A stretch of 64,000 nucleotides of DNA from a virus. Position numbers and translations under genes: made by a program. Positions 1-64,000 of this stretch are shown one piece after another; the first letter of the stretch is position 1, and every line of letters begins with the position of its first letter. Below the pieces are notes generated by a model. That model was given only the letters and a program-made list of their open reading frames with translations. It was not told the DNA's origin and made no database searches. The DNA is taken from IMG/VR virus record IMGVR_UViG_3300025009_000896, positions 1 to 64,000 of that record, one strand, 5' to 3'.

Positions 1-1209
1 ATTTCAGAACTTAACCGATTAGTTGGTGTAACATCTGGAATACAGACACAGATAAACCTTAAGGCTAATATAACATCTCCTACATTCCTTACATCTGTAA
101 TTCTTCCCGCCACTACTTACTTCCCTGCATTGGGAGTGATGAGTTTTAACTCCGGTGACGTTACCTTAACTCATGGGTCTAACCTACTTACCTTAGACGG
201 GGGCGACCTTGCCTTGGGAACAAATAATATCACCCTCACGGGCTCCCTGGGCGCAACCGGGGGCAGAATACTGAAGGGGTGGATGACTAACTTAGAGATT
301 ACCAACCTGCCTACTATAAACGGGGGCACTCTTGCAACTGCACTTGGACTTAATGTGTCTAATTGGAATACGGCATATAGTTGGGTAAGCACCAATGGGG
401 CTAATGCTGTTACCGCATACGGGTGGGGCGACCATGCGGGTCTTTACCTCCCACTTGCAGGTACCGCTGCTGCGGTTACGGGTTTTACCCCCGCATCGGG
501 GTCGTTAACGTTATCGGGGGCAGATGCTATTACCCTTTCAACTACGGCTGTTACAAGCGTTACCCTTCCCACATCGGGAACACTGGCTACAACCCAAAAC
601 ATAAACGATAGCTTAGATGTTTATATGGCTGCCGCCGCTACGGGGGTGGCTTTGGAAGATAGCACAACTGTATATGTTACTCCGACACAGTTAAGCGACA
701 GCCTTGCATTAATCTCATCAGTAACCGGATATGAGCCTGATAGTATCATTGTTAGCACAGGTGATGCTATATTGTATAGTGGGCCAGATACATTAAATCC
801 ATACATACCCTATGCTGACAGGGAGTTAGGGTTAGCCCTTGCCGATTCTACGGGGACAACATCGGGCACCTATGCTACGGGTAGTGACTATTTAAGAGGC
901 ATTTATTCTACCAAAAATACTGGTACGGTGACGGATAACGTTGGTATTACGGCAGCCATGTTACATAGGTTTATATGTTACTCTGAGGCTGCTGCTACGG
1001 ACATTACCGCTGATCCGCAGATAGCCAATGGAACACAAGGACAAATTATAACCATTATAGGATTCTCTGATGCTAACTCTCTTACATTAGATGATGGTGC
1101 AGGGCTACGGCTGTCCGGGCAAATGGTGTTAGGGATTAGTGATAGTATTACATTAATGTATGAGACTACGATAGGGGACTGGATAGAAATTTCGAGGACA
1201 AACAACTGA
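1..1209 (+). CDS. Phage tail fibre protein, 5'-truncated
   Basis: The frame is open from the first base of the window, so the gene begins upstream; the ATG at 130 is internal. The visible N-terminus (NRLVGVTSGIQTQINLKAN) is the trimeric fibre-shaft signature common in phage tail fibres, followed by Gly/Thr/Leu-rich beta repeats of low complexity. The C-terminal ~130 residues are less repetitive and probably form the receptor-binding tip or a trimerisation domain. It ends with TGA two bases before the next ATG, so it is in one transcript with the secreted beta-helix genes that follow. Function is inferred from repeat style only. Confidence 0.75.
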   Translation: MSELNRLVGVTSGIQTQINLKANITSPTFLTSVILPATTYFPALGVMSFNSGDVTLTHGSNLLTLDGGDLALGTNNITLTGSLGATGGRILKGWMTNLEITNLPTINGGTLATALGLNVSNWNTAYSWVSTNGANAVTAYGWGDHAGLYLPLAGTAAAVTGFTPASGSLTLSGADAITLSTTAVTSVTLPTSGTLATTQNINDSLDVYMAAAATGVALEDSTTVYVTPTQLSDSLALISSVTGYEPDSIIVSTGDAILYSGPDTLNPYIPYADRELGLALADSTGTTSGTYATGSDYLRGIYSTKNTGTVTDNVGITAAMLHRFICYSEAAATDITADPQIANGTQGQIITIIGFSDANSLTLDDGAGLRLSGQMVLGISDSITLMYETTIGDWIEISRTNN

Positions 1210-1211
1210 GG

Positions 1212-3527
1212 ATGAAAAATATACTAACCACGCTTTTACTATGTATTTCCCTTGTTGTTGGGGCTGCCACCCGATATGTGGCCACAACGGGAAGTGACGC
1301 AGCGGCAGGAACAATAGATGCACCGTGGGCAACGTGGCAATATGGGTTCAGTCACATAGTGGCAGGTGATACGTTATATATCAGAGGTGGCACCTATCAA
1401 CCCACAGGCACATCGGCAGGAACACCGTTCAGTACCGAGTATTGGGGTGGAGTGGCAATTAGGAACACTGACGGCACGGCCTTGAATAGAATTGTGGTAA
1501 TGAACTATCCGAGTGAAAAGCCCATACTTGATGGAACAAACATAACGGCGGCACAAGGCTCCATTGGTAGCAGATTTGGAATCATAATGCGCAACTGTGA
1601 GTATTGGCACATTAAGGGACTTGAGGTAACGGGGGTGTTGCAATTCCCAACTGAGCTTGGCGTTGGGGGAATAAGGCTCATGGAGGACTGTAACCATAAT
1701 ATTCTTGAACAGATAGTATCTCACGATAACGGGGGTTCTGGAATTACGTTAGTTTATGACTGTACCGATAATCTTATCTTAAATTGTGACAGCTATAATA
1801 ACATAGACCCATATTCAACCCCTACCGCATATAATAATAGCGACGGCATAGAAATAGCCGAGATAGCAGTGGGCATGACAAATACCGTTAGGGGCTGTAG
1901 GATGTGGGGAAACTGTGATGACGGTATGGACTTGTTTGATAACGAGGGCATTGTGGTCATTGATAGTTGTTGGGCATTTTATAATAGTAAGCCCGCAGGC
2001 CCATACGACGCCAACGGCTTTAAGTTGGGAAGAACCAACAATACACATGGAACCGTACGAAGGGTTATTACTAACTCGATAGCGGTAGGCAATCAGGCTG
2101 ATGGGTTTACCACCGGGGGTGATGCTTATTGTGATATGGATATGTTTAACAATACAGCAATAGCTAATAAGTATGGGTTTATGTTTTATTTAACAACCCC
2201 TGCCGACTGTGGTACCATTACAGTTAGAAATAACATAGGATATAATAATGTTGACAACTTCAGGCATAAGTATGCCCCGATGGTTGTTGACCACAATAGT
2301 TACGATAGCGACTTTCAGACCGATGGGCCCGGGATATCTGCTGCCGACTTTGTTACCGTAGATACTCTTGGATTAAGATACTCAAGAAAGTCCGGTGGAT
2401 ACCTGCCGGACATTTCCTTCGCAACATTGGATGCTACATCCGACATGATAAATGCTGGAGTAGACGTGGGGATAGCCTACGACAGTGATGCACCCGACCT
2501 TGGCTATATAGAATATGTGTCAGAGGCACCGCCTGCATCTCCCCTTGTTTCAACAACCACGCCATATAATGTAAGCATAAGAAATGGCACAGGAGGGGGA
2601 ACTGTCACCTATGACGGAGGGGGAAGTATAACAGACAGGGGGATTTGTTGGAGTACTTCTGCTGATCCCGAAACAACCGATAATAGCATAAGTAGTGGGA
2701 CGGGATTGGGATCGTTTACCGCAGCCATAACCGGATTAGCAGCCAATACCACGTATCACATAAGAGCCTTTGCTACCAATGAAGTGGCAACATCTTATGG
2801 TGCAGATGTGGAGTTTACAACGCCTGTATCTGCAAGCTACCGATCAGTTGGAGGTAAGATTTTGTTTATCGGACATAAAGTTTCGAGTAATGTGGCGAGG
2901 ATACCCGTTTTTCCACAGATACTTACGGGTACAACGGATGGATATGTTACCAATGTGGGAAGCGTAGCCGTTACAATGCCCACGGGGGTTGCGGCAGGGG
3001 ACTTGATACTGGTCTTTATTGGCAACAGATATGGCTCAGTATTAGCAGTCAACACGGGGGTGAGTGGAAACAACTGGAATATAGAACATCAGACCGTTGC
3101 AACGGACAATCCTACGGCTGCTATAATATGGAAGATAGCCGAGGCATCTAACGCACTAACGCTTACTATTACCCCAAACGGAAACTGCAACTATGTAGCA
3201 TATAGAATATCAGATTTTAACGCCGCAGACCCACTAACCGTTACGGCAGGAGAGATAACCGTAGCGACCAATTTTGACCCTCCGGCTAATCAGGGCGCAT
3301 ACGGAACCCTTAAATATCTATGGATGGGCTGTGCCTATTCTGCTAACGCCTCAGCAACAGTAGCCCCCACTGACTTTGGTGATCTATACGTCAATGACTA
3401 TAATGGTGACAGTCAAAGTGTGGCATGGAGGGAGTACGAATATGGTAGCAGTTATGATCCGGGGGCGTTTACGTCACCCGGGGGAACGTACATTGCTCTC
3501 ACCTGTATAATTAACCCTATCGAATGA
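1212..3527 (+). CDS. Secreted right-handed beta-helix protein (pectate-lyase-like) with Fn3 domain
   Basis: 771 residues. Residues 1-20 look like a Sec signal peptide (charged start, LTTLLLCISLVVGAA). A DUF1565-type opening follows (RYVATTGSD... DTLYIRGGTY, about residues 21-65), then a long parallel beta-helix with many N-N turns (to about 430), a fibronectin type III domain (about 445-545, ending in an FTTP-like strand), and a C-terminal beta-sandwich domain (about 545-771). The fold suits a polysaccharide-binding or -cleaving tailspike, but a signal peptide is unexpected for a virion protein assembled in the cytoplasm. It overlaps the next gene by 4 bases (ATGA). Catalytic residues cannot be assigned by eye. 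Confidence 0.7.
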   Translation: MKNILTTLLLCISLVVGAATRYVATTGSDAAAGTIDAPWATWQYGFSHIVAGDTLYIRGGTYQPTGTSAGTPFSTEYWGGVAIRNTDGTALNRIVVMNYPSEKPILDGTNITAAQGSIGSRFGIIMRNCEYWHIKGLEVTGVLQFPTELGVGGIRLMEDCNHNILEQIVSHDNGGSGITLVYDCTDNLILNCDSYNNIDPYSTPTAYNNSDGIEIAEIAVGMTNTVRGCRMWGNCDDGMDLFDNEGIVVIDSCWAFYNSKPAGPYDANGFKLGRTNNTHGTVRRVITNSIAVGNQADGFTTGGDAYCDMDMFNNTAIANKYGFMFYLTTPADCGTITVRNNIGYNNVDNFRHKYAPMVVDHNSYDSDFQTDGPGISAADFVTVDTLGLRYSRKSGGYLPDISFATLDATSDMINAGVDVGIAYDSDAPDLGYIEYVSEAPPASPLVSTTTPYNVSIRNGTGGGTVTYDGGGSITDRGICWSTSADPETTDNSISSGTGLGSFTAAITGLAANTTYHIRAFATNEVATSYGADVEFTTPVSASYRSVGGKILFIGHKVSSNVARIPVFPQILTGTTDGYVTNVGSVAVTMPTGVAAGDLILVFIGNRYGSVLAVNTGVSGNNWNIEHQTVATDNPTAAIIWKIAEASNALTLTITPNGNCNYVAYRISDFNAADPLTVTAGEITVATNFDPPANQGAYGTLKYLWMGCAYSANASATVAPTDFGDLYVNDYNGDSQSVAWREYEYGSSYDPGAFTSPGGTYIALTCIINPIE

Positions 3528-5938
3528 AGAAGCTAATTACTATACTATTATTTATGTCCCTTGGATTTGCCGTAGCAGCACAGGCGGTGGTTACAATCGA
3601 GGGGAAGGACACCACCATAACCGGAGCCGGGGGCTATGCTATTACACGAACGTCGGCTATACTCCTTAGGTTCTTAAATAACATAGTCCTATACACCTAC
3701 ACAGAAGACCCTATAGTTAACTGTGGAACGAACGACTACACCATAGGGCAATCCACAAACCTAAACGATGCCGTTATTAAGGGCAATAGGGTTACGTGGA
3801 CATCTGCAACTGAGACGGGAAGCACGCATGGTCTGATGGCGGGGTATAACACTGGCTATGATATTGCATACAACTATATTGACTCAACTCAGTATGGAGT
3901 GACACACGAAGGTGGATATCCCAACCACACGTCAATGGACAACTCCACGGGAGGTATCTATTACAACATATTTAAAAACAATAACTTCAGCGTCATTGAA
4001 AAGGGGTATGCAGGTACACGTATTTATAATAACACCTTCTACACCAATAAGAACGAGTTTTCAACGTTTATAGGGATTAAGGAGTCAGATACAGGGGGTA
4101 TAACAGAACCATATCCGGTAACCAGTGGCACTAAAGTCTTTAACAACATCTTCTATAATGATGGCACAACTGCATTTCACGCCATATCAGTGGGCGAAGC
4201 CACAGACGACACCCCAGAGGAGATGGATACGGTTGGGCTTGAAATTGATTACAACATTTATTTTTATGAAAATAGCGCTAATAACGAGCCAACCTTCGAG
4301 TTTAACGGAGACAGTAAGACGTGGACGGAATGGAGGGCGTTAGGCTATGACGAACACTCTGTTATACTTGATCCTCAGTTTGTAGACTTCATAGACCTTG
4401 TTCCTGCATCCAAAGACCTAATTGATATAGGCACTAACTTGGGCACTGAGTTTGATGATGGTCTTTCGACTACAGCAACGTGGGTTGCAGGCGTTACCCC
4501 TACGACTGAAGTTCAGGGTGACTTATGGCAAGTGGGGGCAAGGGTATATGAAACAGACGTAATATACTCAGCAACCTATTATGTGTCAACCACGGGGAGC
4601 GACGATAACCCCGGCACCTACGCACTACCATGGGCTACTTGGGGCGAGGCATTCAACTCTGCCTCGGTACAACCCGGAGATACCGTTTACTTCAGGGGCG
4701 GTGTTTACTCAATGACATCCGATAACCTTGCCTATCCTTATAGTGAAGGATCGGGGTATAACGTAGGTCGTGACGGCACAATAGGGGACACCATAAGGTA
4801 TTGGGCCTACCCGGGCGAAACACCTATATTAGACTGTGACAACATTAGCTTAGCAAGTGGGTCTAATAGGGGCATTAACGGTAACGATATAAACTATGTT
4901 CACTTTAAAGGACTAACGGTTAGGAACGTTAATCAATCTGCGGCAGGGAATAGCACCTATGGGTGGATAATAAACGGGGACAACTTAAAGGTTGAAAACT
5001 GTGAGGTATATAATACCGGAGGTAGGGGGTTTTACTCTACGGGTCATGAGGTATATTACCTAAACTGTGACTCACATCATAACTGCGACTCACTCACAGC
5101 GGCACTCCCGGGTAATGATGGTGTGGGATTTCAGAACACCGACCTTACAAATGCTGATGGCAGTATTTACTATTGGAATTGCAGGGCATGGATGAATGGT
5201 GACCAAGGCTTTTCTGCTGTTTCAATAGGCTACTTAGAGTTTGACGGATGTTGGTCGTTTAATAATGGACTTTATCAGGGTGAGGGACATGGGTTTAAAA
5301 TGGGTGCTGTAGGGCTTGAGGGTGAACAGCCTGAGTTTGGCCCGCTGAAGAGAAAGTATACAAACAACGTTGCCGCATTCAATAGGGCTAATGGATGGAC
5401 AACCAACGACAACACAAGCTATCTGGCCAGAACCATGTATGTCTATAACAACATTGCTTACCACAATGGCTACCCTACGGGATGGGGAGGATTGGCTGCG
5501 GGGTTTGTTATTTACAATACGGCTTCGATTGATGCCGAAGAGTTAGACCGCACCTACCACAATAACATTGCCTACGGCAACGAAGATGGCGACACCTTTA
5601 TTCCCGCCGGGGCTTTATATACCCACTCCAACAACTCATGGGACTTAAGCGTAACCGTTTCTGACGCTGACTTTGTGTCAGTGGACAGTACGGGAATAAC
5701 AGCAGCAAGACAAGCAGATGGGTCACTCCCTGCTAATGATTGTTTTACTGACTTTCTGCAATTAGCTACTGGTAGCGAGCTAATTGACGTTGGGGTTAAC
5801 GTTTCTATACCCTACAACGGCGTAGCCCCCGACCTTGGCCCGTTCGAGACTACTGATGCAGGCACCCCAACAAGCATAACGCCATTAAAATATGGCAATA
5901 AGTTCCTAAAAAGTGGAGAAATATTCTTAAAGAGATGA
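3524..5938 (+). CDS. Secreted double beta-helix protein (pectate-lyase-like)
   Basis: 804 residues with a signal peptide (MKKLITILLFMSLGFAVAAQ; the AAQ end fits Bacteroidota signal peptidase I sites). There are two beta-helix segments: about residues 20-330 and about 345-780. The second opens with the same strand pattern as the upstream paralogue (YYVSTTGSDD... DTVYFRGGVYS), so the two genes share a domain by duplication. The C-terminus ends in a short basic tail. Start overlaps the stop of the preceding gene, and the stop overlaps the start of the T9SS-domain gene, so all three are translationally coupled. Polysaccharide degradation or binding outside the cell is inferred. Confidence 0.68.
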   Translation: MKKLITILLFMSLGFAVAAQAVVTIEGKDTTITGAGGYAITRTSAILLRFLNNIVLYTYTEDPIVNCGTNDYTIGQSTNLNDAVIKGNRVTWTSATETGSTHGLMAGYNTGYDIAYNYIDSTQYGVTHEGGYPNHTSMDNSTGGIYYNIFKNNNFSVIEKGYAGTRIYNNTFYTNKNEFSTFIGIKESDTGGITEPYPVTSGTKVFNNIFYNDGTTAFHAISVGEATDDTPEEMDTVGLEIDYNIYFYENSANNEPTFEFNGDSKTWTEWRALGYDEHSVILDPQFVDFIDLVPASKDLIDIGTNLGTEFDDGLSTTATWVAGVTPTTEVQGDLWQVGARVYETDVIYSATYYVSTTGSDDNPGTYALPWATWGEAFNSASVQPGDTVYFRGGVYSMTSDNLAYPYSEGSGYNVGRDGTIGDTIRYWAYPGETPILDCDNISLASGSNRGINGNDINYVHFKGLTVRNVNQSAAGNSTYGWIINGDNLKVENCEVYNTGGRGFYSTGHEVYYLNCDSHHNCDSLTAALPGNDGVGFQNTDLTNADGSIYYWNCRAWMNGDQGFSAVSIGYLEFDGCWSFNNGLYQGEGHGFKMGAVGLEGEQPEFGPLKRKYTNNVAAFNRANGWTTNDNTSYLARTMYVYNNIAYHNGYPTGWGGLAAGFVIYNTASIDAEELDRTYHNNIAYGNEDGDTFIPAGALYTHSNNSWDLSVTVSDADFVSVDSTGITAARQADGSLPANDCFTDFLQLATGSELIDVGVNVSIPYNGVAPDLGPFETTDAGTPTSITPLKYGNKFLKSGEIFLKR

Positions 5939-6213
5939 GAAAACACTGGATGTTGATAGTATCATTTTTCTGTTTAAGTTTGTTGGTTTGGTCACAAAAG
6001 ATTAACTATGACAGAATAGTCATGTATCCTAACCCATGCCATGACTACCTAAATGTCAAGTCTGACACACTTTTACCCGCTATCCTTGAAATTTATACCT
6101 TTGAGGGAAAGTTAGTAATGATAAAAAAGATAGAAGAGGGACAGATGGAAGTGAGAATTGATGTTACTACCTTAAAGCCGGGATCATATATAATAACATT
6201 TAAAAATAAATAA
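5935..6213 (+). CDS. Small secreted protein consisting of a T9SS type A sorting domain
   Basis: 92 residues: a signal peptide (MRKHWMLIVSFFCLSLLVWSQ) followed directly by a complete type IX secretion C-terminal sorting domain. The diagnostic features are visible: MYPNPCHDYLNV near residue 30, LEIYTFEGKLV in the middle, IDVTTLKPGSYIITF at the end. In known T9SS cargo this ~70-residue domain sits at the C-terminus of a large enzyme; here it stands alone, overlapping by 4 bases the stop of a secreted beta-helix gene. It could be a detached sorting domain of that gene, or a decoy for the host secretion machine. The domain call is strong; the role is open. Confidence 0.8.
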   Translation: MRKHWMLIVSFFCLSLLVWSQKINYDRIVMYPNPCHDYLNVKSDTLLPAILEIYTFEGKLVMIKKIEEGQMEVRIDVTTLKPGSYIITFKNK

Positions 6214-6215
6214 TA

Positions 6216-6599
6216 ATGGAACACTACTCACTTTTACTTGGATACATCCCCGCTACGATGTTTATCGCAATGGTATTATTCGCAGCGATTGGGGTTAGCA
6301 TTAGGCTACTGATTGATGCTGTTGGCAGGAACCAAAACTCCCCTGCTACTCCTTATAAGTTTTCCATTCTATTTCTGCTTAGGGATAACTGGAAGACCAT
6401 TCTCCTGACCTTCATTGCAATACTTGTTGTGCTGAGGTTTGCAGCTTCAATCTTTGATGAGCAGTTTACTGCCGAAAACTTAGACCTGCCCGCCACGAAG
6501 GAGAAGTGGCTGTTTGGTAGCCTTATGGTAGGCATAGCCTTCAACCACGTAATTCAGATATTAAAAGAAAAGTCTGACTTGCTGAAGGTTAAAAGATGA
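6216..6599 (+). CDS. Three-helix membrane protein, holin candidate
   Basis: 127 residues with hydrophobic segments at about 8-33, 57-77 and 98-115 and short charged loops; the C-terminus is basic (LLKVKR). Size, topology and position ahead of further small membrane proteins and a DUF5675 protein suit a phage holin, but no family signature is recognised. It overlaps the next gene by 4 bases. Confidence 0.5.
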   Translation: MEHYSLLLGYIPATMFIAMVLFAAIGVSIRLLIDAVGRNQNSPATPYKFSILFLLRDNWKTILLTFIAILVVLRFAASIFDEQFTAENLDLPATKEKWLFGSLMVGIAFNHVIQILKEKSDLLKVKR

Positions 6600-6976
6600 A
6601 GGGTCTCTTTAAATACATGGGGTACTTTCTCTCTGCCTGTGCAGTAGTGACTGTTATATTTACGTGGGGCGTAAACCATGAACGTAAAGTAGTAAAAGAC
6701 ACATCTGTTTCTAATAAGGTAGACAGGCTAATCGAGTCCGACTCTCTCCGTAATGTTCAGATGATATACTTTCAGGCGTCGGTAATGGATAGTATATCAC
6801 ACATATCCCACCAACTAAGGAGACAGAAAGATGAGTTTCAAAAGACAAAGGTATCCTTAGACAACCTGAGAATTTATATGATAAACAATGCTGCCACTAA
6901 AGAGGATATGGTGGAGGTGTTAAACATCTGGGACATAAAAAAAAACTTGAATTTCAACGGGACAGCATTAAGGTAG
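6596..6976 (+). CDS. Membrane-anchored coiled-coil protein
   Basis: 126 residues. One N-terminal membrane segment (about 6-26) precedes a mostly helical, charged region with heptad spacing (about 40-105). This layout resembles inner-membrane spanin-like or lysis accessory proteins, though no cognate lipoprotein partner is obvious. Unknown function; gene reality supported by ATGA coupling to the preceding membrane gene. Confidence 0.5.
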   Translation: MKGLFKYMGYFLSACAVVTVIFTWGVNHERKVVKDTSVSNKVDRLIESDSLRNVQMIYFQASVMDSISHISHQLRRQKDEFQKTKVSLDNLRIYMINNAATKEDMVEVLNIWDIKKNLNFNGTALR

Positions 6977-7027
6977 TAGAATTTTTAAAGCAATATAATC
7001 CATCCATATCAGTCAAAAAAATAAAAG

Positions 7028-7357
7028 ATGAGTAGGATAACATTAGAGAAGATACTTAGCGGGAATTTCAAAAGCTATAAAGTAGACACGGGCAACATGA
7101 ACCTCACCATTGATGATTTGGTGACAATAAAGAGAATAATGGATCGCAACTCGGAGTCCGATGCAGAGGAAAGGGAGAAGGAAAGAGACGACCTGATAAA
7201 ACAATTAGTAGAGGTACTAAAGCCGTTCTTTACTAAGTTTGAGGATATGCAGATTGATATTGATAAAGTCAAATCTAAGTCTAACGACCATGAGGATAGG
7301 CTTACTATTATAGAGGGTAAGGTAGAAAATATCGAAAAGATTTTGAAAGTTGCATAG
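7028..7357 (+). CDS. Coiled-coil protein of unknown function
   Basis: 109 residues, soluble, strongly charged (runs of E, K, D) with a coiled-coil from about residue 35 to the end (IEGKVENIEKILKVA). No signal peptide or membrane segment. It lies in the lysis-like block, and the last codons overlap the -33 box of the next promoter. Confidence 0.5.
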   Translation: MSRITLEKILSGNFKSYKVDTGNMNLTIDDLVTIKRIMDRNSESDAEEREKERDDLIKQLVEVLKPFFTKFEDMQIDIDKVKSKSNDHEDRLTIIEGKVENIEKILKVA

Positions 7358-7372
7358 GAATACCTATCTTTG
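7342..7372 (+). promoter_or_regulatory. Bacteroidota-type promoter
   Basis: TTTG at 7342-7345, 19-nt spacer, TATCTTTG at 7365-7372. It drives the plus-strand lysis-like genes from 7398. The transcript start falls next to a copy of the dispersed motif. Confidence 0.75.
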
Positions 7373-7378
7373 TAGCTG

Positions 7379-7395
7379 AAACCAACAAACATAAA
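7379..7395 (+). repeat. Dispersed 18-bp motif, copy upstream of a start codon
   Basis: AAACCAACAAACATAAA lies between the -7 box and the ATG at 7398. It is one of about 44 copies of the family AAnCCAnnGAACnTAAAC described in the findings. Confidence 0.6.
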
Positions 7396-7397
7396 AG

Positions 7398-7637
7398 ATG
7401 AAAGAAAGAATTAAATTGTGGTTCGCAAAGCAGAAGGCTGCAATAGGTCTATGGTTTACAAACGTAGGGCTGAAGATAACAGACCTTTTCGACACGCCTC
7501 TCTTCACGGGCTTTATGACGCTACTCATAGCCCTGTTCTGCCTCGGTGCTCCGGGTTATGGTGCGTTTTTGGCATTTGTTTACTTCGCTCTGTGGGTGTT
7601 CCTTGCAGACAAGAGGAGTTTTGATAAACGACTGTAA
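7398..7637 (+). CDS. Small membrane protein, two helices
   Basis: 79 residues with a basic amphipathic N-terminus and hydrophobic segments about 36-52 and 54-70. It follows its own promoter and sits among lysis-like genes, so a holin or antiholin role is possible. No family recognised. Confidence 0.5.
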   Translation: MKERIKLWFAKQKAAIGLWFTNVGLKITDLFDTPLFTGFMTLLIALFCLGAPGYGAFLAFVYFALWVFLADKRSFDKRL

Positions 7638-7662
7638 AAATGGGCGCGCGATAAACCTTATT

Positions 7663-7734
7663 ATGACACTGGTGATAGTCCTTGGGTTGTTAGTACTCGG
7701 GACTTCGCTATTTAAAGAGGATAAGTATGAGTAG
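7663..7734 (+). CDS. 23-residue membrane peptide
   Basis: ATG at 7663 encodes MTLVIVLGLLVLGTSLF followed by a charged tail and TAG. One membrane helix. It overlaps the start of the DUF5675 gene by 8 bases, the coupling seen throughout this block, which argues that it is translated. Confidence 0.45.
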   Translation: MTLVIVLGLLVLGTSLFKEDKYE

Positions 7735-8164
7735 AGAGCTATTGCTTGAGAGAAAGTTTATGAAAGATGCCTACACAATAGGCAAACTTTCCGTTGATGA
7801 CGAGCCGTACTGTGACACCTTAGAGGATAAGGTCAGGGATTTTAATCATGACGGAGACCTCAATGATGAAGGAGAGAAGAAGGTATATGGTGAAACAGCC
7901 ATACCCTTTGGCAGGTATCGCATAACGGTAACATACAGCCCTAAGTTTAAGCGCAAGGTGCCACTATTGATGAGCGTGCCTCACTTTGAGGGCATAAGGA
8001 TTCATGCTGCAAATTGGCCCACTCAGTTAAGCGGGTGCATAGCTGTAGGAGAAAACAAGGTCAAGGGAGGGTTGATTAACAGCCGTCAATATGAGAGAGA
8101 ACTAACGGGGTGGTTGGATATGTGGCAGTCTGCCGGAGAAGATTTATTCATAACAATTATTTGA
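7727..8164 (+). CDS. DUF5675 family protein (lysis-region)
   Basis: 145 residues matching the DUF5675 pattern: a short beta N-terminus, YGETAIPFGRYRITV about residues 60-75, VPHFEGIRIHAANW about 87-100 and SGCIAVGENKV about 104-115. The His and Cys in the last two blocks resemble the H...SxGC arrangement of L,D-transpeptidase-like folds, so peptidoglycan processing is a reasonable inference. It lies between small membrane genes in a lysis-like cluster. Confidence 0.7.
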   Translation: MSRELLLERKFMKDAYTIGKLSVDDEPYCDTLEDKVRDFNHDGDLNDEGEKKVYGETAIPFGRYRITVTYSPKFKRKVPLLMSVPHFEGIRIHAANWPTQLSGCIAVGENKVKGGLINSRQYERELTGWLDMWQSAGEDLFITII

Positions 8165-8165
8165 G

Positions 8166-8855
8166 ATGGAACTAAAGATTAAGAAAGTATATGTTTTTGT
8201 GGCTCTATTAGCCATATTTGCCCTTATCTTTATCGGGGGCAGGATAAGCGTCACCCGGCAGTTAAGAGCGGCTAATGCGGTACTTAGTGCAGCCGAAACG
8301 ACGATTCAACAGTATGAGGTAACTATTGCGGGACAAAAACAGCAGGTTACTGAGTTAAAACAGATAGTAACGGATAAGCAGACAGCCATAGAACTTAACC
8401 TAATAGAGAAGGATAAGTGGAAGAAACTCTACTATAAGACTATTGAGAGTAACACCGAACTAACTGCTCGGGTGTCTATCTTAATAGACTCTATAAAGGC
8501 TATCAAACCCGAGATCATTTACATTACCACTGATCCCGAGGTAGATTCTATTCCCTGTGTGGTTATACCTTATGATTGGGTTTACTCTGACAAGTATGTT
8601 AAGGCCGTTGGTCACGTGGATCGTCAGGCGCAAACTTCTTTGAGTTTAGAGATGCCCGTAGACTTCGATGTAGTAATAGGTAATAAGAAGAAAGGGGGCA
8701 TCCCAACAGTTAGTATATTGGAGGATAACCCCTATCTATATGTTACTAAGATTAAATCGGTAAAGGTCGTAGACAATAAATGGTATCAAAGCCGTTGGGT
8801 GCCCTTTATTGCAGGATTCGGCGGTGCTATGGCTGTGTTTTTTCTGTTGAAGTAA
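8166..8855 (+). CDS. Coiled-coil protein with a membrane helix at each end
   Basis: 229 residues: N-terminal membrane segment (about 8-26), a long coiled-coil (about 30-105), a beta-rich central part and a C-terminal membrane segment (about 208-228, FIAGFGGAMAVFFLL). This envelope-spanning architecture suits a unimolecular-spanin-like or lysis accessory role. Its 3' end overlaps the convergent minus gene by 29 bases, closing the first plus block. Confidence 0.5.
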   Translation: MELKIKKVYVFVALLAIFALIFIGGRISVTRQLRAANAVLSAAETTIQQYEVTIAGQKQQVTELKQIVTDKQTAIELNLIEKDKWKKLYYKTIESNTELTARVSILIDSIKAIKPEIIYITTDPEVDSIPCVVIPYDWVYSDKYVKAVGHVDRQAQTSLSLEMPVDFDVVIGNKKKGGIPTVSILEDNPYLYVTKIKSVKVVDNKWYQSRWVPFIAGFGGAMAVFFLLK

Positions 8856-9057
8856 ACATCTCTGAAAAATCGTTTTCTGGTATCTCTATTGACCTTACAT
8901 CGGCCCCGCATACGGGGCAATGATTAACTCGTATCCTTTGTTCCTCATTGTCATATAAACATGGCATCAAAAATACCTTTCCTCCCTTACCATCAAGGTA
9001 AGAAAACCATGCGAACCGAATCGCTATCTTTGGGAAATAATTACAGCAGTATTTCAT
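8827..9057 (-). CDS. Small Cys-rich protein
   Basis: 76 residues with an N-terminal CC pair and a later HCPVCGADV knuckle, a likely zinc-binding ribbon. Unknown function. It is the last gene of minus block A and overlaps its upstream neighbour by 4 bases. Confidence 0.5.
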   Translation of the reverse strand: MKYCCNYFPKIAIRFAWFSYLDGKGGKVFLMPCLYDNEEQRIRVNHCPVCGADVRSIEIPENDFSEMFTSTEKTQP

Positions 9058-9260
9058 TTTTCTCGTGTGCTAAATTCCATTGTTTCATGTGTCTTAGATA
9101 ATCGGAATATCATTATATCCCACTCCTCCTTGCCTAATCTCACAGTAGCGAATAGCTCACGTGGAGATAGTCTAACTATATAAACCAAGCAGCTATTTCT
9201 ATGACCCACATCAAGTCTGGCAATATCACCCACTTTTAGGTTTTGTTTATTGTATTCCAT
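9054..9260 (-). CDS. Hypothetical protein
   Basis: 68 residues beginning MEYNKQNLKVGDIARLDVG. The opening resembles small beta-barrel proteins; no family recognised. Coupled by ATGA to the downstream Cys-rich gene. Confidence 0.45.
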   Translation of the reverse strand: MEYNKQNLKVGDIARLDVGHRNSCLVYIVRLSPRELFATVRLGKEEWDIMIFRLSKTHETMEFSTREK

Positions 9261-9291
9261 TTTTCTTCTATTTACGGCTTTTAATTAAAAG

Positions 9292-9528
9292 CTAAGCCAC
9301 CCTCGCATTCTCTGATGTTTGATATAATGTATCTATGACGATTAGCAATTCATCCATTTTCCCGAGGTCTCTTTCAAGTTCCTCCTCTGCTAATTGTTTT
9401 ACCCAAGCCTTAGCCTCTTTTTTATTATTTGCATGTATAATAAAACTATAGGTTTCATAAGCTCTCCAAGGTGTTCCCCCAGAATTGTCCGTGAAATTAA
9501 CCGTGCATACGGCATAATAAGTTCTCAT
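9292..9528 (-). CDS. Hypothetical protein
   Basis: 78 residues, alpha/beta pattern (MRTYYAVCTVNF strand, then a helix rich in K, E and A). No known motif. Supported by placement in a tight co-directional row. Confidence 0.45.
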   Translation of the reverse strand: MRTYYAVCTVNFTDNSGGTPWRAYETYSFIIHANNKKEAKAWVKQLAEEELERDLGKMDELLIVIDTLYQTSENARVA

Positions 9529-9547
9529 TTCTATTTTGCTTTAGTAA

Positions 9548-9871
9548 TTATACCCCCGTTTCAGAGCTGTACCCCATAAGGCCAAACCTCTGATAGTAGA
9601 GGGTTGTGATAGCATCTACCCGATTACAGAACTCTGCATCTTCCATTACAGACTCAGCCCTTAGATGTTTGAGTTTTTGCTCTATGAATAGCTTTGCGCC
9701 CATATCAACGTCACAATCCTCTACAAGCCTTTCAAACTTACTCAGTTCTTTTAGCTTTACTTTCCGAAGCTGTCGGAACTCCAGTATCTTGTACTGATGG
9801 TAGACAACAAAGATTGCAAAGGCTAATAGAGCTAATAACTCTACCCACTGCCAAAATGATAATGTTTTCAT
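9548..9871 (-). CDS. Membrane-anchored helical protein
   Basis: 107 residues; one membrane segment at about 8-26, then a charged helical region. It is the first gene after a strong promoter (9897-9928), and its start codon directly follows a copy of the dispersed motif at 9872-9890. Function unknown. Confidence 0.55.
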   Translation of the reverse strand: MKTLSFWQWVELLALLAFAIFVVYHQYKILEFRQLRKVKLKELSKFERLVEDCDVDMGAKLFIEQKLKHLRAESVMEDAEFCNRVDAITTLYYQRFGLMGYSSETGV

Positions 9872-9890
9872 AGTTTATGTTTATTGGTTT
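9872..9890 (-). repeat. Dispersed 18-bp motif, copy abutting a start codon
   Basis: On the minus strand AAACCAATAAACATAAACT runs directly into the ATG at 9871. Family member as described in the findings. Confidence 0.6.
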
Positions 9891-9896
9891 CAGTGT

Positions 9897-9928
9897 CAAA
9901 GATAAACCAACTTTATGAGAAAGTCAAA
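9897..9928 (-). promoter_or_regulatory. Bacteroidota-type promoter
   Basis: On the minus strand: TTTG (9928-9925), 20-nt spacer, TATCTTTG (9904-9897). It drives the four terminal genes of minus block A, starting with the gene at 9871. Confidence 0.75.
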
Positions 9929-9945
9929 TAAATTGTGAATTATTT

Positions 9946-9977
9946 TAAAATAAAAGAGGGAGAACTAACCCCCTCTT
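9946..9977 (-). terminator. Intrinsic terminator of the structured RNA candidate
   Basis: Minus-strand stem AAGAGGG / CCCTCTT with an ~10-nt loop, followed by TTTTATTTT. It closes the transcript that starts at about 10185. Confidence 0.7.
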
Positions 9978-10185
9978 CAACCCTAAACACTATGAAAACA
10001 AAAGGCCGTTGGTGGGATTGGCTTGCGCTTTGCTACACCCACACTGTTTGTTCTACTACAAACAGGAAAAAAGTTGCTCATCCTATTCTCGCCTTTCGGC
10101 TACCCAGCAGATATCCATAAATGGAAGAAGTACTTGCGTCTCAATTTCCGCCACAACTGCCTTAAGAACGTTTACCCTCATTGGG
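9950..10185 (-). ncRNA. Structured RNA candidate, ~235 nt
   Basis: A region of about 240 bases with its own promoter and intrinsic terminator and no convincing minus-strand ORF. Reading the minus strand from 10185, hairpins are visible: TACCC-AATGA-GGGTA near the 5' end, a GCC-GAAA-GGC tetraloop in the middle, CTGTTTG...CAAACAG, and GTGGG...CCCAC before the terminator. Short plus-strand ORFs crossing here lack a promoter and look like chance. No known RNA family is recognised. Confidence 0.6.
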
Positions 10186-10190
10186 TAGTG

Positions 10191-10222
10191 CAAATATATA
10201 ACAAAGATTTGTAATATGCAAA
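10191..10222 (-). promoter_or_regulatory. Bacteroidota-type promoter for the structured RNA candidate
   Basis: Minus strand: TTTG (10222-10219), 20-nt spacer, TATATTTG (10198-10191). The next ~235 bases hold no gene and end in a terminator. Confidence 0.65.
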
Positions 10223-10223
10223 C

Positions 10224-10940
10224 TTATCGCAACAATTTATGCAAAGTTCTTGTCTTTTCTACATCGTCCTTGCAGTAGTCGGCTATCTCCTGATACTTGC
10301 CCTCTAAATAATGGTCGTACACATTAGACCCTTCTATCTCTCCCTTGCCCTCCATGCCAAAGAACTTGCAGACATAATCCAATCCCACATATTTATCAAT
10401 AGTAAGCCTTGTGGTCATTAAGGACATTTCCATTATGTCCTCTATTCTGTCGTGATATTTACGGGTAGGCAAGACCTGTGTCAGCCATGATAGTTTATGT
10501 TTGATGGATTTGAGCCTTAACACAGAGTTATCAAAGTTGCGTAGATTAAATCCAACGAACGTAGACACTGACATTTTATCCACTATTTTCTTCTCATATC
10601 CCGTTTGTAGGGCGTCACTAAACTGTTCTAATAGTAGCTTTTCATCCAATCCCCATATAACCTTTATCTCCTCGTCCATTATTAGCCCCGACTCTTCAAT
10701 AGCCCACGCTATGCAGAACACTTGACACTCCCATGGATTTAAGGCTGTCTTACGGAACTCGTTTACTCTCTTCTGATAGATTTCTTCGAGTTCATCTTCA
10801 CGCTCTGGTGATGCCCACCATGCGTCAATAGTCTCCTGCTTTTTAAGTGTCTTAGGGCACTTAAGGTCTGCCGTTGTTGGTCTTGCTATCTCCCCGTAGT
10901 CGGGGTTGGGTAAACTCTCAAGATCAAGGTAGATAAACAT
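10224..10940 (-). CDS. DEDD-type 3'-5' exonuclease
   Basis: 238 residues with exonuclease-superfamily motifs in order: Exo I YLDLES (about 4-9), Exo II with VGFNLRNFD (about 148-156), and Exo III YCKDDVEKTRTLHKLL at the C-terminus, which has the YxxxD spacing of the DEDDy (DnaQ-like) group. It probably degrades or proofreads DNA with two metal ions. It sits beside NinG and a DnaA-C-like gene, in a replication/recombination set. Confidence 0.75.
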   Translation of the reverse strand: MFIYLDLESLPNPDYGEIARPTTADLKCPKTLKKQETIDAWWASPEREDELEEIYQKRVNEFRKTALNPWECQVFCIAWAIEESGLIMDEEIKVIWGLDEKLLLEQFSDALQTGYEKKIVDKMSVSTFVGFNLRNFDNSVLRLKSIKHKLSWLTQVLPTRKYHDRIEDIMEMSLMTTRLTIDKYVGLDYVCKFFGMEGKGEIEGSNVYDHYLEGKYQEIADYCKDDVEKTRTLHKLLR

Positions 10941-10943
10941 GGC

Positions 10944-11189
10944 TCAGTCGTTAAATTCAGTTCCCTTTTCACCGAAGTAGATAGCAAACTCACTTTTATC
11001 TTCTGCGTCAGCATATGCCAAAAAGACATCGCCATAATCTTCGTCATTGCCCAGAAATAATACCTCATCCATTTTATTGGGCTGAAGTGGCGCATCTATA
11101 ATTTCCAAATCGCTACTTACCATTAACCGAAAGACTGTTTTTACGGCCTTTAGTTTTTCTGTCTTGTCTAATGTCGTGTACTTTGTCAT
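10944..11189 (-). CDS. Hypothetical acidic protein
   Basis: 81 residues, acidic, with a DEVLFLGNDEDYGDVFLAYADAEDKSE core. No family recognised. Located between the exonuclease and ninG with 1-3 base gaps, so co-expressed. Confidence 0.45.
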   Translation of the reverse strand: MTKYTTLDKTEKLKAVKTVFRLMVSSDLEIIDAPLQPNKMDEVLFLGNDEDYGDVFLAYADAEDKSEFAIYFGEKGTEFND

Positions 11190-11190
11190 C

Positions 11191-11625
11191 TCATTCTTGT
11201 TTTAGTTGGTTTACTTTATCTTTATAGTATGCAATCTTCTCTTCTAACTCCGTCCTTGACCACTTGTAGCCGTGCTTCTTATAGTGTTCGGCCCTGTATT
11301 TAAGTATTAAGAAGTTCTCCTCTCCTATCTTCTCTCTCAGATGTTCTCCATACAATATAAGGTGTGCCTCATTAAAACAATTATCGTGGCTACATTCCCC
11401 ATTTACGTTAAGCTCATCAAACCTTAATCCATCATACCCCCCTGTCGGATAGTAATGTCCTGCTTGCAAAACCTTATACTCTAAACAGGTTATACATGGC
11501 AGCCCCGCATCCCTGAGCCTGATGAACTCATTGAATATCTTTTGGCAGTCAGCCTTTAGTTTCGGCAGAGACTTAGCTTTCGATCCTTTTTTTGATTTCT
11601 TCGTAGTCATATTTCCTTTCATCAA
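11191..11625 (-). CDS. ninG: NinG/Rap-like recombination protein
   Basis: 144 residues. The lambda NinG pattern is clear: basic N-terminus, FNEFIRLRDAGLPCITC, LQAGHYYPTGGYDGLRFDELNVNGEC, CFNEAH and YGEHLREKIG. Cys and His residues form the HNH-like metal site of this family, which acts on branched recombination intermediates. The start is at 11625 or at an internal ATG about 15 bases on. It overlaps the DnaA-C-like gene by 53 bases. Confidence 0.75.
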   Translation of the reverse strand: MMKGNMTTKKSKKGSKAKSLPKLKADCQKIFNEFIRLRDAGLPCITCLEYKVLQAGHYYPTGGYDGLRFDELNVNGECSHDNCFNEAHLILYGEHLREKIGEENFLILKYRAEHYKKHGYKWSRTELEEKIAYYKDKVNQLKQE

Positions 11626-11995
11626 ATCCGTAGGCGTGTCCTGACAACACTTCTGTAAAGTTATTAAGGTGATGTCTTACCGTCCTATCACTGGTATATC
11701 CCAAGCAAGCCGCTATCTGCTTCTGTTTTATCTTAGGCACAAACTTATCCATAAGGGCAGCGGCTATTATCCTTCGGGGCACATAGTCACCTGCCCTCTT
11801 TACGTCAGTAAGGTCTTCAGGCTTTATCTTATAGTAGTCACATACTTCAGCAATCACTCTCTCTGTTGATATAGGATTAGGTTTGTTGGTTCCGGTTATC
11901 TCCGCCCTCGGTATGTTTAACTTACCAAGTACCCTATCAATGTCTCCAATGACATCAACCATCCTCTGCCTTAGTATGATGAGTTCTTCGGTCAT
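11573..11995 (-). CDS. DnaA domain IV-like DNA-binding protein
   Basis: 140 residues. Residues about 45-115 read VCDYYKIKPEDLTDVKR then RRIIAAALMDKF then IKQKQIAACLGYTSDRTVRHHL, matching the helix-turn-helix DnaA C-terminal domain found as a stand-alone protein in many phages. It probably binds DNA at an origin or operator. A dispersed-motif copy (11874-11893) lies inside it, encoding GTNKPNP. Confidence 0.7.
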   Translation of the reverse strand: MTEELIILRQRMVDVIGDIDRVLGKLNIPRAEITGTNKPNPISTERVIAEVCDYYKIKPEDLTDVKRAGDYVPRRIIAAALMDKFVPKIKQKQIAACLGYTSDRTVRHHLNNFTEVLSGHAYGFDERKYDYEEIKKRIES

Positions 11996-12207
11996 CCCAT
12001 GCTAAGCGTCAGTAAGTGATACATACCCCTCAGTTCTTTCTCAGTGTACTCTACGTGTGACACCTCTGTCCATTCTCCATTAACCTTCTCGCAGACTACT
12101 ACATCCCACCACCCCGATCGCTTTCTCAGCTCGATCTTGGTTGTGTCAATTATCTCCGATGCACCCACTGATTCAGCGTTCACATCTAAAAAGAATTTCC
12201 TTGCCAT
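11992..12207 (-). CDS. Hypothetical protein
   Basis: 71 residues with alternating beta strands (IELRKRSGWWDVVVCEKV) and a C-terminal helix. Unknown. Overlaps the next gene by 4 bases (ATGA). Confidence 0.45.
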   Translation of the reverse strand: MARKFFLDVNAESVGASEIIDTTKIELRKRSGWWDVVVCEKVNGEWTEVSHVEYTEKELRGMYHLLTLSMG

Positions 12208-12217
12208 AGTTTAGATT

Positions 12218-12499
12218 TTAGGTAGTTTGGGTTGGTTTGTGCCTATTCCTGAAGGCGGTGCGCACTTTTTGCTTGTAGTGCAATACCCTCTTATTCAGGT
12301 CGGTAATAGGGAACTCGATGGATTGGAACTTATAACCACCGTTTTTTTCGCCCTGATACTTCACTAAAATCGCTTTTTCTTTTACGGTTATTTCCACTTC
12401 GCTGTAATATTTTAGGAACCTCACGTAGATAGAAAGTAGCCTGTAAAGGTATGCGATTTTCTGCTGAAATTGTAAGTCTGTGCTTGTCATTTTTTCCAT
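12218..12499 (-). CDS. Hypothetical basic protein
   Basis: 93 residues, helical N-terminus (FQQKIAYLYRLLSIYVRFLKYY), basic C-terminus. The start may be 12499 or the ATG at 12490. No family recognised. Confidence 0.45.
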   Translation of the reverse strand: MEKMTSTDLQFQQKIAYLYRLLSIYVRFLKYYSEVEITVKEKAILVKYQGEKNGGYKFQSIEFPITDLNKRVLHYKQKVRTAFRNRHKPTQTT

Positions 12500-12816
12500 A
12501 GTAGTTCAAGTGGTAATAACTCTGCGTTTGATGGTTGGTCTGGTTCGGGAATGTAGATACCTAATTCCATAGAACTTGAAGCATAAACCTCCCATATATA
12601 TCTCTGCATTAACCCCTGTGATACTCCTGATATGCTGTCATACTCTAAATGCTTTTTAAACTCTTCGTGTAGCTGCATTATGTTGGAGTGTGTTACCGGA
12701 TATCCTAATTTGTCAAGGACATAGGGGTACACATGGCCAAACAGTAGGGCATACTGATCTTTATTTGCTTTCTCCAAGTTTGTCAATGGATTCGTCAAGC
12801 ATCTCGCAAAGCTCAA
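12487..12816 (-). CDS. Hypothetical protein
   Basis: 109 residues, largely helical. An antisense copy of the dispersed motif (about 12566-12582) encodes the ASSSMELG segment. Overlaps both neighbours, as is usual in this block. Confidence 0.45.
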   Translation of the reverse strand: MSFARCLTNPLTNLEKANKDQYALLFGHVYPYVLDKLGYPVTHSNIMQLHEEFKKHLEYDSISGVSQGLMQRYIWEVYASSSMELGIYIPEPDQPSNAELLPLELLWKK

Positions 12817-13195
12817 GGAAGGTTATCTTAACCTCTGCATTATCCACGATCTTTGCTATGAACATATCAACCGCATACCTCAGTAACATTGTTCTGCTCT
12901 CCATCTTTATCTGGTGGGCAGACTTAGGTGCAAAAGACTTACCTCCGCCCTGTTGTGGGGGATATGCAGGCTTAGGTAGGCTTACCTTATTATACGTGCC
13001 AGTCCCGTCTCTTTTGGGCAGCGTCTCAAACACATAAAGTATGCTTTCACCGACCTTAAACTTGTCTGCATGATCGCTTTTTGTCCGGTAGAATCCCTCG
13101 TCCCCGTTGTCGAACTTTATAATGAACGAGTAATTACCGTTTGTGTCCTGTTTTTTTAGGTCTTTTACCTCTTTTACTACTGCTGTCTTTTCCAT
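12761..13195 (-). CDS. Possible OB-fold DNA-binding protein
   Basis: 144 residues. The N-terminal half has five predicted strands (YSFIIKFDNGDEGFYRTKSD, ESILYVFETL) typical of small phage proteins with an OB-like fold. The middle is Pro/Gln/Gly-rich (PAYPPQQGGGKS) and the C-terminus helical and acidic. This could be a single-strand-binding or recombination mediator protein; the evidence is pattern only. Confidence 0.45.
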   Translation of the reverse strand: MEKTAVVKEVKDLKKQDTNGNYSFIIKFDNGDEGFYRTKSDHADKFKVGESILYVFETLPKRDGTGTYNKVSLPKPAYPPQQGGGKSFAPKSAHQIKMESRTMLLRYAVDMFIAKIVDNAEVKITFLELCEMLDESIDKLGESK

Positions 13196-13202
13196 TGTTT
13201 TA

Positions 13203-13220
13203 TTTATGTTCGTTGGTTTT
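13203..13220 (-). repeat. Dispersed 18-bp motif, copy upstream of a start codon
   Basis: Minus-strand AAAACCAACGAACATAAA ends 7 bases before the ATG at 13195. Family member as described in the findings. Confidence 0.6.
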
Positions 13221-13425
13221 AATCTTTATCAGAATTTGTATGGCTGCTTCTAAACAAAATCCCCGTCAATATATTAATGCTCAATGCCTGCCAAAAGTTT
13301 ATTTTGATAAGTCCAAAAACTACGGGCATAAGCCAATTCCATATTAACATTGTTGGGAGCGCTAAAAATACTGTCACTATAATTATCAGGGACAACATTA
13401 CTATAAACTTGCCAATTAATTCCAT
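13219..13425 (-). CDS. Two-helix membrane protein
   Basis: 68 residues with hydrophobic segments at about 6-30 and 36-52. I chose the ATG at 13425: the longer frame starting with TTG at 13443 would begin inside the -7 box of the promoter at 13441-13472. Unknown function. Confidence 0.5.
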   Translation of the reverse strand: MELIGKFIVMLSLIIIVTVFLALPTMLIWNWLMPVVFGLIKINFWQALSINILTGILFRSSHTNSDKD

Positions 13426-13440
13426 GATTTTGCTTTTTGT

Positions 13441-13472
13441 CAAAGTTAAACTATTCTTTTGATATCTCCAAA
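13441..13472 (-). promoter_or_regulatory. Bacteroidota-type promoter
   Basis: Minus strand: TTTG (13472-13469), 20-nt spacer, TAACTTTG (13448-13441), directly after the stop of the small zinc-ribbon gene. It serves the membrane protein gene at 13425 and those below it. Confidence 0.7.
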
Positions 13473-13625
13473 TTAATCTTCGTCTTCTTCTTCAATCTCG
13501 AAGATAGTAGCGGCCTCGTTTGCACACTTAAGGCAGTACGGCTCTTCAATGTCATCCTCATTAGGTAGGAATACCTCTGCGGGCTTGCCGCAAATCTTGC
13601 ATCTCTTGTTCTTTGGTGATTTCAT
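13473..13625 (-). CDS. Small zinc-ribbon protein, 50 residues
   Basis: ATG at 13625 opens a 50-codon frame. It contains CKIC (residues 9-12) and CLKC (31-34), a two-knuckle zinc ribbon, and ends in an acidic tail (EIEEEDED). A copy of the dispersed motif (13629-13646) lies just upstream of its start. Confidence 0.6.
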   Translation of the reverse strand: MKSPKNKRCKICGKPAEVFLPNEDDIEEPYCLKCANEAATIFEIEEEDED

Positions 13626-13636
13626 AGCTTTTAAGT

Positions 13637-14062
13637 TTAATGGTTTTGCCTTAATACTTTCCGGTAATATTTGATTGTCGTTTGCTTCTTCATGCCACTT
13701 GGGCCACCGTTATAAGTTCTGACAATCCTTTCTATCTCGGTGTGGTGATATTGTGAACAGTGCCACATAAAAACGCTTTTCGCCTTCGTTGTGTCATACA
13801 TCTCCGTTAGTTCGTAATGTATGCCCGTTCTTTGTTCGTAATCGTCAAGCCAAATCTGCCTTATCTGTGCTATTCCCACGGCCCCTTCTTTTTTGTTGTA
13901 GGCCATTGGATTGTTTTGTGACTCCACAGTACATATCGCTTTCCACAGTGTCTCATGCGGCCTTATTGGCTCCCCTGCCTCTATTGTAAGCCCTCCCACC
14001 GGAGGGCAGGCCGCCACCATCGTTGTAGCAAGGCGGATTATGAGTATAGTTAGTTTTTTCAT
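13637..14062 (-). CDS. Lytic transglycosylase (SLT-like)
   Basis: 141 residues. A hydrophobic N-terminus (about 4-20) looks like a signal peptide or anchor. SLT-type motifs follow: catalytic Glu in ICTVESQNNP (about 43-52), GAVGIAQI (about 59-66) and VRTYNGGP (about 113-120). It should cleave peptidoglycan glycan strands with 1,6-anhydro product formation. It lies away from the lysis-like cluster and on the other strand, so it may act in entry or in regulated lysis. Confidence 0.75.
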   Translation of the reverse strand: MKKLTILIIRLATTMVAACPPVGGLTIEAGEPIRPHETLWKAICTVESQNNPMAYNKKEGAVGIAQIRQIWLDDYEQRTGIHYELTEMYDTTKAKSVFMWHCSQYHHTEIERIVRTYNGGPSGMKKQTTIKYYRKVLRQNH

Positions 14063-14065
14063 GTC

Positions 14066-14734
14066 TCATTTGCCGGGGAGGCTCTTTTTGCTGTTATGAC
14101 GTTTTACCCGTGAGTTTTCCCTCATCTCATTTACCTGTGAGTTTCCCCTCATCTCATTTACCTGTGAGTTTCCCCTCATCACATTTACCTGTGAGTTTCC
14201 CCACATCTCATTTACCTGTGAGTTTCCCCTCATCTCATTTACCTGTGAGTTTCCCCACATCTCATTTACCTGTGAGTTTTCCCTCATCTCATTTACCTGT
14301 GAGTTTCCCCTCATCACATTTACCTGTGAGTTTCCCCACATCACATTTACCTGTGAGTTTTGCATATAAACAACAACGGCACACTTCATTCTATCAATGT
14401 GGCAGTCTTTTACAACATACAGACCCCCAGTGAGAAACTTTTGATCTGAGGTAATAATCCGTTTGGTGACAATATCTCTTAGTCTTTGTTCTACATACTC
14501 CTTGTGTTCTTCAAACCAATCGGGAATACTACCTTCATCCACCCTTAGCTTGTATTTCTCAATATAAGGCAAATCAGATGTTTCATCGGGAGTATATTCT
14601 ACCCTGATGAAATTGTCCCTAATAGAGTCATCTTTGAGGTTAAACAAGTCTATTATGTCCTCATGGGAAGAAAGGTGAACATCGTGTAGAATATCCCCAT
14701 TCTTCATTACGATTGCTGAATAAAATTTACACAT
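14066..14734 (-). CDS. Protein with ten 9-residue tandem repeats
   Basis: 222 residues. The N-terminal ~115 residues are a mixed alpha/beta domain (MCKFYSAIVMKNGDILHDVHLSSHEDI...). From about residue 120 come ten copies of a 9-residue unit (NSQVNEMRG with E/V, R/W and G/E variants), then a basic tail. The regular spacing of V, M and N suggests a beta-solenoid. The underlying 27-bp units are almost identical, so copy number probably changes by recombination. Similar N-terminal domains with solenoid repeats occur in phage proteins of unknown role. Confidence 0.65.
   Translation of the reverse strand: MCKFYSAIVMKNGDILHDVHLSSHEDIIDLFNLKDDSIRDNFIRVEYTPDETSDLPYIEKYKLRVDEGSIPDWFEEHKEYVEQRLRDIVTKRIITSDQKFLTGGLYVVKDCHIDRMKCAVVVYMQNSQVNVMWGNSQVNVMRGNSQVNEMRENSQVNEMWGNSQVNEMRGNSQVNEMWGNSQVNVMRGNSQVNEMRGNSQVNEMRENSRVKRHNSKKSLPGK
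14105..14365 (-). repeat. 27-bp tandem repeat array, about 9.7 units
   Basis: The unit begins with GTGAGTTT every 27 bases from 14110 to about 14352 on the plus strand. Copies differ at only a few positions (TC/AC, CC/TC choices). All are in frame within the minus-strand gene, and there are no unique spacers. Confidence 0.9.
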
Positions 14735-14745
14735 AGCTTTTAGTT

Positions 14746-14994
14746 TTAAGTTTCATTTATGTTATCAATATCTTTTTCTACTTTAATGCCCCAGAACCAA
14801 AGTATCTCGTCATCAACTTTCAAGGCCAAGGATAGCCACTCTTTCATTTGCTTGTTTCTTGTCCACTCCTTACTTGGAGGAGCAAATATAAAACGCTTTT
14901 TTGACATTAGCAAATCTTTTTTACTATAATGGCAGTCTTTGGGGTGAACGTCAATGATAATAACTTCGTCACCCTTCAATAGCTTAGTCTGCAT
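14746..14994 (-). CDS. Hypothetical protein
   Basis: 82 residues; VIIIDVHPKD and KKRFIFAPP strands followed by a W-rich helix. Unknown. Overlaps its upstream neighbour by 11 bases. Confidence 0.45.
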   Translation of the reverse strand: MQTKLLKGDEVIIIDVHPKDCHYSKKDLLMSKKRFIFAPPSKEWTRNKQMKEWLSLALKVDDEILWFWGIKVEKDIDNINET

Positions 14995-15226
14995 TTGCCC
15001 ATTCTCTTTCTATGTGAAAGTCCTCGACCTTCATCAGTTCAGAACATTCGTAATCGAATTGTACCGAATCCATAGAACATAAACTATTGGCCACTTCTTT
15101 TGTGAATAGGGGTGAATAGACACATCCTATGTATTCAGGGCCGGGACTTGTTATTTGATAGATGATGTGATTGCCTAATGACCCTACCGATAATTGGTAA
15201 TTGGTTGTTTTGCGTATGGTTTCCAT
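14984..15226 (-). CDS. Hypothetical protein
   Basis: 80 residues, beta-rich. Start is preceded on the minus strand by a dispersed-motif copy (15228-15246). No family recognised. Confidence 0.45.
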   Translation of the reverse strand: METIRKTTNYQLSVGSLGNHIIYQITSPGPEYIGCVYSPLFTKEVANSLCSMDSVQFDYECSELMKVEDFHIEREWANAD

Positions 15227-15248
15227 GATTTAAGTTATTTGGTTTTAA

Positions 15249-15443
15249 TTATACACACCTCTCCAATTTTGCTATTACTAATTCGAGCGTACACTGAGCT
15301 GAATATGGGTCTTCGCTTTTTACCTCGCCCCGCCTGCGGTTAATGGTTGCTAATACAGTGCTGGCTATCTCGTCGGCAAGTTTATTACACTTCGGAAATA
15401 GTTCTTCTGCTGTTTTCGGCTTTTCAAGTTCTTTTGTTTTCAT
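15249..15443 (-). CDS. Hypothetical protein
   Basis: 64 residues, helical and charged (ELEKPKTAEELFPKCNKLADEI). The pattern is common in short phage proteins of unknown role. Confidence 0.45.
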   Translation of the reverse strand: MKTKELEKPKTAEELFPKCNKLADEIASTVLATINRRRGEVKSEDPYSAQCTLELVIAKLERCV

Positions 15444-15449
15444 GACTCG

Positions 15450-15884
15450 TTAGTTTTGGTTGTTTGTATTGTTTTTTGCATTTGGCCACCTTCCACTTGG
15501 TTTCATATTGCGATATGCCTCCCATATTACAGCGCGTTCTTCTTTGGGCAGTCGCGCACATTCCATCCATCTCGCCAAGCTCACGCGCCTCCCCTTGTCC
15601 TTGCAATAGGTGTCGTTAGGGTGGACTCTCGACATAGCCCCGCCTATAACCCTTCCGTCTTGTTTAACGTTACATACCGTAACACTGCTAAATCCCTTTG
15701 CGGCAATACCATGCCTCCACGTAATCGAATAGTTCTTTGTTTTCATGATAGTTGATTTTAGTTTATAATCAGCAAAACTCCGCATTGCGATCAACGCGGT
15801 TTCTTTGGGAATATATATATCGCCTTCCGGTGTATAATATTCATGACCTACCGTATTTTTTAAAATTCTCTCCTCCATTTTCAT
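15450..15884 (-). CDS. Hypothetical protein
   Basis: 144 residues; a second in-frame ATG about 46 codons in (near 15746), with a typical A-rich leader, could be an alternative start for the C-terminal 98 residues. The C-terminus is Asn-rich. No known domain. Confidence 0.45.
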   Translation of the reverse strand: MKMEERILKNTVGHEYYTPEGDIYIPKETALIAMRSFADYKLKSTIMKTKNYSITWRHGIAAKGFSSVTVCNVKQDGRVIGGAMSRVHPNDTYCKDKGRRVSLARWMECARLPKEERAVIWEAYRNMKPSGRWPNAKNNTNNQN

Positions 15885-15889
15885 GTTCT

Positions 15890-16087
15890 TTATATTTGTG
15901 GATTACTCCAAAGTTTCCCGTTATTCCTAACTATACATCCGTAAAACTTTTGTATTTTATTTGGCCCCCAATACCAATAAAAATTATCAAAAGTATATTT
16001 GTTCTCATTATCTGAATGGTATTCAGAAGAAAGAAACTCTAACAATTCATTAGATGGTTTTTTTGTTTTATATGTTCGTGTTTTCAT
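15890..16087 (-). CDS. Hypothetical protein
   Basis: 65 residues, rich in Tyr, Trp, Asn and Lys (FDNFYWYWGPNKIQKFYG). Unknown; placed in a co-directional row of small early-type genes. Confidence 0.4.
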   Translation of the reverse strand: MKTRTYKTKKPSNELLEFLSSEYHSDNENKYTFDNFYWYWGPNKIQKFYGCIVRNNGKLWSNPQI

Positions 16088-16097
16088 TGTCTTAGCT

Positions 16098-16304
16098 TTA
16101 AATATGTTTCACCCATTCAATAGTTCCGATAATTGTCTCAAAGCCCTGAACCTCGACAACCCTGACAATATCGTCCAATACCTCTAACTTGTACCATTCG
16201 TAACTTGCCCTAAGATAGTCTTCAAGGTCTTTGTGATTATTAGCAATAACTTTTATATTATCGTTATAATCTCTTTCCAGTGTAAATAATAACTTGTTTG
16301 CCAT
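16098..16304 (-). CDS. Hypothetical protein
   Basis: 68 residues, alpha/beta (KLLFTLERDYNDNIKVIANNHKDLEDYL). No recognised family. Confidence 0.4.
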   Translation of the reverse strand: MANKLLFTLERDYNDNIKVIANNHKDLEDYLRASYEWYKLEVLDDIVRVVEVQGFETIIGTIEWVKHI

Positions 16305-16308
16305 TGCT

Positions 16309-16593
16309 TTAATTTATTAGTTTAACAATTAACTCATCTTCGCTTACTTCAATCAGGCTATAACGCCCCTGATCTATTAAATAGGGTATTGTCGTTTGAT
16401 AACATCTACCCTTAATATTTTTGAGTTTACGGCTGTCCCTATCGCTTAATCCAGCTAACATAAACACTATTTTATCCCATTCACACTTAACAGTTATCTC
16501 ATTATCAAATAGCTTGTTTTGTGTTACTATTGTCAGCCGTGAAGCCCCCAAATTCATAGGGGTAACTGTCACCCATTCTTTATTTTGTTTCAT
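16309..16593 (-). CDS. Hypothetical protein
   Basis: 94 residues with short strands and a basic central segment. Overlaps the upstream gene by 14 bases. Unknown. Confidence 0.4.
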   Translation of the reverse strand: MKQNKEWVTVTPMNLGASRLTIVTQNKLFDNEITVKCEWDKIVFMLAGLSDRDSRKLKNIKGRCYQTTIPYLIDQGRYSLIEVSEDELIVKLIN

Positions 16594-16810
16594 TACAGGG
16601 CATTTGTGTAAGTTTTACGTTGATATGTCCATTAGGCAATTCTTTTATATTATCTCCGTTGGTTTCATATTCTTCTTTGCCCAGCTTTATTATTTCAGCC
16701 ATTACGGGTACTGGCCTATTATAGTTTTCAGCCATTGCCGATACTGTTATCCACTCATTAACATACTCTAAATATATTTCCGAAAATGATCTTCTGCTAA
16801 GTGCTTTCAT
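16580..16810 (-). CDS. Hypothetical protein, possible HTH
   Basis: 76 residues; FSEIYLEYVNEWITVSAMAENYNRPVPVMAEIIKLG resembles a small helix-turn-helix. Weak call; otherwise unknown. Confidence 0.4.
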   Translation of the reverse strand: MKALSRRSFSEIYLEYVNEWITVSAMAENYNRPVPVMAEIIKLGKEEYETNGDNIKELPNGHINVKLTQMPCNETK

Positions 16811-16822
16811 AATGCTTTTTGT

Positions 16823-17020
16823 TTATAGGTTATTAAACTCGATTAGTGATTTTATACATAATGACGGGTATGTATTTCCACAGTAAGATGACCGGATAAT
16901 AATCCGCTCGTGAATGTTCATATCAAGATACTTTTTTCTCATTGAGAGCAGGCAGAACCCGCTAAAGTATTCCAGATTTAGCGCACTATTGCGCCCTATT
17001 TGATCTTTTCGGTTATTCAT
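16823..17020 (-). CDS. Hypothetical protein
   Basis: 65 residues with three Cys. Unknown; may be a small regulatory protein. Confidence 0.35.
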   Translation of the reverse strand: MNNRKDQIGRNSALNLEYFSGFCLLSMRKKYLDMNIHERIIIRSSYCGNTYPSLCIKSLIEFNNL

Positions 17021-17026
17021 GGTAGT

Positions 17027-17344
17027 TTATAATTTGTTTACTCTCGTATAAGAGGCAAGGAATTTAGTATAATCCTGCCGTCTTATGATTTTAAGATTGT
17101 AGCCTATGCTAATTAGTTCTGCTAACAGGCTTTCATATTCTTCAGGGCTTGCAGGAACGCTTTTTGTTATGCAGTGGTTATATTCTGCCGCTGAGTGCTG
17201 TCCAATGTGCTGATATGACATTACATTGCCATCTAAGGTGTCAACGCAGTGAGGGAATAACGCAAATACTCCGTTTTTGTCTTTTCTGAAAATTACTTCG
17301 GTTATTTCAATATCTGTTTCCATCTCGTTTAGTTTAAAATCCAT
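17027..17344 (-). CDS. Hypothetical protein
   Basis: 105 residues of a type common in Bacteroidota phages (VIFRKDKNGVFALFPHCVDTLDGNVMSYQHIGQHSAAEYN), role unknown. Its ATG lies inside a dispersed-motif copy (17338-17354) that also holds the stop codon of the upstream membrane peptide. Confidence 0.5.
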   Translation of the reverse strand: MDFKLNEMETDIEITEVIFRKDKNGVFALFPHCVDTLDGNVMSYQHIGQHSAAEYNHCITKSVPASPEEYESLLAELISIGYNLKIIRRQDYTKFLASYTRVNKL

Positions 17345-17349
17345 TGAAC

Positions 17350-17505
17350 CTAATTTAAAATAGCTGCTATAAACATAAGTAACAGCATCATTAACCCCAG
17401 TAAAAAGCCTCCTGCAATATCCTTTATAAACTCAGGGCTGTACACTTGCGGCCAGTCAAATGAATTTGACATAAACCGCTTAAATTGATTAATCGCTTTT
17501 TTCAT
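17350..17505 (-). CDS. 51-residue membrane protein
   Basis: ATG at 17505 (overlapping the upstream stop as ATGA) encodes a charged N-terminal half and one strong membrane helix at about 32-50 (GGFLLGLMMLLLMFIAAIL). Stop TAG at 17350-17352 falls inside a dispersed-motif copy. It explains a gap that otherwise looks empty. Confidence 0.55.
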   Translation of the reverse strand: MKKAINQFKRFMSNSFDWPQVYSPEFIKDIAGGFLLGLMMLLLMFIAAILN

Positions 17506-17717
17506 CTGTTATATCCTCCCCGTTTACATAGCCTCCTTAAATACGTGAGGTCCTTAATTTTGGGATATGCAGCATTTCTGGTCGCATCAATTAGGGGCAT
17601 ATCTGCCGTTGTTGTTGTCCACTCCCTGCCGGTGTTCCGGCTCCGGAATGTTACTTTATAATGCCCGTAGCCTGACGGGACAAAATGAAAGTCGTAAACT
17701 GAAATTGATCTTTCCAT
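17502..17717 (-). CDS. Hypothetical protein
   Basis: About 70 residues from the ATG at 17717 (MERSISVYDFHFVPSG); the frame is open to an ATG at 17756, but that would overlap the upstream gene and skip the A-rich leader. Beta-rich, with basic and aromatic residues. Unknown. Confidence 0.45.
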   Translation of the reverse strand: MERSISVYDFHFVPSGYGHYKVTFRSRNTGREWTTTTADMPLIDATRNAAYPKIKDLTYLRRLCKRGGYNR

Positions 17718-17745
17718 GGTTTTATTTTTTAGTGTTAGTTGGGTT

Positions 17746-17991
17746 TTATTGCTCATCTGTTGTACGACTAATAATAAAATCGTCTAAAATTTCAGTTGTG
17801 TTATATATAATTTTATCGTCTGATTTTCTTATCCAATCACCTGCAAATGGTTTGTAATTTTCATTTATGAAATTGGTATATTCAAGAATATTAAATTCTA
17901 CCACCTCATATATTTTATCGGTGATACTTTGGGCATCCATTCCAGATACCCAAGCTTCATTTTCTATTATTTTTTTGATTTTGTTCTTCAT
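17746..17991 (-). CDS. Hypothetical protein
   Basis: 81 residues (MKNKIKKIIENEAWVSGMDAQSITDKIYEVVE), of a type seen often in Bacteroidota phages. Function unknown. Confidence 0.45.
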   Translation of the reverse strand: MKNKIKKIIENEAWVSGMDAQSITDKIYEVVEFNILEYTNFINENYKPFAGDWIRKSDDKIIYNTTEILDDFIISRTTDEQ

Positions 17992-18034
17992 GACTCTTTA
18001 CTTTTAAAATTATATTTTGTTATCCATAAATCCT

Positions 18035-18298
18035 TCATGTCAATCTTATTGTTGGTAAGATCGTTATTGATATAATTCCATTATAGGGGTAAACTTTTTC
18101 ACTTGCTTCATAAGTTGCCCTTATGCCATTATTACTTAACGTCATCACAACGAAGTTCTCAATGTCGGATAATATCGTTGCGTTGGGAATCTCCACAAAC
18201 ATACTTCGTGTTATTGGCTTGCCGCTTGATCCTTGATAGTTATCCCAAATCATTTCGATAAAATCCACTTTTACTTTCATCGCTATATTTGTTTTCAT
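18035..18298 (-). CDS. Hypothetical protein
   Basis: 87 residues, alpha/beta. No motif recognised. Confidence 0.4.
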   Translation of the reverse strand: MKTNIAMKVKVDFIEMIWDNYQGSSGKPITRSMFVEIPNATILSDIENFVVMTLSNNGIRATYEASEKVYPYNGIISITILPTIRLT

Positions 18299-18337
18299 CT
18301 CCCTTGTAATTAATATTTATACCTTAATCCAAAGAAC

Positions 18338-18442
18338 CTAAATAAAAAACTTACTGCATACAGCCACAATAAGGGCCATAACAATAAGAAATAAAAAGGT
18401 ACTCTGAATTTCTGTCTTCTGTGATTGTGTTAACGTTTTCAT
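18338..18442 (-). CDS. 34-residue membrane peptide
   Basis: ATG at 18442 encodes a short polar N-terminus and one membrane helix (FLFLIVMALIVAVC), stop TAG at 18338. The stop overlaps a dispersed-motif copy (18326-18343). Likely translated, as it fills the gap in a close-packed gene row. Confidence 0.45.
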   Translation of the reverse strand: MKTLTQSQKTEIQSTFLFLIVMALIVAVCSKFFI

Positions 18443-18536
18443 AATCTTAGTTATTAGTTAATATTTGCGGTCATTTACAGGCGGGTATTTATCCCGCAAC
18501 GTCATCATGCTTTAACGGACTTTGAACCGGCGCAAA

Positions 18537-18902
18537 TTAGAGTATGGTAAATATTTCGTAGCCCCATGCCGTAAACTCCTCCTCAGTCTGCCCATTTGCG
18601 GGCCTTACAACTTTGGCCTCTACTCCTGCATTGTTAAAGCACTGCCATACGGCCTGAGAAAGTTTGTCATACCCGTAGCCGCCAGCCTTCCCGACATTGC
18701 CATAATTAAATTCCTTGCCTGTCTTGGGGTGCTTCATATCCTTTAACGGGCCTGCCCATAAGATAACGGAGGCTGAGCAAACTGTTCCTGCGGGATTGTC
18801 TGACCAATTAGCAATTAATCGGCCTGCGGGTTTACCTTCAAATAAAATTGCCTTAGCCGTTGATCCGGCACAATGTTTCATTTCGTTTACGTGTGTTTTC
18901 AT
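18537..18902 (-). CDS. Hypothetical protein
   Basis: 121 residues with a compact alpha/beta pattern (GKPAGRLIANWSDNPAGTVCSASVILW ... KEFNYGNVGKAGGYGYDKLSQAVWQCF). Conserved-looking but of unknown function. Confidence 0.5.
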   Translation of the reverse strand: MKTHVNEMKHCAGSTAKAILFEGKPAGRLIANWSDNPAGTVCSASVILWAGPLKDMKHPKTGKEFNYGNVGKAGGYGYDKLSQAVWQCFNNAGVEAKVVRPANGQTEEEFTAWGYEIFTIL

Positions 18903-18920
18903 CTCTTTATAGTGTTTGGT

Positions 18921-19103
18921 TTATAATTGTGTTATTTTTACCCGCTTCTTTATAATCCTGTGCGGGTATGGTTCGTTTTCATTATAACATCTTAATTGTT
19001 CCCGTGCTTCTTTTCTTGTTTCTTCGGTGGTCACACATTCCCACCCCTGCCCGTAATTGCTCTGTACTTCGTACTCGTCAACTGTTTTTCTTTTGTATCT
19101 CAT
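18921..19103 (-). CDS. Hypothetical protein
   Basis: 60 residues, short beta-hairpin then a basic helix (YGQGWECVTTEETRKEAREQLRCYNENEPY). The layout resembles small phage proteins of unknown role. Confidence 0.45.
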   Translation of the reverse strand: MRYKRKTVDEYEVQSNYGQGWECVTTEETRKEAREQLRCYNENEPYPHRIIKKRVKITQL

Positions 19104-19140
19104 TTTATTAGTGTTTATAGGTTAATCCATAGAACATAAA

Positions 19141-19332
19141 TCATTTAAAAATATCCGTATAACAACTGTCACAAACATAGTCCGAAGGGTGACTTTCAAT
19201 ACAAGCCTCAAACCTTGCCCATTTAGCCTTATTAGCATCTCTTAGGGCTGCTAAGGCTAGCAGACTGAGGAAGGTAAGAAGGATAACAGTAAATACCCTC
19301 TTTTCAAATCTGTTGTTTTCAGGTGCGGTCAT
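19141..19332 (-). CDS. Small single-helix membrane protein
   Basis: 63 residues; membrane segment about 12-27 (VFTVILLTFLSLLALAAL), then a Cys-containing tail. Its stop is followed at once by a dispersed-motif copy (19124-19142). Confidence 0.45.
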   Translation of the reverse strand: MTAPENNRFEKRVFTVILLTFLSLLALAALRDANKAKWARFEACIESHPSDYVCDSCYTDIFK

Positions 19333-19363
19333 TGTCTTGTCTATTAGTGAGTGATTAGATTAA

Positions 19364-19720
19364 TTATAATTGGTTAATTAATTCAAACATATGTCCCTCC
19401 CGCCTGTAATGGTCTAGGTCGCTTTTATGACATACGGCGGTCAGCCCGGTTGAGGTAAATCTAATGGTATATAATTTTTCAAGGTTATACCTACCTGTAA
19501 ATTTATGCCCAACAGTGCCACCGTAGCCCCCTACGCGAACGCTAGCGGACTTAATAACAAAATGACAGTCTGATAAATAAATGAGGTCGCGGAACCCGTC
19601 GTTATTGGTTTTTACTCCCTCTTTTTTAGCCTGAGACAATAGCCATACCCGCTGCTTTTCACTTATATTGGCTACCTCGTTGCCCTTCAAAAATGCGGCT
19701 AAAATCTCTTGTGTGTTCAT
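19364..19720 (-). CDS. Hypothetical protein
   Basis: About 118 residues from the ATG at 19720 (MNTQEILAAFLKGNEVANISEKQRVW). The longer frame to 19765 would begin in AT-rich promoter-like sequence. A central GGYGGTVGHKFTGRYNLEKLYTIRF segment is conserved-looking. Unknown. Confidence 0.5.
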   Translation of the reverse strand: MNTQEILAAFLKGNEVANISEKQRVWLLSQAKKEGVKTNNDGFRDLIYLSDCHFVIKSASVRVGGYGGTVGHKFTGRYNLEKLYTIRFTSTGLTAVCHKSDLDHYRREGHMFELINQL

Positions 19721-19817
19721 AGCTATTAGATTAATATGACAAAGTAAAACAATAGATGAACACAAAACAAGTAAAAAGCGATAAAAATGCAGAATTTTTG
19801 ACGAATATATGTTTTTC

Positions 19818-20324
19818 TTATGTCAATGACATAAGTTTGTACATGAACGGCAATGTTTCAATGATGTTTAAATAGGCAAATTCACCAAAATATTTCTTTG
19901 CAGCATCGTTATAAGCTAATGCGGCGGCCTCCTCTGTGCTAAACGTGCCCAAATTCATTCTTTTATTATTATATTGTATTTTGGCCTCGTATTTATTACC
20001 CGAAGCCCCTACACCTTTATATTTATATCCCTGATTAGGCTTACGATTCCGCCCGTTTTCGGCGTGGGTTGCGGTTCTTAAATTATATCTTTGGTTATTA
20101 AGCCCATTATGGTCTATGTGGTCAATCATTATGCCCTTATTTACCCCTAATATGACTCTGTGCATCCTTAGCGGCTCCGGGTGCCCGGGTATGTGTCCAT
20201 GTGAAACCGCATAATAACAATGTTTTTCATGCACACAATACCATCTAAACTGTGACAAATACTCATAATCTGCATCATCAACTAATGCAACCCTGTCTGA
20301 CTTTCTTAACTTAATTTCTTTCAT
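19818..20324 (-). CDS. HNH homing-type endonuclease with AP2 domain
   Basis: 168 residues from the ATG at 20324 (MKEIKLRKSDRVALVDDADYEYLSQFRW). An HNH core reads MIDHIDHNGLNNQRYNLRTAT (about 72-92), and an AP2 DNA-binding domain YKYKGVGASGNKYEAKI to FGEFAYLN occupies the C-terminal half. This architecture is typical of free-standing phage homing endonucleases. Its leader carries a terminator hairpin with a pseudoknot-forming loop (20342-20412). Confidence 0.8.
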   Translation of the reverse strand: MKEIKLRKSDRVALVDDADYEYLSQFRWYCVHEKHCYYAVSHGHIPGHPEPLRMHRVILGVNKGIMIDHIDHNGLNNQRYNLRTATHAENGRNRKPNQGYKYKGVGASGNKYEAKIQYNNKRMNLGTFSTEEAAALAYNDAAKKYFGEFAYLNIIETLPFMYKLMSLT

Positions 20325-20337
20325 TTCGCATAAATGT

Positions 20338-20412
20338 AAAAGCCCCAAGTGATGCGAGGCACTTAGGGCTATCTGGTTAACCTAATATCTTAACTGTTTA
20401 GTGTCCTCGCAT
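20338..20412 (-). promoter_or_regulatory. Leader terminator hairpin with complementary upstream 8-mer
   Basis: On the minus strand a 10-bp stem (20369-20360 with 20351-20342) is followed by TTTT, as in an intrinsic terminator, 18 bases before the HNH-AP2 start. Its 8-nt loop CCTCGCAT is an exact complement of ATGCGAGG upstream (20412-20405). That 8-mer also starts a 4-codon ORF (MRGH). This looks like a pseudoknot or attenuator. Confidence 0.55.
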
Positions 20413-20473
20413 TAACACGGCGTAAAGATAGTAAATTGTAATATATCAAAACCAGAGAACGTAAACTATTATA

Positions 20474-20887
20474 TCAAAGGGATATATTAAACTCACTTAT
20501 GAACTTTGCATGTATAGCATCATAGTCATTAAATAGCTCATTAATGATATCTAAGCCTGCATCCGATACTCTATAATATATATGTGTATTAGCTGTTCTG
20601 TGGTGCTCTATTAGTCCCCTATCGAGTAGCTTATTAAAATAGTATCTCATTCTCTGGTCATTGTAATACTTAACAAACCTTAATACAGCAGTGAACGTAA
20701 AATCAGCCTTAACAAGTAAGCTATATAGGTATATACCATTCAATACCAATAGATCAGTCCCAGATAACCCGTATTTCTTGCGTGAAGGCCTTAACTGCCT
20801 GAATAGATTATGATATATTAATTGTGTCCTTAGTCGTTCTTTGTCTAAGCTAATGTGTATAGTTAAGTGCGGGGAGGCTGTACTCAC
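20474..20887 (-). CDS. Winged-helix transcription regulator candidate
   Basis: About 137 residues if started at GTG 20887; the frame extends to 20971 but passes through promoter-like sequence (TATATTTG). The C-terminal half has a winged-helix look (LSGTDLLVLNGIYLYSLL, YYFNKLLDRGLIEHHRTANTHIYYRVSDAGLDII). It is the first gene of minus block A, next to the AT-rich divergent region, where a block-level regulator would be expected. Confidence 0.5.
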   Translation of the reverse strand: MSTASPHLTIHISLDKERLRTQLIYHNLFRQLRPSRKKYGLSGTDLLVLNGIYLYSLLVKADFTFTAVLRFVKYYNDQRMRYYFNKLLDRGLIEHHRTANTHIYYRVSDAGLDIINELFNDYDAIHAKFISEFNISL

Positions 20888-21333
20888 TTGTATCTTCCGT
20901 CTCTGTTTATGCCGCAAATATAACCAAAACTTCTGACTTTGAACCCTGAACAACAACCCAGAACAAACCACGTTCTATTAACCTATTCGTACTATATACT
21001 ATATATATGATAACAGCTATTTATTAACATGCTGATATACAATATAATATACATTACAACTATTCCCTATAATATTCACTATGATAACCACGAATAAGAC
21101 CACTACAATACAGGATCACACTATTAAGCCCTATATAACAGACTATATATGTCATTGCTTTTAATACTGGTGTGCAGTCATTGTATTGCTTTTCAGTGAG
21201 TTAAAAGAAAAACAATCCTTTGTTAAGGGGGTGGGGGGTTCTGATTTGGGTTTGGTCTGGGAGAGATGGCCCCCATAATGTATCGGTGACCCCTCGTATA
21301 ACTATACGTTCTATAAAAATAAACCCCAAAAGA
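20888..21333. other. AT-rich gene-free region between divergent blocks
   Basis: About 450 bases without a convincing gene. From 20990 to 21180 the sequence is very AT-rich with many TATA runs (TACTATATACTATATATATG-like), which could be an unwinding region or origin. From 21225 a G-rich stretch (GGGGGTGGGGGG) follows. No clear iterons are visible. Confidence 0.4.
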
Positions 21334-21365
21334 CTTGCATAATTCAAATCTATTAACTACCTTTG
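21334..21365 (+). promoter_or_regulatory. Bacteroidota-type promoter
   Basis: CTTG at 21334-21337 (one mismatch to TTTG), 20-nt spacer, TACCTTTG at 21358-21365. It drives the plus-strand accessory block starting at 21396. Confidence 0.65.
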
Positions 21366-21395
21366 CACAATACAATGTACACTTGTCGAAGACCG

Positions 21396-21626
21396 ATGAA
21401 CAAAAAAACAGACATTTACATAGCAATAGACCTTTTTAAGTGGGAGGTGTATGCTACTTTAACCAAGGAAGACTTAGCGGGGTATGTGGGAGTCCATAGG
21501 AACACCATAAGGCTAACCGACAACAAGGCGATATTGGGTAAGTACCTTGTATTCAAGGGGAATATACTACTTAAGAACAACAATATGGTACGTGATTTTG
21601 AAAAGAACATCAGAAGGGACAGATGA
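21396..21626 (+). CDS. Small HTH-like protein
   Basis: 76 residues from ATG 21396 (an in-frame ATG at 21375 is also possible; a TTG at 21363 lies in the promoter). LTKEDLAGYVGVHRNTIRL reads as a helix-turn-helix, so a regulatory role is likely. It overlaps the next gene by 4 bases. Confidence 0.5.
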   Translation: MNKKTDIYIAIDLFKWEVYATLTKEDLAGYVGVHRNTIRLTDNKAILGKYLVFKGNILLKNNNMVRDFEKNIRRDR

Positions 21627-22135
21627 AAACCACCAAAGACAATATAGCTGAGATAGGGCTTTACTACGACATCTACCCTGACGGGAGGCTTTATTCTAAG
21701 AGAAGTCATAGATGGCTAAGACCGGCTATGAGTGGAGATGGGGGGCTAAACTACTCGATAACACTTGAGAAGAGAGCCATTCGGGTACCAGTGGCTCGAC
21801 TAGTGGCGTTAAAGTATGTTCCCTCTGTTGCGGGAAAGAGATATGTGGGGTTTAAAGATAAGAATAAGTATAACCACTGTGTAGATAACCTAGTATGGGA
21901 AAGTAATGAAGAGAAGTTTCATAGAGGGTATTATAGTAGGTTTAAGGGAGAATTTGATTTTATGTCCTCTGGTTTGAGGAGTAGGCTTGAAGGAGATGGC
22001 AGAGAGAGGTCGGTGTGCGTAGGTGGCGTTACCTACGAGACAGTAAAGGCAGCTTGTTTATCACTTAAGATAAGTAGAAGAGCATTTAACAGAAAGCATA
22101 ATTCACATAAAACCAAAAACAATGAAAAGCGATGA
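21623..22135 (+). CDS. NUMOD4/HNH-like protein with degenerate nuclease core
   Basis: 170 residues. The N-terminus (YYDIYPDGRLYSKRSHRWLRP) is NUMOD4-like and RLVALKYVP...VDNLVWES follows the HNH homing-endonuclease layout. The usual VNHIDGNK catalytic strand is replaced by YVGFKDKNKYNH, so metal-binding His residues are missing. A NUMOD1-like segment (VCVGGVTYETVKAACLSLKISRRAF) closes the protein. Probably an inactivated endonuclease, perhaps retained as a DNA binder. Confidence 0.6.
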   Translation: MKTTKDNIAEIGLYYDIYPDGRLYSKRSHRWLRPAMSGDGGLNYSITLEKRAIRVPVARLVALKYVPSVAGKRYVGFKDKNKYNHCVDNLVWESNEEKFHRGYYSRFKGEFDFMSSGLRSRLEGDGRERSVCVGGVTYETVKAACLSLKISRRAFNRKHNSHKTKNNEKR

Positions 22136-22370
22136 CATCTATGAAGTGGTTACGGCATTAACGGGTAAGATAGCGCCAGTGGGCGAAAGTTCGGCTGATG
22201 AAATACGACTTGAAAATGCAAATAAGTTTATCGAGGTATTAGATATGATGTACATAACAATAGACGAGATTGCGAGAAGGCACAAAGATTCTCCTTATGC
22301 TTCAGAAAAGAGAATAGGGAAGCTATGCGCTGCAAAGATTAATAGTTTAAGTTCTATGGATAACCAATAA
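22122..22370 (+). CDS. Hypothetical protein
   Basis: 82 residues, helical. The last codons (SLSSMDNQ) contain a dispersed-motif copy (22344-22362). Overlaps the preceding gene by 14 bases. Confidence 0.45.
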   Translation: MKSDDIYEVVTALTGKIAPVGESSADEIRLENANKFIEVLDMMYITIDEIARRHKDSPYASEKRIGKLCAAKINSLSSMDNQ

Positions 22371-22378
22371 CAGATAAG

Positions 22379-22711
22379 ATGAAAAAGAACGTAAAGAACC
22401 TACCGGAGTTTAAGGCTCTGATTGAACGGTACAAGACAATACCGCTCGAAGAAATTAAAGGGGCGTTTAAATCTAACCGTATAACTTTTGATGTGAAGGC
22501 GAAATTAACGGGATTTGGCAAAACCACCTCATGTAGTTTATGTTTACCAATAACTAATCTATGGACATGTTATGGGTGTATTTATACCGGACCTACTGGA
22601 TGCACAAGGCATAAAACTTATGGGGGCATATCATCTGCACGTGACCCCGAATCCCTTTTGGCGGCCTATCGTGCCCGTGCTGCATACATGGAAACACTAA
22701 TTAAGTTATAG
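22379..22711 (+). CDS. Cys-rich hypothetical protein
   Basis: 110 residues; TSCSLCLPITNLWTCYGCIYTGPTGC (about 58-84) suggests a zinc-binding cluster. Unknown role. Confidence 0.5.
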   Translation: MKKNVKNLPEFKALIERYKTIPLEEIKGAFKSNRITFDVKAKLTGFGKTTSCSLCLPITNLWTCYGCIYTGPTGCTRHKTYGGISSARDPESLLAAYRARAAYMETLIKL

Positions 22712-22771
22712 GTGATATATATACTACACCGGAGATAATAGGTTAGGTTCGTTGGACTTAATATAAAAGAC

Positions 22772-23464
22772 ATGAAAAAAGAGAAACCAATTTTATTCAG
22801 CACCGAAATGGTACGTGCTATCATCGAAGGGCGGAAGAGCCAGACGAGAAGAGTAGTAAAACCACAAAGGGAAGCAGCATCTTTTAAGATAGCCGTAATG
22901 CCTGATGGAACTAAAATGCCATTTGGTATTGACGAAGAAGAGGCTATGCTTGATTACATCAAATGTCCTTACGGCCAGCCCGGAGATATGCTTTGGGTGA
23001 AAGAGATGTTTTATGCCTATGGTATGTGGGTTAAAAACGGGCGCACCAAGTCCGGCAAACAAAAGTGGGTATTTATTGACACGACTGCTGCCGGTGAATA
23101 TCGCTATTTTGATAACCCTCCCGCCGAAGTCTTACCCAACTCAGATAGAGAGACTATGGGATGGTTTAAGCGGAACTCTCTGTTTATGCCATATAAAGCC
23201 TGCCGGATAAAGCTGAAGGTAACGGATCGCAGGGTGGAGAGGTTGAATGACACCTCAGAAGAGGATGCGATTGCGGAGGGAGTGATTGGAGTACAGAGAG
23301 CCGGAGGATATGGGTATGGGTTAAGCAAAGATTGGGACTATAAATTCCCCATGCATGAACCAACTCGAATTATGGCTTATAAACGGCTTTGGGAATCCAT
23401 CAACGGCAAGGGATCGTGGGAAAAGAATGAGCGGGTGTGGGTTATCTCCTTTGAGAGATTATAG
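22772..23464 (+). CDS. ASCH/PUA-like phage protein
   Basis: 230 residues with the familiar phage pattern KPILFSTEMVRAIIEGRKSQTRRV at the N-terminus, CPYGQPGDMLWVKEMF in the middle, LKVTDRRVERLNDTSEEDAIAEG, then KRLWESINGKGSWEKNERVWVISFERL at the end. This family has an ASCH-like RNA-binding fold of unknown function. A dispersed-motif copy precedes the start, and another follows the stop. Confidence 0.7.
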   Translation: MKKEKPILFSTEMVRAIIEGRKSQTRRVVKPQREAASFKIAVMPDGTKMPFGIDEEEAMLDYIKCPYGQPGDMLWVKEMFYAYGMWVKNGRTKSGKQKWVFIDTTAAGEYRYFDNPPAEVLPNSDRETMGWFKRNSLFMPYKACRIKLKVTDRRVERLNDTSEEDAIAEGVIGVQRAGGYGYGLSKDWDYKFPMHEPTRIMAYKRLWESINGKGSWEKNERVWVISFERL

Positions 23465-23581
23465 ATTAAGTCCGATGGATTAGCCCCAATCCCCTTAACG
23501 GGGAGATAATGGCTAAAACGGCACAATAGGGACATAAAAAACGGCAATTTAAGACTAATGTATAACTAAAACCAAAAAGAA

Positions 23582-23836
23582 ATGCAAAATGTAGTAGTAA
23601 TCCACGAAAAAGACCACGAAGACAATGATATTACCATTATAGGCGTGGCAAGTAGTTCAATAGAGGCGGAAAGGATGATTGATGAGTATTATGGCGGTAA
23701 GTTTAAGGTTATCGCATTTAGAGATGTGCGTGACAGCAATATCGAATGGCAAAAGACATTAGCAGTAGACAATCACAGGGGTGGCACCTATTATGTTACG
23801 GTGTGGTTAGAATGGTTTGAGATAGACGTAATTTAA
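23582..23836 (+). CDS. Hypothetical protein
   Basis: 84 residues, alpha/beta (VVVIHEKDHEDNDITIIGVASSSIEAERMIDEYYGGKFKVIAF). Unknown; the leader is A-rich in Bacteroidota style. The 117-base gap upstream holds a dispersed-motif copy and a small CCCC/CGGGG hairpin. Confidence 0.45.
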   Translation: MQNVVVIHEKDHEDNDITIIGVASSSIEAERMIDEYYGGKFKVIAFRDVRDSNIEWQKTLAVDNHRGGTYYVTVWLEWFEIDVI

Positions 23837-23855
23837 ACAACTAATACAAGAACGA

Positions 23856-24122
23856 ATGAAAACAAGACCAATTAAAGAACTGCTGATCCTGTTAAGGGAT
23901 TATTTTCCAAAGTCACACGCAGATGGTCGGGATGCCCTTTGTTTTGCGATTCATGACCTATGGAAAGACCATAAAATTATTTCGTATAACGAAGCGAAAA
24001 AACTTGACAGGCATATTCATGCACATAGGCCTAATCCTAATTCTAAGGCGGCATATTTTTTCCCTCTGGGTGAGCTCACCCCACGTATGAAGTTTCTCAA
24101 CAAGTTAATATCTGAACTATGA
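23856..24122 (+). CDS. Hypothetical protein
   Basis: 88 residues, basic, helical; similar short proteins occur in many phages. Overlaps the next gene by 4 bases. Confidence 0.45.
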   Translation: MKTRPIKELLILLRDYFPKSHADGRDALCFAIHDLWKDHKIISYNEAKKLDRHIHAHRPNPNSKAAYFFPLGELTPRMKFLNKLISEL

Positions 24123-24373
24123 AAGACCTCGCAGAATCATTTGACGGACGTGGGGAAACCAAGGGGTTTCACTTTAATCTACTACACAAAAGCGGTAGGG
24201 GATACCTATATGAGGTAAGAACTACACCTACGTCTCATCACTACGAAGTGTTCGAGAGAAGAGAGAACGAGAGGTACGGGTGTGTAACCTATCCTTCAAG
24301 TAAAGTATTCGGTAGGTATGCTTGGACATATAAAACGATCGAAAGGGCAATGGCAGAGTTTGGTAAATTATAG
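24119..24373 (+). CDS. Hypothetical protein
   Basis: 84 residues, beta-rich with an FNLLHKSGRGYLYEVRTTPTSHHYEVFERRENERYG core. The stop TAG is directly followed by a dispersed-motif copy (24373-24391). Confidence 0.45.
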   Translation: MKDLAESFDGRGETKGFHFNLLHKSGRGYLYEVRTTPTSHHYEVFERRENERYGCVTYPSSKVFGRYAWTYKTIERAMAEFGKL

Positions 24374-24404
24374 ATTAGGTTCACTGGATTTTAAATATGA
24401 GGCT

Positions 24405-24692
24405 ATGAAAATACAGCCACTTATGCCCAGGGAAAGCCGAGAGTTCGGGTTACTCGGAGAGCGAATAAAACTTGCAAGGCTACGGCGCAAGTATAGTGCA
24501 GAACAGGTGTCCGAAAGAGCGGGGATATCCTTAGACGCGTTATCATCCGTAGAGTCGGGCGATGTTGATGTCAGCATTGGCGTTTACTTCTCTGTTCTAA
24601 GATCATTAGGGTTAGGGGGGGCTATTTATAAGATCGCCGAGGACGACACATTAGGCAGAAAACTACAGGATATAGAATTATTAGGGCGATAA
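24405..24692 (+). CDS. XRE-family regulator, HipB-like
   Basis: 95 residues from ATG 24405; an upstream in-frame ATG at 24318 would overlap the previous gene. LGERIKLARLRRKYSAEQVSERAGISLDALSSVESGDVDVSIGVYFSVLRSLGL is a Cro/C1-type helix-turn-helix and resembles HipB-type antitoxin regulators, including the closing DTLGRKLQDIEL. No HipA partner is visible, so it may act as a phage repressor of this block or as an orphan. Confidence 0.7.
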   Translation: MKIQPLMPRESREFGLLGERIKLARLRRKYSAEQVSERAGISLDALSSVESGDVDVSIGVYFSVLRSLGLGGAIYKIAEDDTLGRKLQDIELLGR

Positions 24693-24773
24693 TGCCCCTC
24701 TCCCTACTGCCATAGCGGTAATATTAGCTGAAAAGCACTTATATTCCATGAAAAACGCTTATAAGCAGCTATA

Positions 24774-24834
24774 ATCATTATAAATGTCCCAATCTTGGTA
24801 GCCACGGTACTTAAATAGGAACATTTTTAATGAT
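24774..24834. other. Long imperfect hairpin in convergent intergenic region
   Basis: Arms 24774-24789 and 24818-24834 are near-perfect inverted repeats (ATCATTATAAATGTCC against ATCATTAAAAATGTTCC when complemented). With the next hairpin it fills the 275-base gap between two convergent blocks. Confidence 0.5.
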
Positions 24835-24863
24835 AAAGGTGATGGCAACACGTTAAAACCGCA

Positions 24864-24895
24864 AGACCCGGTACACATCTTGATGTATCGGGTCT
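24864..24895. terminator. Bidirectional terminator-like hairpin
   Basis: 12-bp stem AGACCCGGTACA / TGTATCGGGTCT with an 8-nt loop (one G-T pair), between convergent genes. T-runs are weak on both sides, so the call rests on position and stem strength. Confidence 0.5.
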
Positions 24896-24967
24896 CGAAA
24901 CTCCTTCTTCCGATTATGGAAAGATGAGCACCGCAAAGGTAATAAAAAATAAGCAGCAGCGTCTTAT

Positions 24968-25345
24968 TTAATCTAATTTACCTGTTTGCCTCCACTCGGC
25001 TATGTTACGATCATCATTAATAAAGTCGAGCCTGAAGGTATCTATTGTCTTCCCTCCAACCATTACATAACAAGTGGCCGGGGCCGAAATAAGAAGAGGC
25101 TTAACGTCGTCCTCCTCTCCGTGGAGTATAACCCACGAATACCAGAAATTTTGTGTTGTATCGGTATTTGTTAGCACACTCACCACGTAATCGGGCTTAA
25201 GTTGTGATACCACATCGTCAAAAGACTGCATGGGGTGTGTTACATCATTAAGTTTGCCCTCTCTGTGAGAGATTCGTTCTGCTACAAATAGGTCTGTCTT
25301 ATAGAACCCATCATTTTCTTGTGAAACTACTTTAAGTGTCATCAT
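24968..25345 (-). CDS. Hypothetical protein
   Basis: 125 residues, mixed alpha/beta with W-rich NTDTTQNFWYSWVILHGEEDDVKPLLISAPATCYVMVGG. Unknown. It is the last gene of minus block B. Confidence 0.45.
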   Translation of the reverse strand: MMTLKVVSQENDGFYKTDLFVAERISHREGKLNDVTHPMQSFDDVVSQLKPDYVVSVLTNTDTTQNFWYSWVILHGEEDDVKPLLISAPATCYVMVGGKTIDTFRLDFINDDRNIAEWRQTGKLD

Positions 25346-25439
25346 TTTTCTTCTTTTTTAAGTTATTACTACTACTTACTGCTGCTTATTGATGTAAAGG
25401 TAATAAAAAATCCCAAATACTATCGTACTCAGGATTAGT

Positions 25440-25476
25440 CGGGGTGCCGCCGAGTTCTTTACTCGACCCCTATTTT
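25440..25476. terminator. Terminator-like hairpin
   Basis: Nested stems GGGGT...ACCCC and CGAGT...ACTCG, followed on the plus strand by TATTTTT. It spans the end of the gene at 25470 in the 124-base gap downstream of that gene. Confidence 0.4.
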
Positions 25477-25736
25477 TGTTTAGGTTCTATGGTTTGATGA
25501 TGAAAGCCCGAAGCCCTTTCTGCCGGTTCAAACCTTCTCTTTAACGCTAACCAAATGTTCTCATCGTAGCCTATGTCTACCACATCCCCTGCGAAGTTTA
25601 CCCTTATGTAGTCCTCTAACATTGGGTAGGCATATCTTATACTTGGGTCTTGGGGGTCAAAGAGAAATTCAGATTCATACTCGTGTACTTTTTTTGATTT
25701 ACCTTTAGTGTAGCCGAGGGTTATCTTACCAATCAT
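25470..25736 (-). CDS. Hypothetical protein
   Basis: 88 residues. The C-terminal codons (HHQTIEPKQK) contain a dispersed-motif copy (25479-25497). Unknown role. Confidence 0.45.
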   Translation of the reverse strand: MIGKITLGYTKGKSKKVHEYESEFLFDPQDPSIRYAYPMLEDYIRVNFAGDVVDIGYDENIWLALKRRFEPAERASGFHHQTIEPKQK

Positions 25737-25758
25737 AAGGATGTTTTCTCAAAGATAG

Positions 25759-26040
25759 CTATAATTTAAGTTCTGTGGACTTAACCATCGGAGAAGTGTT
25801 TAGGTATGTGAAACAGAAATCCCGCTTTATACGCTTAACAGAACGGTGAAAGTGCTGGGATAACTTCTTAACGGCTATATTATACCATTCGTCGTGCTGC
25901 TCCTGAGTACACTGATAACGCTGATAGAAGTCACTTGCGTCCGTCCATGGGTTATCCTCAAAAGCCTTTTCAATGGTGATGCCGTGATAGGGAACCATCC
26001 ACCAATTGATTATATCCGCCTCTGTTAATTCTTTTTTCAT
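25759..26040 (-). CDS. Hypothetical protein
   Basis: 93 residues (INWWMVPYHGITIEKAFEDNPWTDASDFYQRYQCTQEQHDEWYN), a pattern seen in phage proteins of unknown role. Dispersed-motif copies sit at both ends: 25763-25781 in the last codons and 26041-26059 abutting the ATG. Confidence 0.5.
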   Translation of the reverse strand: MKKELTEADIINWWMVPYHGITIEKAFEDNPWTDASDFYQRYQCTQEQHDEWYNIAVKKLSQHFHRSVKRIKRDFCFTYLNTSPMVKSTELKL

Positions 26041-26059
26041 AGTTTACGTTCCGTGGTTT
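26041..26059 (-). repeat. Dispersed 18-bp motif at a stop/start junction
   Basis: On the minus strand AAACCACGGAACGTAAACT contains the TAA stop of one gene and runs into the ATG of the next at 26040. Confidence 0.65.
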
Positions 26060-26238
26060 ATGGAATCCATACTTTCTATTACTCTGTGATGCTCTGAGTT
26101 TACGTTCACCGGTTTGACGGGCATCTTCTTGCCCTCATCGGTGTCTATCAGCTTTAAGGCACGGATGATGTCATCAATATCAACCTCTTCAAAGTCGGCA
26201 TTAGCGCAAGCCTGCCGTATTTGTTTTTCAGTCCACAT
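26044..26238 (-). CDS. Hypothetical protein
   Basis: 64 residues from ATG 26238 (MWTEKQIRQACANADFEEVDIDDIIRALKLIDTD); a TTG start at 26256 is possible. Acidic and helical. Unknown. Confidence 0.45.
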   Translation of the reverse strand: MWTEKQIRQACANADFEEVDIDDIIRALKLIDTDEGKKMPVKPVNVNSEHHRVIESMDSINHGT

Positions 26239-26326
26239 CCCTGTTCTTGCTTTCAAATCTTATTCCTAATACCATTCCTATTACAAAGATGGCGGCTACG
26301 CAGATAATGATTCCTAATGTGCTCAT
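26228..26326 (-). CDS. 32-residue membrane peptide
   Basis: ATG at 26326 encodes MSTLGIIICVAAIFVIGMVLG plus a short charged tail, stop TGA at 26228. One membrane helix. A dispersed-motif copy (26327-26345) abuts the start, as for larger genes in this block. Confidence 0.5.
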   Translation of the reverse strand: MSTLGIIICVAAIFVIGMVLGIRFESKNRDVD

Positions 26327-26443
26327 AATTTATGTTATTTGGTTTATAAAGCAAAGATATGCAATGTATTTGACAATTCCAAAAAAAGTTAATTATTTTG
26401 TTTATCTTTGTACCTGAATCAACCAACAGAAACTTTTTATAAT

Positions 26444-26710
26444 ATGAAAATTCTTCCTACACTACTCTTGGTCGAAGACCACAAAGAAGCAGAGACAAAA
26501 ACAGAATCAGGAATCTTTATCCCCGTAACAACCAAAACTAATCAGATGAAGGGTAAGGTTATGTTCTGTGGAAAAGGCACTTCAGAATTGGAGATGATCT
26601 ACGAAGTCGGGGACATGGTTATTTATAAACCCAACTCCGGCAGAGAGGTAGAAGTAGAAGACAAGAAACTAAGGCTCTTGGACATCAGAGAGATTCTCTT
26701 CGGGCTTTAA
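26444..26710 (+). CDS. groES: GroES-like co-chaperonin
   Basis: 88 residues from ATG 26444 (the frame opens at a TTG at 26408, inside the -7 box TATCTTTG at 26403-26410). LLVEDHKEAETKTESGIFIPVTTK, GKVMFCGKG, YEVGDMVIYKPNSGREVEVEDKKLRLLDIREIL follow the Cpn10 pattern closely, including the mobile loop region. It should cap host GroEL, as gp31 of T4 does, probably for capsid folding. It is a single plus gene inside a minus block, with its own promoter. Confidence 0.8.
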   Translation: MKILPTLLLVEDHKEAETKTESGIFIPVTTKTNQMKGKVMFCGKGTSELEMIYEVGDMVIYKPNSGREVEVEDKKLRLLDIREILFGL

Positions 26711-26941
26711 ACTCAAACCAACCAACCGACCCTCCAATTCTACCATCTCTCGTAGTATGCGCTGAGTAAGGTAGAATTGCGATTGAAGCTCCTTGTCAGG
26801 GTATGCACCTTCGGCAAGGAGTTTCTGTTGTTCGGCGGGCAAGGCGGTAAGCACCTTACTTTTTAGTAACTTACTGTTCCGTAACACTTCCAATCTCTTT
26901 ACTATGACCTTCTTAGCCCTGCGCTTCGCTGCTCTGTCCAT
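26669..26941 (-). CDS. Hypothetical helical protein
   Basis: About 90 residues from ATG 26941 (GTG at 26947 possible). Basic N-terminus (MDRAAKRRAKKVIVKRLEVL) then helices. Converges with groES, overlapping its last 42 bases. Confidence 0.45.
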   Translation of the reverse strand: MDRAAKRRAKKVIVKRLEVLRNSKLLKSKVLTALPAEQQKLLAEGAYPDKELQSQFYLTQRILREMVELEGRLVGLSLKPEENLSDVQEP

Positions 26942-27098
26942 TATCACCTATTCTGCAATTAACACACAAATCTTTGCCCGGCAACAATTTCCACATCCAC
27001 ACAAAAAACATTATCCCAGCATGGGCGTCCATTGCAACATTTTGCGTTCCGCATTTATCGCAAATAATTGTCACCAACCCGTCTTCTGTTTTTATCAT
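26913..27098 (-). CDS. Zinc-ribbon hypothetical protein
   Basis: 61 residues with CDKCG (about 13-17) and CVNC (about 45-48), a two-knuckle zinc ribbon around a hydrophobic stretch. Overlaps the glycosyltransferase upstream by 4 bases. Confidence 0.5.
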   Translation of the reverse strand: MIKTEDGLVTIICDKCGTQNVAMDAHAGIMFFVWMWKLLPGKDLCVNCRIGDNGQSSEAQG

Positions 27099-28090
27099 AT
27101 CGTATAGTTAAACTCCTTTAAGTAATCGTTAATACTCCTTGTCGTCAATCTCTCGTTTCGCTCTCTGACCTCTTTTACGGCAGACATATTGACCTTGATG
27201 TAATGATTAGCAAGGTTATACTGCAACAACGGAAGGCCGTGAGCGTGAAAGTTATGTTCTATGTATTGTTTAAGTTCTTTGGTTTCCTCATATGGAAACA
27301 TTGTATAAAGCATAAACAGCTTATTCCACCACTTCATCTCTAACCTGCCCATCCTGTCTATCGGCCTACCAAAGACGTGCCCTGTTTCAAAGTCGGGCAA
27401 GATAAGGCTGTCACCCCCATACAGGTAGTTTTTGATAGACAGATAAGGCTCTAGGGCTCCCCAAATAGAGTGTCCTCTGAATCTTATGCCCTCTTTAGTG
27501 TCAAATCCACCTAACTTAAGATACCATTCTCTTGTAGTGAAGTAGAAGGCTCCGTGAAGGTTAGAGATAGGGGTTATGTCCGTTGGTTTGGTATTTCTCC
27601 ACTTGCTCTCTATAATGTCAAAATAAGCTGGCTTTTGACGTAGTGTGCTGTTGAGCGGCAAGCTGTCCTTATCCATCTTAAACACAAGGTCAGCACCATA
27701 ACGCCTTACATTAGCAGGGTCGTCAACCTCTAAGTTTTCGGGGCTCAAACCAACGCAAGTAGAACACAAGATTGAATTAGGATATTCAGATGCGTACTTA
27801 ACCACATAATCGAACCAATGTCCGTTCTTTACCATTACATCTGAAGCCGTCAAGACTAAGATATCCCCCGTTGCGTGTTCCGCAGCCCTGTCAAACGAAT
27901 ACCCTACACCCCTGTTGTGATTGTTGGTGATGAGTTTTATCCTTGGGTCTTTGTCTAACACCGGAGGATGGTAGGAGCCGTCATCAACGACTATGAACTC
28001 TACGTCATCGTTATGATACTCCCTAAGCCTCTTGAGTGTTATACCAAGATACTCGTGGTCGTTGTAGAATGGGAGGAGAACGCTTATCAT
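27095..28090 (-). CDS. Family 2 glycosyltransferase
   Basis: 331 residues, GT-A fold. MISVLLPFYNDHEYLGITLKRL at the start and FIVVDDGS (about 33-40) give the nucleotide-sugar site; GDILVLTASDVMVKNG holds a DXD-equivalent; WYLKLGGFDTKEGIRFRG resembles the acceptor-side GGFDE region. Two dispersed-motif copies lie inside it. It is separated from the main sugar cassette at 36-44.5 kb but may act with it. Confidence 0.75.
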   Translation of the reverse strand: MISVLLPFYNDHEYLGITLKRLREYHNDDVEFIVVDDGSYHPPVLDKDPRIKLITNNHNRGVGYSFDRAAEHATGDILVLTASDVMVKNGHWFDYVVKYASEYPNSILCSTCVGLSPENLEVDDPANVRRYGADLVFKMDKDSLPLNSTLRQKPAYFDIIESKWRNTKPTDITPISNLHGAFYFTTREWYLKLGGFDTKEGIRFRGHSIWGALEPYLSIKNYLYGGDSLILPDFETGHVFGRPIDRMGRLEMKWWNKLFMLYTMFPYEETKELKQYIEHNFHAHGLPLLQYNLANHYIKVNMSAVKEVRERNERLTTRSINDYLKEFNYTI

Positions 28091-28124
28091 ATCTGGAAAT
28101 TATGTGTAATACCAATTGCGATTT

Positions 28125-29162
28125 TTAGTGATTAGTAAATTCCCTTAGAAAAGACTCTTTTTGCTCAACAGACCAAGTACAACTATAATTAGTAAGAAGT
28201 TTTAATATTTCATCCAATGGCCTTGTCTTAAGGAAGCGCATCTGATATTCGTTTGGGAATTTTTCCCAATGGAGTGTTTTAAATTGGTTGTCGGACTGAA
28301 TCAAACCATATAAGAAGTCTAAGGTTTTATTATTAAAGTTCCTTAAGTTTTCAGAGATAAATTTATTAACTTCGTCATAGTTTAATATCCTTGTTTCCAT
28401 ACCAATTAGACACTCTCCCAACAAAATTAGCTGCTCGCTTGATATGTTTTTATTATGCTTTGGCAAAGCAAAAAGATAATAGTAATTAGGTGTTCTCCTT
28501 TTAATGCTACTGAGCAACATTTCAAAAACATCGTCTTGTAAAATACAAGGGCTTCTCATTATCAGATCATGTGGCATATTGGTTTTCCCCGCCCCATATT
28601 CAATCCAATATTGCCCTATTCCGAAAATACATCCATTTGTATTATAGTTGGGTTCTCTGACGTACTGTATTACCTCCTCTTTTGTATAATCAAAAGGCAT
28701 TTTAAACGATTCTATAAACAACACGTCCTTTGTACAATCAGACATTATAATTTTGAGTAAATTAACTACAACCTCTTTTTTTGAATAAAAGTTTACTGCT
28801 AAGTGTACGGCAAGGCTACCGTCGTTTCGGTTACAATACCATCCGTTAGCCTCTTTTTCAATATTAAAGATATTTAATAATATCCTTTCAATAAAAAGAA
28901 ACTGATTTTGCTGCTTACTTTTAAAGTATCCTTGGCCGTCATCTTCTGATCGTTTTATTTTAGCAAACTCAGCTCTTAAGTAATCAAGTAGTCCTATTGC
29001 TATTTTTGAGTTGTCTACCTGTTTTTTTAGAATAGACATTTCCTTATATTGTTCCGAGTTTATGTTTAGAGCGTCTATTAGCTCTCTTTCTAATGATCCA
29101 ATTTTTTCTGCAATTTGCTTAGACGCAAATTCGTTTAAATCAATTTCTAATAAATTATCCAT
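28125..29162 (-). CDS. Hypothetical protein, 345 residues
   Basis: N-terminal coiled-coil (about 1-55), then an alpha/beta region with FGIGQYWIEYGAGKTNMPHD, and a helical C-terminus (ILKLLTNYSCTW). I do not recognise the family. It is more AT-rich than its neighbours and rich in Ile, Asn and Lys, which may mean recent acquisition. Confidence 0.5.
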   Translation of the reverse strand: MDNLLEIDLNEFASKQIAEKIGSLERELIDALNINSEQYKEMSILKKQVDNSKIAIGLLDYLRAEFAKIKRSEDDGQGYFKSKQQNQFLFIERILLNIFNIEKEANGWYCNRNDGSLAVHLAVNFYSKKEVVVNLLKIIMSDCTKDVLFIESFKMPFDYTKEEVIQYVREPNYNTNGCIFGIGQYWIEYGAGKTNMPHDLIMRSPCILQDDVFEMLLSSIKRRTPNYYYLFALPKHNKNISSEQLILLGECLIGMETRILNYDEVNKFISENLRNFNNKTLDFLYGLIQSDNQFKTLHWEKFPNEYQMRFLKTRPLDEILKLLTNYSCTWSVEQKESFLREFTNH

Positions 29163-29173
29163 AACTTTATTTA

Positions 29174-29920
29174 TTAAATTACCATTGCTATAAACCTTCT
29201 CTGCACTGCGTAGTACAGCTTGCCGTTATCAAAGTGGGCGTTGTAGCCCTGCCGCTCTAAGGGAATAGGCTTCGTCCCCGGAAGGAACAATACCTCATCG
29301 CCCTCTTCTAAGTCTTCAAAGTCTGTCCAAGTCTTGTTCTCGTACTCAATATTACAGGAGCCACAGTATTTTATATGTCCTCTGGTTTCGTCTATCTTCG
29401 CCTCGGATAGCACATCCAAGGAACCTAAACTCTTCTGTTTAACTTTCTCTATTATGCAGTACCCGTTAAGACAGATAACATCCTCTACCCACTTACTATC
29501 GAACTTACTTACCCACCTCCTTCTTTTTGCCACGAACATATCGTCATATGGTATAAGCCTATAAACTGATTCCTCTGTTCTTATCTCTGCACAGTTGGTA
29601 GCAGCCATAGGGTTAAACCATACTAAGTCATCTTCTTTTATCTCTATGGTTGACCTCCATGACGGGGAGAACGAATCATTCCTTTTGAAATAAAACTTCT
29701 CAGGCACCTTGACTACCCTACCGTACACGTCTGCCACGTCTGCTATGTGGTTATCCTTACCCTCGGCATACTGTATGTCTTTGTTAAAGCCTACGATGAT
29801 GCCCGATACCGTCTTCTGCTCTTCTTTAGCCTGCGGTATCTCTACCAACACAAGGTTGTGATAAGGCATCTTAATGTTGGCAAGTTCTGCCTCGGTTAGG
29901 TTAGTCTTGTTGATTTCCAT
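29174..29920 (-). CDS. Tandem GroES-like protein
   Basis: 248 residues that read as two Cpn10-like barrels. Unit 1: NLVLVEIPQAKEEQKTVSGIIV, YGRVVKVPE, IKEDDLVWFNP, VYRLIPYDDMFVAKR (about 24-135). Unit 2: LNGYCIIEKVKQKSLGSLDVL, GHIKYCGS, LEEGDEVLFLPG, LYYAVQRRFIAMVI (about 150-248). It may be a structural or chaperone partner of the canonical GroES at 26444. A dispersed motif (29413-29430) lies in unit 2. Confidence 0.6.
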   Translation of the reverse strand: MEINKTNLTEAELANIKMPYHNLVLVEIPQAKEEQKTVSGIIVGFNKDIQYAEGKDNHIADVADVYGRVVKVPEKFYFKRNDSFSPSWRSTIEIKEDDLVWFNPMAATNCAEIRTEESVYRLIPYDDMFVAKRRRWVSKFDSKWVEDVICLNGYCIIEKVKQKSLGSLDVLSEAKIDETRGHIKYCGSCNIEYENKTWTDFEDLEEGDEVLFLPGTKPIPLERQGYNAHFDNGKLYYAVQRRFIAMVI

Positions 29921-30269
29921 GAGGGAACCCCTTTAAGTTATCAGAGGCACGATACTTGATCTTTTTATCTATCGTAGCCTTCTCTATCATTTTTTCTAAG
30001 TCAGTGCCCTTGCAGTTCCAAAACAGAATAGCAGTTCCCGTTAGCCCCATGAAGCTCTCTTCCGTTAACCACATAGATGCAGTAGCTTCTCGTCCCGAAG
30101 ATTTTATGTTTTCAACCGCAAGTATATATCCTTCATCGTTTTCTAATGTAGATATGCTAACAATTCTATTGTCGGAAAACACCGCCTGTACAAAATCGGT
30201 TATAGCAATCTCCCTCTCGTTAGGAGAACCCGTTGCTACCGTTACGTGTCCATAGTTATTCTGCTCCAT
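29901..30269 (-). CDS. Hypothetical protein
   Basis: 122 residues from ATG 30269 (MEQNNYGHVTVATGSPNEREIAITDF); a longer frame to 30323 overlaps the upstream gene. Pattern suggests an alpha/beta sandwich. Unknown. Confidence 0.45.
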   Translation of the reverse strand: MEQNNYGHVTVATGSPNEREIAITDFVQAVFSDNRIVSISTLENDEGYILAVENIKSSGREATASMWLTEESFMGLTGTAILFWNCKGTDLEKMIEKATIDKKIKYRASDNLKGFPHGNQQD

Positions 30270-30501
30270 ACAATACCTCCACGTCTTTTTCGTCTGACAC
30301 CCACAGGCTATAACCCTTCTCAAAGCTCACCAAGTACCCCTTGCCGTCCTCTATTATCTCCACCACCTTGTCGGCTGTATTCACCGGCAGGTGGACGGTC
30401 ATGCCCACAGCATAGGTTACGGTTATCTCAGTAGGGAACCTGTTGTCCTTATTGTACCCTGTTGTTTTTCTCTGATAGCTTATGGCCTCTATTTTTCTCA
30501 T
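30256..30501 (-). CDS. Hypothetical protein
   Basis: 81 residues, beta-rich (VTYAVGMTVHLPVNTADKVVEIIEDGKGYLVSF), SH3- or OB-like by eye. The start overlaps the upstream stop within a dispersed-motif copy (30500-30518). Confidence 0.45.
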   Translation of the reverse strand: MRKIEAISYQRKTTGYNKDNRFPTEITVTYAVGMTVHLPVNTADKVVEIIEDGKGYLVSFEKGYSLWVSDEKDVEVLYGAE

Positions 30502-30752
30502 TTAGGTTCGTTGGATTTGATGTTTAACCAATATTGATAAACGCCCTCAATGTCCCTTTCAGTCCCATCATCATCAAAAAACATGATCTTCCCAGCATCA
30601 TTTGGGGCACAACCCTCACAACCTATTTCATCTTGCCACATAAACCACTCGATAAACTCCATGACGTGAGCAGTAATAGCATCGGCAGACCATTCTGCGC
30701 CATCAGTAGTTTCTTCGTGTGCTTTGATAAGTTGCAGTATCTTTTCTCTCAT
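30498..30752 (-). CDS. Hypothetical acidic protein
   Basis: About 84 residues from MREKILQLIKAHEE at 30752; an earlier start at 30791 would overlap the SSB-like gene. Its last codons (IKSNEPK) form a dispersed-motif copy. Confidence 0.45.
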   Translation of the reverse strand: MREKILQLIKAHEETTDGAEWSADAITAHVMEFIEWFMWQDEIGCEGCAPNDAGKIMFFDDDGTERDIEGVYQYWLNIKSNEPK

Positions 30753-30765
30753 AACTATCTGAATA

Positions 30766-31179
30766 TCAAAACGGTAATTCACTGTTGTCATCCTCGGGTG
30801 GGTCTAATAGCCTCGTATCGCTGATGACCGCATCAATCTTCCCGTCCTTAGCCGGAGTCTTGGCGGGCGCATCTGCCACTTCCTTGGCCACGTCATAAGC
30901 CTTAAGCTCGGTGAAGTGCATAGTCTTATCCTTGCCCTTGAACTCATGCCCGGCCAAAGAGAATTTGACGGTCAGTTTATCTCCGGGACGAACCGAATCC
31001 AGCAAACTTATCTTATCATTAACAAGAATAAACTCTGGTGTCTCTAACCATGATGATGTTCCTGCATCTTCTCTTATTGCTAACCTAAAAGATATCTTCT
31101 TAAAGGTTGACGTTGTACTCTCGAACTTATTTCCTATCTCTAAGAGATGTCCTGTTACTTCTAATTTGTTGTTACTCAT
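30766..31179 (-). CDS. SSB-like protein (DUF3127 type)
   Basis: 137 residues: an OB-fold-like N-terminal part (VTGHLLEIGNKFESTTSTFKKISFRLAIRE, VRPGDKLTVKFSLAGHEFKGKDKTMHFTELKAYDV), a linker rich in Ala, Pro and Lys, and an acidic tip ending DDNSELPF, like the protein-docking tail of SSB. It probably binds single-stranded DNA during phage replication. A dispersed-motif copy (31181-31199) abuts the start. Confidence 0.65.
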   Translation of the reverse strand: MSNNKLEVTGHLLEIGNKFESTTSTFKKISFRLAIREDAGTSSWLETPEFILVNDKISLLDSVRPGDKLTVKFSLAGHEFKGKDKTMHFTELKAYDVAKEVADAPAKTPAKDGKIDAVISDTRLLDPPEDDNSELPF

Positions 31180-31200
31180 TATTTATGTTTGTTGGTTTTA

Positions 31201-31671
31201 TTATATGATTGTTTTCTTGTAGTCTGCAAGATTAACAATGTTCATTCTGCTAATAATGTCGTTCTTTGCTGCACGGTATGCTTGATTAGCCTCATTGCGT
31301 TTTGACTCAATAGACTTAAGTTCGGACATGAGTAAGGCATTTTCTTCCTTCTGCAACATATATGACTTGATATCGTAATCTGATACCTGAATCTGCTCTC
31401 CATTTTTTTCAGCAATAAACCTGCCGTCTTTTCTTATACCGATGATTTTTAGTGGTAAGTATTCCCTACCATATTCTGCGGGGATGGGGACAACAACAAA
31501 TGGGATAAACCCCGTATTCGTCTTTTTATAGTCATCAATAAACTTCTTTACAGCAGTAAACGACGAACTCTCCTTCGTATTTTCATCAGTAACAATACAC
31601 TGAAATTTCTCATGGGTAGTATCGAACTCTATGTCAAACCCCCGGTAGTTTTCTATTAAAATTTTACTCAT
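31201..31671 (-). CDS. Hypothetical protein with C-terminal coiled-coil
   Basis: 156 residues. The N-terminal ~100 are beta-rich (ILIENYRGFDIEFDTTHEKFQCIV); the end is a coiled-coil (KEENALLMSELKSIESKRNEA). A common phage type with unknown role. Confidence 0.5.
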   Translation of the reverse strand: MSKILIENYRGFDIEFDTTHEKFQCIVTDENTKESSSFTAVKKFIDDYKKTNTGFIPFVVVPIPAEYGREYLPLKIIGIRKDGRFIAEKNGEQIQVSDYDIKSYMLQKEENALLMSELKSIESKRNEANQAYRAAKNDIISRMNIVNLADYKKTII

Positions 31672-31675
31672 AATT

Positions 31676-31771
31676 TTATTTTTTACTCCTTTTGTTATCT
31701 AATAGCACGCCTATCCAAATCACAAGCAGCACTGTTGCCAAAAGTAATAAGTATTCTAACGTGTCGCTCAT
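31676..31771 (-). CDS. 31-residue membrane peptide
   Basis: ATG at 31771, overlap of 4 bases with the upstream stop (ATGA), encodes an acidic N-terminus, one membrane helix (LLLLATVLLVIWIGVLL) and a basic tail. Same build as the peptide at 26228-26326. Confidence 0.5.
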   Translation of the reverse strand: MSDTLEYLLLLATVLLVIWIGVLLDNKRSKK

Positions 31772-32052
31772 AGCCCACAGATTTTGCGGTCTTCGTTGTT
31801 CATGTACTCCACTCCATCAAGTAACTCCCCGCGCCACTCTTTCTTAAATGGGAACCACAGCCTTTGCATAGCATCCCAAAGGTCGTTGCCGCTAACCCAC
31901 TCACAAAATACCATATCCTGCACCCGCCCCTTCTCGTCATAATATGTTACACAATCGCATGAGTGGCTATGGTGACAATAAAGAACGTGTGTTTCCGTAC
32001 TCGCATAAGACCCTTCGGATTGGTAGGTGGTTTTTACTGTTGTGTGGCTCAT
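31768..32052 (-). CDS. Hypothetical protein
   Basis: 94 residues with YCHHSHSCDCVTYY near residue 30 (possible metal site). First gene after the promoter at 32070-32101. Unknown. Confidence 0.5.
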   Translation of the reverse strand: MSHTTVKTTYQSEGSYASTETHVLYCHHSHSCDCVTYYDEKGRVQDMVFCEWVSGNDLWDAMQRLWFPFKKEWRGELLDGVEYMNNEDRKICGL

Positions 32053-32069
32053 AGTTTCTGTTTATTCAG

Positions 32070-32101
32070 CAAAGATATATATTCAATTCGAGATTTGCAA
32101 A
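32070..32101 (-). promoter_or_regulatory. Bacteroidota-type promoter
   Basis: Minus strand: TTTG (32101-32098), 20-nt spacer, TATCTTTG (32077-32070), 17 bases before the ATG at 32052. It lies just below the stop of the DUF559 gene. Confidence 0.75.
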
Positions 32102-32108
32102 TTTATTT

Positions 32109-32513
32109 TTAAGCTCCTTGGAGGTTAGGGTTTGCAAAGCCCCTATATGCGTTTCCCTTTCCCAACGCAGACCTAAATTCCTTTATGGTACGGTCTTGTA
32201 TATTTAATAATTGAGTTATATCAAACGTTTCCACATCTTCATTTTTTATTCTCATTACCTTAAGCCCACACTTTTTAACAAACCCGTCCCTACTACGATC
32301 ATATCGCTGTGCTAATTGGTGACATCCACCATCAATCTCTATATTTAACATTTTTAGCGGCAAAACAAAGTCTAAAATGTAAAAGCCCAATATCATTTGG
32401 CATTTATAATCTACCCCAATAGTTTTTAGTTTCCCCTCAAACAATCCCTCGGAGGGGGTCTTCTTCGTTATTAGTCTTCTCTTATGTTGTTTTAATTGTT
32501 TCGCAGTTTGCAT
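32109..32513 (-). CDS. DUF559/Vsr-like endonuclease-fold protein
   Basis: 134 residues. TPSEGLFEGKLKTIGVDYKCQMILGFYILDFVLPLKMLNIEIDGGCHQLAQRYDRSRDGFVKKCGLKVMRIKNEDV follows the DUF559 pattern: E-x-K helix, YILDFVLP strand with the catalytic-type Asp, and EIDGGCH. Related to very-short-patch repair nucleases; it may nick or degrade DNA. Confidence 0.7.
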   Translation of the reverse strand: MQTAKQLKQHKRRLITKKTPSEGLFEGKLKTIGVDYKCQMILGFYILDFVLPLKMLNIEIDGGCHQLAQRYDRSRDGFVKKCGLKVMRIKNEDVETFDITQLLNIQDRTIKEFRSALGKGNAYRGFANPNLQGA

Positions 32514-32691
32514 ATTTTATCATTTTGCGCCCGCCCCCGGCAAGCAATTCTCTCGTGTTTTTGGTGTTTAATGTAAAAAACTCAAAAAGCAGAAGCATTT
32601 TATTTACTTTTATTTCTTTTAATTTACTTTCATTTACTTTAATTGCATAGATATATGTATGCGTTCGCATCAAATGCCCACTAATTGTCAT
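32482..32691 (-). CDS. Doubtful ORF with AT-rich direct repeats
   Basis: 69-codon frame that starts in the stop of the DUF4373 gene (ATGACAATTAG) and overlaps the DUF559 start by 32 bases. About 32570-32640 holds several AAAGTAAAT-like direct repeats. It may be a gene, or simply a 160-base spacer with iteron-like repeats. Confidence 0.3.
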   Translation of the reverse strand: MTISGHLMRTHTYIYAIKVNESKLKEIKVNKMLLLFEFFTLNTKNTRELLAGGGRKMIKYANCETIKTT

Positions 32692-33046
32692 TTAGCTGTT
32701 TTTTACGCTCTCTTTCCCACCTTTCCAGTGCAGCCTTCCTTGCCGCCTCAGATTTTTCTTTTCTTAGATCAAGTCTTTTCAGCACTGATTCACTATAAAA
32801 AATATCATCATCACATTTAAAAAGGCCGTAGTTCCGTATAATGCCACCTATGCGGTCGCATGATTCCTTGAAATCAACGGACATAAGTTTAACAAACTTT
32901 AATGGGAGATACCCGCCTTCCTCATAAAGCATTTCTATTAAACACCAATAAATTCCAAGGCCCACCATGCCCTCGTTAATAAACAAGTCCCTCATTTTTG
33001 GATCACTACGCGCATTGTAGTCGTGGGAAAAATACTCTTTACTCAT
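32681..33046 (-). CDS. DUF4373 replication-associated protein
   Basis: 121 residues from ATG 33046 (MSKEYFSHDYNARSDPKMRDLFINEGMVGLGIYWCLIEMLYEEGGYLP), the characteristic DUF4373 (Lin1244/1753-like) start seen in phage replication proteins. The C-terminus is basic and helical. It probably helps load the replisome; DnaB is encoded at 46340. Confidence 0.7.
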   Translation of the reverse strand: MSKEYFSHDYNARSDPKMRDLFINEGMVGLGIYWCLIEMLYEEGGYLPLKFVKLMSVDFKESCDRIGGIIRNYGLFKCDDDIFYSESVLKRLDLRKEKSEAARKAALERWERERKKQLNDN

Positions 33047-33165
33047 AACGTAAATATTAAAGCCCCCATAAAAGAGAACCATCGGGTGCTCAACAGACAA
33101 GATATGCCGTCTCCGATGGTAAACTCCTCTATGAGGGCTAATGATATTTCAGTTAATTTCAGCAT
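33043..33165 (-). CDS. 40-residue ORF upstream of DUF4373 gene
   Basis: ATG at 33165, stop TGA overlapping the DUF4373 start (ATGA). It sits within a large inverted repeat, so it could be a leader peptide. Coding status uncertain; the C-terminus is hydrophobic (WFSFMGALIFTL). Confidence 0.35.
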   Translation of the reverse strand: MLKLTEISLALIEEFTIGDGISCLLSTRWFSFMGALIFTL

Positions 33166-33186
33166 ATCTCTTTGTTGAGCACTTCA
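33089..33186 (-). repeat. Inverted repeat around the leader of the DUF4373 gene
   Basis: GTGCTCAACA...GATATGC (about 33089-33109) and its near-complement (about 33166-33186) could form a ~20-bp stem with a 56-base loop in the minus-strand leader. A -7-like TATCTTTG lies just upstream near 33190. Confidence 0.5.
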
Positions 33187-33267
33187 AAGATAGTAATAAT
33201 TATTTATATACGTTTTGTCAGGTTTAACCTGACTGTAAATCCCTAGAGCATACCTATGAAAATGTTA

Positions 33268-33350
33268 TCTTTGTCTTCGAGGGCCACCGGCCAACCTACC
33301 TGAAGAATGGAATAGACTTGTTGACGTAGTGTTGGGGTGGCCCTTATTTT
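33268..33350 (+). ncRNA. Short RNA or terminator hairpin
   Basis: TATCTTTG at about 33268 (no clear -33 box), then a ~65-base segment closed by GGGCCACC / GGTGGCCC and followed by TTATTTT on the plus strand. It could be a small RNA antisense to the end of the phosphoesterase gene, or a terminator. Confidence 0.35.
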
Positions 33351-34128
33351 AACTTCTAAACAGCTTATTGCCATTAATTCTGAGGTTGATAACCTCGAAC
33401 TCTCCTGCATCATTAACCTCTACTCGGGCACATCCGTGATTCCAGTTATTTATGCGGGCATACTCGGGATGTTCCTCTCCTAAGTGACCTACCGACCATG
33501 TACTTATCAATTTTCCGTCAAGGGCGGTTTCATTGTGTTGTGAGGTACGATGAAGGTGACCACAGATAGCAGTCTTCTTTGTTTTAAGAAAAAGGGAGCG
33601 TGCGGGATTGACTGACACCCCCGCAAGGTGAACCTCGTGGCCGTGAAGAACGGGGAGGTGGCCTATATAGATAATACGTTGATCTTTTATGACTTCAATC
33701 TTACGTTCTCCACACTTTAATAGCGTTTCAAGCTCAAACTCTTCTATGCCCAAAAGCACTGGGGCATTGCGTATTAAGAGGCGCTCCAATCTCTCCTCGT
33801 GGTTGCCCAATTTGTAGAATGTTGGGGCTATTAGGCTACATATACTAAGGAACTGGCCGAAAGCGTCTATCTCCTCCTTCGTGTTCCTCTTACGGGGATC
33901 AGGGTTGAACTTACTTAATTGATAACAGTCCATACCGTCGCCGTTGATTAAAATGGCATCAATATTTTTCGCAATGCCATAGTTAAGCGTTTCCGTTATT
34001 GACCTTATGTTATGGTACGGAAAGTGGAGGTCTGATATTATGAGCCAATTCTTGTACTGTTTGGGTACGTTGTAATGCTCAAATGACTCCTCGAAACTTT
34101 CGGGGAGATTAAATGGGTTGTCTAACAT
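33349..34128 (-). CDS. Calcineurin-like metallophosphoesterase
   Basis: About 259 residues from ATG 34128 (frame open to 34176). All five metal motifs are visible: ISDLHFPYH (DxH), INGDGMD (GD), LGNHEERLERL (GNHE), HGHEVH and CGHLHRTSQH (GHxH). A two-metal phosphodiesterase or phosphatase; in phages such enzymes act on nucleic acids or nucleotides. Overlaps the upstream HTH-like gene. Confidence 0.75.
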   Translation of the reverse strand: MLDNPFNLPESFEESFEHYNVPKQYKNWLIISDLHFPYHNIRSITETLNYGIAKNIDAILINGDGMDCYQLSKFNPDPRKRNTKEEIDAFGQFLSICSLIAPTFYKLGNHEERLERLLIRNAPVLLGIEEFELETLLKCGERKIEVIKDQRIIYIGHLPVLHGHEVHLAGVSVNPARSLFLKTKKTAICGHLHRTSQHNETALDGKLISTWSVGHLGEEHPEYARINNWNHGCARVEVNDAGEFEVINLRINGNKLFRS

Positions 34129-34336
34129 ACTTCTTATTTTTAAGTGATTGTAATCTTTTTGATCCCTGTACGCCACGATAGTATCTAACCCTCATGCGAG
34201 CACATTCAATATCGTGGAATAATTCGGGGTGTTCTTTTGCTAAAACTCGTGCTATTGTTCTATTACCGGCATCGGGAAACCTATCGAGGGTATCCCATAT
34301 TACCTGTTGCAACATTTTTTTATATCCGGCGTTCAT
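34109..34336 (-). CDS. Small HTH-like protein next to phosphoesterase
   Basis: 75 residues. VIWDTLDRFPDAGNRTIARVLAKEHPELFHDIECARMRVRYYRG is a likely helix-turn-helix and often precedes metallophosphoesterase genes in phages. It may target the enzyme to DNA. Confidence 0.5.
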   Translation of the reverse strand: MNAGYKKMLQQVIWDTLDRFPDAGNRTIARVLAKEHPELFHDIECARMRVRYYRGVQGSKRLQSLKNKKYVRQPI

Positions 34337-34587
34337 TATTTTCTCTTGCCGCCATGTGTCCTATCATCAATCTCGGCATCAACTGCCTTCCATGACAATT
34401 CCAGAGAACTTAATCTCTTATCTCTGAAATCTTTTTCTTCTCTTCGTCTCTTTTCATAGCCTTCTTCGTGGGCTTTATGATACAGGTCTCTTAGTATCTT
34501 TTCTATTGCCTCTTCTGATATTGGCACCTTGGCAAGTTTGTGGGCTATTGTAGGGCACAAACCGATCTGCGATATAAACTTTTTCAT
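34336..34587 (-). CDS. Hypothetical charged helical protein
   Basis: 83 residues, coiled-coil-like and highly charged. Contains an antisense dispersed-motif copy (34397-34415) encoding LSSLEL. First gene of minus block B; TATCTTTG lies just upstream on the minus strand near 34615. Confidence 0.45.
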   Translation of the reverse strand: MKKFISQIGLCPTIAHKLAKVPISEEAIEKILRDLYHKAHEEGYEKRRREEKDFRDKRLSSLELSWKAVDAEIDDRTHGGKRK

Positions 34588-34667
34588 ATGGGTTTGATTG
34601 ATTTGATTGCAAAGATAAACAAAGCCAACGAATTAAACAAGTAAAAGATAAAAAAAGTGAAATTTAT

Positions 34668-34698
34668 TTTGAAATCTCGAAATAAAGAATTACCTTTG
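34668..34698 (+). promoter_or_regulatory. Bacteroidota-type promoter
   Basis: TTTG at 34668-34671, 19-nt spacer, TACCTTTG at 34691-34698. It opens the long plus block and shows that the GTG at 34657 is not the start of the first gene. Confidence 0.75.
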
Positions 34699-34716
34699 TG
34701 TGGTAAAATTGAAAGC

Positions 34717-35001
34717 ATGATTACATGGGATAACATAAAAGTAGGAAACATATATAGGGTGAAACAAGATGTGTTTGCTACTACTCCGTGGGTTCATCTA
34801 TTAAAAATAAGGATAACGGGAGTAGATTCAGACAAGAAACTTGTAACGTTTGAGCGATACACAACTGGCTCCATAGACCCCGGACTACAACATGTCTATT
34901 GTGATGATGTTGTTGGTATCAATAAACTCTTTACGGAAGACATGCGAACACACATTAAATATATAAACAAGCGGAGAACAACACAATTTAAGATAAGATG
35001 A
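34717..35001 (+). CDS. Hypothetical protein
   Basis: 94 residues from ATG 34717 (MITWDNIKVGNIYRVKQDVF), chosen because the promoter covers the upstream frame. Beta-rich, possibly a small barrel. Overlaps the next gene by 4 bases. Confidence 0.5.
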   Translation: MITWDNIKVGNIYRVKQDVFATTPWVHLLKIRITGVDSDKKLVTFERYTTGSIDPGLQHVYCDDVVGINKLFTEDMRTHIKYINKRRTTQFKIR

Positions 35002-35285
35002 GCGAAGAAAAGAAAGATGCCAAGTTTTTTGTTTATAAGTTTTGGCCTAAGTTAATAGAGCGACTGACGGTAGCAAAGGTAGCAATGGAGAACGGGATGG
35101 ACATAAGTGATAAAGACCTATCACTAATAAAAGCACAACACAAACTATACTATAATGGAGAAGTAGAGTTTGATGACAGTTTAAGTTCTGTGGATTCTGC
35201 CATTTCGACCACTCAGGGCGAATTATTCAACAATGTTGTCATGTCCGAGTGCGACGGCACAGGAGTTGTTAAGAACGATGCATAA
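34998..35285 (+). CDS. Hypothetical protein
   Basis: 95 residues, acidic, helical. The DSLSSVDSA segment is encoded by a dispersed-motif copy (35179-35197). Unknown. Confidence 0.45.
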   Translation: MSEEKKDAKFFVYKFWPKLIERLTVAKVAMENGMDISDKDLSLIKAQHKLYYNGEVEFDDSLSSVDSAISTTQGELFNNVVMSECDGTGVVKNDA

Positions 35286-35304
35286 CCAAATAACTTAAAA
35301 AACA

Positions 35305-35562
35305 ATGGCAAGAAAATTTTATTTCTCCGATTCGTTTTTCGATGATTTCATAGACATCTTTACTCTTAGCCCCGATTTAAAGGTTTATAACTCCAATGAG
35401 TATGAACTAAGGATCAAAGAGGGTGTAGTAGCTCGAAGAATCGCAGAAAAGGAGGAGTACATTAAGCGATTAGAGTTGCAAAGAGACATAGAGGCAAAAG
35501 GCTATGACAATCGTATTGCTGCCGTAAAAGACGAGATAGCACAACTAAAAAAGAAACTTTGA
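35305..35562 (+). CDS. Hypothetical protein with C-terminal coiled-coil
   Basis: 85 residues ending in a coiled-coil (KEEYIKRLELQRDIEAKGYDNRIAAVKDEIAQLKKKL). The start is preceded by a dispersed-motif variant (35283-35300). Followed by a terminator. Confidence 0.5.
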   Translation: MARKFYFSDSFFDDFIDIFTLSPDLKVYNSNEYELRIKEGVVARRIAEKEEYIKRLELQRDIEAKGYDNRIAAVKDEIAQLKKKL

Positions 35563-35586
35563 GTTGACATTTTACCGACCGACAGG

Positions 35587-35616
35587 AGAAGGGGAGAATA
35601 GTCTCCCCTTTTTGTT
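35587..35616 (+). terminator. Intrinsic terminator
   Basis: GGGGAGA-ATA-GTCTCCCC followed by TTTTTG, between the gene at 35305 and the promoter at 35626. Confidence 0.8.
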
Positions 35617-35625
35617 TAACTTAAA

Positions 35626-35657
35626 TTTGGAATTGTCAAAACTAAATGCTACCTTTG
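35626..35657 (+). promoter_or_regulatory. Bacteroidota-type promoter of the sugar cassette
   Basis: TTTG at 35626-35629, 20-nt spacer, TACCTTTG at 35650-35657, 6 bases before the ATG at 35664. With the terminator just upstream it makes the cassette from 35664 to 42627 a separate operon. Confidence 0.8.
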
Positions 35658-35663
35658 CTAACC

Positions 35664-35975
35664 ATGGAACATAAAGTAACAGCCAAAACCGAAAAGTGTC
35701 CTGAATGTGGGGTGTCTTGGGACGCCGGTAGCATCGTAGAGACGTTCAGACAACAAAGGGATAACGGAGAGAAGTGGTTAGGGGGGTGGTCTGACGAGAG
35801 AATTGAGGAGTATGTTAAGATGGCATACGCCCCTCCGTACAGATGGAGTAGGCTAATAGGCATAGAAGACCCTAAAATCTACGATGGCATAAGTTGGTGG
35901 AAGTGCCCTGAGTGTAAAACCATGTGGGATAGGTGGACGGGGAAGGTATGTAAACCCAAGAAGCGCAAGAAATGA
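35664..35975 (+). CDS. Two-zinc-ribbon hypothetical protein
   Basis: 103 residues with CPECGVSW (about 12-19) and CPECKTMWDRW (about 83-93). First gene of the sugar cassette, overlapping the first glycosyltransferase by 4 bases. Role unknown. Confidence 0.55.
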   Translation: MEHKVTAKTEKCPECGVSWDAGSIVETFRQQRDNGEKWLGGWSDERIEEYVKMAYAPPYRWSRLIGIEDPKIYDGISWWKCPECKTMWDRWTGKVCKPKKRKK

Positions 35976-36748
35976 TAAGTATAGTAATGGCTGCCCACAA
36001 TAGACGACAGCAGTTAATAAACACCTTAAATTCTATTGCTTATTACTACTCCGATCCTATTGAGGTTATCGTAATGGACAGCACTGATGATCCCAATGAG
36101 ACTATTGACGACCTTGCGTATGGATACCTATTTCCAGTGAACATAATCAAAAAGAACGTAGAGTGGGTCAACCCATGCGTAGCCTACAACATAGGCTTTG
36201 ATAAGGCTAAGGGAGACATAATAATAATCCAAAATGCTGAGAGTCTTCATGTAGGTAATATTCTTAAGTATGCAAAAGACAATGTTAGTGATGGGTTATA
36301 CATAACCTTCGGAGCATACTCACTTGACCGCTCACTTGGAGAGGTAGACTTTGTAAAACAGAAGGATAGTTTACGTTCTATGGTTTTGGGGGCTAAGGAT
36401 ACCTACCTTAACGTTCACTCAGGGTGGTACAACCACTCTAAATACAGACCCGTTAAATACCACTTTTGCGCAGCCATCACAAGGCACGACCTTGAAAGGA
36501 TCAATGGGTTTGACGAGAGATACGGAATGGGCGTTGCCCACGACGACTGCGAGATACTTGTAAGACTTGAAAATGCGGGGATAAAAACCACCATAGTTGA
36601 CGACCCCTTTGTCATACATCAGTGGCACAAGAGAACCAATGCTAAAAGGAGAGACCCACTGTGGCAAAAGAACTTTCAGCTATATAACGAATGTACTATG
36701 AAAGAGGGGCTGACCAAGGCTCCTGAAAACGTTTACTATGTCAGGTGA
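35972..36748 (+). CDS. Family 2-like glycosyltransferase
   Basis: 258 residues, GT-A type: MISIVMAAHNRRQQLINTLNSI, IEVIVMDSTDD, GDIIIIQNAE (DXD position) and GFDERYGMGVAHDDCEILVRLENAGIK, the galactosyltransferase-like acceptor region. Transfers an activated sugar to an unknown acceptor. Contains a dispersed-motif copy (36368-36386; SLRSMV). Confidence 0.75.
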   Translation: MISIVMAAHNRRQQLINTLNSIAYYYSDPIEVIVMDSTDDPNETIDDLAYGYLFPVNIIKKNVEWVNPCVAYNIGFDKAKGDIIIIQNAESLHVGNILKYAKDNVSDGLYITFGAYSLDRSLGEVDFVKQKDSLRSMVLGAKDTYLNVHSGWYNHSKYRPVKYHFCAAITRHDLERINGFDERYGMGVAHDDCEILVRLENAGIKTTIVDDPFVIHQWHKRTNAKRRDPLWQKNFQLYNECTMKEGLTKAPENVYYVR

Positions 36749-37427
36749 AAATATAAATATGTTATTGTGGGTTACGAGTAAGTGTAACCTGAAATGTCGG
36801 TTTTGTGTTGTTAAGTACATACAGAAGCTACTCCCCGATTACGAGATGGGTATGGATGAGGTTAGAAACTTTATTCAGTCGTCTCTGAATCGCAACATAC
36901 ACTATCTGTGTATAACCTTTGCGGGCGGTGAGCCTGCAATGTGGCCATATCTGAAAAACGCAACCATGCTGATACTACAGAGCGGGATAACCGACAGAAT
37001 AGAGTTAGTGAGCAACGGCACAATACCTGAAAGGATATTAGCGATAAAGTCGGTGTTGTCTGCCTATGCGATAAGCACTACTCAATGCCCCCCTGAAAAC
37101 ATTGATAAGTTTGTGGGCACCAAGGTTGTCCTTAACAGTATGCCACATAAGCCACTACCATTAAGTCCCGTAGAAGATACACTCCCTGCGGATTGTTGCT
37201 CTAAGGTAGACCTGTTAGGTACTGAATCCAACCAACTTAACTACATAAACGGCAAGGTATATTATTGCTGTAATGCCCTATTGCAAAGTGAGCGTGTTGG
37301 TCTTACTGAAGACTTGGTATGTGATTTTAATGATGACTTTATTACTAAGTTTGCAGACAAAGCCTATGATAAAACTATATGTAAATACTGTTTATGTAAC
37401 TCGAAAGTATGGGAGAAACTAACATAA
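36738..37427 (+). CDS. Radical SAM protein with C-terminal Cys cluster
   Basis: 229 residues. SKCNLKCRFCVVKY (about 14-27) carries the CxxxCxxC motif for the 4Fe-4S cluster that cleaves S-adenosylmethionine, and TFAGGEPAMW (about 58-67) is the SAM-binding GGE motif. CC, YYCC and ICKYCLC in the last 80 residues could hold a SPASM/twitch-type auxiliary cluster. It may modify a sugar or peptide made by the neighbouring enzymes. Overlaps both neighbours by 11-19 bases. Confidence 0.8.
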   Translation: MSGENINMLLWVTSKCNLKCRFCVVKYIQKLLPDYEMGMDEVRNFIQSSLNRNIHYLCITFAGGEPAMWPYLKNATMLILQSGITDRIELVSNGTIPERILAIKSVLSAYAISTTQCPPENIDKFVGTKVVLNSMPHKPLPLSPVEDTLPADCCSKVDLLGTESNQLNYINGKVYYCCNALLQSERVGLTEDLVCDFNDDFITKFADKAYDKTICKYCLCNSKVWEKLT

Positions 37428-38572
37428 AAGAAGCCTTTACACACATCTATGATACGAATGTGTGGGGATCAGACGAAAGCGCATCAGGAACAGGATCAGA
37501 AATGGGAAGCACAAGAGACATAAGAGAAAATCTGCCAATACTATTTGAAAAGTATAACATCAAAAGTCTATTAGACATTGGCTGTGGAGACTTTAATTGG
37601 ATGAGAACTATCGTAGGTGGCCTTGATAGCTACTTGGGGATAGATATTGTCTGCGGAATAGTACAGAGAGATAGGTCTCTATACGAGAGCGATAAGGTTA
37701 AGTTTATGTGCAAAAACCTTAACGACATCAGCGAAGAAGTGTATCAGGACTTTGATGCGGTAATTATAAGGGATGTTTTTGTTCACCTTCCCCTTGCCGA
37801 CGTTGCGGCTATGATTGACAAGCTAAGGTTAGGAAACATTCAGTATTTATTTTCGTCTACGTTCCTTGGTTGGGGCACGAATGTAGACATCAGCGCAGGA
37901 CGATGGAGGCCGATTAACTTACTTAAAGAACCATTTAACCTACCACATCCGATAGAGACTATCAACGGATACTCGGAGCCATACTCGATTACCGAAGGCG
38001 TTACGTTGACAGATAAGGCACTGCTTATGTGGAGGATGCCAAGGGTCTCAACCAACAAACATAATGTATTCTCCAACTATCATGCTCATAGGCAGATAAG
38101 AATGATAAGACCGATCTCTGCGACTGACGTGGGCACTGGTGATGGTTATTGGGGTAAGGCTTTGAGCCTTTTGTGTCCTGAGTGTGCCGTTACGGGGGTA
38201 GAACTATCATCTAAGTGGTACGACCACTCTGCCCCTTTGGGTGTTTACTCTACAATGATAAACGATACGATGGTCAATGCCATAAATCAGGTTAGCGGAG
38301 ACCTTATTATCTTCGGAGACGTGTTAGAACACGTACCGAAAGAAGATGCTATGGCTACCCTGTCTTTAGCTACGTCTCGATTTAGGTATGTGATTATTAA
38401 CACTCCGGTAGGGTTTGTGGCACAAGAGCACGAAGATACGGAGGAGATACACAGATGTGGGCTGACCCGTGAGGATATGAATGAGTTTGACGTTATGGAG
38501 TATCAGGAGTCTGATGGTAAAATTGAATATAAGGTGTTTAACTGCTTAATACGTGGCACTTATGGGGGTTAG
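37409..38572 (+). CDS. Two-domain SAM-dependent methyltransferase
   Basis: 387 residues with two class I methyltransferase domains. Domain 1: WGSDESASGTGSEMGSTRDIRENL and LLDIGCGDFNWM (about 12-66), a pattern typical of methyltransferases in glycan loci. Domain 2: TDVGTGDGYWGKALSLLCPECAVTGVEL (about 234-262) with LIIFGDVLEHVPKEDA. It probably O-methylates sugars. Two in-frame dispersed-motif copies are nearby, one (38049-38066) between the domains. Confidence 0.7.
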   Translation: MGETNIKEAFTHIYDTNVWGSDESASGTGSEMGSTRDIRENLPILFEKYNIKSLLDIGCGDFNWMRTIVGGLDSYLGIDIVCGIVQRDRSLYESDKVKFMCKNLNDISEEVYQDFDAVIIRDVFVHLPLADVAAMIDKLRLGNIQYLFSSTFLGWGTNVDISAGRWRPINLLKEPFNLPHPIETINGYSEPYSITEGVTLTDKALLMWRMPRVSTNKHNVFSNYHAHRQIRMIRPISATDVGTGDGYWGKALSLLCPECAVTGVELSSKWYDHSAPLGVYSTMINDTMVNAINQVSGDLIIFGDVLEHVPKEDAMATLSLATSRFRYVIINTPVGFVAQEHEDTEEIHRCGLTREDMNEFDVMEYQESDGKIEYKVFNCLIRGTYGG

Positions 38573-39317
38573 TCTAATCCTATCTTCATTCAGACGGGCG
38601 CACTTGCTTGAGCGTAGCCTGTTCTCCATTGTCAGACAGAACGTGACCGACCTTGAAGTGGTAGTGGTTAATGACGGCATTGAGGACAGCACGGAGTCCG
38701 TTGTCAATCAGTATAGAGACAAGTTAGACATTAAATACCTCTTTAGTGGACACAGAAACGCCGATGGCGATAAGTGGAGGGTGTCGGGGTTTGCTCTGAA
38801 CATAGGCGTAAAACACTGCAAGTACGATAAGATAATACTGTCCTGTGCTGAAATTTACCACCTTAATAATGCAATATCGTATTTGACTGAGGCGTTGGCC
38901 GATCCCAAGGCGTTAGCTACCACCAAGATAATTTACTTTGATGCCGATGGTAGCTTCTTCTCTAATATCAAAACCACAGAACATAAACAATTATTTAAGA
39001 TAGACAACGAGGCTAAGGACTGTAGACTTATGCCCTTCTTTATGGGTATGTGGAAGAATCAGTTTGTAGATATAGGTGGTTATGACGAAGACTTCACCGG
39101 ATACGCTGCTGACGACAACGATCTTATCTTAAGACTTCAGGCTAATGGCTGTCATTACATATTTACCGATGCCGAGGTAGTTCACCTGTATCACGGCAAG
39201 AGATGTGACAGTCAGATACATTGGGAAGACCCTGCATGGGCATACAACAGAAAGTTATTTTTAGAGAGAAAAGATATAATCATTAGAAACCAAAACAGAG
39301 AGTGGGGCAAGATATGA
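38562..39317 (+). CDS. Family 2 glycosyltransferase
   Basis: 251 residues from ATG 38562. GVSLILSSFRRAHLLERSLFSIVRQNVTDLEVVVVNDG gives the classic GT2 start; DADGSFF, and GGYDEDFTGYAADDNDLILRLQANG gives the acceptor-side motif. Overlaps the next gene by 4 bases. Contains dispersed-motif copy 38971-38989. Confidence 0.8.
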   Translation: MGVSLILSSFRRAHLLERSLFSIVRQNVTDLEVVVVNDGIEDSTESVVNQYRDKLDIKYLFSGHRNADGDKWRVSGFALNIGVKHCKYDKIILSCAEIYHLNNAISYLTEALADPKALATTKIIYFDADGSFFSNIKTTEHKQLFKIDNEAKDCRLMPFFMGMWKNQFVDIGGYDEDFTGYAADDNDLILRLQANGCHYIFTDAEVVHLYHGKRCDSQIHWEDPAWAYNRKLFLERKDIIIRNQNREWGKI

Positions 39318-40153
39318 AGAACATACCCAATATTTGCCATCTGATGTGGGACAAGTCCCCGATGGCGTACCTACAAGTATTAACTGTGATATCATTTCAT
39401 CGGCTAAACCCCGATTGGAGGATTATAATATGGATACCCAAACAGGATGTGTCCGACCTTGGGAGTAATACCTACGTTCCTGATTATACCGGCCCCGATT
39501 ACTTTGGTATGATTACGTCTATGGATTACGTGGAGATCATAGAGGTAGACTTAAACGACTACGGCATAAGGACTGATGTTCATTTTATTCTCTGCTCCGA
39601 CCAACTCCGACTGCGGATGTTATATTCAATGGGCGGTGTCTATACAGACTTTGACGTTATATGGATAAGACCTATGGAGTCATTAGCGGGCATGGACTGT
39701 ATTGGCAACCCCGAAGATTTTGAGGCATCTATCTGCTATCACGAAGATACACGGGGATGGAGTAACATAGCTATTCTCATAGCAGAAAAAGAAAGTTTGT
39801 ATATTCTCGAATTGATAGAGGCACAGAAAAAGATCAAGCCCCCGTATAGCCATCAGATATATGGTACAGACCTGATTGATAGCCTATACCCTACCTTTGA
39901 AAAGGTAGAGGCTAAGTATCCTCGCATCCTTGGAGTGAGGTATAAAACCTTCTATCCATACGACATAAACAACCTTCGTATGTTGTATAAAGAGGATAAA
40001 CTCGACATGATACTTAATGATAACGTACTATGTCTGCATTGGTTCAACGGTCATGCCCGAAGTAAGAAGTACATCAACGATGAGGACTATAACAGACCGT
40101 GCAGCATAACCTCGGTTCTTAACTATCTGAAACTTAACAAAGGACAGCTATGA
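39314..40153 (+). CDS. DXD-type sugar transferase (Gly_transf_sug/OCH1-like)
   Basis: 279 residues from ATG 39314. NICHLMWDKSPMAYLQVLTVISFHRLNPDWRIIIW and SDQLRLRMLYSMGGVYTDFDVIWIRP, with the DFD (DXD) metal site, are the hallmarks of this capsule-type glycosyltransferase family. It ends 4 bases into the epimerase gene, so the products are co-translated. Confidence 0.78.
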   Translation: MKNIPNICHLMWDKSPMAYLQVLTVISFHRLNPDWRIIIWIPKQDVSDLGSNTYVPDYTGPDYFGMITSMDYVEIIEVDLNDYGIRTDVHFILCSDQLRLRMLYSMGGVYTDFDVIWIRPMESLAGMDCIGNPEDFEASICYHEDTRGWSNIAILIAEKESLYILELIEAQKKIKPPYSHQIYGTDLIDSLYPTFEKVEAKYPRILGVRYKTFYPYDINNLRMLYKEDKLDMILNDNVLCLHWFNGHARSKKYINDEDYNRPCSITSVLNYLKLNKGQL

Positions 40154-41283
40154 AAGTAATTTCCATTTTAGGCACGAGACCAGAAATAATTAGAACGAGT
40201 CGTATCCTCCCCAAGTTGGATGCGCTTTGCGACCACACTATAATACATACGGCACAAAATTTTACTCATAATACCAAGGATTTGTTTTTTGAAGAACTTG
40301 GACTACGACAGCCTGATATTACGTTTTATACGAGCATGAATGATGGTAATACGCATACAGAGTTTGGATTGGGCCAACAGCTTGCGGATATGTTCCCTCA
40401 GGTTGAAAAGGCGTTTAAGGATATCAAGCCTGACAGGGTGTTTATCTTGGGGGACACCAATTCTGCCCTATGTGCTATTATGGCAGAGAGAATGGGCATT
40501 CCCGTGGGACATATGGAGTCGTCAAATAGAAGCTATAATAATAAAATTCCCGAAGAGGTTAATAGAAGACTACTCGATCACATTTGTTCTCGCAACTTAT
40601 TTTATACTCCGACCAATAGGCATACCCTACTTATGGAGGGACACGATCCCCGCAAAATATTTCAATGTGGGAACCCAACATTAGAGGTGCTGACCTACTA
40701 CAAAGACAAAATTAATCAGAGCAGAATATTGTGGGATTTGGGATTAATGCCACACGAATGGCCGGGGGTGGTAGACCCCCCAATACCTTATTTTCTTGTT
40801 GATATACACCGTTCAGAGAACGTAAGTAATATTGATAAATTAGATGGCATATTGGAGGGCATAAACCTTATTGCTGAACACTTTGGGTATCCGGTAATAT
40901 GTAGCGTTCACCCTAAGACAAGAGATAAATTAAAGACTTGCCGCACGGTTGTGCATGAGAAGGTTAAGCTATTAGATGCCTTTGGTTTTTTTGACTTTGT
41001 TAAGTTAGAGAAACATGCAAGGGTTGGACTTACAGACTCTGGACTATGTAGCGAAGAATATAACCTACTTAGAGTTCCCTGTGTGATAGTTCGTAATGAG
41101 ACCGAGCGTCCCGAGGTAGTAGAGGCGGGTGGTGCCATTATATCGGGGATAGATCCAAATAACATTATTAGGTGTACGGAAATAATGGATAGACTACAGC
41201 ATCGTACTTGGGAAACGCCGCAAGGATATGAGTATCTTGACGTATCGGACCGTGTAGTTAATTATATGTTAAGTGAATGGTAA
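40150..41283 (+). CDS. wecB: UDP-N-acetylglucosamine 2-epimerase (non-hydrolysing)
   Basis: 377 residues over the normal WecB length. Visible family motifs: ISILGTRPEIIR (1-14), ILGDTNSALCAIMAERMGIPVGHMES, IPEEVNRRLLDH with the catalytic acidic pair, VDIHRSENV, and DSGLCSEEYNLLRVPCVIVRNETERPE. It should interconvert UDP-GlcNAc and UDP-ManNAc, supplying ManNAc to the neighbouring transferases. The usual HxEAGxR is HMESSNR here. A phage copy is unusual. Confidence 0.85.
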   Translation: MKVISILGTRPEIIRTSRILPKLDALCDHTIIHTAQNFTHNTKDLFFEELGLRQPDITFYTSMNDGNTHTEFGLGQQLADMFPQVEKAFKDIKPDRVFILGDTNSALCAIMAERMGIPVGHMESSNRSYNNKIPEEVNRRLLDHICSRNLFYTPTNRHTLLMEGHDPRKIFQCGNPTLEVLTYYKDKINQSRILWDLGLMPHEWPGVVDPPIPYFLVDIHRSENVSNIDKLDGILEGINLIAEHFGYPVICSVHPKTRDKLKTCRTVVHEKVKLLDAFGFFDFVKLEKHARVGLTDSGLCSEEYNLLRVPCVIVRNETERPEVVEAGGAIISGIDPNNIIRCTEIMDRLQHRTWETPQGYEYLDVSDRVVNYMLSEW

Positions 41284-41284
41284 T

Positions 41285-41974
41285 ATGAGTGGAAAACGAA
41301 GAATATGGCTTTCTGCCGTAGCTGTTTTATCTGACTACGAAAAAACGCCGTCATTACGGATGTTGGCTAAAAAGTATGATGTCTCTGTTGTGACAATTAA
41401 GAAGTGTATCTTGGAGGCGGGGGGTGAATTAAACTTTAAGAAGGGCAGTAAGGATAACTACAGGCGAACACGAGGATGCTTTAGCCGTGGGCAGGTACCG
41501 TGGAATAAGGGCATGAATATGGGAGATAGCTTTAGTCAACGTCAGCGCGAGATAATGCTATCTAAGGTAAGGGATGGTACCTTTATACACCCCTTATCTT
41601 CTGAAGACGCACGAGCTAAGGGTAGCATGAGCAAACTTGGGGCAAATAATCCCATGTTTGGTATGGTGGGAGAGCTAAGCCCAGCGTGGTTCGGTGGACT
41701 AATGGGTATTCCATACCCTAAAGAGTTTAGTCGAGGGCTTAAAAAACAAATAAGGGAGCGGGATGGTTATGCGTGTGCAATATGTGGAGACTATGGCAAT
41801 GAGGTGCATCATGTTGATTACGACAAAAACAACAACACATACAACAATCTTATAACGCTTTGCAAGCACTGCCATCCTATAACAAACAGAAACAGGGAGG
41901 ATTGGACTAAGTATTTTGGGGAACATAAACATATTAGAGGGGATATGGCCTTATTAACAGGGGGAGGCCAATGA
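41285..41974 (+). CDS. HNH homing-type endonuclease with HTH and NUMOD3-like part
   Basis: 229 residues from ATG 41285. N-terminal HTH (TPSLRMLAKKYDVSVVTIKKCILEAGGEL), NUMOD3-like GQVPWNKGMN... middle, then C-terminal HNH: IRERDGYACAICGDYGNEVHHVDYDKNNNTYNNLITLCKHCH. It interrupts the sugar cassette between the epimerase and a transferase, as a free-standing homing endonuclease would. Confidence 0.8.
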   Translation: MSGKRRIWLSAVAVLSDYEKTPSLRMLAKKYDVSVVTIKKCILEAGGELNFKKGSKDNYRRTRGCFSRGQVPWNKGMNMGDSFSQRQREIMLSKVRDGTFIHPLSSEDARAKGSMSKLGANNPMFGMVGELSPAWFGGLMGIPYPKEFSRGLKKQIRERDGYACAICGDYGNEVHHVDYDKNNNTYNNLITLCKHCHPITNRNREDWTKYFGEHKHIRGDMALLTGGGQ

Positions 41975-42627
41975 TAAGCCTTGGCATAGCAACCCTCAAA
42001 GAGAGGGAGATGGGATTCAAAAAGGTATTGGAGTCTGTTTACCCACAGGTAGATGTTGTATATGCAGTCCTCAATAATTATTTGGAGGTACCTGATTGGT
42101 TAAGTTCTATGGATCGTGTGCAACCCATAGTCATGCAGAACCAACTTGGCGATGCCGGAAAGTTCATGTATGCGGGGATGTGTGAGGGAGACTATATATC
42201 GTGGGACGATGACCTGCTGATGCCCGAAGGAGCAGTGAGATACCTGCTGTCAGGCGTAAAGAAGTACAGAGGGCTTGTGGGATTCCACGGCAGAAAGTAT
42301 CTTCATCCTGTTATTAGCTTCAAGCAGTGGGCGGATAATTACCGATGTCTTAATACTGTTAGCGATGATGTTCACGTAAATTTGATAGGTAGCGGGTGTT
42401 GCGCGTATAACACCGAAACCATGGAACTTAAACTATCAGACTTTAAATTGCCTAATATGGCCGACCTTTATTTAAGTCGTGCCGCTGCTGTTCAGGGTGT
42501 ACCCATGGTTGTTCTAAAGCACAGACAAGGTTACCTGCAATACCTTAAGCCACAAGGAGAAACAATATGGCAGGCTACGAGGGATTTCACTGAGCATACA
42601 AATATTTTGCAGTCTTACGTGAAATAA
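41971..42627 (+). CDS. Glycosyltransferase-like protein
   Basis: 218 residues; ISLGIATLKEREMGFKKVLESVYPQVDVVYAVLNNY start and GDYISWDDDLLMPEGAVRYLL with a DDD metal site fit a GT2/GT-A fold. Coupled by ATGA to the HNH gene. DWLSSMDRV is encoded by a dispersed-motif copy (42098-42116). Confidence 0.65.
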   Translation: MISLGIATLKEREMGFKKVLESVYPQVDVVYAVLNNYLEVPDWLSSMDRVQPIVMQNQLGDAGKFMYAGMCEGDYISWDDDLLMPEGAVRYLLSGVKKYRGLVGFHGRKYLHPVISFKQWADNYRCLNTVSDDVHVNLIGSGCCAYNTETMELKLSDFKLPNMADLYLSRAAAVQGVPMVVLKHRQGYLQYLKPQGETIWQATRDFTEHTNILQSYVK

Positions 42628-42628
42628 A

Positions 42629-42660
42629 TTTGTTTTTCTCGTTTAATAGTTTTACATTTG
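42629..42660 (+). promoter_or_regulatory. Bacteroidota-type promoter
   Basis: TTTG at 42629-42632, 20-nt spacer, TACATTTG at 42653-42660, upstream of the gene at 42677. Confidence 0.75.
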
Positions 42661-42676
42661 GTGAAAATTAAGACAT

Positions 42677-42979
42677 ATGAAAACAGCATATCTTTGTATT
42701 GTTCTATGTATTATTGCCTCGGGAGTATTCATAACCTGTATGCCAACCGAGGAGATGCACCCTATGGACTGCTATGCAGTGACACTAATTGTAGACTCTA
42801 ATACTGGGGATGTCATAAAGGTTACGGGGTCACAGGAGTTTTTCACTGATCCGTTGACGATTGATGCTTGGATAAGTTCTGACGGAGCCGTTGACAGAGA
42901 CACGGTTAATCATGTGGTATTTATTGAGTTTAGGCAGTGTATAGAACCGGATAGAAAACTAAACGCACAAGAGAAATGA
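42677..42979 (+). CDS. Small exported protein, possible lipoprotein
   Basis: 100 residues with a hydrophobic start (YLCIVLCIIASGVFITC) whose ITC end may be a lipobox. The rest is a beta-rich soluble part. Unknown role; overlaps the next gene by 4 bases. Confidence 0.5.
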   Translation: MKTAYLCIVLCIIASGVFITCMPTEEMHPMDCYAVTLIVDSNTGDVIKVTGSQEFFTDPLTIDAWISSDGAVDRDTVNHVVFIEFRQCIEPDRKLNAQEK

Positions 42980-43170
42980 AGCCGATAGAATTTAACAACA
43001 ACAGCAAGATGCTAAAGGAGGCACTTATACCGATGGGGTGGACAGATTTAGATGAAGATGACGATGAAGTAATCCTTGATGAAAATTGTCCTAATTGTGG
43101 CAGAGAATATGACGAAATTGATTATGAATATCAGATTTGCCACATATGTGACCACATTAATAACCCATAA
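42976..43170 (+). CDS. Zinc-ribbon hypothetical protein
   Basis: 64 residues, acidic, with CPNCG (about 39-43) and CHICD (about 54-58). Unknown. Confidence 0.55.
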   Translation: MKPIEFNNNSKMLKEALIPMGWTDLDEDDDEVILDENCPNCGREYDEIDYEYQICHICDHINNP

Positions 43171-43181
43171 ACAGAAACGAG

Positions 43182-43823
43182 ATGAACGCAGAAAGAAAAC
43201 AGATCCACATTAAACCCGGAATGTACGCTTTACTTTTCTATGAACTCAAGGAGATGGCAAAGAATTATGGCTATAATCTTGTATTACATGGCAGTCTTAA
43301 CCGAGATATGGATTTAATCGCAATTCCGTGGACTGACGAACCGAGGGATGAGCAAGAAATGATTAAGGAGTTTCAGGCTTATTTAACCGGGCATACAATG
43401 ATAACACTTGACGGAAGCGTTCACTATACAATATTGCCGGGCAATAGACATTCTTATGTGATTGATCTGAACAGGGGCAGTACAAAGGGTGAGTGGATAA
43501 GGTATAGTGAGCCAGAGGATGACGAACAGTATTATCTGGACATATCAGTCGTTCAACCTGCCAAACCGGAGGTAGCTGATGCGATGCCGACAGAGGAAGA
43601 GATAGAGGTATGGGCCGAGAATTGTGCAGGCAATTCAGTGCAAGATAATGACCTGCGTATTCTGATAAAAGGAGCATTGATCTTGGGGTGTGATTGGTTT
43701 CGCAACCGCGTTAAAGGGGGAAGCATCCCTGACAGTTCACATAAATGTTGTGTTTGTCACGAGAATTATGTGGATAGTGATAATGGTTTTGATACTTGCC
43801 ATGACTGCTTAAGTAGAATTTAA
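43182..43823 (+). CDS. Nucleotidyltransferase-like protein with zinc ribbon
   Basis: 213 residues. YGYNLVLHGSLNRDMDLIAIPWTDEPRDEQEMIKEF is the phage-type minimal nucleotidyltransferase pattern (GS and DxD). The C-terminus has CCVCHENYVDSDNGFDTCHDC, a zinc ribbon. Substrate unknown. Confidence 0.6.
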   Translation: MNAERKQIHIKPGMYALLFYELKEMAKNYGYNLVLHGSLNRDMDLIAIPWTDEPRDEQEMIKEFQAYLTGHTMITLDGSVHYTILPGNRHSYVIDLNRGSTKGEWIRYSEPEDDEQYYLDISVVQPAKPEVADAMPTEEEIEVWAENCAGNSVQDNDLRILIKGALILGCDWFRNRVKGGSIPDSSHKCCVCHENYVDSDNGFDTCHDCLSRI

Positions 43824-43847
43824 AAGGAGACGGGGAATGAACGTTAA

Positions 43848-43866
43848 AATCCAACGAACTTAAACA
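43848..43866 (+). repeat. Dispersed 18-bp motif upstream of a start codon
   Basis: AATCCAACGAACTTAAACA precedes the ATG at 43871 by 5 bases. Confidence 0.65.
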
Positions 43867-43870
43867 ATAG

Positions 43871-44557
43871 ATGAACTTCTGTATTATAACAGCTAATCAT
43901 AAACGACCGAAGGTATTTGCCCTGTGGTGTGAGTCAATGAGTAGACTACGAGAAGAGGTAGGCCATTTCCCGATAGTGGTAGTGTCAGATTTGTGCGATG
44001 CCGGAATGTGTAAAGAACATAACATCTATCACATAGTTATGGGTAACAGGCCCGTAAGCGCAAAGTTTAACAAGGCTTGTAGGTTTTCACAGACATTAGG
44101 TGTAGATTATGTTATGACAGTAGGGAGCGATGACATAATAAGCACAGAGACAATGAAGTTGTTTTTAAGTTCTATGGATAAGGGCTATGACATGATAACT
44201 CTTGATGACATCTATTTCTACGGTGCTTATGCTGAGTATAATGGGGTGCTTGTTCACTTTAAGGGCAAGAAAGAGTTGGGGTTATGCCGAACGGTTCATA
44301 AGTCTATATTGGACAAAATAGGGTGGATGCCGTGGCGTAAACAGAGGAGTTCGGGATTGGATATGTTAGCTCGTATGGCTTATGAGCCTCATATACGAAA
44401 TCCATATAACATAAACAATGCCAAGGTATTTGACGTTAAGACCGAGTTCAATATAAACAGATTCAGTTATTGGCTGAGAACCTGTGAAAGGGTAGATGCC
44501 AATATATTCTATAACATTCTGAGTGAAAGAGAAAAAGAGTTACTTAATAATATATGA
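43871..44557 (+). CDS. Glycosyltransferase-like protein
   Basis: 228 residues; MNFCIITANHKRPKVFALWCESM, FPIVVVSD and VDYVMTVGSDDIISTETM (DXD position) fit a GT-A fold. It likely works with the upstream cassette though separated by three small genes. FLSSMDKG is encoded by a dispersed motif (44163-44181). Confidence 0.65.
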   Translation: MNFCIITANHKRPKVFALWCESMSRLREEVGHFPIVVVSDLCDAGMCKEHNIYHIVMGNRPVSAKFNKACRFSQTLGVDYVMTVGSDDIISTETMKLFLSSMDKGYDMITLDDIYFYGAYAEYNGVLVHFKGKKELGLCRTVHKSILDKIGWMPWRKQRSSGLDMLARMAYEPHIRNPYNINNAKVFDVKTEFNINRFSYWLRTCERVDANIFYNILSEREKELLNNI

Positions 44558-44558
44558 A

Positions 44559-44789
44559 ATGGCAGGAAAGTATTGGATGCAGACAAAAAGATGTATCAAG
44601 TGCCTAAAAAAGGCAACCGTACATGGAGGACACGTAACCTCTAAAGAGTATAAGACAATCATTGCAGGATGGTGCGAGGAACACTCTGACACTCCATCTC
44701 CCGACTTGCTTAATAGGGTGGGGTGTTTTGGGCATTTCGATGAGAGGTACGGAATAGAGCCTTATTGGGCTAATCTTACAACCGAATAG
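44559..44789 (+). CDS. Hypothetical protein
   Basis: 76 residues from ATG 44559 with RCIKCLKK and GWCEEH (possible zinc site). Unknown. Confidence 0.45.
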   Translation: MAGKYWMQTKRCIKCLKKATVHGGHVTSKEYKTIIAGWCEEHSDTPSPDLLNRVGCFGHFDERYGIEPYWANLTTE

Positions 44790-44791
44790 AC

Positions 44792-45046
44792 ATGACAGCA
44801 GAAGAAATGCTAAGGCAGATAGTTGGCGAAACTAAATCGGGGTTCAAAAGGGATTTTGTTTGGTTTTCAGAAGCCATTGTTGCTATGGAGGCTTATGCCA
44901 CACGGGGGGAAGAGAGAGATGCAACAAAAGAATTACTTGCCGATATTATAAGTTGGGAAAAGGATTTGTCGGAATATCTGAGTCTTGAAACAATTCTCAA
45001 ACAGCGATACATTATTCGTAAACGCATTAAAGGAGAGTCGATATGA
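44792..45046 (+). CDS. Hypothetical acidic helical protein
   Basis: 84 residues, a type frequent in phage early regions (MTAEEMLRQIVGETKSGFKRDFVWF). Overlaps the next ATG (ATGA). Confidence 0.45.
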   Translation: MTAEEMLRQIVGETKSGFKRDFVWFSEAIVAMEAYATRGEERDATKELLADIISWEKDLSEYLSLETILKQRYIIRKRIKGESI

Positions 45047-45216
45047 ACGCTAAAGAGTGGCTCTTAATAAAACAATACATAGACTTGAAAATAGTTTATG
45101 AAATTGAAGATCGCATAGAGGACGAATCCGGCTATCATGGCAATGCTATAGATGAAAGAAAGTCCGTGGAAAAAGCCGAGAAAGATATTGACGAACATTT
45201 AGCGACTAATCCATAG
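45043..45216 (+). CDS. 57-residue hypothetical protein
   Basis: ATG at 45043 overlapping the previous stop; charged, helical (EWLLIKQYIDLKIVYEIEDRI). The stop TAG lies inside a dispersed-motif copy (45208-45226) that runs into the next ATG. Confidence 0.5.
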   Translation: MNAKEWLLIKQYIDLKIVYEIEDRIEDESGYHGNAIDERKSVEKAEKDIDEHLATNP

Positions 45217-45226
45217 AACCTAAACT
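45208..45226 (+). repeat. Dispersed 18-bp motif at a stop/start junction
   Basis: AATCCATAGAACCTAAACT holds the TAG stop of the small gene and abuts the ATG at 45227. It is the closest copy to the consensus. Confidence 0.7.
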
Positions 45227-45619
45227 ATGAAATACTTAACCCTAAAATCAGACGATAACTTAGATAAGATATCAGAAGTCTTAGATGAGACAATAGATAC
45301 TACCACTAACTATCTTTTAAGAAGAATAGGAGAGGTAGACGGCTTCTTCCCTGATAGAAACTATGCCGGAGAGTTTGTCATTGACATCTTGGACTCCATG
45401 AGTATAGACGTAAAGGCCTTTGTTCACTCGATAGTTAAATCCGAAGCCTATAACTACTTCTGCCGACTGAGGTTTTGGGGCGAGGAATACGACTGTCCTA
45501 TTTGTGGATGCCCGATGGAGTTTTGGGACTATGCTACTGATGAAGAGGGACATGACATAGGCAAAGAGTTTAAGTGTATAAACTGTGGACAAAAAGAAAT
45601 ACGAGATGAGGAAAGTTGA
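45227..45619 (+). CDS. Zinc-ribbon hypothetical protein
   Basis: 130 residues; helical N-terminus and a C-terminal ribbon CPICGCPMEFWDY ... CINCGQKE. Near the replication genes; role unknown. Confidence 0.55.
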   Translation: MKYLTLKSDDNLDKISEVLDETIDTTTNYLLRRIGEVDGFFPDRNYAGEFVIDILDSMSIDVKAFVHSIVKSEAYNYFCRLRFWGEEYDCPICGCPMEFWDYATDEEGHDIGKEFKCINCGQKEIRDEES

Positions 45620-46016
45620 AGAGTTTTACGAACTGTGGCTAATTAATGAAAATTTTAATCTTTTAAGCCCCGAAGACTCCATGCACTTTGCTGATAGTTA
45701 CCATAAGTGGATGCTTGAACAGGCAAAGGAGGCATTTAGCATGGATGAGTTTGAAGACTTTTGGAGGATATACCACCAGCGGTCAGGCAGACCTAAGACA
45801 GATAGGGACGCTGCACTAAAGTATTGGAAACGGCTTACTAAGGCCGAAAGGCTTAAGGCTATATCACAGATAGGGGCATATTGCTCATCCATAGAAGATA
45901 AACGATTCATAAAAAAGGCTCGTACCTATTTAGAGGATAAAAACTTTAACGATGAGTTCGCCCCCCAACAGAGTTTTAGCATAGGCAGAAACGTATCAAT
46001 AGATAATCTTAAATAG
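45606..46016 (+). CDS. Replication protein, DnaC/loader-region-like C-terminus
   Basis: About 136 residues from ATG 45606. FEDFWRIYHQRSGRPKTDRDAALKYWKRLTKAERLKAISQIGAYCSSIEDKRFIKKARTYLEDKNF is the helical motif found at the C-terminus of many phage replication-initiation proteins. It precedes DnaB, so a helicase-loader or initiator role is likely. Confidence 0.6.
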   Translation: MRKVEEFYELWLINENFNLLSPEDSMHFADSYHKWMLEQAKEAFSMDEFEDFWRIYHQRSGRPKTDRDAALKYWKRLTKAERLKAISQIGAYCSSIEDKRFIKKARTYLEDKNFNDEFAPQQSFSIGRNVSIDNLK

Positions 46017-46023
46017 ACACAAT

Positions 46024-46359
46024 ATGAAATTTAAAGTAAGTAGGACGAGCACGTATGATGGCCAGCCATGCGATGAGGCATATCAGTCATACATAGAGTA
46101 TTGGCACATAAGATCATGCACGGAGTCCGAGTTTAATGAACGCTTCTCTGCAAGAGAGGGGATGTGGATGGCGAAGGGCAAAAATCATCATATTACAAAA
46201 GAGGGGTACATTAGTAGACAAGAGGAAGACAGAAGGGTTTGGTGCGTTGACTTGAATGGCCTCGATGATGTTTTGGCATTCGCTGAAAAGTATGGAAGCA
46301 TAATTATTGGTACGGGCGTTATTCCAGAGGTAGAGATTTATGACGACTACCGGGAATAA
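46024..46359 (+). CDS. Conserved phage hypothetical protein
   Basis: 111 residues starting MKFKVSRTSTYDGQPCDEA, a start common to an uncharacterised phage family (split barrel-like). Overlaps dnaB by 20 bases. Confidence 0.55.
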   Translation: MKFKVSRTSTYDGQPCDEAYQSYIEYWHIRSCTESEFNERFSAREGMWMAKGKNHHITKEGYISRQEEDRRVWCVDLNGLDDVLAFAEKYGSIIIGTGVIPEVEIYDDYRE

Positions 46360-47686
46360 ACTACCGCCATCAGCTATCGAGGCCGAAGAGGCAGTCCTCG
46401 GTGCTTGCTTCATTGAGGAGGATGCTTCAAGGGTAGCCGTAGGCATACTCAAACCTGATATGTTCTTTGTTCCCAATAACCAACACATATTCGCGTCTAT
46501 CTATGAGATGAGCCATAAGGGTAAACCGGTGGACATAATCACAGTAACATCCGACCTAAGACAAAAGGGAATATTAGAAGAAGTAGGAGGGGCTATTTAT
46601 GTTACTGAGTTAAGTTCTATGGTTGTCACTACCCACAACGTAGAGTCCTACTGTTTTATCATCAGGGAAAAATCAATTTTACGGCAGCATATCGCATTTG
46701 CTGCCAATCTTACAGAAAAGGCATACACAGATAACGTACTAAGTGTTAACGAGTTTGCGGAAAACGAGGTCTTTAAGATATCATCACAGGCTCAAACCAA
46801 GGAACCTAAACGAGTAGACTCCTGTGTAGATGACTTGCTTGTTAGTGTGTCTAAGGTTGTTAATAACCCCGGCATATTGGTAGGCATACCTTCGGGACTA
46901 AGTAGCATAGACAGAATAACGGGAGGGTTTCAAAACAGTGATCTTATCATAGTAGCTGGACGCCCAAGTCAAGGAAAATCAGCCTGTATGCTTACATTAG
47001 CAACCGGAGCGGCTAGGCTAGGCACGCCTGTTGCGATATTTTCCTTAGAGATGTCAACGGAGCAGTTAACGGCAAGAATGGTGTCAGGCGTTTCGGGATA
47101 CACTAATATGGAGATTCGCAATGGCAAGGTCAATATGGATACATTGGTCACCCAATCAGAGATAATAGCCAAACTGCCTGTTTACATAGACGATACTGCC
47201 CAAATAAGCATAGCCGAGCTAAGAAGCAAAACCAAAAAACTTATCCTAACAAAAGGGGTAAAGATGATTTTTGTGGACTACCTACAACTTATGCGGGGAT
47301 TGGGTGACTCCCGTGAGCAGGAGGTAGCCTCGATATCCAGAGGACTTAAAGCATTAGCAAAGGAAATGAATATCCCCGTTATTGCTCTGGCTCAGTTAAA
47401 CAGAGAGGTAGAGTCTACTTCTGACAAGCGGCCTCAGTTATCCCACCTTCGGGGTAGCGGTGAGATAGAACAGGATGCCGATATAGTTGCCTTTATCTAC
47501 CGCCCCAAGTCTTATCGAATAGACTCTATGAAGATCAACGGCGAGGAAATGAACACTAATTCTCTGATTTTATTTGACATACAGAAGCATCGTAACGGCG
47601 CCTTATATCCCGTGTGTCTGTATCATAACGAATCACTCACTCAGATAGTTGACGACCGAGAGAGTATTGGGATACCATTGTTTTAA
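46340..47686 (+). CDS. dnaB: DnaB-like replicative helicase
   Basis: 448 residues, full length. N-terminal DnaB domain (PPSAIEAEEAVLGACFIEEDA), then the RecA-type motor: Walker A AGRPSQGKSA (about 207-216), SLEMSTEQLTARM, Walker B IFVDYLQLM (about 310), and LAQLNREVE and RGSGEIEQDAD motifs. It unwinds DNA 5'-3' at the phage fork. Contains two dispersed-motif copies (46607 and about 46794). Confidence 0.9.
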   Translation: MTTTGNKLPPSAIEAEEAVLGACFIEEDASRVAVGILKPDMFFVPNNQHIFASIYEMSHKGKPVDIITVTSDLRQKGILEEVGGAIYVTELSSMVVTTHNVESYCFIIREKSILRQHIAFAANLTEKAYTDNVLSVNEFAENEVFKISSQAQTKEPKRVDSCVDDLLVSVSKVVNNPGILVGIPSGLSSIDRITGGFQNSDLIIVAGRPSQGKSACMLTLATGAARLGTPVAIFSLEMSTEQLTARMVSGVSGYTNMEIRNGKVNMDTLVTQSEIIAKLPVYIDDTAQISIAELRSKTKKLILTKGVKMIFVDYLQLMRGLGDSREQEVASISRGLKALAKEMNIPVIALAQLNREVESTSDKRPQLSHLRGSGEIEQDADIVAFIYRPKSYRIDSMKINGEEMNTNSLILFDIQKHRNGALYPVCLYHNESLTQIVDDRESIGIPLF

Positions 47687-47690
47687 GAAT

Positions 47691-48608
47691 ATGATAGAAA
47701 TAAACAAAATACACGAGGGAGATTGCACCGATGGGTTATCTAAATTACCCGATAAGTCTGTTAATTGTTGCGTAACGTCACCGCCTTATTACGGGCTAAG
47801 GGACTATGGCGTTGAGGGTCAGATGGGATTAGAGGCTACGCCAGAACAATATGTGGATAATATGGTTAAATTGTTTACTGAAGTTAAGCGTGCGTTAAGG
47901 GATGATGGCACATTGTGGCTTAACCTTGGGGATAGTTACGCGGGAAGCGGAGGTGCGGGGTATCAATTTGGAGACCCTAAAAAACCAAAAATAAGTCACT
48001 TTGATAACCCAAATAAGAAAATTAATGGGTATAAGTCTAAGGATTTAATAGGCATACCGTGGATGGTAGCCTTTGCCCTGCGCACTGACGGGTGGTATCT
48101 AAGACAAGACATAATATGGCACAAGCCTAACCCGATGCCAGAGAGCGTGACCGACAGGTGTACTAAGTCGCATGAGTATATTTTTTTGATGAGCAAGTCT
48201 CCGAAGTATTATTACGACAATGAGGCAATAGCAGAAGATACGGTAACGCAAGATAGTGGAGTCAGGGATAGGGATAATTCTCGGCTAAACAACACGCCGG
48301 GGAGGACACGTATGGGTGGGTTAACAACGAATGATTATGAAAGGCGTAATAAGCGCTCCGTTTGGACAGTTAATACTATGCCTTACTCAGAAGCCCACTT
48401 TGCCACCTTCCCCGAAAAACTAATAGTTGACATGATTAAGGCAGGTTGCCCCGAAGGGGGGACTGTTTTAGACCCGTTTATGGGGGCGGGTACGACAGCC
48501 GTTGTCGCCCGTAAGCTAAACCGCAACTATGTAGGATTTGAACTTAACCCTAAGTATATTGAGATAGCCGAGAAAAGGCTGTATGACGAGTTGGGGATGT
48601 ATCTATAA
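47691..48608 (+). CDS. Beta-class DNA methyltransferase (N4-C or N6-A)
   Basis: 305 residues from ATG 47691. Catalytic TSPPY at about 28-32 comes first and the SAM-binding DPFMGAGTTAVVARKLNRNYVGFEL near 260-285, so the order is beta-class. Other matches include LWLNLGDSYAGSG and KPNPMPESVTDRCTKSHEYIFLM. No partner restriction enzyme is nearby, so it probably protects phage DNA or marks it. Confidence 0.85.
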   Translation: MIEINKIHEGDCTDGLSKLPDKSVNCCVTSPPYYGLRDYGVEGQMGLEATPEQYVDNMVKLFTEVKRALRDDGTLWLNLGDSYAGSGGAGYQFGDPKKPKISHFDNPNKKINGYKSKDLIGIPWMVAFALRTDGWYLRQDIIWHKPNPMPESVTDRCTKSHEYIFLMSKSPKYYYDNEAIAEDTVTQDSGVRDRDNSRLNNTPGRTRMGGLTTNDYERRNKRSVWTVNTMPYSEAHFATFPEKLIVDMIKAGCPEGGTVLDPFMGAGTTAVVARKLNRNYVGFELNPKYIEIAEKRLYDELGMYL

Positions 48609-48726
48609 ATACCATTGTTTTAGAATGATTATCTTTGAGGTGATATGTGCAGATGTCTAACAAAGTTTTATCCATAGGGAGTAGGGGCTGCACCTCCGAA
48701 ACCTGTGGATTTTTAATTTATGTATT

Positions 48727-49533
48727 ATGGAAAGAGTTAGTGGTATTTACAGAATTTGCTCAAAAGTTCACCCCGACAGGTTTTATTATGGCAGTGCCGT
48801 GTGTTTCTCTGAAAGATGGAGGCTTCATCTATTAAAACTCAGGAAGTATAAACATGAAAATGCCAAACTTCAAAATCACTACAACAAGTATGGCTCAGAT
48901 GATTTATTTTTTGAGGTGGTTGTAGAGTGTGACGTTGATTCCTTGCTTGCAATAGAAAATACTTATCTTAACCCCCTCCCGTTTTTCAATATATGTCCAA
49001 CGGCGGGGAGCAGTTTGGGTGTTAAGCGTACTGATGAGTATAAGGATAAGATGCGAAGGTCTAAAAAGAATCCCTCCCAAGAGCTAAGGGATAAAATAGG
49101 GATGTCCCTAAGGGGGAACATACCGTGGAATAAGGGTAAAAAATTATCAGAAGAGCATGTTAGGAAACTGAGCGAGTCTCATATGGGATACGTGCCCACG
49201 GATGAGCATCGTAAAAATCTCAGCAAGGCGAATATGGGGCGAAAAATGACTGATGAACAGCGGGAGCGGGTGAGATTGCGGATGATTGGAAACACAAACG
49301 CGGCGGGGCGGATTATATCTGACGAGACCCGAGAAAAACTGAGTAAAGCCCTTCGTGGGAAAAAGAGATCAGAGGCCGAGGCTAATAGACTAAGAACAAT
49401 AGGGATAGGTCGGCACCCAAACGAAGAAACGAGAAGAAAAATAAGTGAAGCGTCAAAGGAGATGTGGCGAAGGCGTAGGGAGGCGAAACTGTTAATGTTA
49501 GAGGAATCCCAAAACCATAGTTCTGAGGATTAA
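48727..49533 (+). CDS. GIY-YIG homing-type endonuclease with NUMOD3 repeats
   Basis: 268 residues. GIYRI (residues 6-10) and FYYGSA form the GIY-YIG core, with E-x-NxLN further on; the rest has five NUMOD3-like DNA-binding repeats (PWNKGKKLSEEHVRKLSESH and relatives). Free-standing between the methyltransferase and the pre-terminase genes. The 118-base gap upstream has a TATCTTTG -7 box near 48629. Confidence 0.85.
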   Translation: MERVSGIYRICSKVHPDRFYYGSAVCFSERWRLHLLKLRKYKHENAKLQNHYNKYGSDDLFFEVVVECDVDSLLAIENTYLNPLPFFNICPTAGSSLGVKRTDEYKDKMRRSKKNPSQELRDKIGMSLRGNIPWNKGKKLSEEHVRKLSESHMGYVPTDEHRKNLSKANMGRKMTDEQRERVRLRMIGNTNAAGRIISDETREKLSKALRGKKRSEAEANRLRTIGIGRHPNEETRRKISEASKEMWRRRREAKLLMLEESQNHSSED

Positions 49534-49581
49534 TTACCTTTGACCTGTATTAACCAATTAAACGCCGGTAAGGTCAAAAAA

Positions 49582-50055
49582 ATGTTGCTGAAAACCACGA
49601 TTACAAAGTGCGAACATTCGTTTCGCTACGGAGACATCCCCGCCACAGGCAAGGAGTTTCTTCTTAACACAAACCGTATAAATGCGGTAAGGGCCAGCGG
49701 AGCGGCAGGCTCGTCATTTTATTTTTCTGAGAATTTATTTAGTAATAGGGAGAGTCCTACATATATGGTATCCTCAAACTCCACTCCTGCGGCCATCGCT
49801 ACGGTTGCAGACCTTACGTTTGAGAACAACCTTATGGACATGACCCTTTGCACTGACAACCTGACTACGGGTGCACACATCGCCGAAAAAGTCAACGTCG
49901 AGAGTATTGCACTTGCTTGGGCACATGAGGAAGACAGTGATTATTCTTGGCTTGTATTTTTCCTCGGAGCGTTTTCGAGGAAACTCGTTCTTGTTGCTGC
50001 TCCACTCGAAGCGATCAAGGATTCCGCTGATACTGGTACAACCACCACGTGGTGA
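49582..50055 (+). CDS. Putative virion-associated protein
   Basis: 157 residues from ATG 49582; the frame opens at a TTG inside a -7 box (TACCTTTG, 49535-49542). Beta-rich, Ala/Thr/Ser-rich (KEFLLNTNRINAVRASGAAGSSFYFSENLF). Compact beta structure and position next to packaging genes suggest a structural or decoration protein. Unknown family. Confidence 0.45.
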   Translation: MLLKTTITKCEHSFRYGDIPATGKEFLLNTNRINAVRASGAAGSSFYFSENLFSNRESPTYMVSSNSTPAAIATVADLTFENNLMDMTLCTDNLTTGAHIAEKVNVESIALAWAHEEDSDYSWLVFFLGAFSRKLVLVAAPLEAIKDSADTGTTTTW

Positions 50056-50098
50056 GATAGTTAGCAAGTTTCTTTTTGTTTTCATAGTTTTAGTTTTT

Positions 50099-50127
50099 TT
50101 AAGGAGGGAGCGGTTCCCTCCTTTTTT
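50099..50127 (+). terminator. Intrinsic terminator
   Basis: AAGGAGGGA-GCGG-TTCCCTCCTT then TTTT. A TACCTTTG -7 box follows at 50130-50137 for the next gene. Confidence 0.85.
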
Positions 50128-50159
50128 ATTACCTTTGCTGAAACCAACGGACATAATCT

Positions 50160-50846
50160 ATGCAATTAAAGGATATAGATGTTTCAAGACTATCATTCGA
50201 CATATTTGATAGCGACTTCACAACGACTATAAAAGAAAAGATACCTGAGTTCAACGAATACGAAGGAGTGATACCTGAGTTAGACGTATTCAGGTTTGTT
50301 GTTATAATGTGGGATATGAAGTCTCCTATGTTACGTGAGGTTGATGACTATTATGCACGTATGTATGCTACCGCATCAATGGTGGGGTTCCCAAGGACTA
50401 AAAACAACTTCAGCAAGGAGGCAGACGAGATAATCATAGGTAAGAATGAGAGCGTGAACAGGATGATAGTAGCCTATACTGCGTACATGGGCGTACCCGA
50501 GTATCAGTACCTAATGGCTTATCAGGCGCTGTTCGCAAGTGAATACGCTAAAGTTTTGAGGGGCAAGGGCGGCAAGGACAGCGACAAGATATTAGAGAAC
50601 GCAAGCGGGAAGGTCACTAAGTTCACGAGGGCTATCTTCGGGTCGGGAGACTACGATGAGTACTCTTTGAGGAGACAGGCGTTGTATCAGAAGATTGAGA
50701 AAGACAAATTAAGATTAAGACCCGAGCAGATCATCAGGGACTTAACGGATAACGGAGATTTGCCTGAAGACTTTAACCCCTACGGTGACTACTCTATCGA
50801 TATAAATAAGGATATTAAGTTCGTTGGTGATGGCAAAGAAGGTTGA
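50160..50846 (+). CDS. Putative small terminase subunit or pre-terminase protein
   Basis: 228 residues, helical, acidic N-terminus. It overlaps the large terminase by 17 bases, the position of small terminase genes. There is no clear HTH. A dispersed-motif variant (50141-50159) abuts its ATG. Confidence 0.45.
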   Translation: MQLKDIDVSRLSFDIFDSDFTTTIKEKIPEFNEYEGVIPELDVFRFVVIMWDMKSPMLREVDDYYARMYATASMVGFPRTKNNFSKEADEIIIGKNESVNRMIVAYTAYMGVPEYQYLMAYQALFASEYAKVLRGKGGKDSDKILENASGKVTKFTRAIFGSGDYDEYSLRRQALYQKIEKDKLRLRPEQIIRDLTDNGDLPEDFNPYGDYSIDINKDIKFVGDGKEG

Positions 50847-53166
50847 TTACACCGAACTTTACGTTCCGGCTGACACTGTTTTTGCAATTAATAACCTCGA
50901 TCCAGATCGAAAGACTATCGTTTTGTCTCTGCCCAAACCACCGAACGTAAACACTATTGATAATTTTGGCCTACACCCTGACGAACAGTATTTCAAACGG
51001 TGGAAGACACCTAAGAAGCTATTAACTATTGAAAAAGAGGTCTTAAGAGAACTTCAGGATATTCAAAAGGGCAACAGACAGGAGACTGTAACGGGGTATA
51101 AAATAATTGACAAGTTCTGGGATAAGGTAGAAGAAGAAAGGGACGACTTAGAGGCAGAGATAGACTTCATTAAGAAGCTGTGGTGGCATAGGATGAACGG
51201 CTATTGGTTCTACAACGACGGCAAACCAACGTACATAACCGGAAGGCACTTCATGTTCCTGAACTTCTTTTATCAACCCGATATAACTACTAACGACGGG
51301 TACCCTGAGTACAGAGACAGACACCGGAGGGAGTTTCTATTCAGAGAGTATCTGAGGCACGCTACCGAGACGTTTGCCAAGAGAGATGAAAGAGGGTGGG
51401 CTGTGCCTAATGCTGATGGTAGTTATGATATGATTGATGTGGGGTCGAGAGTAAGCTATGGAGACATACATCCTAAGTCCCGAAGGAACGGTTCTACAAT
51501 GATGGCATTGTGTGATATGATTGAAAGTTCGGAAAGGAGTTTTGGTATCTACTCTACTATAATTTCAAAAGACGGTGAGGCCACCGAGGAGCACTACAAC
51601 CTTAAGCTACTTCCTTCGTGGGTAATGAGGCCGTATTTTCTTAAACCCGTGTGGCAGGGATCGTCCCAACCAACGCAGATAAAATATTTTCCTCCTAAAA
51701 ACTACTACGGCAACGAAGCCCTGATGAGTGTCATTGACTACACCGTATCGGCCTCGGAGACTAAAAAAGATGGGTCTAAGTTTAATGGAGAACTCGTATG
51801 CGATGAGGAGGGCAAGGTTTCTGGATTAGGAGTCAACGTCTTACAGAGGTGGGACGTAAATAAGAACGCACTTGCCCTTGGTGACGGTACTAAGATATTA
51901 GGATACTCTACTCACATCTCAACGGTAGAAGACATCAATGCTGCGGGTATGGCCTTCTTGGATATGCTTGAACTCTCTGACTTTTATCAAAGGGGAGAGA
52001 GTGGGCAGACTACATCAGGTCTTATGGCTCACCTGTATCCTTCTTATGACGGTCAGGAAAACTTCATAGATCGGTATGGTATGTCAGTCATTGACACCCC
52101 CACAGACCGACAGTGCCGCTTATCTCATTCAGCAATCTTCGCTACGCTTAAAAAGGGAGCCAAGCAATATCAACAGGAAAAGAGAGATGACTTCTTAAAG
52201 AAGGGCACCCCTGCTGCTATGCAGTCTTATAGGGCTTATGTTAAGAAGTACCCGTGGAAGACAAGCGAACTCTATATGTCAACAGTCTCAGACATGGGCT
52301 TTGACTATGAGATACTTGACACCCGAATCATGGAGTTGAGGAAGATGAAGTCCTTGGGTAAGATGCCATATAAGGTCGGGAACTTCTACCGTGAGGGAGA
52401 CCCGTTAGAGGGTAGGGTATATTGGAAGACAGAACCCGAAGGGAAGTTTGAGTTATCCATGGAACTTAAGCCTGAAGAAGCAAATCTTAAACGTAAAACT
52501 TTGGTTTGGGATGGCACTAAGATGTCTATGGTGCCAGCTTGGGAGCCTGTTTATAAAACGAGGTTTACCGCAGGGGCTGATCCATTTCGTTTCAGGAACA
52601 GCAAAGACATCACCACTAATAAGCAATCTGATGGCGGAATAGCAGTATTATGGCACGATTTTTCTAAGCCCAATAAGTCAGAGAATAGGAAGTTTGTATT
52701 GTCATATAGGTATAGACCTCATACATTAGAAGAATACTGTGAGGACTGCATAAAAGTGTGTGAGTATTTTGGGGCTATGTGTTATCCCGAAAACAACCTC
52801 ACAGGAGTATATGAGCACTTCATTAAGAGGATGAGGGGCGGATATCTTAAGTACGATCAAGACTCGATCACGGGTCGAGCAAAGGATACCCCCGGATATT
52901 ACGCATCTCCGGGAACAATAAACGACGGGATGTCCCAAATTAAAGATTACATAGTCTTCAATGGAGCAGAAGAAAATCACTTAAGTTTTTTGGAAGAGGT
53001 GCGTGGCATGAGAAGTGTAGATGATTTAACTAATAACGATAGGTTTGCAGCGCACATGGCCAGCTTACTCGGCGCCCTCAGCAGCTACGGCAAGGCATCG
53101 GATTTTATGAATACTCAAACAATAGACCTCGGGAAAGTCTCTTGGTTACAAAAAAGATCATTTTAA
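50830..53166 (+). CDS. terL: Terminase large subunit
   Basis: 778 residues from ATG 50830. An N-terminal ~160-residue extension precedes the ATPase: Walker A-like PKSRRNGSTMMAL (about 217) and Walker B GELVCDEEGKV (about 322). The nuclease domain has RFTAGADPFRFRNSKD (first acidic site) and later CYPENNLTGVYEHFIKR. It pumps DNA into proheads. Two dispersed-motif copies (50935, 52453) lie in it. Similar long terminases occur in large Bacteroidota phages. Confidence 0.85.
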   Translation: MAKKVDYTELYVPADTVFAINNLDPDRKTIVLSLPKPPNVNTIDNFGLHPDEQYFKRWKTPKKLLTIEKEVLRELQDIQKGNRQETVTGYKIIDKFWDKVEEERDDLEAEIDFIKKLWWHRMNGYWFYNDGKPTYITGRHFMFLNFFYQPDITTNDGYPEYRDRHRREFLFREYLRHATETFAKRDERGWAVPNADGSYDMIDVGSRVSYGDIHPKSRRNGSTMMALCDMIESSERSFGIYSTIISKDGEATEEHYNLKLLPSWVMRPYFLKPVWQGSSQPTQIKYFPPKNYYGNEALMSVIDYTVSASETKKDGSKFNGELVCDEEGKVSGLGVNVLQRWDVNKNALALGDGTKILGYSTHISTVEDINAAGMAFLDMLELSDFYQRGESGQTTSGLMAHLYPSYDGQENFIDRYGMSVIDTPTDRQCRLSHSAIFATLKKGAKQYQQEKRDDFLKKGTPAAMQSYRAYVKKYPWKTSELYMSTVSDMGFDYEILDTRIMELRKMKSLGKMPYKVGNFYREGDPLEGRVYWKTEPEGKFELSMELKPEEANLKRKTLVWDGTKMSMVPAWEPVYKTRFTAGADPFRFRNSKDITTNKQSDGGIAVLWHDFSKPNKSENRKFVLSYRYRPHTLEEYCEDCIKVCEYFGAMCYPENNLTGVYEHFIKRMRGGYLKYDQDSITGRAKDTPGYYASPGTINDGMSQIKDYIVFNGAEENHLSFLEEVRGMRSVDDLTNNDRFAAHMASLLGALSSYGKASDFMNTQTIDLGKVSWLQKRSF

Positions 53167-53177
53167 TTTTTTATTAT

Positions 53178-53185
53178 TATCTTTG
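53178..53185 (+). promoter_or_regulatory. -7 box of tRNA operon 1
   Basis: TATCTTTG at 53178-53185; no good TTTG 19-20 bases upstream. The leader ATG begins only 4 bases after it, so the leader message may be almost leaderless. Confidence 0.55.
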
Positions 53186-53189
53186 TGAC

Positions 53190-53240
53190 ATGAGAATGAA
53201 TCAACATATAGAGCAGCCGATAAACTTACTTGGTGGGTGA
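53190..53240 (+). CDS. Leader peptide of tRNA operon 1
   Basis: 16 codons, MRMNQHIEQPINLLGG. Codons 5-11 specify Gln, His, Ile, Glu, Gln, Pro, Ile; the downstream tRNAs are Pro, Ile(TAT), His, Glu and Gln. Both Ile codons are the rare ATA read by the Ile(TAT) tRNA. The last codons (GGTGGGT, 53232-53238) can pair with the terminator 5' arm (GCCCTCC, 53262-53268; one mismatch). A CTATAT/ATATAG hairpin lies between. Fits an attenuator leader ORF. Confidence 0.7.
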   Translation: MRMNQHIEQPINLLGG

Positions 53241-53262
53241 GGTAACTCTATATTGTATATAG

Positions 53263-53287
53263 CCCTCCCCACAAGGAGGGTTTTTTG
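53263..53287 (+). terminator. Attenuator terminator of tRNA operon 1
   Basis: CCCTCC / GGAGGG with a 6-nt loop, then TTTTTTG, ending 6 bases before tRNA-Pro. Full expression of the tRNAs must involve read-through of this site. Confidence 0.85.
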
Positions 53288-53292
53288 TTTTA

Positions 53293-53377
53293 CGGAGTGT
53301 AGGTCTGTAGCTGGTAGCAGTCCTGCCTTGGAAGCAGGTGGAGCAATCCCTCGTCGGTTCGATCCCGGCCACTCCGA
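53293..53377 (+). tRNA. tRNA-Pro(TGG)
   Basis: Acceptor CGGAGTG/CACTCCG, anticodon stem CCTGC/GCAGG with loop CTTGGAA, T arm GTCGG/CCGGC. The variable region is about 14 nt, unusually long for Pro. Confidence 0.65.
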
Positions 53378-53382
53378 CTTAT

Positions 53383-53453
53383 TGAGGCTTCGTTTAACGG
53401 TAGGACGCACGGCTTATACCCATGTAATCAGAGTCCAATTCTCTGAGCCTCAA
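53383..53453 (+). tRNA. tRNA-Ile(TAT)
   Basis: Acceptor TGAGGCT/AGCCTCA, anticodon loop CTTATAC, T arm CAGAG/CTCTG. It reads ATA, the codon used twice in leader 1. Confidence 0.75.
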
Positions 53454-53455
53454 CT

Positions 53456-53528
53456 GTGTCAGATGCTCGTATGGACAGAGTGACGGATTGTGACTCCGTT
53501 AGAAGCCAGTTCAAATCTGGTCTGACAC
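53456..53528 (+). tRNA. tRNA-His(GTG)
   Basis: Stem GTGTCAG/CTGACAC including the extra 5' G opposite a C typical of tRNA-His; anticodon loop TTGTGAC in stem ACGGA/TCCGT; T arm GCCAG/CTGGT. Confidence 0.85.
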
Positions 53529-53533
53529 CCTAT

Positions 53534-53604
53534 GTTCGGTTCGTCTATCGGTAGGACGGCGGGTTTTCATCCCGTAAAGGCGAGTTCGATTCTCGCACCG
53601 AATA
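53534..53604 (+). tRNA. tRNA-Glu(TTC)
   Basis: Acceptor GTTCGGT/ACCGAAT; anticodon loop TTTTCAT in a CGGG/CCCG stem; T arm GCGAG/CTCGC. Confidence 0.85.
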
Positions 53605-53609
53605 CATAT

Positions 53610-53680
53610 TGCCCTGTCGTATAGAGGTGGTACACATGGCTTTGAACCATGCGGAGAAGGGTCAGTACCTTCCGGGGCAT
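53610..53680 (+). tRNA. tRNA-Gln(TTG)
   Basis: Acceptor TGCCCTG/CGGGGCA; anticodon stem CATGG/CCATG with loop CTTTGAA; T arm GAAGG/CCTTC with an atypical loop. Last tRNA of operon 1. Confidence 0.8.
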
Positions 53681-53689
53681 CAAAATAAA

Positions 53690-53720
53690 TTTGCATATTA
53701 AATTAAAAGTATTATCTTTG
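53690..53720 (+). promoter_or_regulatory. Promoter of tRNA operon 2
   Basis: TTTG at 53690-53693, 19-nt spacer, TATCTTTG at 53713-53720; a near-perfect Bacteroidota promoter. Confidence 0.85.
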
Positions 53721-53739
53721 CAGTAATTAAGGCATAAGG

Positions 53740-53814
53740 ATGCAAATGGTAAGAAAAAATATGGTGAATATTGACCGCACAGGCGCAACCGTGCGAAAGG
53801 GTATCCCCATATAG
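53740..53814 (+). CDS. Leader peptide of tRNA operon 2
   Basis: 24 codons ending TAG. Codons 3-22 spell MVRKNMVNIDRTGATVRKGI; all 20 belong to the isotypes of the operon 2 tRNAs (Ile, Met, Asn, Arg, Asp, Ala, Gly, Lys, Arg, Thr, Val), and all ten isotypes occur. GGGTATC at 53799-53805 (end of the ORF) pairs with GATGCCC at 53839-53845, the 5' arm of the terminator. An AAGG precedes the ATG. Confidence 0.75.
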   Translation: MQMVRKNMVNIDRTGATVRKGIPI

Positions 53815-53838
53815 TTCTTTGAAAGGATTATTAAGGCG

Positions 53839-53868
53839 GATGCCCTCACAAAATGGGGGCATTTTTAT
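53839..53868 (+). terminator. Attenuator terminator of tRNA operon 2
   Basis: ATGCCC(TC) / GGGGGCAT then TTTTTATTTT, ending 4 bases before the first tRNA. Competes with the leader segment 53799-53805. Confidence 0.85.
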
Positions 53869-53871
53869 TTT

Positions 53872-53940
53872 GGCTTATAGTTTAATGGTAGAACGCCTCG
53901 CTGATACCGAGGTAATTCAAGTCCGATTCTTGGTGAGCCA
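53872..53940 (+). tRNA. tRNA-Ile(GAT)
   Basis: Acceptor GGCTTAT/GTGAGCC (two G-T pairs); anticodon stem CCTCG/CGAGG with loop CTGATAC. Reads ATC and ATT, both present in leader 2. Confidence 0.85.
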
Positions 53941-53946
53941 ACAACA

Positions 53947-54019
53947 TTGTGGGGTAGAGTAACGGTAACTCGTGGGGCCCATAACCCCAAGCTGAGGGTT
54001 CAACTCCCCCTCCCGCAAC
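53947..54019 (+). tRNA. tRNA-Met(CAT), initiator-like
   Basis: Acceptor TTGTGGG/CCCGCAA; anticodon stem TGGGG/CCCCA (a G-C run as in initiator tRNA) with loop CCCATAA. Could be initiator, elongator or a lysidine-modified Ile tRNA. Confidence 0.75.
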
Positions 54020-54024
54020 TAATT

Positions 54025-54098
54025 GGGAATGTAGCTCGTATGGAAGTAGCTACGGCCTGTTAAGCCGAAGGTAGAAGGTTCGAGTCCTTCCGTTCCCG
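54025..54098 (+). tRNA. tRNA-Asn(GTT)
   Basis: Acceptor GGGAATG/CGTTCCC; anticodon stem ACGGC/GCCGA with loop CTGTTAA; T arm GAAGG/CCTTC. Confidence 0.9.
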
Positions 54099-54101
54099 CA
54101 A

Positions 54102-54175
54102 TGCTCTTATGGTGTAATGAACAGCACAGGGGTCTTCTAATCCCTTAGTTTGGGTTTGATTCCTAATAGGAGCAC
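54102..54175 (+). tRNA. tRNA-Arg(TCT)
   Basis: Acceptor TGCTCTT/AGGAGCA; anticodon loop CTTCTAA with one mismatch in the stem. Reads AGA, present in leader 2. Confidence 0.7.
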
Positions 54176-54178
54176 AAA

Positions 54179-54255
54179 TGCCTTCGTCGGCCCCTTGGTG
54201 GGGAACCAGACTGTCACTCTGGTAAAACAGACGGATCGTAACCGTTCGGGGGCGC
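54179..54255 (+). tRNA. tRNA-Asp(GTC)
   Basis: Acceptor TGCCTTC/GGGGGCG (several G-T pairs); anticodon stem CCAGA/TCTGG with loop CTGTCAC. Confidence 0.75.
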
Positions 54256-54257
54256 AA

Positions 54258-54332
54258 GGGCTGTTCGTATAGTGGCTATTACTTCTGTTTTGCAAGCAGG
54301 AAACGAGATTTCGATTATCTCACAGTCCACCA
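54258..54332 (+). tRNA. tRNA-Ala(TGC)
   Basis: Acceptor GGGCTGT/ACAGTCC followed by encoded ACCA; anticodon loop TTTGCAA. The only clear encoded CCA end in the array. Confidence 0.85.
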
Positions 54333-54334
54333 AT

Positions 54335-54406
54335 GCGGGATAGGTGTTGACACATACACAGGAGTCTTCCAAACTTCAGTAGACGGAGGGTTACCGTCAT
54401 CCCGCT
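54335..54406 (+). tRNA. tRNA-Gly(TCC)
   Basis: Acceptor GCGGGAT/ATCCCGC; anticodon stem GGAGT/ACTTC with loop CTTCCAA; T arm GACGG/CCGTC. Confidence 0.85.
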
Positions 54407-54410
54407 CTAA

Positions 54411-54481
54411 GTGATCGTAGCAAATCGGTTATGCCCCGCCCTTTTAAGGCGGTGAGATTGGTTCGACTCCAATCGGTCACA
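54411..54481 (+). tRNA. tRNA-Lys(TTT)
   Basis: Acceptor GTGATCG/CGGTCAC; anticodon stem CCGCC/GGCGG with loop CTTTTAA; canonical T arm. Confidence 0.9.
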
Positions 54482-54485
54482 CAAA

Positions 54486-54560
54486 TGCGCTCATAGCATA
54501 ATGGAAAGTGTGCAAGGCTACGAACCTTGGCGGTTGGAGTTCGACTCTTCATGGGCGTAC
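54486..54560 (+). tRNA. tRNA-Arg(ACG)
   Basis: Acceptor TGCGCTC/GGGCGTA; anticodon stem CAAGG/CCTTG with loop CTACGAA. With inosine it would read CGC and CGA, both in leader 2. Confidence 0.8.
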
Positions 54561-54564
54561 TAAT

Positions 54565-54636
54565 GCTCCATAAGCATTGATGGCGATGCGCTAGTCTTGT
54601 AAACTTGAAAGCAGGGTTCGATTCCTTGATGGAGCT
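54565..54636 (+). tRNA. tRNA-Thr(TGT)
   Basis: Acceptor GCTCCAT/ATGGAGC; anticodon loop CTTGTAA, one mismatch in its stem. Last tRNA before the HNH insertion. Confidence 0.85.
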
Positions 54637-54656
54637 CAGGTGGAATTTACAAACTA

Positions 54657-54688
54657 TTTGGAGGTTACAAATCTTTTGTATATCTTTG
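54657..54688 (+). promoter_or_regulatory. Promoter of the inserted HNH gene
   Basis: TTTG at 54657-54660, 20-nt spacer, TATCTTTG at 54681-54688, 4 bases before the ATG. The endonuclease brings its own promoter into the tRNA operon. Confidence 0.8.
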
Positions 54689-54692
54689 TGTT

Positions 54693-55112
54693 ATGGAAAA
54701 GAAAAAAGAATGTCCTAAATGTGGAATTAAAAAAACAATAGATTATTTTACTAAGTCTAAATCGCGCAAGGATGGGTTTGGGTCTTTTTGCCTAGAGTGT
54801 GGAAGAAAATACGGGCGGCTTCATTATAAAAATAATAAAGCTGAATATATTAAAAGAATATCCTCTAACAAAGAAAGGGTTCGTGATCTTTATATAACTC
54901 TTAAAAAGTCATATGTATGCAGTAAGTGCGGGGACAATAGATGGTATGTGTTAGATTTTCATCACGAAGGAAATAAGGAATCTGACATAGCCCATATGGC
55001 ATCGGAGGGATATTCAATAGATTCCATTAAAAAAGAGATAGAAAAATGTATAGTGTTATGTTCTAATTGCCACAGAGAATTACATTACAAACAAAATGGG
55101 GGCATAGTTTAA
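54693..55112 (+). CDS. HNH endonuclease inserted in tRNA operon 2
   Basis: 139 residues. An N-terminal zinc knuckle pair (CPKCG, CLECG) and a C-terminal HNH: YVCSKCGDNRWYVLDFHHEGNKES ... CIVLCSNCHRELHY. It sits between tRNA-Thr and tRNA-Val, and its last 15 bases are the 5' end of tRNA-Val, suggesting a homing-type insertion that restores the tRNA sequence. Confidence 0.85.
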   Translation: MEKKKECPKCGIKKTIDYFTKSKSRKDGFGSFCLECGRKYGRLHYKNNKAEYIKRISSNKERVRDLYITLKKSYVCSKCGDNRWYVLDFHHEGNKESDIAHMASEGYSIDSIKKEIEKCIVLCSNCHRELHYKQNGGIV

Positions 55113-55167
55113 TTGGCAAAACGTTTGTGTTACATACAAGTCATGACGTTCGAGTCGTCTGCCCCTA
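55098..55167 (+). tRNA. tRNA-Val(TAC)
   Basis: Acceptor GGGGGCA/TGCCCCT; anticodon stem TTTGT/ACAAG with loop GTTACAT. Separated from operon 2 by the HNH gene, but Val occurs three times in leader 2. Confidence 0.85.
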
Positions 55168-55200
55168 CTAATATTGTTCGATTCCAGTAGAGACTACAAG
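55168..55200 (+). pseudogene. Possible tRNA remnant
   Basis: TTGTTCGATTCCAGTAGAGA resembles the T arm and 3' end of a lost tRNA between tRNA-Val and the operon 3 promoter. No other arm remains. Confidence 0.3.
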
Positions 55201-55204
55201 TTTA

Positions 55205-55236
55205 TTTGCATATATTAAAAACAATGATTACCTTTG
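55205..55236 (+). promoter_or_regulatory. Promoter of tRNA operon 3
   Basis: TTTG at 55205-55208, 20-nt spacer, TACCTTTG at 55229-55236. Confidence 0.85.
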
Positions 55237-55243
55237 CCTTGAA

Positions 55244-55303
55244 ATGAGAAATTGTTGGTCATATAGTTCGTTTTTACTCTTGCTCTCAAAGCGAGGTAGA
55301 TGA
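55244..55303 (+). CDS. Leader peptide of tRNA operon 3
   Basis: 19 codons, MRNCWSYSSFLLLLSKRGR. Ten consecutive codons (6-15) are Ser, Tyr, Ser, Ser, Phe, Leu x4, Ser; the tRNAs that follow are Leu(TAA), Leu(TAG), Ser(TGA), Tyr(GTA), Ser(GCT), and each of their codon boxes is represented. GCGAGGT at 55291-55297, in the last codons, is an exact complement of ACCTCGC at 55326-55332, the terminator 5' arm. ATG is 7 bases after the -7 box. Confidence 0.75.
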   Translation: MRNCWSYSSFLLLLSKRGR

Positions 55304-55325
55304 CCTATATATCCATATAGCATAG

Positions 55326-55351
55326 ACCTCGCCCATAAAGCGGGGTTTTTT
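55326..55351 (+). terminator. Attenuator terminator of tRNA operon 3
   Basis: CCTCGC / GCGGGG with a 7-nt loop, then TTTTTTATTTT, 6 bases before tRNA-Leu. The alternative pairing with 55291-55297 would prevent it. A CTATAT/ATATAG hairpin (55305-55320) lies between, as in operon 1. Confidence 0.85.
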
Positions 55352-55356
55352 ATTTT

Positions 55357-55432
55357 GCTCCGGTAGCCCAATTGGTAGAATGGCAACGGGTTTAAGCCCC
55401 GTTCAGTGTCGGTTCGAATCCGACTCGGAGTA
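55357..55432 (+). tRNA. tRNA-Leu(TAA)
   Basis: Acceptor GCTCCGG/TCGGAGT; anticodon stem ACGGG/CCCGT with loop TTTAAGC; T arm GTCGG/CCGAC. The variable region is only 5 nt, whereas bacterial Leu tRNAs normally have a long arm. Confidence 0.75.
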
Positions 55433-55437
55433 CAAAT

Positions 55438-55513
55438 GCCGCAGTAGCAGAATTGGCACGTGCGTTAGTCTTAGAAACTAATAGTTATGTGAGTTCGAAT
55501 CTCACCTGCGGTA
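55438..55513 (+). tRNA. tRNA-Leu(TAG)
   Basis: Acceptor GCCGCAG/CTGCGGT; anticodon stem TTAGT/ACTAA with loop CTTAGAA; T arm GTGAG/CTCAC; short variable region again. Confidence 0.8.
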
Positions 55514-55517
55514 CTAA

Positions 55518-55609
55518 GGATGGGTGAACCCCAGTTGGCCTAAGGGGGACGGTCTTGAAAACCGTAGGTCGCTCAAAACGGCGTGGGGGTTCGAGTCCCT
55601 CCCCATCCG
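55518..55609 (+). tRNA. tRNA-Ser(TGA)
   Basis: Acceptor GGATGGG/CCCATCC; anticodon stem ACGGT/ACCGT with loop CTTGAAA; long variable arm as expected for Ser. Confidence 0.9.
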
Positions 55610-55614
55610 CAATA

Positions 55615-55685
55615 TGGGAGTAATTCTTTGGAGAAGACGGGTCTGTAACACCCCAAATAGAAAGTTCGATGCTTCCTACTCCCAC
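55615..55685 (+). tRNA. tRNA-Tyr(GTA)
   Basis: Acceptor TGGGAGT/ACTCCCA; anticodon loop CTGTAAC; short variable region, unusual for bacterial Tyr. Confidence 0.75.
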
Positions 55686-55689
55686 TAAT

Positions 55690-55774
55690 GGAGGGCTGCT
55701 GTAATGGTATCAGAGCGGTTCGCTAAACCGTCCGTCAGCAATGGCGTGGCAGGGTTCGACTCCCCCGTCCTCCG
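55690..55774 (+). tRNA. tRNA-Ser(GCT)
   Basis: Acceptor GGAGGGC/GTCCTCC; anticodon loop TCGCTAA; long variable arm. Last of the 21 tRNAs. Confidence 0.85.
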
Positions 55775-55823
55775 CACTGATTTCTCACATTCACTATCTT
55801 TGTGGATATAAAAATATCCGCAA

Positions 55824-58181
55824 GTGATTAGACTCGAAAAGTATATCGGCGGGATAAGCCCAAGTAGAGACATAGCCCCCGAGAAAAAGACAGAAGTATA
55901 TTGTAGAAAAAATGCCGAGTTTCTGTATGGTCTTTGGTGCGGATCGGCCACAGCTTGGGGCTATGACTCCCTCTCGTTTTTTAATGAGATGCGGCAGTAT
56001 AGCAATGGGGCTCAGGATACAAATCAATATAAAAGTTTTTTAACCAACTCGGGGGCAAATAACTCTGAGACTTTTAGTCTGTATGATAATGATGCAGGCA
56101 TAACGCAACGAGCAAAACGCGACGGATATTATAACCTGCTATGGCAGAATCTTTCTCCTGCGCCGAAGATTCTCAATGCATTACACGGGGCTTTGGGTTC
56201 TTATGATTACGATCTTTACTGCGATACCATAGATGCCAATTCGAGGGGATTGGTAGAGTTTGAAAAGTTTAAGAAGTTTCACGAGGCTCGTGATATAAAG
56301 TGGCAAACGGAATATAAAACTAAGGCAGGTATCCCCGTCGACGAAGACGCTAACTTTCCTAAGACACTTGAGGAATTAGAAGCCTTCTCCGCAAGGGAAG
56401 GGTTTAAACTGAATATAGCCCGTGCTATGCAGAAGGTGCTAAGGCATGGGTTTAATGTCAGCGATTGGGACGGGTCTATCAGGAAGAAGCTGTTAGACGA
56501 CCTTATTACTTTAGGCTACTGCGCCGCAGAAGACTTGTATGACGACGAAGATAGGCTGTTTAAAACACAATGGCTTGACCCCGCAAGGACTGTGATGCAA
56601 TTTTCCCACGAGAAAGATTATTCGGATGCAGAATATGGTGGGCACTTCTCAGAGTGGACAATCTCTAATGTAAGGCGTAAAAGACCTGATCTTACTGAAG
56701 ATGAGTTGTATGCTTTGGCTAAAAACAATAAGGGCAATTTTAACAACCCAACAATACAGTGGGGGGAGAGAACGAGTATGCTTGACATAACAAGTAACTC
56801 TTACCTTTATGATGACTTCAAGGTAGCAGTGTTTAAGGCTTATTGGATAGATACCGACACTTACAAGAGCCTCTACTATAACAACAACTCCGGTCGGGAG
56901 ATGGTCAAAGAGGTGGGGTATGATGAGAAGATAACCCCCTTAACCAAAAACCAAATAGCTAAAGGCAAAAAGCAAGAGGTAAAACAGACTAAAATCAGGG
57001 TTGTTTATCAGTGTTCATGGGTAGTGGGGTCTGAGATATGTTGGGATCATGGTAAGCTATTGATGGGTGCAAGGCCGCAGCCGTCTAAGCCTAAGATACC
57101 TATCCACGTTGAGCAGTTGCTACAACCTTCTATTGTCTACAGGCTTAAGCCTATCTTAGACTCAATAGCCTTGACGTGGCTACAGCATCAGAACTCTATG
57201 GCTAAGATGATAGAGAAGGGCTATGCCGTGAATATGAGCATGTTGATGAATGTAACGATGAATGGGAAGGATGCATTAGACCCTGCTGGTGTTTTAAATA
57301 TGTGGAAGCAGACGGGGATTCTACCTTATATGTATGGTGGGGCTAATGGGCAATACCCGGGTGGGGCCGCTATTCCCGTCACTCCTATTGACGGAGGATT
57401 AGGGAATAGAATACAGGAGACCGCTATGGCCTTAGAGACTAACTTCAAGCTAATTGAGGAGATAGTGGGGATAAACCCTGTTGCAATGGGGTCTACTCCT
57501 ACTAAAGACTCACAGGTAGGTACTACCGAGATGGCGATGCAGGCCACATCCAACGTGCTTAAACCTATAGTAGAGGGTATGTTCGAGATCAAGCAGAGTC
57601 TTGGTTCAAGTTTAATGTTAAGAACACAGATAGGTCTTAGGGTAGATAAAGACATAAGAGATGCCTATGCAGGTATTATCTCTCCTTCTGATATTAAGTC
57701 GTTGGTTTTGGCAGAACACAATAGTGTTCAGTATGGCATTAGCCTTAAGGCCAAGCCTGATGATAAACGTAAAGCTACGCTGCTTAACTTCATTACTCTT
57801 GAAGTAGAGAAGGGCACATTGGGTTCACCGGAAGGAATGTACTTTGCCGAAAGATTAGAATCGGGTGCAGACATGATAGAACTCCGTCAGGAGATAGCCT
57901 ATGCAATAGAAAAAGGACAGCAGCGTAAGATGCAAGAGTCGTTGGCTACTATCCAAGAGCAGAATAAGGGTATGCTTGAAAACGAACAGCTTAAGGGGCA
58001 GAACGAACAGGCTAAGATCAATGCCGAGGGACAGGTGAAGATGGCTGAAGAAGCCCTAAGAGGGGATATAAAGCATAAGTTACAGAGACAACAGAATAAT
58101 GCAGAATTAATGAGCAGACTCTTTGATGATGTGGCTGCTGAAAAAGAAATAAAGAATGACAACACCAGAAGACAGGCTTAA
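55824..58181 (+). CDS. Portal protein
   Basis: 785 residues starting at GTG 55824, after TATCTTTG at 55795-55802. Long portal with a C-terminal coiled-coil rich in Gln and Glu (LKGQNEQAKINAEGQVKMAEEALRGDIKHKLQRQQNNAEL). Central features of portals include PSIVYRLKPILDSIALTWLQHQNSMAK and EIVGINPVAMGSTPTKDSQVGTTEMAMQ. It forms the ring through which terminase pumps DNA. Position between terminase and scaffold/capsid supports the call. Confidence 0.8.
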   Translation: MIRLEKYIGGISPSRDIAPEKKTEVYCRKNAEFLYGLWCGSATAWGYDSLSFFNEMRQYSNGAQDTNQYKSFLTNSGANNSETFSLYDNDAGITQRAKRDGYYNLLWQNLSPAPKILNALHGALGSYDYDLYCDTIDANSRGLVEFEKFKKFHEARDIKWQTEYKTKAGIPVDEDANFPKTLEELEAFSAREGFKLNIARAMQKVLRHGFNVSDWDGSIRKKLLDDLITLGYCAAEDLYDDEDRLFKTQWLDPARTVMQFSHEKDYSDAEYGGHFSEWTISNVRRKRPDLTEDELYALAKNNKGNFNNPTIQWGERTSMLDITSNSYLYDDFKVAVFKAYWIDTDTYKSLYYNNNSGREMVKEVGYDEKITPLTKNQIAKGKKQEVKQTKIRVVYQCSWVVGSEICWDHGKLLMGARPQPSKPKIPIHVEQLLQPSIVYRLKPILDSIALTWLQHQNSMAKMIEKGYAVNMSMLMNVTMNGKDALDPAGVLNMWKQTGILPYMYGGANGQYPGGAAIPVTPIDGGLGNRIQETAMALETNFKLIEEIVGINPVAMGSTPTKDSQVGTTEMAMQATSNVLKPIVEGMFEIKQSLGSSLMLRTQIGLRVDKDIRDAYAGIISPSDIKSLVLAEHNSVQYGISLKAKPDDKRKATLLNFITLEVEKGTLGSPEGMYFAERLESGADMIELRQEIAYAIEKGQQRKMQESLATIQEQNKGMLENEQLKGQNEQAKINAEGQVKMAEEALRGDIKHKLQRQQNNAELMSRLFDDVAAEKEIKNDNTRRQA

Positions 58182-58377
58182 GTGGGCGTTTAATATACTC
58201 GCTAAGGGTGGTTTAGATTCCGTGGATTTGTATGCAGAGTTAGGCAAGACCGAGGCTTTGGTGGGCGGTATGGGTCTTATGTCTCCACCTCCGATGGCTC
58301 CGTCAGTCAATTCCGGTATTTCCGAACAACCACCTGTTACGAAGAATCCACAGAACTTAAACAATTTAATGCAGTAA
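58156..58377 (+). CDS. Small structural-region protein
   Basis: 73 residues, overlapping the portal by 26 bases; helical N-terminus, Pro-rich middle (MSPPPMAPSVNSGISEQPP). Two dispersed-motif copies (58211 and 58345) encode GLDSVDLY and NPQNLNNL. Unknown. Confidence 0.5.
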   Translation: MTTPEDRLKWAFNILAKGGLDSVDLYAELGKTEALVGGMGLMSPPPMAPSVNSGISEQPPVTKNPQNLNNLMQ

Positions 58378-58380
58378 GCC

Positions 58381-59391
58381 ATGCCGGGAATACGAATAGG
58401 GATTGGGGTTGATAGGAGTAGGCCCATTGGGGTTTCGTGGAATGCGTACTGGACTACACGAACCCCGACAGCGTTAATCTTAACGGCATTGTCTCCGACC
58501 TCAATCAGGGCAGCATGGACAAATGCGGGAACGGGCTTTGATGGTCATAGTATTGAGTTAAGCACAGACGGGGTAGCATTTACCGAGGAAGATACCGTGC
58601 TTATAGGAACCAATACTCTTGACATTACAGGGCTTGACTCAGGAACTCTTTACTATGTTAGGGTGCGGGCTTACAAGGAGACCGAATACAGTCCTTATTG
58701 TGATATTGTATCTGAAGAGACAATATCTCTGCCTAGTCAGATAGCTAACTTATATGCGTGGTATGATCCGTCACAACTAACGGGGTATAATGATGATGGG
58801 GCCGTAGCTCCGCTTTCCGACTTTGGTGGTAGTAATAGACATCTTGCGCAGACAACGGCTGGTTTAAAGGGTATTTACAAGACCAATGTGTTAAATGGAA
58901 AGCCATCAGTGCGCACTGATGGCTCAGATGATTATTGGCAGTTGTATGGAACTTTCCCATCTCAACCTTTTACAGCCTTTTTGGCAGTGAAAAGGTTGGC
59001 GGGGGTTGACTATAAATCAGCATTGGGGACAGGTGGTAGTACAGGGATTATAGCCTTTGCCAATGACACTGAGATAAGAATAGGCAATGGAACTGCATTG
59101 GCTAAGACAGGACTTGCCTCGCTATTAAACCGTGCAATTATTGTTAGTGCCGTAAATAACGGGGCTAATAGTGTGTTGGCTATCAATGGGGGCGAGCCTT
59201 CATCTGGAAATTCAGGTACTAGTAATGGAGATAGAATTTGCGTAGGTGACCTAGCTTCATCCGGGTCAACCAAGATTAATGCTGATTATTTTGATGCTAT
59301 AATATATACGGGGGCGTTTGACGCAACAGCAAGACGTAGGGTTGAAAAATACTTATCATGGAAATATGCTATTGAGTTAGAGCCTATATGA
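58381..59391 (+). CDS. Adhesin-like protein: Fn3 plus LamG-type domain, ends at in-frame TGA
   Basis: 336 residues. Fn3 domain about 30-120 (ALSPTSIRAAWTNAGTGFDGHSIELS ... LDSGTLYYVRVRAYKETEYS), then a concanavalin/LamG-type domain (LYAWYDPSQLTGYNDDG ... FLAVKRLAG ... ARRRVEKYLSWKY). The TGA at 59389-59391 is in the same frame as the beta-helix ORF that follows and is in the leaky TGA-C context. Likely a capsid or head surface adhesin. Confidence 0.65.
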   Translation: MPGIRIGIGVDRSRPIGVSWNAYWTTRTPTALILTALSPTSIRAAWTNAGTGFDGHSIELSTDGVAFTEEDTVLIGTNTLDITGLDSGTLYYVRVRAYKETEYSPYCDIVSEETISLPSQIANLYAWYDPSQLTGYNDDGAVAPLSDFGGSNRHLAQTTAGLKGIYKTNVLNGKPSVRTDGSDDYWQLYGTFPSQPFTAFLAVKRLAGVDYKSALGTGGSTGIIAFANDTEIRIGNGTALAKTGLASLLNRAIIVSAVNNGANSVLAINGGEPSSGNSGTSNGDRICVGDLASSGSTKINADYFDAIIYTGAFDATARRRVEKYLSWKYAIELEPI

Positions 59392-60621
59392 CCGGCAAGT
59401 GTATTCCTCCACAACGAGGCGAGTACTATCTACGTTAGCCCCGACGGAATGGGAGATGGTAGTACAGTAGAAAATAGCACCGAATTACAGAATGCAATAG
59501 GTTCTTATAATCTATTGCCGGGTGACAGTATATTGATGAGTGGAGGAACATACAGCGGTAACTACTTGATGCCCAAAAATGGAACATCTGAATTACCTAT
59601 AACAATAAATGCCATTGATGGGGAAAGTCCAATCATAGACGGACGATTACTTTTGAATGGTAATTATGTAATTTGGAGCAAATGCGAATTTAAATATTCA
59701 GGTTGGCTAAAGCGTGAAACATTAATAGCCGGGCCATCCCCTTCGGACATTCCCTTAATGAGAGTTACTATCAATGGTCATGATTCTTATTTGGATGACT
59801 GTATTATTCATGATATGTACGAAGGGCCTGAAGTTTGGACAAATGCGATTAACTCCAAATTAAGAAGGTGTGTAATTTTTAATAATGGATGGCAGGGGCC
59901 TGATCGTGGTCATGGGCATTCTATTTATACTCAAAATGAAACGGGAACAAAGGTCATTGAGGATTGTATTTGGTTTCAATCATTTAGTACTGGGCTCAAA
60001 ATATATACAGCCGGTGGTCATGCACAGGGCTATATAGCGAGGAGGAATATTGGATTTAACTCTGGCATTCTTGCAACAATAGATGACGCTCAGTTTAATG
60101 AATGGGTACAAGACCCTAACCCCGGAACGGGTTACACTTTTGAGGATGAGCATACATATCATAGCGACCCCACATTTGACCCTGTAACAATAGGATTATA
60201 CAATGGAGTTAACGGGGTTATACTGAGAAATTGTTATTATCCTGATGGAATCGCAATACACGAGGACTGTGATATACTGGAAAACAGCGGGGGAACTTAT
60301 ACTAAACCCGAAAGTGGAGTATATGTGTATGTAAATGCCGTGACGGCAACAAAGGCTCACGTGGCTGCTTATAATTGGGACTTAGCGGATAGTGTAGTGG
60401 TGGATTTAAGTGCGGCAATAGGACTGAGTGTTGGCGATACGGTAAAGGTAAAAAATGTGCAGGATTTGTTTGTTGATATTGTCGAGTTGGTATTGGATGC
60501 AGACAAGAAAATAACAGTTGATATGAGGGCAATATCTCATACGGTGGCAGCACCTGTTTTGTGGGATGCTCCGGTAGCGACATTCCCTCAGTTCGGGTGC
60601 TTTATAATTGAATTAGTGTAG
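59392..60621 (+). CDS. Beta-helix protein, possibly the read-through extension of the upstream adhesin
   Basis: Open frame from the codon after the upstream TGA; the first ATG is at 59449 (390 residues from there). The conserved first strand of this domain family (STIYVSPDGMGDGST, compare YYVSTTGSDD in the 3524 gene) begins upstream of that ATG, and no ATG, GTG or TTG lies between it and the TGA. DSILMSGGTYSGNYL and RLLLNGNYVIWSKCEF confirm a pectate-lyase-like helix. So the full domain needs TGA read-through, or the gene is damaged, or there is a sequencing error. Confidence 0.6.
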   Translation, partial: PASVFLHNEASTIYVSPDGMGDGSTVENSTELQNAIGSYNLLPGDSILMSGGTYSGNYLMPKNGTSELPITINAIDGESPIIDGRLLLNGNYVIWSKCEFKYSGWLKRETLIAGPSPSDIPLMRVTINGHDSYLDDCIIHDMYEGPEVWTNAINSKLRRCVIFNNGWQGPDRGHGHSIYTQNETGTKVIEDCIWFQSFSTGLKIYTAGGHAQGYIARRNIGFNSGILATIDDAQFNEWVQDPNPGTGYTFEDEHTYHSDPTFDPVTIGLYNGVNGVILRNCYYPDGIAIHEDCDILENSGGTYTKPESGVYVYVNAVTATKAHVAAYNWDLADSVVVDLSAAIGLSVGDTVKVKNVQDLFVDIVELVLDADKKITVDMRAISHTVAAPVLWDAPVATFPQFGCFIIELV

Positions 60622-60648
60622 TCGCTGTCAGTAGTTGATAAAAAAAAT

Positions 60649-61032
60649 ATGAAATATCTCACAATCTTACTGCTGTTTCTAACGCTGACAACTTCGGCGC
60701 AAATCCCTTATGATAAGAAACTTCACGCCGGAGCAGGGGTATTAATGGGTACGTGGGGAACCTTTGCCGGTAACTCTATGCTTTATAAACCCGAAAGGGC
60801 TGCTTTATTTGGGACGACTTCGGTAGCCGTGGCCGGATTAGGTAAGGAGATTTGGGATGAGGTTGAATACAGAGGGTTTGACGTTAAGGACTTAGGGGCC
60901 ACGATGATCGGTGGATTAATCGGAACGGGGCTAAGTTATGCGGGGCTGAAGATATTTTACCATTATAAGCCAAAAGTCTTTATCGCGACCGTAAACAACA
61001 ATGTAACGGTAGGATTTAGGGTCAAGTTTTAG
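60649..61032 (+). CDS. YfiM-like exported protein
   Basis: 127 residues; signal peptide MKYLTILLLFLTLTTSAQ, then IPYDKKLHAGAGVLMGTWGTFAG, GKEIWDEVEYRGFDVKDLGATMIGG, resembling the YfiM/DUF2279 family of envelope proteins. Glycine-rich hydrophobic helices suggest outer-membrane association. An exported gene between portal and scaffold is odd and may alter the host surface. Confidence 0.6.
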   Translation: MKYLTILLLFLTLTTSAQIPYDKKLHAGAGVLMGTWGTFAGNSMLYKPERAALFGTTSVAVAGLGKEIWDEVEYRGFDVKDLGATMIGGLIGTGLSYAGLKIFYHYKPKVFIATVNNNVTVGFRVKF

Positions 61033-61093
61033 AGCTAAAATACCTATGTTATAGGAATGACTAAATTTGCATATTAAACCAACGAAACAGAAC

Positions 61094-62188
61094 ATGGAAT
61101 TAGATGAAATTTTTGCTAAGTCTCCCGAGGAGTTAGCGGCTAAGAACGGTGAAACCATAGAACCTAAAACCGAAGAAACCCCGGAAGCAGCAGAACAGCC
61201 TGAAAAGGTTATTGAAAAGTCCTCAACGGAGGCACAGGCCACATGGCTTGATGAAGTAAATAAGAGTTTGGGAACGCAGTTCAAGGTTAAGGAAGAAATC
61301 TTAACTCATATAGAGAAGGCCAAGAAGACCGACGAGTATGAGGAGAAGATAAAGACCTTCGGAGACTTTGAGAAGCGGGAACAAGATTATAAGCAGCGTT
61401 TGGAAGACGCTAAGAGTTCTTTGAATCCAATGAAATATTTTTCATCCCCCGATGCTTACAAGGCTGAACAGTTGCGGATGCAGTTTCCTGACAAGAACCC
61501 GATGTTGCTACAAGAGGTGGCTACTTCGGATTTAACTAAGATGGATAACGTGGAGATAATTATCAAGGGAGTCATGCTCGACAATAAAGACGTTAGTTAT
61601 GAGGACGCTCGTAATTATGTGTTAACAGAGTATGGCATTGCAGAGGTAGACCCAAGCGAGTGGTCGGCAGCAGCAAAGACTAAGATAAAGATCAAAGCAG
61701 GCGAGCAACGTAAGGCACTTACAGACCTCAAGGCGCAGATAAAGCTCCCCGAGGTAGAGACTGATGAACAAAAAGCAGCGACGGTAGCAGAACTCAGGAA
61801 GCAGAAAGAGACTGCCATTGAGCCCTATGCCGACACGTTTGCCAAGTTCGAGAAGTTCGTAAGCAAGATAGATGATGAGCGCACGTTTGAGTTTACAGCC
61901 CCTGATGAATATAAGGCTGCTCTCAAGGATATGTTTAAGGGTTATTTCCTTGACGGAGGCAACGAGGTCAATCCAGAGAACCTAAAGACTATTCAAAAGC
62001 TAAGAGATGCCATGCTACTGTATGACAACTTCCCCAAGGTCTACAAAGCCATAGAAGGCGAAGTAGGTCTGAAGTTTAAAGCAGAAGAAGACAAGAGACT
62101 TGGTAATGAGAAGCCTGAAAACAAAACACTGGCCACAGATCAAGGCGCACAGAAACCGGGAGGGATGGAGACGTTTCTTAATCAATAA
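61094..62188 (+). CDS. Scaffold-like protein
   Basis: 364 residues from ATG 61094 (the frame opens at TTG 61067 within a -7-like TAAATTTG). Highly charged, Lys/Glu-rich, helical with coiled-coil; C-terminus ends PGGMETFLNQ. Composition and position right before the putative capsid gene fit a capsid scaffold. Contains dispersed-motif copies 61151 and 61969. Confidence 0.65.
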   Translation: MELDEIFAKSPEELAAKNGETIEPKTEETPEAAEQPEKVIEKSSTEAQATWLDEVNKSLGTQFKVKEEILTHIEKAKKTDEYEEKIKTFGDFEKREQDYKQRLEDAKSSLNPMKYFSSPDAYKAEQLRMQFPDKNPMLLQEVATSDLTKMDNVEIIIKGVMLDNKDVSYEDARNYVLTEYGIAEVDPSEWSAAAKTKIKIKAGEQRKALTDLKAQIKLPEVETDEQKAATVAELRKQKETAIEPYADTFAKFEKFVSKIDDERTFEFTAPDEYKAALKDMFKGYFLDGGNEVNPENLKTIQKLRDAMLLYDNFPKVYKAIEGEVGLKFKAEEDKRLGNEKPENKTLATDQGAQKPGGMETFLNQ

Positions 62189-62218
62189 AAATGTCTAACA
62201 TTCTAATATAAATATAAA

Positions 62219-63649
62219 ATGTCAACTCTTTCAACACAGGCAATTACCAGCAATACTCAGAAATTTGGGTACGATGCTACATGGAGTTCACTGTACGACT
62301 TCGCTCTTAAACCTCAGGTTTGGGGCACACTCATTAAAAAGTACGGCCCGTTAATGGAGATGTTCGAGTTCTTGCAGTTTGCAGGGGCCACTACTACCGT
62401 TAAAAGTCACACACAAGACGTTCAGATAGAAGGTTCTTATGAAAGGAGTATTACTCTTGGTGCTGAGGCTACTGCCGCAGCCGAGGGCGCAACTTTCACT
62501 TTCCAACTCAGTGCCGATGATTATGACACTACTACCTCACGTCCGTATCTTCTTGTAGATGACAAAATACTCATCCCCAAGACCTATGCAACACTTGATG
62601 GCGTAGCTGTTACCTATCCTATATGGTATCAGGTTCAGACAGTAGGTGTTTTTGGCGCAGACTGCACAGCGTTCCCTCTTGACAAAGACTATGGGATGTC
62701 AGCAAACATTCCTATCAGCACTGTCCTGATGGTATCCGGTGGTAACTACTCTCCCGGTTCAGACGGCCCCGGCTCGAAGAACAGCGGATGGTACGAAGAC
62801 ACCTTCTACACAGCCATTAAAAAGTCGGCTTTTGAAATCGAGGGTGGCGTACAGTCAACCGAGAGATACTATGACAACCTCATAGGTGGCGGACAGGGTA
62901 TGTTTAGCAAGGCTTCTATCGAGGCTGACCTCAGGCTGAACTCAGACATCAACGACGAGATTCTGCTTGGTCATGTGCCCGATAACACTAACCTCACAAT
63001 GGCTAACAGCAATAGCGTTAGTTCACTTGTTTACGGTACCAAGGGTATCCTTCCTCATCTTGAAGATGACGGTATGAGCCTCATTTATAACGGAACCTTC
63101 ACTATTCCCGACTTCGATCAGATCAAGACAGCGTTCTTGTCACAGGGTGTTACTGATACCCGTGCCAACTTCTTCTGCGGACCAACACTCCACAGATATG
63201 TTGAGAACTCCGGTCTTGAGTTCCTGAAAGAATACAGCGGTGGAACCGACCTGATGGAGAACTACTCAGAGATGGGTATCGAACTTCCGGCCATCCGTAA
63301 AAATGGTATTCTCACTGTCCTTCACGAACTGAAGAGCTTTGCTAATCCCGTTAAGTACGGTATTTCGTCTTATGACTTCGACACACTTGGCTTCATTCTT
63401 CCCGAGACTAACGTAAACGTTAAGATGGGCGGAGCAGGTGCTAAGATGCAGAACGTTGTTCTTGGCTATAAGAACTACAACGGAGAGAACAGAACAAGAA
63501 TCGTGAAACCCATCCCGGGTGTTAACGGCCATGCCTCTGCTCCTAACGTAGCGGTTAATAGCTATGATGAGTACAAGGTTCAGATGCTCTCAGAGTTCAT
63601 GCTGATGTTCTTCAAAGCAAATCAGGCTATCTTAGTTAAGAAAGCCTAA
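62219..63649 (+). CDS. Major capsid protein
   Basis: 476 residues. TQKFGYDATWSSLYDFALKPQVWGTLIKKYGPLMEMFEF opening, mixed beta-rich HK97-like size and position after the scaffold. Codon use is shifted to strongly expressed codons (CTC, AAC, TTC), as is usual for capsid genes. Followed by an intrinsic terminator. Family assignment rests on context. Confidence 0.75.
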   Translation: MSTLSTQAITSNTQKFGYDATWSSLYDFALKPQVWGTLIKKYGPLMEMFEFLQFAGATTTVKSHTQDVQIEGSYERSITLGAEATAAAEGATFTFQLSADDYDTTTSRPYLLVDDKILIPKTYATLDGVAVTYPIWYQVQTVGVFGADCTAFPLDKDYGMSANIPISTVLMVSGGNYSPGSDGPGSKNSGWYEDTFYTAIKKSAFEIEGGVQSTERYYDNLIGGGQGMFSKASIEADLRLNSDINDEILLGHVPDNTNLTMANSNSVSSLVYGTKGILPHLEDDGMSLIYNGTFTIPDFDQIKTAFLSQGVTDTRANFFCGPTLHRYVENSGLEFLKEYSGGTDLMENYSEMGIELPAIRKNGILTVLHELKSFANPVKYGISSYDFDTLGFILPETNVNVKMGGAGAKMQNVVLGYKNYNGENRTRIVKPIPGVNGHASAPNVAVNSYDEYKVQMLSEFMLMFFKANQAILVKKA

Positions 63650-63658
63650 GCTAATAAT

Positions 63659-63693
63659 GGGAGGGGATTCTAACCCAATCCTCTCCCTTTTAT
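63659..63693 (+). terminator. Intrinsic terminator after the capsid gene
   Basis: GGGAGGGGATT / AATCCTCTCCC with a 7-nt loop, then TTTTATTTTT. Confidence 0.9.
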
Positions 63694-63717
63694 TTTTAAA
63701 CCAACACAGACAGAAAT

Positions 63718-64000
63718 ATGTTACTTGTAAATCAGAAACCCTTGCCTACAACGGCCAACGTAGACAGGAACCATGAGATGTACGGCTATATAAAAGAGTA
63801 CGAGGATGGTATGAAGAAGCTCAGGACAGAGTTTCCTCTTGGCACAATCAAATTAAACAGAGTAGGTTACCCTAAGAAAAACAAAGGCGTAGCTAAACCT
63901 ATTCCTACCTTCATCTGCCCCCTTGAATGGATGGCAGAAGGTGCAACCGGATCGGCATTGTGGAGTTACTGTAAAGGCACTCCTAAGATTATGCCCAATG
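63718..64000 (+). CDS. Unknown protein, truncated at window end
   Basis: ATG at 63718 after an A-rich leader; 94 codons are open to the end of the window (MLLVNQKPLPTTANVDRNHE start, IKEYEDGMKKLRTEFPLGTIKL). Located right after the capsid gene, so probably structural. Function not recognised. Confidence 0.6.
   Translation, partial: MLLVNQKPLPTTANVDRNHEMYGYIKEYEDGMKKLRTEFPLGTIKLNRVGYPKKNKGVAKPIPTFICPLEWMAEGATGSALWSYCKGTPKIMPN

Follow-up and report, generated by a model that had tools for sequence, protein, structure and literature searches.

What does a phage do with a sorting signal of the type IX secretion system (T9SS) that has no cargo attached to it? In many Bacteroidota it is the T9SS that builds the cell surface, and several of their phages need it for infection; the gene at positions 5935-6213 of the window (the 64,000-nucleotide stretch of DNA analysed here, part of an 83,188-base IMG/VR virus record) was originally predicted to encode just such a signal behind a signal peptide. 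The phage origin of the DNA that this prediction implied is borne out by the terminase and portal genes, which match phage families of the Pachyviridae/Pervagoviridae/Elemovirus kind. By the terminase (22-25% identity) the nearest named relatives are podophages of Bacteroidota from the Pachyviridae (Cellulophaga phi46:3), the Pervagoviridae (phi38:1) and Elemovirus, and four IMG/VR contigs are 38% identical. The two ends of the record (window 1-130 and record 83059-83188) share a 130-base overlap of 97.7% identity whose mismatches sit right at its beginning, so the record probably represents a complete, circular genome of about 83.06 kb. The gene is the fourth and last in a row of signal-peptide-bearing genes, of which the first three encode a fibre-like protein of about 476 residues and then two PelN/Pel9A-like beta-helix proteins. 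The features of this region are the following (CTD, C-terminal domain):

1-1209, plus strand: 3' part of the gene for the signal-peptide-bearing, fibre-like protein of about 476 residues, which starts at record position 82837 and spans the circular junction.
1212-3527, plus strand: 771-residue signal-peptide-bearing Pel9A/PelN-like beta-helix protein without a CTD (PF22842, 84.4 bits).
3524-5938, plus strand: 804-residue signal-peptide-bearing PelN-like beta-helix protein without a CTD (PelN profile, 1.1e-55, a match below the equivalog cut-off).
5935-6213, plus strand: 92-residue protein made up of a signal peptide and a truncated type A T9SS CTD, by profile matches.
5935-5994, plus strand: signal peptide MRKHWMLIVSFFCLSLLVWS, with a predicted cut before Gln21 (Bacteroidetes Q-rule).
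6022-6207, plus strand: CTD strands beta1-beta6, residues 30-91 (PF18962 positions 1-64 of 75).
6216-6599, plus strand: 127-residue membrane protein of no family, the first gene downstream of the CTD gene.
6596-6976, plus strand: 126-residue protein with an N-terminal membrane segment and a coiled coil.
7727-8164, plus strand: DUF5675 protein of the presumed lysis region (PF18925, 96.8 bits).
8166-8855, plus strand: Rz-like spanin candidate (phrog_214, E 9.4e-4, a weak match).

The limits of the CTD gene are exact (ATG at 5935, TAA at 6211-6213, 92 codons), and it is indeed coupled to the two signal-peptide-bearing beta-helix genes as predicted, its start overlapping the 804-residue gene by 4 bases (ATGA, 5935-5938) and its stop lying 2 bases from the next ATG (6216). 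Scans for promoters and terminators gave site numbers not above those in shuffled sequences. Further downstream, the Rz-like candidate at 8166-8855 is hydrophobic at both ends (C-terminus WVPFIAGFGGAMAVFFLLK), which is unusual for an i-spanin.

Profile searches confirmed that the protein carries a type A CTD. PF18962 matched residues 30-91 at 41.5 bits (1.6e-10; curated cut-off 27 bits) and TIGR04183, one of the two profiles that had been proposed as a check, matched at 30.5 bits (2.7e-7; curated cut-off 23 bits). An HMM of our own, made from 63 bacterial CTDs, scored the protein at 52.6 bits, far beyond chance since the best of 5,000 shuffles reached 10.0 bits, and a profile search of the whole 83-kb record found this single CTD. 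The YPNP of the motif B region lies at residues 31-34 (6025-6036) and motif D (..L..G.Y) is present as LKPGSY at residues 80-85, with GSY at 6181-6189. The other half of the prediction, the signal peptide, also held by our own hydropathy-based heuristic: the N-terminus, MRKHWMLIVSFFCLSLLVWS followed by QKIN, is a leader of the signal peptidase I type with Gln at +1, as in the Q-rule of Bacteroidetes (PMC5837995, PMC10653852). A lipoprotein was ruled out, as the predicted cleavage site has no Cys. There is no passenger, only nine residues separating the predicted cleavage site from the CTD, and the GC content of the gene is 32.6%, compared to 37-46% in the neighbouring genes and 45.6% in the gene directly upstream.

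The original prediction started from the premise that such a signal is, as a rule, the end of a large cargo protein. The premise was incomplete, and the view that a free-standing CTD is peculiar to this phage is not supported: genes for a signal peptide plus a full CTD, standing alone, are ordinary in the hosts. One such gene in a Flavobacterium subsaxonicum genome encodes 111 residues (L145:1885-2217, minus strand; 60.8 bits with PF18962), and its family, defined by similarity over most of the length with open frames of up to 175 residues, was represented, among the matches listed, in no fewer than 50 of the 121 genomes of the bacterial family to which F. subsaxonicum belongs, often as tandem pairs (relatives L162-L165). 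The second family, of 116 residues (L148:2916-3263; 43.4 bits), occurred in 3 of 247 genomes. In a tree the phage CTD fell outside these stand-alone families. A free-standing signal peptide plus CTD is a conserved kind of host gene, and raises the question of what a cargo-less tag does in bacteria.

We also considered whether the CTD is the tail of the upstream gene, recently split off, an outcome for which the original prediction had allowed. Bacterial homologues of the 804-residue beta-helix protein were found in 29 of 346 genomes, and among 20 homologues examined 15 carry a fused CTD, three carry none and two are cut by the end of the locus. These fused CTDs are largely of the YPNPFNP subtype and form a separate clade (support 100/99). 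The median score of the phage CTD was 5.8 bits with 11 of these beta-helix CTDs and 21.5 bits with 63 Bacteroidia-type CTDs, the latter value calling for caution as that set was fetched with an alignment containing the phage sequence. On the basis of the different subtype, the lower GC content and the signal peptide of its own, a split-off tail was ruled out.

The phage CTD itself is incomplete. The profile match stops at position 64 of 75 in PF18962 and at 60 of 72 in TIGR04183, strand beta7 and motif E with the conserved lysine are absent, and the terminal Lys92 comes straight after beta6. Seven residues follow the GxY of the phage CTD, whereas all 70 bacterial CTDs compared have 14-33 there and 13 of the 14 viral CTDs have 14-19, the exception (L022) having nine; all 28 scored bacterial best hits (30 loci were taken) reach 8-17 residues past the phage C-terminus, with a median of 14. 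We ruled out that motif E is concealed by a frameshift or by faulty assembly, as the other downstream frames encode none. The AlphaFold model of the phage protein contains beta1-beta6 and no beta7 (mean pLDDT 79), that is, six predicted CTD strands instead of a seven-stranded Ig-like sandwich, with a further, low-confidence strand placed over four leader residues, whereas a bacterial stand-alone CTD, modelled in the same way from practically the same alignment, was given seven strands (pLDDT 85). Foldseek searches of the PDB with the phage model returned CTDs of T9SS substrates from structures of the SprA-PorV translocon (8glk_D, 8gl8_D and 8gl6_D; 31% identity and a TM of 0.61 by target for 8glk_D), matches that support the fold only because all E-values lie above 0.03. 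The viral exception, a 309-residue CTD protein of a 345-kb contig (L022:5251-6180), also has no motif E and covers profile positions 1-64 of 75.

The missing piece has been studied in complete CTDs. Export was blocked when RgpB lost two C-terminal residues, when PPAD lost four, and when the last six residues of PorU were replaced (PMC11285876); the last 13 residues and the motif E lysines of the CTD are required (PMC10202324), the near-invariant lysine touches PorV (PMC10994853), and beta7, the last strand, is the one exchanged between isolated CTDs (PMC4804311). On the basis of these mutants and the missing beta7, the 92-residue protein probably cannot serve as an export signal on its own, with the proviso that the requirements were measured in Porphyromonas and Flavobacterium and that the host of this phage, whichever it is, may tolerate a short C-terminus. 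That the phage encodes a complete sorting signal, as originally predicted, is therefore doubtful. Since the last piece of the tag is missing, the protein probably does something other than simple tagging, and we consider it a good deal likelier than otherwise that it is a derived CTD which is exported but does not work as a tag on its own.

We hypothesize, with a probability of about 0.4 and from sequence evidence, that the gene encodes a captured, Sec-exported CTD without beta7 that acts in the envelope, where it may be a decoy for the T9SS. The phage would have taken up a host-type type A CTD with its own signal peptide, and the captured CTD would sit in a late operon joining fibre/depolymerase genes to lysis genes. 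Sec export and cleavage by signal peptidase I before Gln21 would release a periplasmic protein of about 72 residues, predicted to fold as beta1-beta6 of the Ig-like CTD, and without beta7 and the near-invariant lysine it would, judging from the published CTD mutants, lack a competent export signal and stay in the periplasm. Such a free binding module of the envelope might meet T9SS partners while remaining unexported, and thus serve as a decoy; alternatively, as isolated CTDs swap exactly beta7, it might be a strand acceptor into which host cargo inserts its own beta7. Decoy or acceptor could lower the amount of surface cargo, for instance of gliding adhesins needed for phage infection, and less surface cargo could limit re-adsorption of progeny. 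Mutants in the T9SS or in gliding are phage-resistant (PMC9233685, PMC13288928), so that a lower T9SS output could spare progeny from debris or already infected cells. The protein may thus block the host T9SS, as had been proposed originally. Taken by itself, a T9SS-directed role as decoy or acceptor is doubtful. A faulty CTD need not jam the T9SS, since an RgpB CTD loop mutant was periplasmic and Kgp activity was not lowered (PMC11285876), and the lysis-type neighbours suggest late expression of the CTD gene, late for receptor shut-off, which argues against a decoy.

Gene decay and a function in the virion are both rivals to be taken seriously. When viral contigs were scanned with the 92-residue protein, no direct relatives came up in collections that may omit very near ones, and direct relatives were likewise absent, within the same limit, from scans with the downstream neighbour, the portal and the capsid protein. 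The CTD is absent from the twelve nearest phage records and from three further Cellulophaga phages, and the search for the same gene in related phages that the original prediction had suggested thus came back empty among those searched. With no homologue found in related phages, the gene could be a decaying insert, a host mini-cargo gene or CTD that was captured recently, shed its final strand and is without function. The low GC content (32.6% versus 37-46% in the neighbours), the missing beta7, the lack of a copy in all related phages searched and the abundance of stand-alone source genes in hosts all fit decay. By contrast, the signal peptide with Gln at +1, motif B and motif D are all intact, and the start and stop of the gene fit both neighbours (overlap and 2-base spacing), which suggests a maintained operon gene and makes decay unlikely in our view.

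The virion alternative draws on the leaders of the neighbouring genes, as phages of Bacteroidota characteristically carry signal peptides on their fibre/pectate-lyase genes. Genes gp079-083 of phi46:3 and gp091-095 of phi10:1 have signal-peptide-like starts ending before Gln, and phi10:1 gp091-094 are annotated as virion proteins by MS/MS; the 38% relative G001 bears the same kind of leader on three genes (at 28396, 47743 and 51736; L157, L158), two of them fibre-like and one next to the capsid gene. Q-rule genes of unknown function were noted earlier in P. gingivalis phages (PMC10367356). Because the leader-bearing phi10:1 proteins are in virions, leaders on fibre genes alone do not mean display on the host surface, and the surface display of the beta-helix proteins that had been proposed originally is weakened by the MS/MS evidence placing leader-bearing fibre/pectate-lyase proteins of related phages in virions. 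If the 92-residue protein belonged there too, it would be an accessory to adsorption, a structural or assembly factor of fibre or spike, used as an ordinary Ig-like module and unconnected with the T9SS. Its gene comes after three consecutive signal-peptide-bearing fibre/beta-helix genes, leaders like that of this protein occur on the phi10:1 virion proteins, and the truncated CTD keeps an Ig-like fold in the model. However, the sequence is clearly of the CTD type, YPNP and GxY included, and the fibre operons of phi46:3 and phi10:1 contain no comparable small CTD protein, so that we hold a virion role to be rather unlikely.

Two observations on these leaders stand apart from the question of the CTD. 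Runs of tail-fibre/pectate-lyase genes with Gln+1 Sec leaders are seen in the window at 1-5938 together with record 82837-83188, at L013:30343-38945 and at L152:1005-8036. A small signal-peptide-bearing gene adjoins the capsid gene both in the window (60649-61032) and in G001 (28396-28875; L157). The route by which exported proteins would reach the virion may merit separate study.

The protein could also be a working T9SS mini-cargo, secreted or surface-bound in a host for which the short C-terminus is enough. Its architecture matches the stand-alone signal peptide plus CTD genes of hosts, and the CTD of L022 (309 residues) stops at profile position 64 as well; on the other hand, every one of the 28 bacterial best hits runs further, as do the CTDs of 13 of the 14 other viral contigs, and the published truncations of 2-4 residues block export, which leaves this reading improbable. 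Least probable by far is a sorting signal split in trans, in which the 92-residue protein would give beta1-beta6 and a second chain beta7, be it a host cargo, whose T9SS export signal the phage protein would trap, or the 804-residue beta-helix protein, which would become T9SS cargo by strand complementation: the C-terminus of the latter (NKFLKSGEIFLKR) bears a faint likeness to motif E, but a motif-E score places its final ten residues 16th among the ends of 268 phage ORFs and below the 5% point of real motif-E tails, so this is a weak hint.

Phage-encoded T9SS cargo is already published, in Cryophage (PMC7468147) and in cluster 2 of crAss-BACON (PMC6949934), and we found CTD-bearing proteins in 14 IMG/VR contigs and in two phages of 635-642 kb. 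A position of phage CTDs in late adsorption/lysis operons recurs, L023 and L028 being those with clear flanks: at L023:3721-8756 the gene for an 836-residue T9SS cargo is followed in turn by two genes with leaders, by an M15 endolysin and by a holin with three transmembrane segments, and in L028 a CTD cargo has tail tape-measure genes on one side and a protein of 1,239 residues with a leader on the other. The 635-642-kb metagenomic phages encode proteins of 186-199 residues made up of a leader, a small beta domain and a CTD (L002:5662-6261, L003:5743-6303), and one of the two also encodes a leader plus CTD-like protein of about 117 residues without PNP (L011:1270-1680), whose score lies slightly under the profile cut-off. 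A phage protein consisting solely of a clipped T9SS signal readily suggests itself as a candidate T9SS inhibitor of phage origin, of which we found no report in the literature searched. The gene is a real and well-defined oddity, and its missing part is more interesting than the fact that it stands alone.

Compared to known systems, the phage protein shares with the type A CTD of the T9SS (PF18962/TIGR04183) the profile match, YPNP, GxY, a leader in front and a predicted Ig-like fold, and differs from it in having no passenger, no beta7 or motif E lysine, and in being phage-encoded. The small Ig-like beta-sandwiches of the DUF3244 proteins of Bacteroides (3sd2, 3d33 and 4g5a) are its best fold matches, with TM values of 0.50-0.61, but this is a resemblance of fold only (Foldseek E 0.04-0.05) as the phage protein has no Pfam sequence match to them. 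The stand-alone bacterial genes (L145, L148) have in common with it a leader, a short linker, a CTD and nothing else, but they encode about 105-120 residues with a complete C-terminal strand and often occur in tandem pairs, whereas the phage gene encodes 92 residues with an incomplete CTD and thus falls outside their kind. The T9SS cargo proteins of phages (Cryophage, crAss-BACON cluster 2, L020-L033, L002 and L003) likewise place a CTD on a phage of Bacteroidota; those whose start is included have 186-836 residues, the CTD ends a passenger and nearly all have motif E. Of these, L023 has several consecutive signal-peptide genes immediately ahead of its endolysin and holin genes, similar to the setting of the gene described here.
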